Positions 1-25,833 of a stretch of DNA of 25,833 nt are shown one piece after another. The position numbers and the translations under genes are program-made. This DNA comes from a virus. The stretch covers positions 1 to 25,833 of IMG/VR virus record IMGVR_UViG_3300033999_000354; one strand, written 5' to 3'. Each line of letters opens with the position of its first letter. The first letter of the stretch is position 1. The notes beneath the pieces are model-generated. The model saw only the letters and a program-made list of their open reading frames with translations. It was not told the DNA's origin and did no database searches.

Positions 1-1188
1 ATGCAAACATCAATCGTGGTAGTGTATAACTATAAGAATAAGAAATTGTCAAAAGATGACACTGCGCCAATTCATTTATTAATCCAATCACGAATTAACG
101 GAAAGCGATATCGAAAGTATATCAGAACGCCTTTTGAGGTTAAAAAAAGTCAATTTGATGACAACAAGAAAGAAGTTAAAAACCACACGCAGGCTTATGC
201 TATCAATAAGGCATTAAGAGATAAGGTTAAAGATATAACAGATTTCTTATATAATCTTGCTGCAGAAGGAAAGGAGTTGACAGAAGAGTCAATTAATGCT
301 TTTTTGAATAATAACGAAGAAGATAGCGTTGATTTTATTTCGTTCTATGAAAACAATATTGACAAATATCTAAAACGTGGCACCACAAAAGAACATTATT
401 ATACACTAAATGTATTAAAGGAATTCAGAAACAGGATACCATTTAAGGCTATTAATCTTAAATTGATAATGGAAATTGACAACTTCCTTAAGGGGAAGGG
501 TTTCATGAAGAATACTATATACAAACATCATCAGCACATTAAACGATTCCTTAAAATTGCAGAAATGCAAGGCTTATTTGACGTGAAAAACAATCCATAT
601 CAGCACTTCAAAGTTTCAAAGGAAAAAAGCGAAAGAACAAACATAACTGCTAAAGAATTAGAGAGAATCGAACAGTTAGATTATGATGAAAATTTCTATG
701 ACCTTAAACTTGCAAAAGATTTATTTCTGTTCAGTTGTTATACAGGCTTGCGCTTTTCTGACGTTCAAACATTAGAAAAATCGCATATTAAAGATAGCGC
801 AGAAGGTTTGGTCATTGTTAAAAGAATGGAAAAAGTACCAAAACCGATTGTTTTACCACTCGATTTGCTGTTTGAAGGCAAACCGAAAATAATTATACAA
901 GAGTACTTAGAACGGACTAACGGGGATAGAGTATTTCCTGAAGTATCTAATCAGCACATTAATAGATTGCTAAAAACAATTGCTTATGATGCAAAGATTA
1001 AAACCAGACTTACATTTCACGTTGCAAGACACACATTCGGTTCGCTACTTGCCGAAATAACACAAAATCCCTACTTAATCATGAACCTTATGGGACACGC
1101 TGACATCGACACAAGTATGATATACATACATCTTAGTCAAGAGCGCATTAATAGGCAGTTGAGAACAATTAACTGGAAGTTGGATTAA
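1..1188 (+). CDS. Tyrosine recombinase (phage integrase)
   Basis: This 395-residue protein is a site-specific tyrosine recombinase that should integrate and excise the element. It has an N-terminal arm-binding domain typical of Bacteroidota integrases (about residues 1-95), a SAM-like core-binding domain (about 110-205) and a C-terminal catalytic domain (about 215-385). Visible catalytic residues are Arg251 in TGLRFSD, His340 and Arg343 in HVARHTF, His366 in LMGHAD and the nucleophile Tyr375 in MIYIHLS, so it looks intact. The window begins exactly at its ATG, so its promoter and the left attachment site are not visible. A set of 11-bp-spaced direct repeats and a perfect-palindrome terminator follow the stop codon. 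Its position at one extreme end fits an integrated element. Confidence 0.95.
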   Translation: MQTSIVVVYNYKNKKLSKDDTAPIHLLIQSRINGKRYRKYIRTPFEVKKSQFDDNKKEVKNHTQAYAINKALRDKVKDITDFLYNLAAEGKELTEESINAFLNNNEEDSVDFISFYENNIDKYLKRGTTKEHYYTLNVLKEFRNRIPFKAINLKLIMEIDNFLKGKGFMKNTIYKHHQHIKRFLKIAEMQGLFDVKNNPYQHFKVSKEKSERTNITAKELERIEQLDYDENFYDLKLAKDLFLFSCYTGLRFSDVQTLEKSHIKDSAEGLVIVKRMEKVPKPIVLPLDLLFEGKPKIIIQEYLERTNGDRVFPEVSNQHINRLLKTIAYDAKIKTRLTFHVARHTFGSLLAEITQNPYLIMNLMGHADIDTSMIYIHLSQERINRQLRTINWKLD

Positions 1189-1240
1189 AGTACGATAAAA
1201 GTGCTATGGAAGTGAGTAAAAGTGCATAAAAAGTAGAAAA
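1187..1240 (+). repeat. Five helically phased direct repeats behind the integrase gene
   Basis: The word AAGT or AAAGT recurs with AGT starting at 1189, 1200, 1211, 1221 and 1232, that is at steps of 11, 11, 10 and 11 bp. Several copies continue as AAAGTGCnTA. One copy overlaps the integrase stop codon. Helical phasing is what arm-type integrase sites or excisionase sites look like, but that role is inferred. Confidence 0.5.
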
Positions 1241-1246
1241 TAAAAG

Positions 1247-1276
1247 AAAAAAACCCACTTTAAAGTGGGTTTTTTT
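1247..1276. terminator. Bidirectional terminator between convergent genes
   Basis: This is a perfect 30-bp palindrome: seven A, then ACCCACTTT-type stem sequence and its complement, then seven T. It lies between the rightward integrase and the leftward secreted-protein gene, whose stop codon is 2 bp away, so it can end transcription from both sides. Confidence 0.92.
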
Positions 1277-1278
1277 GA

Positions 1279-1599
1279 TTATTCGATTGCAATTGCTTTT
1301 ACTAATGAGTAATCATCAGACAAAATAATAATAGCATTTGATTTTGGAAATTGCTTTTTTGCCCTTTGTAATGCTATTCTAAGCATTTCTGAGGGTTTAC
1401 CTGTTAATACAATTTGTGGCATGTTAACATCACCAAGTACGGTGTAACTCATTACGGGTTGTGACTTAACAAATACAAATAAACCACTCACCTGCTCAAC
1501 TTCGGCAGTGTTTTTCTTAACATGATAGTCTTCAATCGTGCTAAACGACAAGACACCTAATAACATCATAAGACTTAAAAAAATGCTCTTTGTTTTCAT
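1279..1599 (-). CDS. Small secreted or periplasmic protein, possible lysogenic-conversion gene
   Basis: The 106-residue product starts with a clear signal peptide (basic MKTK, then a hydrophobic stretch to about residue 20). The mature part contains short beta strands and ends with a helix and strand (IALQRAKKQFPKSNAIIIL). This resembles small secreted Bacteroidota proteins in which a tail-like helix precedes an 'N/DAIII' strand, but I do not recognise a named family. Its ATG overlaps the stop of the upstream 70-residue gene by 4 bp (ATGA), so it is probably co-transcribed from the repressor side and expressed in the lysogen. An exported protein in the immunity operon suggests a cargo (moron) gene that changes the host envelope; this is inference. 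Confidence 0.75.
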   Translation of the reverse strand: MKTKSIFLSLMMLLGVLSFSTIEDYHVKKNTAEVEQVSGLFVFVKSQPVMSYTVLGDVNMPQIVLTGKPSEMLRIALQRAKKQFPKSNAIIILSDDYSLVKAIAIE

Positions 1600-1808
1600 A
1601 ATTTCGGATATTTGTTGTTAAAAGTACTCTCTATAATGTTATGAAGAATATCTATTGTTCGCTGCTTTTCATCAAGCAATTCTCGTAAATGTTGAATTTT
1701 AATCAGTAGTAATTGTTCTGTATCATTTGATTTTTTTGCAATTACTTTTGTGACAACAGAATTCTTGTTTCCTTTGATAAAGGTTTTTTTTGAATTAAAG
1801 TTATTCAT
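1596..1808 (-). CDS. Small coiled-coil protein resembling the repressor tail
   Basis: This 70-residue protein has no DNA-binding domain. Residues 13-19 read GNKNSVV and are followed by Lys/Asn-rich sequence and a probable coiled coil at 30-62 with an LLDEKQRTIDIL-type heptad pattern. The same order of elements (GNKNKVI, Lys-rich link, coiled coil with EEKERIIQIL) forms the C-terminal half of the repressor encoded just upstream. It therefore looks like a detached copy of the repressor's oligomerisation tail. It overlaps the next gene by 4 bp. It might form mixed oligomers with the repressor and tune it, acting as an antirepressor or a corepressor. The coding call is supported by the tight overlap; the function is inference. 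Confidence 0.7.
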   Translation of the reverse strand: MNNFNSKKTFIKGNKNSVVTKVIAKKSNDTEQLLLIKIQHLRELLDEKQRTIDILHNIIESTFNNKYPKL

Positions 1809-1809
1809 A

Positions 1810-1839
1810 TTTTTGCAAAAATTTAAATTTCTGCAAAAA
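1810..1839. promoter_or_regulatory. Possible repressor operator, left side
   Basis: Two TGCA-centred sites, TTTTTGCAAAAA at 1810-1821 and TTTCTGCAAAAA at 1828-1839, lie 18 bp apart in the gap between the repressor gene and the small coiled-coil gene. They share TTTGCAAA-like sequence with the region on the other side of the repressor gene. On the minus strand TATTTTTG matches the Bacteroidota -7 box TAnnTTTG, though no clear -33 box is seen. Confidence 0.4.
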
Positions 1840-1856
1840 TAAAGAAAGAATAATAA

Positions 1857-2228
1857 TTATGGTTGCTTATTCATAAGAATTTGGATTATTCTTTCTTTTT
1901 CTTCAATTATCTTATCTTTTTCTTTGATTATTTGCATCAAATATTCTTTGTCTCTTTCACAATCACCAATGCTATTCTGTTTTTTTGAGATTACCTTGTT
2001 TTTGTTACCTGTTATAGTAACAGTATCGCTTTTCTGTATTAGTTCCAATAAGTCTAGCTCGAGAATACTTGTAATTTTCGCAAGCCTATCAATTGTTAGT
2101 TCAGTATCACCTGACTCAATTCGACTGTAAGTGCTTGGCTCAATGCCAAGCATTTCAGCCATCTGAGCCTGAGTTAACTTCTTTTTTTTCCTTTCAATCG
2201 TAATTAAGTCATTTATTTTCATTGTCAT
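1857..2228 (-). CDS. Cro/CI-type (XRE) helix-turn-helix repressor
   Basis: This 123-residue protein carries a classic XRE helix-turn-helix at residues 7-62 (LTQAQMAEMLGIEPSTYSRIESG, with the recognition helix around PSTYSRIE), a linker with GNKNKVI at 74-80, and a C-terminal coiled coil at about 91-119 likely used for oligomerisation. It lacks a LexA-type peptidase domain, so SOS self-cleavage is not expected. It is transcribed away from the early rightward genes, which is the usual layout of a phage immunity switch. A second ATG six bases inside (at 2222) is an alternative start. TGCA-containing inverted repeats on both sides of the gene are candidate operators. Confidence 0.9.
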   Translation of the reverse strand: MTMKINDLITIERKKKKLTQAQMAEMLGIEPSTYSRIESGDTELTIDRLAKITSILELDLLELIQKSDTVTITGNKNKVISKKQNSIGDCERDKEYLMQIIKEKDKIIEEKERIIQILMNKQP

Positions 2229-2273
2229 AGCAAACTGTTAATCAGATTTGTAAAAAAAAACAATAAAAAAACT

Positions 2274-2303
2274 TGCATATTTTGCAAATATTTGCTACGT
2301 TTG
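2274..2303 (+). promoter_or_regulatory. Early rightward promoter with overlapping operator palindrome
   Basis: TACGTTTG at 2296-2303 is a perfect match to the Bacteroidota -7 box TAnnTTTG. A TTG at 2274-2276 lies 19 bp upstream, the right distance for the -33 element. Between them sits the perfect 12-bp palindrome GCAAATATTTGC (2284-2295), flanked by more TTGC half-sites. A repressor bound there would block the promoter. It drives the rightward early genes, divergent from the repressor. Confidence 0.65.
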
Positions 2304-2345
2304 CACATGTCAATATTTCTAAAAAAGAAAAAGGCAGCAAAGTGT

Positions 2346-2591
2346 ATGCAAGATAATGCAAATATTCCAAACATGCAAGAAATTGACTTGACATTGACTG
2401 AAAAACAGTGCCAAAATTTGATTTTTCTTCTGGAAAAAGAGTCTAATTCATGCATGATTAATGGTGATGTTGCTTTATCCGAAGAACTTAGCATATTACG
2501 AAAAAGAATCCTATTGCATTGCTTGTTGTACAAATGCAGTAGCACAACATCAGATAACAGCAAAACAGTAATTATAAAATCAAAGTTATAG
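2346..2591 (+). CDS. Small early protein, unknown function
   Basis: This is the first gene rightward of the repressor. The 81-residue product from the ATG at 2346 contains a helical region (LTEKQCQNLIFLLEKE, then a second helix SEELSILRKRILLHCLL) and is rich in Cys. An upstream in-frame ATG at 2307 would give 95 residues, but it falls at or before the start point expected from the -7 box at 2296-2303, so I prefer the later start. Its place, directly under the putative early promoter, is where Cro-like or antirepressor proteins sit, but no helix-turn-helix is obvious. The stop is 2 bp before the next gene. Confidence 0.6.
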   Translation: MQDNANIPNMQEIDLTLTEKQCQNLIFLLEKESNSCMINGDVALSEELSILRKRILLHCLLYKCSSTTSDNSKTVIIKSKL

Positions 2592-2593
2592 TT

Positions 2594-2896
2594 ATGGCAG
2601 TAATGGTTCAAATGGAAATGGAAGAGTTCATTGAGATGAAAAATCAACTCAATGAAATTAAGGAAATATTAACAAGAATTTCGGCAAACAGTAGCGCAGC
2701 AATTGACAAAAAAACTACTGTCAACGAGTATAAATTATACTCGTTACCAGAAGTTGCAAAACTCATCGGGGTATCTGAGAGAACCTTGCGCAGAGATTAC
2801 AAGGAAGGTCTGCTTGTTCCTTCAGTAGGTGGTGAAGGCAAGCAGGTAAGGTTTACCTTAAATGATATTAGAAACTATACTAAAAACAGGGGATAA
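2594..2896 (+). CDS. MerR/excisionase-like helix-turn-helix protein
   Basis: This 100-residue protein has a short N-terminal helix (about residues 8-30) that may dimerise and a MerR-like winged helix-turn-helix at 49-98 (SLPEVAKLIGVSERTLRRDY, then the wing VRFTLNDIRNY), the helix_turn_helix_17 form common in Bacteroidota mobile elements. Such proteins act as excisionases (recombination directionality factors) or early regulators. It follows the previous gene by 2 bp, and its stop overlaps the start of the next gene (TAATG). Being early and opposite the repressor fits a Xis role, perhaps on the repeats behind the integrase gene; that link is inference. Confidence 0.8.
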   Translation: MAVMVQMEMEEFIEMKNQLNEIKEILTRISANSSAAIDKKTTVNEYKLYSLPEVAKLIGVSERTLRRDYKEGLLVPSVGGEGKQVRFTLNDIRNYTKNRG

Positions 2897-3096
2897 TGAT
2901 TGCATTTTATACCTTATTGTCGGCTATTCTTTTAATAACATCTACATGTTCTGTCGTTAAATTAATCTACGACTACGTTTGGATTAGAAAGGTTTTTGGA
3001 GTAAAATGGTTTGGTAAAAGAAACACTATTTATCTTACATACTTACTGTTAGTTATTATTCTATCATCTAAGATATTGATGAGCATGGTGCATTGA
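2896..3096 (+). CDS. Small membrane protein with two transmembrane segments
   Basis: The 66-residue product has hydrophobic segments at about residues 2-24 (IAFYTLLSAILLITSTCSVV) and 43-62 (TIYLTYLLLVIILSSKIL), joined by a short basic loop. This gives a hairpin membrane topology. The start overlaps the stop of the helix-turn-helix gene by one base, so it belongs to the early operon. The last codons overlap a tRNA-like element that continues past the stop. No family recognised; superinfection exclusion is a common job for early membrane proteins, but nothing here shows it. Confidence 0.65.
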   Translation: MIAFYTLLSAILLITSTCSVVKLIYDYVWIRKVFGVKWFGKRNTIYLTYLLLVIILSSKILMSMVH

Positions 3097-3122
3097 CAAG
3101 GTTCGATTCCTTGTCTCATCAC
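3078..3122 (+). ncRNA. tRNA-like minihelix (acceptor-like stem plus T-arm, no anticodon arm)
   Basis: GATGAG at about 3078-3083 can pair with CTCATC ending at 3120. Between them is a canonical T-arm: stem CAAGG/CCTTG around the T-loop TTCGATT, with the usual CC at positions 61-62. The acceptor-like strands meet the T-arm with tRNA spacing, and TGGT in the short 5' linker resembles the D-loop GG motif that docks on a T-loop. There is no anticodon arm and no CCA (the next bases are CGG). The first part overlaps the end of the preceding gene. It may be a remnant of a tRNA 3' end or a real tRNA mimic. Confidence 0.45.
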
Positions 3123-3126
3123 GGAG

Positions 3127-3201
3127 AAAACGGAGCGGGGGGATAAGTTACGTTTCATAGGCAAAAAGAGAGTTTAAAACTGAATCCCCCACCGTTTTTT
3201 T
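3127..3201 (+). terminator. Long-loop hairpin terminator
   Basis: AAAACGG at 3127-3133 pairs with CCGTTTT at 3192-3198, and GGGGGAT at 3138-3144 pairs with ATCCCCC at 3184-3190, closing a 39-base loop. The T run continues to 3201. It should end transcription of the early genes, and it would make a stable 3' end for a small RNA that begins with the tRNA-like element. Confidence 0.7.
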
Positions 3202-3214
3202 AAAAAATAATAAA

Positions 3215-3251
3215 GGGGTGCGCACTTGTTTGGCGACTGGTAACGCACCCC
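3215..3251 (+). promoter_or_regulatory. Strong hairpin in the leader of the replication-like gene
   Basis: GGGGTGCG (3215-3222) and CGCACCCC (3244-3251) form a perfect 8-bp GC-rich stem with a 21-base loop. No T run follows, so it is not a terminator. It lies 32 bp before the start of the winged-helix gene. It could be an origin hairpin, a Rep binding site or a translation-control element; the sequence alone does not decide. Confidence 0.5.
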
Positions 3252-3283
3252 ATTAAGGAAAACACAAAAAACACTGCAAAGAT

Positions 3284-4606
3284 ATGCAAATATCTAATTC
3301 AATCAACACCTGCAATTCCACACAACAAGTTATTAGCGTTCCTTTTATATCAAATGCCGATTTTGGCAGGATGATGATTTACTTCGACACCTATGTAACT
3401 TACTATAATAATTTAGTTAATGAGTTACGCAAAGATGGCTTTAAAGGCTTTCAAACACTTAAAAGCACACATAGGCAGTTGTTTCAGGATTTGATTTCGC
3501 AACTCAAAGGGCGACTTGCTCAAAATCGAGTTGTGTTTAATGATAATCCTGAAATGTTAGAGCATAAACGTGATGAACCATACATATTATTCACAAACAA
3601 CAAGAAGATAAAGAGCAGAACTCTAAAAAACGATGCAACAGTATATCGAAATATACAGCGGTTAATTGATGCAGGAATTATAAGGCGAAAACTTAATCAT
3701 GGTACACGTGCCGATTACGAGTTACATATCGAACCAAGATTTGTTTTCGTGTCCGACGCTGCCAATAATTGTCAAAATTCAGTGATTTCAAGCAGTTGCG
3801 AAAATGAATTACTTGCAAAATGCAATCCAATATTTAATAACAAGAACAATATTAATAATAATAAAATAATACACCTTGAAACTGTTGAAAACTCAGAAAA
3901 CTTGCTAAAAAGTAGTGATGCTGGCAATTCTGAAAACAAGAACATTGACAAGAACAGGAGAAAACAAAGCGATTTTGTTGATAACTCAATTAAGGTTGAA
4001 AATTCTGAACATCATTCGTTACCTAAAAACAAAATAGAACAAAAACAAGAACAGGAGCAGTGGTTTTTGGCGAATTTTGCTGCGTGGTTTGTTGAATACC
4101 TGTTAAAAACTCTATTCAGCAATCACAGCCATTATCCTGCGGTAGTTTTCAAGGCTAAAGAATACGCAAAAATCTACTTCAAAGGCTGCAAAAGATACAA
4201 AGATTTTGAAAGAAGGTTTGAAGTTTTGAAAACCCGTGTTGATATGGCTAAGCAATACGTGGAGTTACATAATTTTAACATGTCAAATATCTACATTACG
4301 GATTATCTTGATTTAAATAACACTACTTCGGGATTTGTAAAAACCAAAGAATGGTACTTGAAATCAAAAGAATATGAGCGCATTAAGAGGAATAAAAAAG
4401 CAGCAAAGCGCAAAAAATCCGATAGAGAGAAAGTAATCGATATTGTAAACAAGTTAGACAAACTCTACCTATCAAATAAGTTAACTGTAAGAGATTTCAT
4501 AATAGCCGAAGATTATGTTATTCGCAACGTTCCAAATCTTCATGCTTATTTTATGACACTTACTGAATATATGCGATACGGTAGATACAAGAAACAAACA
4601 GCCTAA
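3284..4606 (+). CDS. Winged-helix DNA-binding protein, probable replication initiator
   Basis: The 440-residue product has an N-terminal helical part (about 25-80), a winged-helix-like segment at about 108-155 (TLKNDATVYRNIQRLIDAGI, followed by the wing RADYELHIEPRFVFV), an Asn/Lys/Ser-rich linker (about 165-250) and a basic helical C-terminal part (about 255-440). A DNA-binding winged helix, a flexible linker and a second helical domain is the architecture of DnaD/RepO-like initiators and of many Bacteroidota plasmid or phage replication proteins. The position after a non-coding block with strong hairpins, at the head of the early operon, supports that. No polymerase, primase or helicase motif is present in it. 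A regulator is the alternative. Confidence 0.65.
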   Translation: MQISNSINTCNSTQQVISVPFISNADFGRMMIYFDTYVTYYNNLVNELRKDGFKGFQTLKSTHRQLFQDLISQLKGRLAQNRVVFNDNPEMLEHKRDEPYILFTNNKKIKSRTLKNDATVYRNIQRLIDAGIIRRKLNHGTRADYELHIEPRFVFVSDAANNCQNSVISSSCENELLAKCNPIFNNKNNINNNKIIHLETVENSENLLKSSDAGNSENKNIDKNRRKQSDFVDNSIKVENSEHHSLPKNKIEQKQEQEQWFLANFAAWFVEYLLKTLFSNHSHYPAVVFKAKEYAKIYFKGCKRYKDFERRFEVLKTRVDMAKQYVELHNFNMSNIYITDYLDLNNTTSGFVKTKEWYLKSKEYERIKRNKKAAKRKKSDREKVIDIVNKLDKLYLSNKLTVRDFIIAEDYVIRNVPNLHAYFMTLTEYMRYGRYKKQTA

Positions 4607-4620
4607 AAAAAGTTAAGCCT

Positions 4621-4872
4621 ATGAAACGGAAAAATTTTGACAAAGACCAAAGCAGAGTTAAACTTTTAGTTTACATGCCAAACGGACAGTGTAAAACATT
4701 TTACTCATTCATATATGAGGATAAAAAAGGAATCGAGCGTTCAATAGCGGGAATGAAAAGGAGAATATTGGCTCAATACCTTAACGAAGATTATACTACA
4801 GCAATTTTTTATGATACAGAAACTGGACGACAACTAAAAAAATATGTTAAAGGACAATTGCGTTATGATTAA
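4621..4872 (+). CDS. Small early protein, unknown function
   Basis: The 83-residue basic product has a beta-rich first half (VKLLVYMPNGQCKTFYSFIY), a central helix (ERSIAGMKRRILAQYL) and a final strand with AIFYDTETGRQLKKY. It begins 14 bp after the previous stop and overlaps the start of the next gene by 8 bp, so it is clearly part of the operon. No membrane segment or signal peptide is seen. I do not recognise the family. Confidence 0.7.
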   Translation: MKRKNFDKDQSRVKLLVYMPNGQCKTFYSFIYEDKKGIERSIAGMKRRILAQYLNEDYTTAIFYDTETGRQLKKYVKGQLRYD

Positions 4873-5119
4873 AGATGAACTTAATTATCACAAGCCTAAG
4901 GCGATGAGCAAGTATGAACTTGTACAACTCTATTATGAAGGCATAGATATAAATCCAGTTAGGGTTTATCGTTTTTTCAGAGATGAGATACATGCCAACA
5001 AATCATTAATGCTTGAGTTAGAAAAATACGGATATAAGAAGAGCAAGAAGCACTTAACTGTTAATGAGGTAAGCCTTATTTTTAAGCATCTAACACCACC
5101 AATAGTAGTAGAAAAATGA
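4865..5119 (+). CDS. Small early protein, unknown function
   Basis: The 84-residue product (from the ATG at 4865, which overlaps the upstream stop; an upstream in-frame ATG exists at 4844) is mostly helical, with KYELVQLYYEGIDINPVRVYRFFRDEI followed by a second half, LTVNEVSLIFKHL. The latter is a helix-turn-helix-like length, but it is too weak to call. The ATGA overlap with the J-domain gene indicates coupled translation. Function unknown. Confidence 0.68.
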   Translation: MIKDELNYHKPKAMSKYELVQLYYEGIDINPVRVYRFFRDEIHANKSLMLELEKYGYKKSKKHLTVNEVSLIFKHLTPPIVVEK

Positions 5120-5475
5120 AATACTTTAATGTAAATAATGATACTACCTTAGACGAATTGAAAGCGCAATACAGAAAGTTATGCTTTAAACTTCATCCTG
5201 ACAAGGGAGGAGACGAAAGAGAATTCGTTGCCATGAAGAATGAGTACCATTCCTTGTTAAACCGATATGACAAAAGAACTGAGAGGAATGTAATAGATAC
5301 ACTGAGCGCAAAAGATTTGGCGAAAATTGCAGTTCTAATCGTAATCGGCGATTACGACAAAATATTTGAAATTGCTGCAAATAAAATTAATACAGACCTT
5401 TTAGAGGAAAACGAAAAAGAAGCATTATTGAACTATTTAAAGGCAGTTATATTTTCAAAACAAAAAGGGAAATGA
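5116..5475 (+). CDS. J-domain (DnaJ-like) protein
   Basis: Residues 1-50 form a J-domain: helix II (TLDELKAQYRKLCFKLHPD), the diagnostic HPD at 27-29, KGGDE and helix III (REFVAMKNEYHSLLNR). J-domains recruit and stimulate host Hsp70 (DnaK). The remaining 70 residues are helical, without the Gly/Phe-rich, zinc-finger or substrate-binding domains of full DnaJ, so this is a small adaptor-type J-protein of 119 residues. Phage J-proteins can redirect host DnaK to replication-complex remodelling or capsid assembly. It sits in the early operon behind the probable replication initiator, with 4-bp overlaps on both sides, which favours a replication role; that is inference. Confidence 0.85.
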   Translation: MKYFNVNNDTTLDELKAQYRKLCFKLHPDKGGDEREFVAMKNEYHSLLNRYDKRTERNVIDTLSAKDLAKIAVLIVIGDYDKIFEIAANKINTDLLEENEKEALLNYLKAVIFSKQKGK

Positions 5476-5774
5476 GCATAAAAAGATACGCAAAAAGGCA
5501 CATAGTCGTAGGCAACAAGGACGAAGAACTAATAGTTAATCAACTTTACAAGATTGCAAAAAAGTTGGCTTCAATTGATAGTTGCACAAAAAAACAGATA
5601 GCAACAATTCACTATTACGATGAACTAAAATCTGTTTACTACAAGTATGGTATTGCAAAAACAAAGCGATACTCAATCGCATTAACAAAGCAATTGCTTG
5701 CATCAAAAATTAAAAACCCTTTCAAAAGACTTATCTATTTAATTGTTTTTTGGTTTAAAAACGAACTGAAATGA
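5472..5774 (+). CDS. Small basic early protein, unknown function
   Basis: The 100-residue product is strongly basic and helical, with several Tyr residues (HYYDELKSVYYKYGIAKTKRY) and a hydrophobic, basic C-terminal helix (LIYLIVFWFKNELK) that could touch a membrane. It overlaps both neighbours by 4 bp. No family recognised. The charge suggests nucleic-acid or membrane contact, but no motif settles it. Confidence 0.65.
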   Translation: MSIKRYAKRHIVVGNKDEELIVNQLYKIAKKLASIDSCTKKQIATIHYYDELKSVYYKYGIAKTKRYSIALTKQLLASKIKNPFKRLIYLIVFWFKNELK

Positions 5775-5980
5775 AGGTTACTATAGATGTTGACGAAATT
5801 TTAAAGGATTGGAAACCACGCAAAAAATCATATGAACAAACAGTAGTTCACGGTGGTTCAAAGGGAAATGTTGTTAAAGTAGAGTTGTTTTTTGACAGCA
5901 CAACATCAAGATTTACCACAAAAGACATTGCAAAAAAAAACTATGTTTTGAAAAGAATAGGAGAAATGATTGATTTTTAA
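5771..5980 (+). CDS. Small early protein, unknown function
   Basis: The 69-residue product starts with a strand (MKVTIDVDEIL), then basic sequence, a second strand (NVVKVELFFDS) and a helical end. It overlaps the upstream gene by 4 bp (ATGA) and is followed after 11 bp by the next gene. There is no recognisable domain. Tight packing is the main evidence that it is a real gene. Confidence 0.6.
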   Translation: MKVTIDVDEILKDWKPRKKSYEQTVVHGGSKGNVVKVELFFDSTTSRFTTKDIAKKNYVLKRIGEMIDF

Positions 5981-5991
5981 ACTATACAAAT

Positions 5992-6183
5992 ATGGGAAAA
6001 ATTGATTATGACAAAGTAATGAAAAGCATAACCAACACTGAACAGTTAATAGGTGCTTTCAAGATATTATCAATAATGATTGATACATTTGGAACTGTGC
6101 GAAAGAGTGAATTATCAAAACTGGCGAATATGATAAGTTATAGGTTAAGTGAAAAAGGAGCAATTAAAAGGCTAACCGAGTAA
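5992..6183 (+). CDS. Small early protein, unknown function
   Basis: The 63-residue product appears to be all-helical (KVMKSITNTEQLIGAFKILSIM, then RKSELSKLANMISYRLSEKG). The pattern could be a small DNA-binding or protein-binding helical bundle, but no family is recognised. It starts 11 bp after the previous gene and is the last tightly packed member before a hairpin-bearing gap. Confidence 0.6.
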   Translation: MGKIDYDKVMKSITNTEQLIGAFKILSIMIDTFGTVRKSELSKLANMISYRLSEKGAIKRLTE

Positions 6184-6189
6184 AAATAA

Positions 6190-6213
6190 CGTCCGAGTAT
6201 AACCGTTCGGGCG
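6190..6213 (+). other. Short hairpin in intergenic gap
   Basis: CGTCCGA (6190-6196) pairs with TCGGGCG (6207-6213), with one G-T wobble, closing a 10-base loop. No T run follows, so it is more likely an RNA-processing or stability element between the early genes than a terminator. Confidence 0.4.
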
Positions 6214-6249
6214 TGAATTAGACATAAACTTTCAAAATATAAATGACTT

Positions 6250-6618
6250 ATGAATACACAAGAAACTTTCAAAAATACAGAAGCTAAGCCTGACGGTTAT
6301 ACATTGTTAGGCACTGGCTGGATTTCAATCAAAGAAGCTCAACCTAAACCGCAACAAAGAGTGTACGTGGTCTGTGAAAAACCTAAATATGGTGGTGGCG
6401 TGGTACGCTTTCAAACTATGGCAGAGTACATACCATATATGACAGTTAAGGAAGAAGATTATATGGCAGATGAATTTCAAGGCGAAGGCGATTACAATGA
6501 AGAAGAAGATGAATATTACACACCTGAAGGATTTTACGAATGGCAAAGCGAACCTGAAATGCACTGGAAAATATCGGCTAAAGTAACTCACTGGATGCCG
6601 TTGATAGCACTTCCGTAA
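6250..6618 (+). CDS. DUF551-like protein
   Basis: This 122-residue protein has the two ends that define the phage DUF551 family: GWISIKEAQPKPQQRVYVVCEKP (residues 23-45) and VTHWMPLIALP at the C-terminus, with an acidic insert between them (about 70-95, rich in Asp, Glu and Tyr). The function of the family is unknown; it is frequent in phage and prophage early or accessory regions. It is separated from the upstream genes by a 66-bp gap with a hairpin and is the last gene before the strong terminator at 6685-6717. Confidence 0.8.
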   Translation: MNTQETFKNTEAKPDGYTLLGTGWISIKEAQPKPQQRVYVVCEKPKYGGGVVRFQTMAEYIPYMTVKEEDYMADEFQGEGDYNEEEDEYYTPEGFYEWQSEPEMHWKISAKVTHWMPLIALP

Positions 6619-6684
6619 GCTTGTGCCTAATGTTACTGTTATTTGTCCACACGATTGGCATTAACAAGGTATAACATGAGAAGG

Positions 6685-6717
6685 AAAGGCTGTCTCAAAA
6701 AGAGACAGCCTTTTTTT
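6685..6717 (+). terminator. Rho-independent terminator ending the early operon
   Basis: AAGGCTGTCTC (6686-6696) pairs perfectly with GAGACAGCCTT (6702-6712) around a five-base A loop, and seven T follow the stem G/C block. This is a textbook terminator separating the early genes from the virion operon. Confidence 0.95.
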
Positions 6718-6795
6718 AATTATTCAAAAACATACAAATAAAAACAAAAGAAATCAAATAATATCAAAAAGAAACATCATAGAATAAATACAGCA

Positions 6796-6803
6796 TAAAT
6801 TTG
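6796..6803 (+). promoter_or_regulatory. Candidate late-promoter -7 box
   Basis: TAAATTTG matches the Bacteroidota -7 box TAnnTTTG and lies 18 bp before the start of the first virion gene. The expected -33 TTTG is not seen 19-21 bp upstream, so the promoter may be weak alone or need an activator, as late phage promoters often do. Confidence 0.5.
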
Positions 6804-6821
6804 ACGCATAAACAAAAGCGA

Positions 6822-7862
6822 ATGAGCAAAAAAAACACGTTAGTAACAAGTTTGCTTATAGGTATAGGAGTAAGCGCATTCTTTTTGCTTAGAAAAGCAT
6901 CGAAAATGAAAAGAATGAGCGATTTGCTATCTATATCAGCAGGTTTAAGAGGTAAACCAGCACTAAAAGGTGGCATTTTTGGCAAAATTTTAGTACCAGT
7001 TAAAATTGAACTAACTAATAGGACGGATGAGGAGTTAAGGCTTAAAATACCAAGCGTAAAACTTTTCTATGCAAATAATGAGTTAGGTGATATTTTGCCT
7101 AATGACAACGAAGTTGTTGTAAAACGTTATGCTAAAACGCTTATTGATTCGATAACATTTGAAATACCTGTTTCTAACCTGATAAATATAGGTATAGGAA
7201 AAGATTTGTTGCTGAAAAGTCCTTCCGAACTCACAAAGAACATGCAACTAAAAATTACGCTCTATGTGAATGGCGTACCAGTAACATTTAATCAGGCTTT
7301 GGCAGGATTCGGTTTAGGACTTACAGCAACATCACTCAGAAAGATTAAGCCTAAAAAAGATTACGAGCATCTTATTGAGCCAATTGGTTCACTCGATAGG
7401 ACAGACCCAATATTAAATCAAAACGGAACTGTTGATGATACTGTCAACTATATGATTGATATAGTTAGGCAGTATAAAGATGATACTAAAACCTTAGCGA
7501 AAAGACTAAAGCGAAAAACACTAAAGGAAACGCTTGAAAATATTTGGAACTTCGTTTATACGTATATTAAGTACGAACCAGATTCAACATTATTCGAGCA
7601 AATTAGACGACCACTGCGAACGCTGCACGACCAAAAAGGCGATTGCGATTGCTATTCAGTTTTAATCGGAAGCATATTAGAAAACTTAAATATACCATTC
7701 AAGTTTAGAATAACAGCATATTACAACAGACCATATTTTCAGCATGTCTATGTAATTGTACCAACAGGTGATGGCAATTATATAACGGTTGACCCTGTTG
7801 TAGATGCTTTTAACTATGAAAAACCATTTACAAATCACAAAGATTTTGAATTTAAAAAATAA
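6822..7862 (+). CDS. Membrane-anchored LEA14-like plus transglutaminase-fold protein
   Basis: The start is taken at the ATG at 6822 (346 residues) rather than an in-frame TTG at 6801. Residues 7-24 form a single membrane anchor. Residues about 45-150 are beta-rich, with the LEA14/WHy-like pattern PVKIELTNRTDEELRL and ...ITFEIPVSNL. Residues about 200-330 are a transglutaminase-like domain: Cys275 in KGDCDCYSVLIGSIL, His308 in FQHVYVIVP and Asp324 in ITVDP form the expected Cys-His-Asp triad. The fold serves cross-linking, peptide-hydrolysing or amidase enzymes. At the head of the virion operon it may be a virion enzyme that cross-links proteins, processes virion proteins or opens the cell wall. 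It is followed after 7 bp by another membrane protein. Confidence 0.8.
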   Translation: MSKKNTLVTSLLIGIGVSAFFLLRKASKMKRMSDLLSISAGLRGKPALKGGIFGKILVPVKIELTNRTDEELRLKIPSVKLFYANNELGDILPNDNEVVVKRYAKTLIDSITFEIPVSNLINIGIGKDLLLKSPSELTKNMQLKITLYVNGVPVTFNQALAGFGLGLTATSLRKIKPKKDYEHLIEPIGSLDRTDPILNQNGTVDDTVNYMIDIVRQYKDDTKTLAKRLKRKTLKETLENIWNFVYTYIKYEPDSTLFEQIRRPLRTLHDQKGDCDCYSVLIGSILENLNIPFKFRITAYYNRPYFQHVYVIVPTGDGNYITVDPVVDAFNYEKPFTNHKDFEFKK

Positions 7863-7869
7863 ATAAGTA

Positions 7870-9273
7870 ATGATTAACGGAATGCCTATACAATTTCTGA
7901 ACGGAACGGACACAATACAAAATACACTAATTGATGACAACTATCATCAATTAGTAGAAGATGTAATAAGTGGTGTTGATTTGGGGGGTATTGGTTTAGG
8001 TTCTGCCGATGACGACGAAAAAATATATAAATATCTTGTTAAAACCAGAGATGCAATTCAAGCAAATCCTGAACTTGTCGCAACGATTCAGAACCCTAAT
8101 GCAATGTTGCGGATGTTCAACTATGCAATAAACAACTTTTACACACCCAATCGAGATAAAGCACTTGAGATTCTTGAGAAGGAAGAAGAACGGCTTATAA
8201 AAGCGGGGAAAATTAGAATTGATGACCCTGTATATTTTAATGGGCTTGAAGGTTTAGGTCTCAATGGGTTTTGGAAAAGTGTTAGGCGAATAACTAAAAA
8301 AGTAGGCAGCGGTATAAAAAAAGGAGTTAAAGCGACAGGCAAAGGAATTGCAAAAGCAGCAAAATTTGTAGTTACAAGGCTAAATCCTGTTGCAATTGCA
8401 ATAAGAACTGGCTTTTTAGCAGCATTACGTTTAAACGTTAACCATATATCGGAAAAAATTGCACCAGCATATCTAACCCCACAACAAGCAAAAGCAGCAG
8501 GAATTTCTGAAGAATACTATCAAAAGGCAAAAGCAGCTCATAAAAAAATATACGATTTGTATCGTAAAAAGATGTTTGGCAAAAAGAAATGGTTTGATGC
8601 TGCAGTAATGTCGGGTAAAAGAAAACGCTGGAAAAAAGGTATAGTTGCAAACGAAAGAGCATTGAGAATTGCATCAAACACAACTGAAGCAAAAAGAGCA
8701 ATAAGCGAATCAAGTGTTAATGGAATCGGTGCAGTGGCAACGTCAACAGCAGCAGCAACAATGGCAACTGCTACACCATTCATTATAAAAGCTACAAATT
8801 GGATAAAAAACCTTTTCAACAATGAGGAGAAAAAGGAATTCATGAAGGCTGCTATTGATGCTGGAGCAACAAAAAAAGAGGCAAGGAAAGCATATAGGGC
8901 TCACAAGGCTAAAAATAGAGAAAGTTTGATTCAAAAAGCACAAAGTTACTTGCAACAAAAGCAGAAAGAGATAATGACTGAACAAAAGGAAGCAGCCAGT
9001 TATGATGCAGGAATTCAATCAAAAACAACTAACCAAAATAACTCTAATCAAAACGTTGAATTAAAAACCGAGAAAATGGATAATCCAAATCCAAGTTTTG
9101 TAAAAAAGTATGTTACACCTAAAAACCTTCTTATTACAGGTGGGCTTATTGTAGCAGGATATTTCGGCTATAAGGCACTAAAAAGCAAAAACACCCAACC
9201 TGTAAGAGCATTAAATGGTGTAAGGAAGAGAAAAGCAAAATCAAAAAAAGTTAAAGTATTAAAACTAAAGTAA
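7870..9273 (+). CDS. Basic membrane-anchored virion-type protein
   Basis: The 467-residue product has an acidic N-terminal part (about 1-120), a strongly cationic amphipathic stretch at 133-170 (GFWKSVRRITKKVGSGIKKG onward) like membrane-active helices, a hydrophobic Ala-rich patch (about 285-300), a long Lys/Gln-rich helical region, and near the C-terminus a single membrane segment (LLITGGLIVAGYFGYKAL, about 425-442) followed by a very basic tail. I do not recognise a family. The mix of a membrane-active helix and a C-terminal anchor with a basic tail suits an internal-membrane or genome-delivery protein of a membrane-containing virus. It lies 1 bp before the next gene. The role is inference. 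Confidence 0.7.
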   Translation: MINGMPIQFLNGTDTIQNTLIDDNYHQLVEDVISGVDLGGIGLGSADDDEKIYKYLVKTRDAIQANPELVATIQNPNAMLRMFNYAINNFYTPNRDKALEILEKEEERLIKAGKIRIDDPVYFNGLEGLGLNGFWKSVRRITKKVGSGIKKGVKATGKGIAKAAKFVVTRLNPVAIAIRTGFLAALRLNVNHISEKIAPAYLTPQQAKAAGISEEYYQKAKAAHKKIYDLYRKKMFGKKKWFDAAVMSGKRKRWKKGIVANERALRIASNTTEAKRAISESSVNGIGAVATSTAAATMATATPFIIKATNWIKNLFNNEEKKEFMKAAIDAGATKKEARKAYRAHKAKNRESLIQKAQSYLQQKQKEIMTEQKEAASYDAGIQSKTTNQNNSNQNVELKTEKMDNPNPSFVKKYVTPKNLLITGGLIVAGYFGYKALKSKNTQPVRALNGVRKRKAKSKKVKVLKLK

Positions 9274-9274
9274 A

Positions 9275-9775
9275 ATGGCAAGACGAAAATCAAAAAAAGT
9301 TACACTAAGTAACATGATTGATGAGGGTAAAAAACCCGCATTGGTTCTTTGCGGAATGTTCTTAGGAAACCGCATAGGAAAACTGCTTGACAAGAACGTA
9401 ACACCTACCGTTTCAGGTCTTTTAGGTCTTGACGGAGCAAACAGCAAATTAGTAAAACCACTAATTCTGACTGCTGCAGGGTTAGCAACATCACAAACCG
9501 CAAAAGATGAAAATATTAAGATGATTGGATGGGGAGTTGCGGGCTATGGAATTGCAGATGCAGCAAAAGACCTACTAAAAGTTGACCTGCTTTCTGGTGT
9601 TGACGAAGAAGACTATTACGCTATTCAAGGTACTCAACCCATACCGGGTATTGGTTCATCGGATGATGAATTACCAAATTTACCTATTCTCAATGGCGAT
9701 GACTATGAGGATGACAATGTTGATGTTTCAGGGATTGAAGAAGATTTAAATAAAGAAACAGATTTCATTGAATAA
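9275..9775 (+). CDS. Small membrane-associated virion-type protein with acidic tail
   Basis: The 166-residue protein begins with a basic patch (MARRKSKKV), has Gly/Ala-rich hydrophobic helices (about 20-35, 60-75 and 84-100; GWGVAGYGIADAAKDLL), and ends in a long Asp/Glu-rich tail (about 109-166). Basic-hydrophobic-acidic organisation suggests a membrane-spanning or membrane-peripheral virion protein. The gene is tightly coupled to the previous one and lies 40 bp before the probable coat protein gene. No family recognised. Confidence 0.65.
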   Translation: MARRKSKKVTLSNMIDEGKKPALVLCGMFLGNRIGKLLDKNVTPTVSGLLGLDGANSKLVKPLILTAAGLATSQTAKDENIKMIGWGVAGYGIADAAKDLLKVDLLSGVDEEDYYAIQGTQPIPGIGSSDDELPNLPILNGDDYEDDNVDVSGIEEDLNKETDFIE

Positions 9776-9815
9776 TAAAAACAGAACAAAACAAAACTAA
9801 AAAAAAGAAAAAGCT

Positions 9816-10526
9816 ATGTCGTATTTAAACGGATTTTTAGGAGAACTTGACGTTACCGTTTCAGAAGAAATGGTTGACGGCATCATTGGTGAAATTGGTT
9901 CGCTCGATTACGCTCACCCGCAACGTAGGCGTGCAGTTAGGCGAATGACACGCAGAATGAACTCAAGAAGTGTTGTACCTACACGAAACTTGACAGGTAA
10001 GGCTGAATTTGAGAACCGAATGGGTATGCTTCCACTCGAAATTCAGCAAGCACTTAGAAAGGGAGACCTTCAACTCTGCGATTATCTTATCTATACTGCA
10101 AAGAAAATCGGAACTGCATCAAATGCAGAACTCATGGTTAATTCCGATGTTGCTGTTGCAGGATTAGCAAACATCAATAATCGCAAACTTGAGGCAAACC
10201 GTTACTTCTTGCTAACAGGTATTCAAATATTAAGCGGAGCAAGTGCCGACCCTAAAACTGCTGAATATGCTTTACCAGAACCAAACATCTTGAATGGTGA
10301 ATTTGAACTGAATGTTGGCGATAAGACAATAATTCCCCGTATGTCTATGAGTGCATTTGACACAGGTTCACGCACAGATGTACCCGAAGGCTTTTACAAG
10401 TTGGATAATCCAAAGATGATTCCACCGCTCACTGAGATAAAACCAGAGATTTGGACACCTGCGCCTAATGCTGAAAATACATGCGTTAAAATCGTTCTTT
10501 GGGGAGTTTACACACAGAAAAACTAA
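9816..10526 (+). CDS. Probable major coat (capsid) protein, jelly-roll type
   Basis: This 236-residue protein is my best candidate for the main coat protein. It has an Arg-rich N-terminal arm (HPQRRRAVRRMTRRMNSR, about 35-52), as coat proteins use to touch genome or membrane, and then an alternating beta pattern to the end: FLLTGIQILSG (131-141), GEFELNVGDKTIIP (161-174), GFYKLDNPKMIPPLTEIKPEI (192-212) and CVKIVLWGVYTQ (223-234). It has no signal peptide or membrane segment. The gene stands alone between a 40-bp A-rich leader and a strong hairpin, a layout expected for a very highly expressed gene. The strand motif around 165-174 recurs in two neighbouring proteins. Function is inferred from size, composition and context; no homologue was searched. 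Confidence 0.6.
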   Translation: MSYLNGFLGELDVTVSEEMVDGIIGEIGSLDYAHPQRRRAVRRMTRRMNSRSVVPTRNLTGKAEFENRMGMLPLEIQQALRKGDLQLCDYLIYTAKKIGTASNAELMVNSDVAVAGLANINNRKLEANRYFLLTGIQILSGASADPKTAEYALPEPNILNGEFELNVGDKTIIPRMSMSAFDTGSRTDVPEGFYKLDNPKMIPPLTEIKPEIWTPAPNAENTCVKIVLWGVYTQKN

Positions 10527-10538
10527 ATTAGTATTAAT

Positions 10539-10573
10539 AAAGTGTGCCTGTTACGAGAGGCAGGCGCACTTTT
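10539..10573 (+). terminator. Hairpin after the coat protein gene, probable partial terminator
   Basis: AAAGTGTGCCTG (10539-10550) pairs with CAGGCGCACTTT (10561-10572), one G-T wobble, loop of 10 bases. The T run is short (4), so it may terminate only partly or protect the coat mRNA 3' end, giving more coat protein than downstream minor proteins. Confidence 0.75.
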
Positions 10574-10590
10574 CAAATTTATAACTTTTT

Positions 10591-10878
10591 ATGGAAGATG
10601 TAAGGTTGTGGATACTTTACTCTATAGTTGGATTGCTTTGGTTGGTTGTTACATGGTTAGTTGGTATTTTTTACAGGTTAGGACGTTCTTTTGTTAATAA
10701 AATTCTTGAAAAATTTGATATTCTTATCAAGGAAATACAAGATTTAAAAACAAAGGATGTTGCATTAACAAAGGATATAGAAAAAATTAAAGAAACACAA
10801 GAAGAACATTCAAAAGAAATAAAAAAGATAAACATCAAAATACAAAAACATTATACGTGTAAAAATTACGAAGTATGA
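10591..10878 (+). CDS. Membrane anchor plus coiled-coil protein
   Basis: The 95-residue product has one strong N-terminal transmembrane segment (about 6-28, ILYSIVGLLWLVVTWLVGIF), then a charged coiled coil (about 38-85, FDILIKEIQDLKTKDVALTKD) and a short Cys-bearing end. This is the shape of small holin-like (XhlA/hemolysin-type) proteins and of single-anchor virion proteins. It overlaps the next gene by 4 bp and follows the hairpin after the coat gene. Its placement within the virion set rather than the lysis set makes a virion membrane role as likely as a holin role. Confidence 0.7.
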   Translation: MEDVRLWILYSIVGLLWLVVTWLVGIFYRLGRSFVNKILEKFDILIKEIQDLKTKDVALTKDIEKIKETQEEHSKEIKKINIKIQKHYTCKNYEV

Positions 10879-11876
10879 TTTCATCAACATTAACTATACC
10901 TGTCTATCTAAACACAACACCTGGCAATTACGTCAGAAAAAATGTAACTGCATCATCACCATTGCAGTATTCGAGAATTAGCAAGATGTATGTTACATGC
11001 GCAGATGTTGTTACAAAATTTGGTAGCGATTCAACAATCAAAGTTAATGTTGCCGACAAAGAAATCTTACCTATCAACTTCCCATTAAGGTGGCTATGTT
11101 CAGATTATTACACAGGCGATATCACTGTCAATCCAGAATTGTTCAAGAATAGGAACGAGAACTACTCAATTGAAATTGACGAACCAGCAAATGGAAATCA
11201 AATTGACATTGAGATATATGCCGATTCAGATATACTAATTACATTCGAGTTCGACAATAGGTGTTTAAACAAGCAAAAGACAAAATTCAAGGTTGTTACG
11301 CTCCAAAACAGTTGGAGTGTTCAAGATTCAGCAGTTCATAACTTGTCAGATAATGCTTTGCGTTCTGTAATGAATTATGAGGAAGTTGTAAGACTTGACG
11401 AACCACCTAATGGAATATTTGCGGAATACAATATTACTTACATGCCACAGTTTAATCCGAATTTGATTGAATATGTAGAAGGCAATACAAATTTGAGAAA
11501 ATATTTTGAAGTAATCATTCCAAGCCATGAAAGAACTTACTTTGCCATATGGTTAAAAGATATAGACCCATCACAACTTGACACACCGCAAAAAGAGTTA
11601 GAACAAATTAAAAGTTTATTAAAAAACACCTTGCTAACTGTAAAAGATGAAACTAAAACAATAATTAAAGATATAGATTTACCATTAATATCACCTACAA
11701 GGTTTATTTCACCACTTAAGTCATTATTGCCTTTTGAAACGGAATTTAAAAACATAAGGGTAAATACTTTAAACCCTGTATTTGTTTTTAGTGAATTAGA
11801 CCCATTGAGAATTAATAAAGTACCGTTTAACTCAGCAAAATTACAACTATGCTTCACATACAAAGAAAACCGATAA
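10875..11876 (+). CDS. Beta-rich virion protein, coat-like domain
   Basis: The 333-residue protein has no signal or membrane segment. Residues about 10-135 are a beta-sandwich-like domain whose strand IKVNVADKEILPINF (about 56-70) closely matches the strand GEFELNVGDKTIIP of the probable coat protein and the strand in the next gene. The rest is a second beta-rich part with a helical insert (about 235-270), ending FNSAKLQLCFTYKENR. It starts with a 4-bp overlap and ends with a 28-bp overlap with the next gene, implying coupled synthesis. A minor coat, vertex or spike-base protein of a jelly-roll-type capsid is plausible; I do not recognise a named family. Confidence 0.6.
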   Translation: MISSTLTIPVYLNTTPGNYVRKNVTASSPLQYSRISKMYVTCADVVTKFGSDSTIKVNVADKEILPINFPLRWLCSDYYTGDITVNPELFKNRNENYSIEIDEPANGNQIDIEIYADSDILITFEFDNRCLNKQKTKFKVVTLQNSWSVQDSAVHNLSDNALRSVMNYEEVVRLDEPPNGIFAEYNITYMPQFNPNLIEYVEGNTNLRKYFEVIIPSHERTYFAIWLKDIDPSQLDTPQKELEQIKSLLKNTLLTVKDETKTIIKDIDLPLISPTRFISPLKSLLPFETEFKNIRVNTLNPVFVFSELDPLRINKVPFNSAKLQLCFTYKENR

Positions 11877-12211
11877 ATCGATTTTATATCAAAGAAGTAG
11901 AAATTTCATCGCCGGAAAGGTTTAAAGCATCATTCAACATACCTTATCAATACAAATACATTAGAGGCGTGTTCGTTTATGGCGATGTTGATTCAACACT
12001 AATCGAAATGAAAATCGCAGGCACAGAAATTTTACCAGCAAATTTCGATGCTTCGCTAATAGAGTTTAAGGGTTTCATCGCAAGAACGCATGTTGTTTTG
12101 CCAATAAACATGGAAAACCAAAACTATAATGTAGAAGTGTTAATCACACCAAGACACTACAATATTAAAAGTTATCCTAAGGTTATTAAATTTTATTTTA
12201 TTGTGCAATAA
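11849..12211 (+). CDS. Small beta-rich virion protein, coat-like
   Basis: The 120-residue product is nearly all beta: YIRGVFVYGDVD, LIEMKIAGTEILPANFD, THVVLPINMENQNYNVEVLIT and KVIKFYFIV. Its motif EMKIAGTEILPANF aligns with IKVNVADKEILPINF in the preceding gene, and the strand order around it also matches, so the two look like paralogous single-domain beta-sandwich proteins. No other ATG lies near the start, so the 28-bp overlap with the upstream gene is real. It ends in a 1-base overlap (TAATG) with the next gene. Likely a minor capsid component. Confidence 0.65.
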   Translation: MLHIQRKPINRFYIKEVEISSPERFKASFNIPYQYKYIRGVFVYGDVDSTLIEMKIAGTEILPANFDASLIEFKGFIARTHVVLPINMENQNYNVEVLITPRHYNIKSYPKVIKFYFIVQ

Positions 12212-12585
12212 TGTATTACGTTGCAAACATAACATTAAAAGAAAATGCTGAAATCAAAGAGGGGTTAGTAAGCCTACCAGAGCGAATCAATGAAATTATA
12301 GGTATTGGCTTAATCCCATATTTGGATTACGATGGCAATGAAGTAAGACCAGGAATGGCTTTTAACTTGCCTACTATTAGCATTGTTAATCCGAACAATG
12401 AAGTATTGGTTGAAAAAAGATTTGATGATTATTTGTTTTTCAAGAACTACAACCTTAAAGATGTTATTGTAAACAAGTCAGTTAAAACATCAAAAGGTTA
12501 CTTCCTAAAAGTAATTGTACAAGATTCAGAGTTAATTATACTGCCTTACAACATTAAGGCTCGTGTTTATATTCAATATAAATAA
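12211..12585 (+). CDS. Small beta-rich virion-type protein
   Basis: The 124-residue product is beta-rich (MYYVANITLKE, NEIIGIGLIPYLDYD, LPTISIVNPNNEVLVEKRF, FLKVIVQDSELIILP, ARVYIQYK). The pattern loosely resembles the two preceding proteins, so it may be a more diverged third paralog, but the identity is weak. The start overlaps the upstream stop by one base. No membrane segment. Unknown family. Confidence 0.62.
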   Translation: MYYVANITLKENAEIKEGLVSLPERINEIIGIGLIPYLDYDGNEVRPGMAFNLPTISIVNPNNEVLVEKRFDDYLFFKNYNLKDVIVNKSVKTSKGYFLKVIVQDSELIILPYNIKARVYIQYK

Positions 12586-12594
12586 CATACTACT

Positions 12595-12972
12595 ATGTTA
12601 GACTTGATTTTGAAAGAGAATATTGAAAGAATTAAGTCGAATGGGTTAAACTATTCGATTAGAAATGATGTAGTAGTTGTTAACGATGTTGAGTTTTACA
12701 TTGACCTGTCAAATGACATTGCTATTATTACCGACATCAATTTTGACAATAAGAATTACATTAAGCAATCATCCGATTTTCTCAAATTAATTCTACTATC
12801 ACCTATATCGTCTATTCAAGACTATATCGATAGCAGATTATTCATAGGTTATACAGCACAAAGAAACATAAAGGGTAGAGTTATAAATGCTTTTGATTTT
12901 CGCTCGGATGTTGATAAAAGTTTGTTTACGCCTTACAAAATAAAGATGATAAGAATATCAATGTTTAAATAA
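12595..12972 (+). CDS. Small virion-type protein, unknown function
   Basis: The 125-residue product alternates helix and strand: a first helix (LDLILKENIERIKSNGL), strands (VVVVNDVEFYIDLSNDIAIIT), a helix with SSIQDYIDSRLF, and a basic end (KIKMIRISMFK). It lies 9 bp after the previous gene and 11 bp before the coiled-coil gene, within the virion operon. I do not recognise it. Confidence 0.6.
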   Translation: MLDLILKENIERIKSNGLNYSIRNDVVVVNDVEFYIDLSNDIAIITDINFDNKNYIKQSSDFLKLILLSPISSIQDYIDSRLFIGYTAQRNIKGRVINAFDFRSDVDKSLFTPYKIKMIRISMFK

Positions 12973-12983
12973 AAATTATCGTT

Positions 12984-14051
12984 ATGGAGCTACAAAAATA
13001 CAACAGCATTGTAAGTACTTTTCGACAATACGAAGAAGCAAAATCACCTTACTGGTACACAATTGAATGGGAAGCAATAGACCAACAAGGTTGGAAAAAC
13101 TGGACAGGAGCAAAAAGAGTAACTGGCATTGAGACATTTATAAATGCGGTTGACAGCCTTCAGCAATTGCCTAATTGCGCTAATATTCGTGTAGTTGCAT
13201 ATAGCGGACAGACAGGCAAAAAAGAACTATTTAGCGAAATAATAGAGATAAATGGCAAAAAAACAAATATATATCCGTATTTTTTAAGCAGTCAGGAAAC
13301 AAGGAAAAATAGTGTTTCATCAAATCATAGTGAGCAACAAAAAGGTTTTGGCGCAACAGACCTTTTAGGTGCAATTTTAGGACAACCCGGGTTAAGCGGA
13401 ACTGACGCTATACACGGTTTATTGAGCATCAGAGATGAAAGAATTGTAAATCAGTTTGAACGAAAGGAACTTGAGCAAAAGTTATTAGAAGCGCAATTGC
13501 GTGAGAAAAATCTTGAGGAAAAAATAAAGAACCTTGAGAAAAAAAATGCGACTATCGAAAATGAAAACGAGGAATTATCAGATACGTTAGACGAACTTGA
13601 GCGGAAGATTGCTGAATTAGAGAAGTTAAAACCACAAAACAGTTTGCTTGGAGTTTCGCTCACAGGGATAGCGTCGACTGTTGCAGAAAATATTATCAAA
13701 AAAATTGTGCTTTCAAATCCAGATGCTGTAGCAAATATCTTAGGAACTGACAAAAAAATGCTACACGGGCTATTCGAACAACAAGTCGAACAAAACAACA
13801 ATCAACACAACGATAATTCAGAAATAGAAATAGAAGAGGTTGAATTATCAACTGAACGAAAGCAAGAACTTGAAGTAATTGATAAGATAACTGAATATCT
13901 TAAAACATTAGATAGAAAACAACTTGGTTATGTTCAAAACATCGTTTACCTGTGGCTTCAAGATGTTGATACAATACAGTTAATGTATGAATGGGCTTCA
14001 GGAAAGGGCAATAAATCATCAAACTCTAAAAACGAAAGCAGCGATGAATGA
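12984..14051 (+). CDS. Coiled-coil protein, possibly virion spike, vertex or assembly factor
   Basis: The 355-residue product has an N-terminal mixed domain (about 1-95: YWYTIEWEAIDQQGWKNWTG, then NIRVVAYSGQTGKKELFSEI), a Gly-rich link, a long charged coiled coil at about 155-216 (ERKELEQKLLEAQLREKNLE onward), and a helical C-terminal part with an acidic stretch. Such a layout is typical of elongated oligomeric proteins. There is no P-loop, so it is not the packaging ATPase. It overlaps the following small gene by 8 bp. Function unknown. Confidence 0.65.
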   Translation: MELQKYNSIVSTFRQYEEAKSPYWYTIEWEAIDQQGWKNWTGAKRVTGIETFINAVDSLQQLPNCANIRVVAYSGQTGKKELFSEIIEINGKKTNIYPYFLSSQETRKNSVSSNHSEQQKGFGATDLLGAILGQPGLSGTDAIHGLLSIRDERIVNQFERKELEQKLLEAQLREKNLEEKIKNLEKKNATIENENEELSDTLDELERKIAELEKLKPQNSLLGVSLTGIASTVAENIIKKIVLSNPDAVANILGTDKKMLHGLFEQQVEQNNNQHNDNSEIEIEEVELSTERKQELEVIDKITEYLKTLDRKQLGYVQNIVYLWLQDVDTIQLMYEWASGKGNKSSNSKNESSDE

Positions 14052-14220
14052 GTATATACTAAAGATAAGAATGCAAGCGGAAAATACCGATAAAGTAAAA
14101 GAGTTAGGCTCGTTACTTCAATTCGCTGTAAGCAACATTAAACATGATGAGTTAGTCAAACTATTAACAAGCGTTCGCAACAATCCTAATATAGTTAAAA
14201 CTGCAATAAAATTTCTGTAA
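14044..14220 (+). CDS. Very small helical protein
   Basis: Taking the ATG at 14044, which overlaps the upstream stop by 8 bp, gives 58 residues (an in-frame ATG at 13987 would overlap the upstream gene much more). The product is helical and amphipathic (KVKELGSLLQFAVSNIKHDELVKLL). The stop overlaps the next start (TAATG). No family recognised; the packing supports a real gene. Confidence 0.55.
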   Translation: MNEYILKIRMQAENTDKVKELGSLLQFAVSNIKHDELVKLLTSVRNNPNIVKTAIKFL

Positions 14221-14726
14221 TGAATCCAGCAATAATTGCATCATCACTAACACCGCAAGAGCGCAAAGCAATTGGAATCGGCTCCGCAATCCTATTAATA
14301 GGCACAGCATATTTGGGTTATCGGATATATCGCAACATCAAGAGAACCAAAGCCGATGATGTTTCAAAAGAAATGACTGCAAACTTGCGGAATGTAAAAA
14401 TTCAAAAAAACAATGTAACGCTAAAAAGTGGCGAAGCAGAACTAATTGCACAGCAAATATTTGATGCAATGAATAGGCGAGGTACAGATTTTGACACGAT
14501 TTTGAGAAATCTAATATCCTTGCGAACAAGAGATGACTTACTCTATGTAATTAGGGCATTTGGAATTAAGAATTATGGTATTACAGGTGAAGCCGATTCA
14601 TGGTTGGCAAGGAAAACAGGTTATGCAACACCTTTAAACATGAGTGGTTGGCTCTTAAAAGAATTAGACTCTAATGAAATAGAAAAAGTTAAGGAAATAT
14701 ACAGGAAGTTTGATGTCCCCTTTTAA
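14220..14726 (+). CDS. Membrane-anchored protein with an annexin-like helical repeat
   Basis: The 168-residue protein has a single membrane segment at about 16-35 (AIGIGSAILLIGTAYLGYRI), a basic juxtamembrane stretch and a soluble helical domain (about 70-165). In that domain AMNRRGTDFDTILRNL (83-98), then RTRDDLLYVIRAFG, then a Gly/Ser break and a Leu-rich final helix resemble one annexin repeat (AMKGxGTDExxIxxIL...). This resemblance is from pattern only. It lies 2 bp before the peptidase gene, so it may work in virion entry, in lysis or in the virion membrane. Confidence 0.6.
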   Translation: MNPAIIASSLTPQERKAIGIGSAILLIGTAYLGYRIYRNIKRTKADDVSKEMTANLRNVKIQKNNVTLKSGEAELIAQQIFDAMNRRGTDFDTILRNLISLRTRDDLLYVIRAFGIKNYGITGEADSWLARKTGYATPLNMSGWLLKELDSNEIEKVKEIYRKFDVPF

Positions 14727-14728
14727 TC

Positions 14729-15277
14729 ATGAATGAGAAGAAAGTATTAAAATATTCTGCGCTTGCATTTGTTGCAGCATTAATAACATATACTTTAACA
14801 CGTAAGGCAATGGATATAATTATAAACGAAAATCAAAAAAAGCATTTAGAAAGTTTACATCAACGAGTTAAGCCAATATTTGAACGTTTTATAAAGGAAT
14901 TAAAAAAACGTGGTTTTGATGTTTACATCACAAGTAGTTATAGAACCTTTGAAAAACAAGCAGAATTAAAAAAACTCAACAGCAAGAACGCATCACCTGG
15001 TCTTTCACCACACAATTACGGAATGGCAATAGATATAAATGTTAGAGATGGATTAACATGGTTGCGAAAGGCAAGTTCTAAAGAAGATTGGGAAAAATCA
15101 GGAATACCAGAAATAGCAAGGTCTATGGGTATAAGATGGGGAGGCGATTTCAGAACGTACTACGACCCAATCCACTTTGATGTATTGGTTATGCCTACAA
15201 AAGAGTTGCAAAAAATTGCTCAAAAACAATTTGGTACAGATGTAAGGAAAGTACAAGGAAATAGAATTATCGTTTAA
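14729..15277 (+). CDS. Membrane-anchored M15-type peptidoglycan peptidase (endolysin-like)
   Basis: This 182-residue protein is a zinc peptidase of the M15 (VanY/L-Ala-D-Glu type) family that cuts peptidoglycan cross-peptides. The signature is present: ITSSYRTFEKQAEL (67-80), SPHNYGMAIDIN with zinc ligands His95 and Asp102, and WGGDF...DPIHFDV with His149. An N-terminal hydrophobic segment (about 9-27) should anchor it in a membrane; soluble endolysins of this size normally lack that. It could be a virion entry enzyme in the viral membrane or a signal-anchor endolysin for host lysis. It is followed 10 bp later by a spanin-like gene. Confidence 0.9.
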   Translation: MNEKKVLKYSALAFVAALITYTLTRKAMDIIINENQKKHLESLHQRVKPIFERFIKELKKRGFDVYITSSYRTFEKQAELKKLNSKNASPGLSPHNYGMAIDINVRDGLTWLRKASSKEDWEKSGIPEIARSMGIRWGGDFRTYYDPIHFDVLVMPTKELQKIAQKQFGTDVRKVQGNRIIV

Positions 15278-15287
15278 AATAATAACT

Positions 15288-15902
15288 ATGAAAAATCAAG
15301 TAATAATATTTCTTTCAGTGCTATCTATCATACTTTTTTCAATCGTTTTGATTCAAGAAAATCAAATTAAAGATACTAAAATTGAGTTGAAGCGAGTTAG
15401 TAATAACTTTGAGATAGCATCAAGCACATTGAACTATTACAAAACAAGCGATAGCCTAAACGCATTAACAATCGATATATTTAAAATTAAACTTAATGAA
15501 CTCAAACAAGTTAATTCTAACCTTGCTGCAAAAATTAAACAGTTAAGCATTCGGAAAAAAGATGTTATATCAGCATCAGAAATAGTTACAGAGACAATCT
15601 ACAACATTGAAAATAAATTACAAGACACACTAATAGTTGAAAAGAGAGACACTGTATTGGTTTTAGATACTGTCAAATATGTTAGTTATACAGACAAATG
15701 GTTGAGTTTTACACAATATCACAAAAATGATAGTGTTTACACAAATATTAATGTATTAGATTCGATTTATCTTATTCAGAAATATCGAAGATTCAGATTT
15801 TTATGGTTTCGATTTGGCAAAAAGAAAGTTGACGAAACAATCGTTTCGTCAAATCCACATACAAAAATAAACTATGCTGTCCGTGTTCAGATGATTGATT
15901 GA
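15288..15902 (+). CDS. Spanin-like membrane/coiled-coil protein
   Basis: The 204-residue product has an N-terminal signal-anchor (about 5-22), a periplasmic coiled coil (about 25-85) and a beta-rich end in which DKWLSFTQYHKNDSVYTNIN and the closing RRFRFLWFRFGKKKVDETIV, SNPHTKINYAVRVQ resemble proteins found next to lysozymes in Bacteroidota phages (DUF6549-like). Such proteins resemble Rz-type inner-membrane spanins that help disrupt the outer membrane. The peptidase gene directly upstream supports a lysis role. Its stop codon lies inside the terminator stem. Confidence 0.65.
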   Translation: MKNQVIIFLSVLSIILFSIVLIQENQIKDTKIELKRVSNNFEIASSTLNYYKTSDSLNALTIDIFKIKLNELKQVNSNLAAKIKQLSIRKKDVISASEIVTETIYNIENKLQDTLIVEKRDTVLVLDTVKYVSYTDKWLSFTQYHKNDSVYTNINVLDSIYLIQKYRRFRFLWFRFGKKKVDETIVSSNPHTKINYAVRVQMID

Positions 15903-15938
15903 GTGCTGTTTTGGCTCCAGCAGCGCTCAATCTTTTTT
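15897..15938 (+). terminator. Terminator ending the virion/lysis operon
   Basis: GATTGAGTGCTG (15897-15908) pairs with CAGCGCTCAATC (15921-15932), one G-T wobble, then six T. The stem begins inside the last codons of the spanin-like gene. Confidence 0.92.
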
Positions 15939-15963
15939 GTTAAAAATTAAAAATTATTAAGCG

Positions 15964-16218
15964 ATGAAAAATCTTTTTTTTAGAGACATTACATTGAATG
16001 GGTTAGCACCATCAATAATTGAGGAAGACGAAAACGGAATAACTTATTTTGGATATTGCAAGTTTAATTGTTCGTCAGAGTATGAGAACGCTTGGGCAAT
16101 TAAGCGCATCCAAACAATTGGAAACATCACTTACACAAAGTGGGCAGAAGGTTCTGTAAATTTCAATTTAAAATGGAGTGATAGAAAATCTTATTCTTAC
16201 AAATTCGCAAAATTTTAA
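15964..16218 (+). CDS. Small phage-type protein upstream of the receptor-binding-like protein
   Basis: The 84-residue product is beta-rich (TYFGYCKFNCSSEYENAWAI, KRIQTIGNITYTKWAEGSVN, FNLKWSDRKSYSYKF). Its run of 'FGYC..., W.IKR...IGN, ...W.DR...Y' resembles a small protein common in Bacteroidota phage genomes near host-recognition genes. Its function is not known. It begins after a terminator, so it needs its own promoter or readthrough, and it lies 4 bp before the next gene. Confidence 0.65.
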   Translation: MKNLFFRDITLNGLAPSIIEEDENGITYFGYCKFNCSSEYENAWAIKRIQTIGNITYTKWAEGSVNFNLKWSDRKSYSYKFAKF

Positions 16219-16222
16219 TAAG

Positions 16223-17884
16223 ATGAAAAAGATTGTTATTAGTTTATTGTTAACTCTATTTTCAATATGCGCTGTTTTTTCGCAAGACTTAGAGTATAAA
16301 CTCAATAAAAGAACTGCAAAATACGACTTAGTGAGGTCGGAAAATTGGCTTCAAGGTGTTATCGATAGAGTAAAAACCTTAAAAAAAGGAGACATTGATA
16401 GCATATCATCAGAGGTTGGAACTGGAATACTGAAAGTTGAAGCAGGTGGAAAACTGACTACAGCAATTTCGGGAGTTGATTATGTAACAAAAGAATATAT
16501 CATTAAAAAAGGAGACATTGATAGCATATCATCAGAGGTTGGAACTGGAATGCTGAAAGTTGACGCAGGTGGAAAACTGACTACAGCAATTTCGGGAGTT
16601 GATTATGTAACAAAAGAATATATCATTAAAAAAGGAGACATTGATAGCATATCATCAGAGGTTGGAACTGGAGTGTTGAAAGTTGGTGCAGGTGGAAAAC
16701 TGACGATTGACGACAGATTCTTTATTTCAGGAATCGGTAACTCGAATATGGTTGCATATTTTAAAAGCAACTTTGAAATTAAAAGCACACCAACAATGTT
16801 ACTTGACCATAATCATAACAGAGTTGGGATAGGTTGTAAAACCCCGTGGGTATCAAAGTATAAATTAGAAGTAAATGGAGACATAGGTGTAAAAAAACTA
16901 TATATAAATGATGTTGAGTTTAAAAAACAAAATATTGATTCATTGACAACAAGTTTAAACACTGGATTGCTAAAAATTGAAGGCGGAACAGGTAAGTTAA
17001 GTAATGCAATTGCTGGAGTTGATTATTTAGCACCTACGTCAAACAACATTACAGGTAGTGGCACCGCTACATATATACCAATGTTTAGTGGTTCAAATGT
17101 ATTAAGTAATTCACCACTAAGGGTAAACAACACATCAATAATGATGAGTTCAGTTTCAGGAAATATACAATCATCAAGATTTTCAACATTTTTTGGCAAT
17201 ACAGGTGATATGCAAATATTTACACGAAGTCCAACTGCACCAGTACTCATTGGTTATGCAAATACAACAAATACATCTTTGACAACTGAAATAGCACGTT
17301 TTCAAAATGGTAGATTGCTTATTGGTGGCGGACTCACAACACCATTATTTAGATTACAACTTAATGGAACTGGACAAACCAATGGAATTAAATTAGGAAC
17401 AACAACAGGAACATCAAGCGTAGGAACTATTTACACTACAAGTGGCTCAGATTTAGTTTTAAATGGGAATGTTATAATCAATAATAACAATCCAAAACAT
17501 GTAGAATTTACAAATCAAAATGGTGAATTATACATTAACACAAATGGAAATTTTGACTTTCAAGAAGCTGTAGGATTATCGAAAGAACATGACGAATTCA
17601 TTGCAGGGTTTGATTATTACTATAACGAATATTTATTTGGCAATGGTAACCTTAGGATTCCTACTTGGAGTCGTTCAGGAGTTATTATCGAATCATTGCA
17701 AGGCTCGCTAACAGATGATGCACCCACTTTAAGTCAGATTAATGCTATAGTTGGAAGAACTGCTACAAGTGCTGGTCGTGGATATCAAGTCACTATATTT
17801 GATACAGACGGTTCAAAAAAGGCATACCATATAGTTTCAGATGGCGCAAATTGGCATTATACAGTAATGACTAAAGCCTTATAA
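16223..17884 (+). CDS. Secreted repeat-bearing receptor-binding or adhesin-like protein
   Basis: Starting at the ATG at 16223 (an in-frame ATG at 16178 lies inside the previous gene) gives 553 residues beginning with a clear signal peptide (MKKIVISLLLTLFSICAVFS, cut probably before QD). Then come three tandem 41-residue repeats (KKGDIDSISSEVGTG..LKV.AGGKL..AISGVDYVTKEYII), a diverged fourth copy (SLNTGLLKIEGGTGKLSNAI onward), and Gly/Thr/Ser-rich beta segments. The C-terminal end (PTLSQINAIVGRTATSAGRG, then IVSDGANWHYTVM) resembles the ends of Bacteroidota phage fibre proteins. This suggests an elongated host-recognition protein. A signal peptide is unusual for a cytoplasmically assembled virion part; an exported conversion adhesin is an alternative. 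Confidence 0.75.
   Translation: MKKIVISLLLTLFSICAVFSQDLEYKLNKRTAKYDLVRSENWLQGVIDRVKTLKKGDIDSISSEVGTGILKVEAGGKLTTAISGVDYVTKEYIIKKGDIDSISSEVGTGMLKVDAGGKLTTAISGVDYVTKEYIIKKGDIDSISSEVGTGVLKVGAGGKLTIDDRFFISGIGNSNMVAYFKSNFEIKSTPTMLLDHNHNRVGIGCKTPWVSKYKLEVNGDIGVKKLYINDVEFKKQNIDSLTTSLNTGLLKIEGGTGKLSNAIAGVDYLAPTSNNITGSGTATYIPMFSGSNVLSNSPLRVNNTSIMMSSVSGNIQSSRFSTFFGNTGDMQIFTRSPTAPVLIGYANTTNTSLTTEIARFQNGRLLIGGGLTTPLFRLQLNGTGQTNGIKLGTTTGTSSVGTIYTTSGSDLVLNGNVIINNNNPKHVEFTNQNGELYINTNGNFDFQEAVGLSKEHDEFIAGFDYYYNEYLFGNGNLRIPTWSRSGVIIESLQGSLTDDAPTLSQINAIVGRTATSAGRGYQVTIFDTDGSKKAYHIVSDGANWHYTVMTKAL
16388..16704 (+). repeat. In-frame 123-bp tandem repeats in the receptor-binding-like gene
   Basis: Two full 123-bp units (16388-16510, 16511-16633) and a partial third (16634-16704) are nearly identical at the DNA level. 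Most differences fall in a short stretch encoding GIL/GML/GVL and KVE/KVD/KVG, so the expansion is recent and the substitutions are clustered. Confidence 0.9.
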
Positions 17885-17886
17885 AC

Positions 17887-18105
17887 ATGAAAAATAGAAT
17901 GTTAAATCGACTAATCAAGAATTGGATAACATCAACAATTGGTTTATCAATTATGGTATTATCCGTAATGTTTTTTTACAGGAAACTTGATGTTTTAGGT
18001 TTTCAAGAAGTAATTACAGGCGCTTTACTTTGTGCTGTTGGCTTTGTTTTCTTATTCACAAAGGATAAGATAATTACATCATTTTTTCAAAAAAAGACAG
18101 ATTAA
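17887..18105 (+). CDS. Small two-helix membrane protein, possible holin
   Basis: The 72-residue protein has two transmembrane segments (about 12-31 and 41-59), basic ends and a short loop, ending GFVFLFTKDKI. The size and topology match the small holin-like proteins of Bacteroidota phages, which make the inner-membrane lesion that starts lysis. It is separated from the peptidase and spanin-like genes by the receptor-binding-like gene. It starts 2 bp after that gene and overlaps the methyltransferase start by one base. Confidence 0.6.
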   Translation: MKNRMLNRLIKNWITSTIGLSIMVLSVMFFYRKLDVLGFQEVITGALLCAVGFVFLFTKDKIITSFFQKKTD

Positions 18106-19136
18106 TGAATGCAAATTCTTTTGTCGAAAAAATAAGAACTCTACTCGATGAACAAAAACTTAATAAGCGTACTGTCGAAAAAATCGCAAACGAACATGGC
18201 ATTTTCGATTTAACGCTAATTAAGGAGTTAACCGAGTTAGCCATTGTTTTAAAGGCAAGAGAAATTGCATTAAGTTCTTTAAATAGAAGAGAAAGGTTTA
18301 CTAAGATTGTTGAAATATATAAAAATCAAGTAAACCTTTCTCATAGAACAAGTCAGAGTATAATTCTGCAGCAGTATTCAACCCCAGCGCCTATATCATT
18401 TTTAGCAGGTGAGTATGTTAAACATTCATTGCCAAAAAATTATAAGTTATTAGAGCCATCTGCAGGAAACGGGCTGCTTACAATTTCTTTCAATCCAAAT
18501 CATGTTATAGTTAATGAGGTTGATGAGATACGATATTCAAACCTTAAAAAACAAGACTATAATAAAATATACAGATTTGATGCATCAGAATGTTACGCTG
18601 ACAAGTTCAACTTCAGAAAGCAATTCGATGGCATAATTACAAACCCACCATTTGGACGACTTGAAAATCAATACATAATTGATGACTACAAAATAAGTAC
18701 TCTCGACCATGCAATGGCTATACATGCTCTTAATTGCATGAAAGATAATGGTAGAGCAGCAATTATAATTGGCGGACACACAGATTATGACAGTAAGGGC
18801 AGAATTAAGGCAGGGAAAAACCGAATTTTCTTTCATTATCTATACACACATTACAATGTTGATGATGTAATTAACATTGACGGCTCATTATATTCAAGGC
18901 AAGGGACATCATTCGATGTTCGATTAATTTTAATCAATGGAAGAAAAATAGAAGAAAACGCACAACTGCCACTGAAAGATGAATCAGCATTACCAGTAAA
19001 AGATTTTGAAACGTTATACAATAGAGTTGTCAAAAATCTAATTGAAGATGATGAGTTTGAAACTGCTTTAGAGTTAGCAAACGAATTGCTTATAATGCAA
19101 AAGCAGTCAGAGTTCTATCAATTAATTATTAAATAA
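18105..19136 (+). CDS. N6-adenine DNA methyltransferase
   Basis: This 343-residue protein is an amino-methyltransferase: QQYSTPAPISFLA (89-101) is the SAM-pocket motif X seen in N6-adenine enzymes, LEPSAGNGLL (116-125) is motif I that binds S-adenosylmethionine, and NPPF (180-183) is the catalytic motif IV. No separate target-recognition domain or restriction endonuclease lies nearby, so it is a solitary methyltransferase. It is followed 12 bp later by the giant Strawberry-notch helicase, a pairing known from many mobile elements. Possible roles are protection from host restriction, marking replicating DNA or working with the helicase. The N-terminal 80 residues are helical and unassigned. 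Confidence 0.9.
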   Translation: MNANSFVEKIRTLLDEQKLNKRTVEKIANEHGIFDLTLIKELTELAIVLKAREIALSSLNRRERFTKIVEIYKNQVNLSHRTSQSIILQQYSTPAPISFLAGEYVKHSLPKNYKLLEPSAGNGLLTISFNPNHVIVNEVDEIRYSNLKKQDYNKIYRFDASECYADKFNFRKQFDGIITNPPFGRLENQYIIDDYKISTLDHAMAIHALNCMKDNGRAAIIIGGHTDYDSKGRIKAGKNRIFFHYLYTHYNVDDVINIDGSLYSRQGTSFDVRLILINGRKIEENAQLPLKDESALPVKDFETLYNRVVKNLIEDDEFETALELANELLIMQKQSEFYQLIIK

Positions 19137-19148
19137 TTATAAATTATT

Positions 19149-22100
19149 ATGAAACAGAGTGAAATTTTGTATCGATTTTTTAAGACTAAAAACGACGACG
19201 CAATTAAGTTCTGCGTAAATGTAAATGCAGATTATAAATTGAACGTTTTAGGTGTTCATTACATTATAGTTAACAAAGTTGGCAAGTTGCCTAAGAATTA
19301 CAATAACAGGACACGACATTATATTGGTGGAAATGATATTAAGAAAATTAAAATTATTGATACATCAGGCATATCGGGCGCATACATACCTGCCGCAGAG
19401 TATCCAGTAAAAAGCCTTGAAACAGTTGTGCCAGATTCTATGGATTACGAAATACATTCAGCGGTTGCAAATTTGAAAGAAGATGTAGGCAGCATTAACG
19501 AATATGTTAAACAAAAACTTAAAATTGATACTGACGAAGAATTAGCAAAGTTTCTATCAGGTGAACAAGTTGATGCTGTTGCTATGGCAATTTACAACAT
19601 AGAAGAAAAAGGTCAAGGCATGATAATTGGAGACCAAACGGGAATTGGAAAAGGTCGAGTAGCAGCATCGATTATCAGATACGGTGTTAAGAACGGTTAT
19701 AAACCAATTTTTGTAACCGAAAAGCCTAACCTTTTTTCAGACATGTATAGAGATTTAAAAGCGATAGGCTGTGAGCATTTCAATCCATTCATTATTAACA
19801 CAAGTGAGAGTAAGACAAATGTAAGAGATGAAAATGGAAAGGTAGTTTATTCACCACCAGTATCATCTGTTCAAAAAAGAATTTTAGAATCAACTGAATT
19901 ACCCGATGAGTACGATTATATAATGCTTACATATTCTCAAGTATCATCAGAGAAACCAACAGTAAAACAATCGTTTATAAGCAAATACTCTGAAAATAAT
20001 ATAATGATACTTGACGAAAGCCATAATGCAGGTGGAGATATTGATAAGTCAAATACGGCAAGATTCTTTTACAATGCAGTAAAGAATGCTAAAGGAGTAG
20101 TGTTTCTTTCTGCAACGTTTGCAAAACGTCCAGACAACATGCCACTCTATGCTGTGAAAACATGTTTGTCGGACGCAAATATGAGTAATCAGGCGTTAAT
20201 TGATGCAGTTGTCAAAGGAGGTGTTGCGCTTCAAGAGGTATTGTCATCCAACTTGGTCGCATCAGGGCAAATGATTAGACGTGAAAGGAGTTATGACGGT
20301 ATAGAAGTAAATTACATCACACTTAATAGCGAAAACTCTATTAAATATGGAGTTAAAGACGCAGAGGAAGAACATTTCGCAATATCCGATAGAATTACTG
20401 ACATTCTTCGAGATATTATAGATTTTCAGCGTAATTACATTGCGCCTGTAATTAATGGAATGGACGAAGAAATAAAGAAACAGGGCGATGAGGTAAAAGA
20501 AAGGAAAGGAGTAAGAGACTTAGGAGTCGACAGTCCCCCATTTTTTTCAAAATTATTTAATGTTGTTAACATGATGCTGTTCAGCATCAAATCAGAAGCA
20601 GTTGCAGATAGAGCAATTCAACGATTAAAAGAAGGCAAAAAGCCAGTTATTGCTTTTGCAAACACAATGGGTTCGTTTCTTGAAACAATGGAAAATGACA
20701 GAGGCGATGTTGTAGGAGTTGGAGATAAGATTAGCACAGATTTTTCAGAAGTGCTAAAAAGAGGGTTAGAAGGCGTTCTACGTTATACAATTAAAAAAGG
20801 AAATGGAAATTCATACAAAGCAAAAATAGATTTATCAACGTTATCGCCAGATGCTCAAGGAAAATATTTTAAAATATTAGACAAAATAAATAAAGTAGCA
20901 ACTGGTATTTCGATTAGTCCTATTGATGTCATAATCAAGAAAATCGAAGATGCAGGTTATAAAGTAGCAGAGGTTACTGGGCGAAAATTAAAAGTTAATT
21001 TTCTTGGAGAAGACATGAGCATAGGAGTTATTGATAGCAGGAAGAAAGAAAATGTTGATGTTGCATTCAGAAAATTCAACAATAATGAGGTTGATGTATT
21101 AATGATAAATCAGTCAGGTTCAACGGGTGCTTCAGCACATGCAATTGTAACCCCAAAAGTTCCATTAGAAAAGGTAAAACAAAGAGTTATGATTATTCTG
21201 CAAGCAGAACTTGATATAAACAGAGAAGTCCAGAAGCGTGGACGAATTAATAGAACTGGGCAAGTTTATAAACCTATTTATGATTATATCATTTCGCCAA
21301 TACCCGCCGAACAGCGATTAATGATGATGCTGCAAAAAAAACTAAAGAGCCTTGATGCAAACACAACATCTAATCAGAAAAATAGTCAAGCATTACTAAA
21401 ATCAGATGATTTCTTAAACAAGTATGGGGATAAAATTGTTGCTCAATATCTTATTGAAAATCCAATAATAAATGACATTCTTGACAACCCTTTAAAAATC
21501 AAGGATGGCAAACCAGAAATATTAGAAGGAGCAGCAAGTAAAGTGTCTGGTAGGGTTGCTGTATTATCAACAAAAGACCAACAGGAATTTTATAAAGAAA
21601 TCATTGAAAGTTACGAAAAGTATGTAAAATACTTAATTCAGGCTGGGGAGTATGACTTGGAAGTTGAAGAAATGAATCTTCAAGCAGAGACACTAAGTAA
21701 AGAAATTGCTGTAGTCGGCAGCCAGAATGGTAATTCTGTATTTTCTGAGCATTCTTATCTTGAAGAATGTCTTGTAAACAACCTAAAAAAGCCATTTAAA
21801 AAATATGAAATTGAAAATAAGGTTGCACAAATACTAAAAGATAAAAGCGCAGAAGAAATCAAAGAGGAATTAATTAACAAACTCGATGAGCATTTTGAGA
21901 GGGAAGAAAAAAAATCTATTGAACTAATTGAGCAACAATATCAAAAACTAATTAATGGAATCACTAACGAAAGTAAATACAAGAAACTAACATCAAATGA
22001 GGAAAAGAGAACTTACTATTCAAATAGACAAGCAGAGTTAAAAGAGCAAAAGGAAACAACTCTAAAAAATACACTTGAAAGACTATCTAATCAAAAACAA

Positions 22101-23453
22101 TATTTAAAAAATTATTTCAGTTATTTCAGAGTTGGCAAAGCATATTATTGCCCATTTGCAAGTTATAATAATGAAAATGTGCCGGGTGTATTTTTAGGAT
22201 TTAAAATCAATGAAAAAAAACCGAATCCTTTTGCTCCTTCGGCTATAACAGCATGCTTTGCAGTTGCGAATTCGCTAAAATACATTGAATTAGTTTTGTC
22301 TGGTGAGCAAGGTGCTAAAGTTCAATCCGCAATTGGTGCATCATACAATTTATCACATTACGAAAGTGAGCAAATAATCAATAATTGGGACGAACTTTGC
22401 AAGGGGAGTAGTTCTGACAGACGAAAAGCGTATATTTACACAGGTAACATACTACAAGCATATTCAGTAGCAAGTTCAGGAAAACTTATTAGTTATACCA
22501 CAATTGATGGCGAAATTAAAAAAGGAATATTAATGCCAGAATCGTGGCAGCCTCTAACAAAAGATGGGGCAAGAAGAACGGTTGTGCCAATCACATTAGC
22601 AAAAAAAGTTATTGCTTCATTGTCAGGGAATGGAATAATTACCACAGACAATGGCATTTCATTCATGCGAAAATATAACGGAGATTATAGGATTACAACA
22701 AGTTCGGCAAGCATTGAAAAGTGGGGTTGGTTGGTCAAAAACGCTGACATACTCAACTACATTTTAGAATTTGACGGATTTCAAAAACAATCAGGTACAT
22801 GGGTAGGCTCTACAGATGAAGAAGGACTTCAACAAATTATAGATATTATTTATAGCATTTCAAAGGCAACTGTTAGTTTGGCTGCAGGTCAATTAGAACT
22901 CATCAAAAATGATATTGATATTAATGATAAACAACAAGAAAAAAAATTGATTTTTCCTAAACTTGTTGAACTTGAAGTTAAATTATTCAAATTAATCGAA
23001 GAAGACTCAAAAGGTTATGCACTGTCAGGTGCATTAGGATTACCTGCAAGAACATACAATGCACTTGATTTGTTGAGAACATATAAAATAAACCCAACAA
23101 GTGAAAAGGAAAAATACATTGCAAATCTTATCGATGAAGTTGCTAAGAAAACAAACAACTTTAAAAATCCAGAAAATCTTAGCGAAGAAAGAATTGAGGT
23201 TAAACCACTACTAATTAAGGAAAAGATACCCGCATCAGAGTGGATAAAGCGAAAAAAATCATTCAAACGAAGCGAGGCAGATGTTGTTGAGTGGTTAGCC
23301 ATTCAGGTGAAAGAAATGTTAAAAATAACGGATAGGCAAGATACTATAAAAGAAGAAGATGATGAGGGTCTTATTCTTGCCGAAGCGGAAGCAGAAGCAT
23401 TAATATTAATTCAAGAGCAAAGATTAGAATTGTTAAAATATTTGTCTAATTAA
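19149..23453 (+). CDS. Strawberry-notch-type SF2 helicase/ATPase (1434 residues)
   Basis: This is the largest gene. Residues about 130-340 are the first ATPase domain: Q-motif-like LSGEQVDAVAMAIYN, Walker A GDQTGIGKGR (161-170), and a DESH box (289-292, ILDESHNAGG), with SATF as motif III. The second ATPase lobe lies about 500-730, with MINQSGSTGASAHA (from 652) and arginine-finger motif QKRGRINRTGQ (695-705). The rest (about 750-1434) is long, charged and partly coiled-coil, with no motif I recognise. Motif signature and size match bacterial Strawberry-notch-like proteins on plasmids and phages, whose exact DNA role is unknown. It lies in an operon with the methyltransferase and a RadA-like ATPase, suggesting replication, recombination or defence against host restriction. 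Confidence 0.9.
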   Translation: MKQSEILYRFFKTKNDDAIKFCVNVNADYKLNVLGVHYIIVNKVGKLPKNYNNRTRHYIGGNDIKKIKIIDTSGISGAYIPAAEYPVKSLETVVPDSMDYEIHSAVANLKEDVGSINEYVKQKLKIDTDEELAKFLSGEQVDAVAMAIYNIEEKGQGMIIGDQTGIGKGRVAASIIRYGVKNGYKPIFVTEKPNLFSDMYRDLKAIGCEHFNPFIINTSESKTNVRDENGKVVYSPPVSSVQKRILESTELPDEYDYIMLTYSQVSSEKPTVKQSFISKYSENNIMILDESHNAGGDIDKSNTARFFYNAVKNAKGVVFLSATFAKRPDNMPLYAVKTCLSDANMSNQALIDAVVKGGVALQEVLSSNLVASGQMIRRERSYDGIEVNYITLNSENSIKYGVKDAEEEHFAISDRITDILRDIIDFQRNYIAPVINGMDEEIKKQGDEVKERKGVRDLGVDSPPFFSKLFNVVNMMLFSIKSEAVADRAIQRLKEGKKPVIAFANTMGSFLETMENDRGDVVGVGDKISTDFSEVLKRGLEGVLRYTIKKGNGNSYKAKIDLSTLSPDAQGKYFKILDKINKVATGISISPIDVIIKKIEDAGYKVAEVTGRKLKVNFLGEDMSIGVIDSRKKENVDVAFRKFNNNEVDVLMINQSGSTGASAHAIVTPKVPLEKVKQRVMIILQAELDINREVQKRGRINRTGQVYKPIYDYIISPIPAEQRLMMMLQKKLKSLDANTTSNQKNSQALLKSDDFLNKYGDKIVAQYLIENPIINDILDNPLKIKDGKPEILEGAASKVSGRVAVLSTKDQQEFYKEIIESYEKYVKYLIQAGEYDLEVEEMNLQAETLSKEIAVVGSQNGNSVFSEHSYLEECLVNNLKKPFKKYEIENKVAQILKDKSAEEIKEELINKLDEHFEREEKKSIELIEQQYQKLINGITNESKYKKLTSNEEKRTYYSNRQAELKEQKETTLKNTLERLSNQKQYLKNYFSYFRVGKAYYCPFASYNNENVPGVFLGFKINEKKPNPFAPSAITACFAVANSLKYIELVLSGEQGAKVQSAIGASYNLSHYESEQIINNWDELCKGSSSDRRKAYIYTGNILQAYSVASSGKLISYTTIDGEIKKGILMPESWQPLTKDGARRTVVPITLAKKVIASLSGNGIITTDNGISFMRKYNGDYRITTSSASIEKWGWLVKNADILNYILEFDGFQKQSGTWVGSTDEEGLQQIIDIIYSISKATVSLAAGQLELIKNDIDINDKQQEKKLIFPKLVELEVKLFKLIEEDSKGYALSGALGLPARTYNALDLLRTYKINPTSEKEKYIANLIDEVAKKTNNFKNPENLSEERIEVKPLLIKEKIPASEWIKRKKSFKRSEADVVEWLAIQVKEMLKITDRQDTIKEEDDEGLILAEAEAEALILIQEQRLELLKYLSN

Positions 23454-23467
23454 AAAAATATACAAAA

Positions 23468-25060
23468 ATGATTACAGTTGAAAACTATAGCGAGAAAACA
23501 AAATCAGTTGATTTCGCTAAATTAAGCGAAGCAGCACAAAAAGGGCATGAATATTTTCAAAAGTATTCTAAATATTACAATAAAAACGATACAATAAAAA
23601 AAGCATTAGATACGCATATAAAGTTGCTTAACGCTGAACTTGAAATTATAAAACAAAGTAGTGGCAACGAAAACGAAAAGGTAGAGGAAAACAAAAAGAG
23701 CAAAGAAAACAAAAAGAGCAAAGAAAACAAAAAGAGCAAAGTAAAGAAAAAGAAGGTAAGAAATAAGAAACCAAAATATAAAATTGGCGATAAACTTTAT
23801 TTTAGGGACATTGACGATAAATTAATTTGTGATGTTGTAGAAGGTATTACGTATGATGACAATGGAGAACCAATTTACATCGTTAAACAAGAACGAGGGG
23901 GGACTTCATCACTTGAAGAAAGAGCAGTAGTAAGATTAGTAAAAGCAAAACGTTTATTTATAAATAAAGTTGCGCCATTAACGGTGCATCAACTATCACC
24001 AGATGTAGCGATTATTAAAAGATATGTATCATTAGATGGCAAACGAAAAACCAAAGAGCAACTGTATTCGTTTCTGAAATCCATTCAGAGGCAAATTGCA
24101 GAAAAGAAAATAGGGAAGGATTCTGAATGGGCTGAAGAAATCATGCAAATACAAAAGGAACTTGTAAAAGCAATTAACTCAGGTTCGCATTTGTTTGATA
24201 TAAATATTGAAAATATTGAAAGGTATAAAAAAATTGTAGATGGGTTAATGATATACCCAGAAGTAAGATTAGTGAAGTCTTATCTATCTCTATACGGCAA
24301 ATCAGATGTTAAAACAAAAGCAAAAGAATTACTGAAAAAAATAGAAAGTAACACCATTCGTGTTATGAGTAATGAACTACATGCCATTAAGAAATCTCTT
24401 GAAGATTATATAAGTGGAAAGACAGATAATGTAACCACAACAAGCATGACGCTTCAGGGATTATTCGGTTTGGCGGGTATAGACGACGTTGAGTTAAGAA
24501 ATAACACAATTATCAATTCAGCCGAGTTCGTAAGAATACCAATATCAACAATTGAGTTAAGTGGTAAGTGGCGAGAACTAATTGGCACGCCTTCTCATCC
24601 ATTTAAAGTAATGGTTTCAGGAAAACCAGGCAGCGGAAAATCATCATTCGTTATCAAATTTGCAAACTACTTAGCAAAAGATAAGGGATTAAAGATATTG
24701 ATTGTAAGCAAGGAAGAAGGATTCGGCTACACCATGCAGGAAAGGTTAAGAAGGCTCAATGCTTCGCATGAAAATATTGATATAACAGGCGAAATGCCCA
24801 AAGACCTAAACGGCTATGATTGTGTTATTCTCGATTCAGTTAATACACTATCAATACCACCTATTGAACTGCGCAAATTATACCAAAAATATCCAAAAAT
24901 TAATTGGATATTAATATTTCAATCAACAAAAGATGGTAAATTTAGAGGCATGCAAGAATATGAGCATGATGTTGATGCATCTTTTTACTGTCAAAATTTA
25001 GCAGTATTTCAAGGCGGGAAAAACAGGTTCGGCGGAAAAGGAACAATGAAAATTGTATAA
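23468..25060 (+). CDS. RadA/RecA-like ATPase with long N-terminal extension
   Basis: This is a 530-residue protein. The C-terminal ~170 residues are a RecA-fold ATPase: Walker A SGKPGSGKSS (from 384), ILIVSKEEG, Walker B YDCVILDSVN (450-459), and at the end EHDVDASFYCQNLAVFQG followed by KNRFGG, the KNRFG motif that marks RadA/Sms branch-migration proteins. The N-terminal 350 residues are unlike RadA: a Lys/Asn/Ser-rich stretch with three 6-residue tandem repeats, a small barrel-like segment (KPKYKIGDKLYFRDIDDKLI onward) and helices. There is no zinc finger or Lon-like domain of RadA. It likely acts on branched or single-stranded DNA in phage recombination or replication with the upstream helicase. 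It is the last gene before the repeat array. Confidence 0.82.
   Translation: MITVENYSEKTKSVDFAKLSEAAQKGHEYFQKYSKYYNKNDTIKKALDTHIKLLNAELEIIKQSSGNENEKVEENKKSKENKKSKENKKSKVKKKKVRNKKPKYKIGDKLYFRDIDDKLICDVVEGITYDDNGEPIYIVKQERGGTSSLEERAVVRLVKAKRLFINKVAPLTVHQLSPDVAIIKRYVSLDGKRKTKEQLYSFLKSIQRQIAEKKIGKDSEWAEEIMQIQKELVKAINSGSHLFDINIENIERYKKIVDGLMIYPEVRLVKSYLSLYGKSDVKTKAKELLKKIESNTIRVMSNELHAIKKSLEDYISGKTDNVTTTSMTLQGLFGLAGIDDVELRNNTIINSAEFVRIPISTIELSGKWRELIGTPSHPFKVMVSGKPGSGKSSFVIKFANYLAKDKGLKILIVSKEEGFGYTMQERLRRLNASHENIDITGEMPKDLNGYDCVILDSVNTLSIPPIELRKLYQKYPKINWILIFQSTKDGKFRGMQEYEHDVDASFYCQNLAVFQGGKNRFGGKGTMKIV
23687..23740 (+). repeat. Three tandem 18-bp repeats in the RadA-like gene
   Basis: The unit GAAAACAAAAAGAGCAAA occurs three times without interruption, coding for a Lys/Ser/Asn/Glu repeat in the flexible N-terminal part. 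Identical copies suggest slippage expansion. Confidence 0.9.
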
Positions 25061-25130
25061 ACATGCTCAAACTGTCAATAAAAAGTCAACGACAAAATAC
25101 AAATAATTGATAATCAAACTAAATTCAAGA
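25061..25130. other. Short AT-rich spacer before the repeat array
   Basis: This is seventy AT-rich bases with no gene, terminator or clear palindrome. They contain the transition from the element's AT-rich composition to the GC-richer array and therefore may hold the right end of the element. Confidence 0.5.
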
Positions 25131-25147
25131 AGCACCACCCCGACTGG

Positions 25148-25177
25148 AAGGGAGGCTATAACGGCCTCCCTTTTTTT
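25148..25177 (+). terminator. Array terminator, first of seven
   Basis: AAGGGAGGC (25148-25156), loop TATAACG, GCCTCCCTT (25164-25172), then a T run to 25177. The same stem recurs at 25260, 25372, 25484, 25593, 25701 and 25812; the loop is identical in every complete copy, and the last is truncated by the window end. Confidence 0.9.
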
Positions 25178-25181
25178 ATTT

Positions 25182-25255
25182 ACACAACATTCACAGCTTG
25201 GTAGCGCATCCCGATCGGGTCGGGAGGGTCGGCTTTCAGTATCGCACCACCCCGA
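25182..25255 (+). pseudogene. tRNA-Pro-like segment A, anticodon CGG
   Basis: Using tRNA numbering, D-loop AGCTTGGTAGCGC, anticodon stem TCCCG/CGGGA (25209-25213 and 25221-25225), loop ATCGGGT, a 5-base variable loop and the 3' strand CACCCCG with discriminator A at 25255 all sit at canonical spacing. The 5' acceptor strand, the D-stem and the T-stem do not pair, and there is no CCA, so it is not a working tRNA as drawn. Confidence 0.55.
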
Positions 25256-25293
25256 CTGGAAGGGAGGCTATAACGGCCTCCCTTTTTTTATTT

Positions 25294-25367
25294 CCACAAC
25301 ATTCACAGCCTGGTAGCGCATCCCGACCGGGTCGGGAGGGTCGGCTTTCAGCATCGCACCACCCCGA
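25294..25367 (+). pseudogene. tRNA-Pro-like segment B, anticodon CGG
   Basis: Same layout; anticodon loop ACCGGGT at 25326-25332. Position 33 is C rather than the nearly universal T. Confidence 0.5.
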
Positions 25368-25405
25368 CTGGAAGGGAGGCTATAACGGCCTCCCTTTTTT
25401 TATTT

Positions 25406-25479
25406 ACACAACATTCACAGCTTGGTAGCGCATCCCGATCGGGTCGGGAGGGTCGGCTTTCAGCACCGCACCACCCCGA
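25406..25479 (+). pseudogene. tRNA-Pro-like segment C, anticodon CGG
   Basis: Same layout; loop ATCGGGT at 25438-25444, with T at position 33. Discriminator A at 25479. Confidence 0.5.
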
Positions 25480-25514
25480 CTGGAAGGGAGGCTATAACGG
25501 CCTCCCTTTTTTTT

Positions 25515-25588
25515 TCGCAACATTCACAGCTTGGTAGCGCATCCCGACTGGGTCGGGAGGACCGGCTTTCTGTGTCGAACCTCCCCGA
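25515..25588 (+). pseudogene. tRNA-Pro-like segment D, anticodon TGG
   Basis: Same layout; loop ACTGGGT at 25547-25553. The T-arm region differs here (GTGTCGAACC), the closest of the six to a normal T-loop, but its stem still does not pair. Confidence 0.5.
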
Positions 25589-25622
25589 CTGGAAGGGAGG
25601 CTATAACGGCCTCCCTTTTTTT

Positions 25623-25696
25623 TTGCAACATTCACAGCTTGGTAGCGCATCCCGACTGGGTCGGGAGGACCGGCTTTCAGCATCGCACCACCCCGA
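25623..25696 (+). pseudogene. tRNA-Pro-like segment E, anticodon TGG
   Basis: Same layout; loop ACTGGGT at 25655-25661, discriminator A at 25696. Confidence 0.5.
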
Positions 25697-25733
25697 CTGG
25701 AAGGGAGGCTATAACGGCCTCCCTTTTTTATTT

Positions 25734-25807
25734 TCGCAACATTCACAGCTTGGTAGCGCATCCCGACTGGGTCGGGAGGGTCGGCTTTCAGCATCGCACC
25801 ACCCCGA
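25734..25807 (+). pseudogene. tRNA-Pro-like segment F, anticodon TGG
   Basis: Same layout; loop ACTGGGT at 25766-25772, discriminator A at 25807. It is followed by the truncated seventh terminator. Confidence 0.5.
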
Positions 25808-25833
25808 CTGGAAGGGAGGCTATAACGGCCTCC

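Follow-up and report, generated by a model that had tools for sequence, protein, structure and literature searches.

What is the tandem array that closes this record of viral DNA, and to which genome does it belong? The window, that is, the stretch of DNA analyzed here, is the whole of a linear IMG/VR record of 25,833 bp, which opens with the start codon of an integrase gene and ends in an array that runs off the contig. This array (25131-25833) is made up of six 17-nt hairpins (TCCCGAYYGGGTCGGGA) and seven 3' ends of a tRNA-Pro with their terminators, and a single terminator, AAGGGAGGCTATAACGGCCTCCC(T)n, is common to all seven of the 3' ends. In each hairpin, TCCCG and CGGGA enclose a loop, which reads ATCGGGT, ACCGGGT, and ATCGGGT in the first three units and ACTGGGT in the remaining three, and successive units are spaced at 112, 112, 109, 108, and 111 bp (range 108-112).

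All of the units lie on the plus strand. The first (25178-25289) carries a D-arm strand (25200-25208), followed by the hairpin (25209-25225), the tRNA 3' end (25246-25259), and the terminator (25260-25289). The order of hairpin, 3' end, and terminator is repeated in the second unit (25290-25401; hairpin 25321-25337, 3' end 25358-25371, terminator 25372-25401), the third (25402-25515; 25433-25449, 25470-25483, and 25484-25515), the fourth (25516-25624; 25542-25558, 25579-25592, with the 3' end ACCTCCCCGACTGG, and 25593-25624), and the fifth (25625-25729; 25650-25666, 25687-25700, and 25701-25729), while in the sixth (25730-25833), the hairpin (25761-25777) and 3' end (25798-25811) are followed by a terminator cut by the end of the record.

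The tandem array reported in the preliminary description is thus confirmed, with its repeated hairpins and terminated tRNA-Pro 3' ends, and the hairpin sequences bear out the observation that three units read CGG and the next three TGG, with differences at positions 33 and 34 only. The constant spacing from position 32 to position 73 also holds within the window. The count of six units is correct for the hairpins, but the segment at 25131-25177, the first of the seven 3' ends with its terminator, has no hairpin. The units pass unrecognized by tRNA models, given that ARAGORN found no tRNA in the array and an Rfam scan recovered no tRNA match up to E 10, with matches at chance level only, whereas their alignment with tRNA-Pro is strong. 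One window unit scored 75 against an array unit of a Bacteroidota genome (G313), in comparison with 9.4 ± 1.7 (maximum 16) for dinucleotide shuffles, and 54 against the intact tRNA-Pro of this genome and its terminator (shuffles 9.2 ± 1.6), so the proposed homology with tRNA-Pro stands.

In G313, a chromosome contig of 3.2 Mb, a tRNA-Ser is followed by an intact tRNA-Pro(TGG) and then by eight units of 111 bp, which share their terminator with the window units. The alignment score and this common terminator identify the window array as that of the tRNA-Pro in a relative of the G313 lineage. A second intact tRNA-Pro(TGG), with three or more units of 110 bp behind it, was found through a scan for the hairpin in a Bacteroidia MAG contig from Lac Pavin (L008), so that the intact gene and the further arrays, for which a search had been suggested, are both present in relatives. 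The L008 units reproduce the tRNA from its D-loop onward, including the 3' end and the terminator, with the arm CCTGGTTTGGGACCAGG swapped for TCCCGACTGGGTCGGGA, and here, as in L016, the tandem repeats lie directly behind the tRNA gene, each ending in the 3' end of that tRNA. On this comparison, the window units are 3'-half copies of a tRNA-Pro, which would originally have lain downstream from an intact tRNA-Pro; this intact gene falls outside the record, and the window units were placed with the partial copies beside intact tRNAs through their homology with the units of G313 and L008. In the array units, the native anticodon arm (CCTGCTTTGGGAGCAGG to TCCCGACYGGGTCGGGA) has been substituted by a foreign hairpin, as in copies of many other isotypes, which contradicts the earlier reading of a preserved anticodon arm. 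The suggestion of tandemly amplified, decaying tRNA copies is therefore sound with regard to the 3'-half copies, but not to the arm, which was replaced. Nor is the Pro-type loop of 7 nt the conserved feature, since G313 has hairpins of both 17 nt and 18 nt (TCCCGACTGGAGTCGGGA), with differences in both loop length and triplet.

The position of the array at the end of a virus record can be accounted for by a single phage attachment junction. A tyrosine integrase gene of the prophage (1-1188, plus strand; PF00589, PF13102, and PF17293, PHROG integrase) is cut on its left at the start codon, and in six of nine loci of its relatives (30-38% identity), a tRNA gene (Ala, Arg in three cases, Lys, or Asp) lies just upstream on the same strand. 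At the other end of the prophage, the segment at 25131-25177 (plus strand), which contains the tRNA-Pro 3' end ACCACCCCGACTGG (25134-25147) and a terminator, matches the 3' end and terminator of the G313 tRNA-Pro, and is joined directly to AT-rich phage DNA. This junction, together with the tRNAs beside the integrase relatives, points to a putative attR, formed when a prophage was inserted at the tRNA-Pro 3' end, with host DNA from there on, although its placement is provisional because the left border of the prophage was trimmed off the record, which begins at the integrase start codon. The array is thus most likely host DNA lying beyond the attR.

The prophage itself (window 1-25060) encodes the integrase, an excisionase-like protein, a DnaJ-domain protein, a transglutaminase-like protein, a VanY-type endolysin, and an N6 DNA methylase, as well as a Strawberry-notch-type helicase of 1434 aa. 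A 568-aa protein (window 16178-17884), with three copies of the block KKGDIDSISSEVGTGxLKVxAGGKLTxAISGVDYVTKEYI and the look of a tail fibre or spike, has no PHROG match, and the 20 window proteins scanned against PHROGs included no recognizable portal, large terminase, or tail protein. Relatives of the integrase and of a 236-aa phage protein were absent from the viral contigs searched, and a single-sequence structure model of the latter was uninformative (mean pLDDT 32). The prophage may be an unusual, perhaps tailless, virus of the Bacteroidota. Scans of a viral collection for the array motifs found nothing, and a BLAST search of the array against phages and plasmids returned short, weak matches only, one of them to an annotated tRNA-Pro in an Aeromonas phage.

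In one family, the tRNA-Ser/tRNA-Pro locus exists as both empty and occupied sites, ranging from no units in five genomes (G235, G409, G402, G413, and G415) through one unit in G407, with the stem CCACGCC, and several in G405 and G025, where the stem is TCCCGCC, to eight in G313, where it is TCCCGAC, all of these units being devoid of ORFs. In L008 (approximately 500-560, minus strand), a different integrase gene lies upstream of the tRNA-Pro, with an apparent tRNA-Ser 3' end between the two, and the tRNA-Ser/tRNA-Pro locus may be an integration hot spot.

Hairpin-armed half-tRNAs are not restricted to tRNA-Pro. The pattern GCATCCCGAN{2,9}TCGGGAGG was found in 54 of 393 genomes of the order, compared with one match to the reversed control, and nearly all of the sites inspected were partial tRNA copies, most commonly of tRNA-Val, with Lys, Pro, Phe, Ala, Gly, Asn, Arg, and Met also being represented. 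These copies have two mirror forms, both of which retain the arm plus approximately 10 nt beyond it. A copy upstream of the intact tRNA consists of the leader and 5' half, the hairpin, and then only some 6-10 nt, and a downstream copy consists of only some 10-13 nt, the hairpin, and the 3' half with its terminator. Both forms can be repeated in tandem. At one locus (L112), for example, an intact tRNA-Val is flanked by five upstream units of 77 bp and three downstream units of 371 bp.

In a set of 53 partial copies, chosen by their similarity to a tRNA or a GIY-YIG gene with the hairpin ignored, inverted repeats of 6 bp or more without a mismatch are present in 83%, against 3.4% in shuffles, and the native arm was kept in only two, one a second tRNA copy beside an N-masked stretch and the other with the hairpin in its T-arm. 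The structure and position of the hairpin are mostly maintained while its sequence changes, with 27 different stems among the 53 copies (TCCCGAC, TCCCGCC, CTCCGAC, TGGCGCC, and CCACGCC, for example), and in copies of tRNA-Asn and tRNA-Ser it is shifted by some bases. Two stricter rules failed: a requirement for one specific palindrome is contradicted by the 27 stems, and the preservation of the local anticodon by the loop, which fitted Pro, Val, and Ala, broke down in the larger set, in which the loops are free.

Some individual cases depart from the usual arrangement. In G139 (L042 and L043), the palindrome TCCCGATAACTATCGGGA is located in the D-loop, rather than the anticodon arm, of tRNA-Gly-like and tRNA-Pro-like copies, and some other copies have palindromes in their D- or T-loops. 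In two neighbouring tRNA-Ala half-copies of L037 (1629-1649 and 1755-1775), the core of one hairpin is the exact reverse complement of the other (GACCTGCCGGTC and GACCGGCAGGTC), as if inverted. The tRNA-Cys(GCA) genes called by ARAGORN in L038 (1466-1540) and L039 (1459-1533) coincide with hairpin-armed tRNA-Val half-copies with the loop TGCAA, and are likely to represent false annotation in public genomes.

Many of the downstream copies contain, behind the tRNA terminator and ahead of the hairpin, an ORF of approximately 80-100 aa, the final codons of which in several cases enter the tRNA copy and the hairpin (..SEHPD, with the stop in the loop). The encoded protein has a GIY-YIG domain (PF01541, E 1e-16), belongs to the UPF0213 type (PDB 1ywl and 1zg2), and is present in 62 of 99 sampled Bacteroidota genomes, often in several copies. 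An intact tRNA was located within 400 nt of the GIY-YIG gene at 48 of 70 loci (25 of the 30 best and 23 of 40 lower-ranking loci), always on the same strand, whereas 20 control stretches situated 20 kb away held one tRNA altogether and no partial copy. A tRNA lies no more than 1.2 kb from 67 of 103 distinct GIY-YIG genes, upstream in 60 cases, typically at some 50 nt, and downstream in seven. The nuclease tree also clusters by tRNA isotype, with 22 changes against 38.9 in shuffles (none of 200 as low), a signal to which near-copies of the nuclease genes contribute. The remaining 22 of the 70 loci, with a whole clade among them, have no close tRNA, and the nuclease tree contains one clade of 13 genes that lack a tRNA nearby. 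At L128 (G218:C13), at least five GIY-YIG genes are arranged in tandem with a period of 395 bp, each followed by a hairpin and a tRNA half, and an intact tRNA was absent from the 5.7 kb examined.

The full form of this element accordingly comprises an intact tRNA, a terminator, the GIY-YIG gene, approximately 11 nt of D-arm strand, the hairpin, the 3' half, and a second terminator, and it has a mirror form with 5' halves upstream of the tRNA. The window array would probably be host DNA at a prophage border in a tRNA-Pro and, at the same time, an ORF-less tandem form of this tRNA-linked element of the Bacteroidota, a reading that is favored with moderate confidence. It can be called the ORF-less form only, because no GIY-YIG gene was found among the window proteins scanned, and the plus strand of the array contains no ORF of 80 aa or more. 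Since this gene is also missing from the tRNA-Pro arrays of G313, G001, G280, G405, and G025, the array would be linked to the nuclease element solely by its design. Other Bacteroidota do have tRNA-Pro loci with a GIY-YIG gene (L153, L154, L182, and L189).

The sequences themselves show the copies, their swapped arms, the linkage to the nuclease, the clustering by isotype, and the empty and occupied sites, and a possible mechanism can be outlined from this arrangement. Whether encoded in cis or supplied by a copy elsewhere in the genome, the nuclease would cut tRNA genes at the anticodon arm or close to it. Recombinational repair would then copy in or amplify its gene along with half of a tRNA, and an intact tRNA would be left every time. 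The hairpin in the surplus copy could remove the cut site, or might block reversion to, or confusion with, the working gene, and the ORF-less window array would be at most a derivative, possibly driven in trans. In its broadest version, this would be a phylum-wide mobile element formed by a minimal GIY-YIG nuclease and a half tRNA, which cuts the anticodon arm, spares or supplies one working tRNA, and stamps the surplus halves with a palindrome that makes them immune or inert, with the ORF-less units being amplified in trans. This broader version is tentative, and is held with less than even confidence. One point against the element model is that the intact tRNA beside the nuclease gene keeps its native arm, which leaves self-immunity unexplained.

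The main rival is plain tandem duplication of the tRNA 3' end and terminator, by slippage or unequal crossing-over, in the manner of the tyrT/rtT repeats of Escherichia coli, followed by decay and by the later invasion of this non-functional DNA by REP-like neutral palindromes, with the nuclease as a bystander. The absence of the nuclease gene from the window and G313 arrays is consistent with this account. Palindromes of the type TCCCGA..TCGGGA are also over-represented genome-wide in several of these genomes, including G001 (62, against one in the reversed control) and G139 (81 against 16), which suggests that the replacements may be derived from a general palindrome process, and the palindromes in the D-loops of G139 and the D- and T-loops of some other copies are equally in its favor. 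Against it, the palindrome takes the place of the arm instead of extending it, and does so at one position in copies of many isotypes, the 5'- and 3'-half forms share their core, and the linkage between GIY-YIG genes and tRNAs is isotype-specific and far above chance. This rival is considered unlikely, although it must be taken seriously.

Attachment-site copies were suggested previously as the source of the array, and they could be attP/attB cores left by repeated prophage insertions or a cluster of integrase sites carried by the phage. The array does close a provirus that encodes a tyrosine integrase, whose relatives adjoin tRNAs, and the dyads of anticodon arms resemble integrase core sites. 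Prophage attachment in tRNA genes also leaves displaced tRNA 3' ends beside an intact tRNA, and this explains the segment at 25131, but it does not account for the tandem units, swapped arms, or 5'-half copies. The G313 array exists without a prophage in the 12 kb examined around it, and neither an integrase nor a prophage was seen in the stretches examined around the G405 and G025 arrays. In addition, the units are exact short tandem repeats with terminators, and their arms are swapped on both sides, which is impossible by a single crossover. As an explanation of the array, attachment sites are thus already disfavored, and very improbable. An equally slim probability is given to transcribed small RNAs acting as decoys of the anticodon arm, against an anticodon nuclease, for example, given that the perfect stem-loop at the position of this arm and the strong terminator of each unit, which would suit such a role, are countered by the free variation in loop length (3-9 nt) and triplet, the frequent loss of the D- and T-arms, minimum-energy folds of the window units with no tRNA-like shape, the location of the downstream units behind terminators, and the absence of the Bacteroidota promoter motif TANNTTTG from the array.

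The tRNA-linked nuclease element can also be compared with known systems. The rtT repeats downstream of tyrT in Escherichia coli are tandem repeats, each with a short tRNA 3' end, and resemble the present arrays in being located behind a tRNA gene and carrying its 3' end. They are not known to have a swapped anticodon arm, a mirror 5' form, or a nuclease gene. The REP/RAYT systems are similar in that short palindromes spread through the genome, whereas the present palindrome stands in for one particular arm of the tRNA copies, and no Y1 (HUH) transposase gene was identified among the window proteins scanned. The UPF0213/YhbQ-type GIY-YIG proteins (PDB 1ywl and 1zg2; PF01541) belong to the same family by sequence, and no description of a tRNA-linked element or half-tRNA footprint was found for them in the literature.

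A documented precedent is SegB, a GIY-YIG enzyme of phage T6, in which double-strand breaks and recombination amplify a tRNA locus in tandem (PMC13096335). In this free-standing homing endonuclease of T4 and T6, as in the Bacteroidota, the GIY-YIG gene adjoins tRNA genes and tRNA segments are amplified in tandem, but SegB is phage-borne and the segment amplified in T6 has a full-length tRNA-Tyr, whereas the enzymes described here are small, chromosomal, UPF0213-like, and tied to many isotypes. Half-tRNAs with a palindromic anticodon arm are not mentioned in the portion of the SegB paper drawn on here (PMC13096335). A nuclease gene adjoining its putative target, as in SegB, is found in the family (the 48 of 70 loci within 400 nt), but not in the window. 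The tRNA and homing passages of a survey of the GIY-YIG superfamily (PMC1564403) do not mention the arrangement, and it is likewise undescribed in the open-licence literature searched for GIY-YIG genes beside tRNA genes, UPF0213/COG2827/YhbQ, and tRNA-fragment repeats. The tRNA-linked nuclease element is thus apparently undescribed in this literature, and may have been noticed elsewhere.

No description was found of a role for the small UPF0213-like GIY-YIG genes, and their linkage offers them a likely target, the tRNA genes, a footprint, the half-tRNAs with a palindromic arm, and an activity that can be tested. If confirmed, this would add a class of tRNA-linked nuclease elements that are chromosomal and specific for tRNA isotypes, and would explain some of the tRNA pseudogenes and of the tandem repeats with which contigs end, as well as miscalled genes like the 'tRNA-Cys' of L038 and L039. 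The half-tRNA copies also provide a natural series of hairpin replacements for the study of the spread of palindromes.
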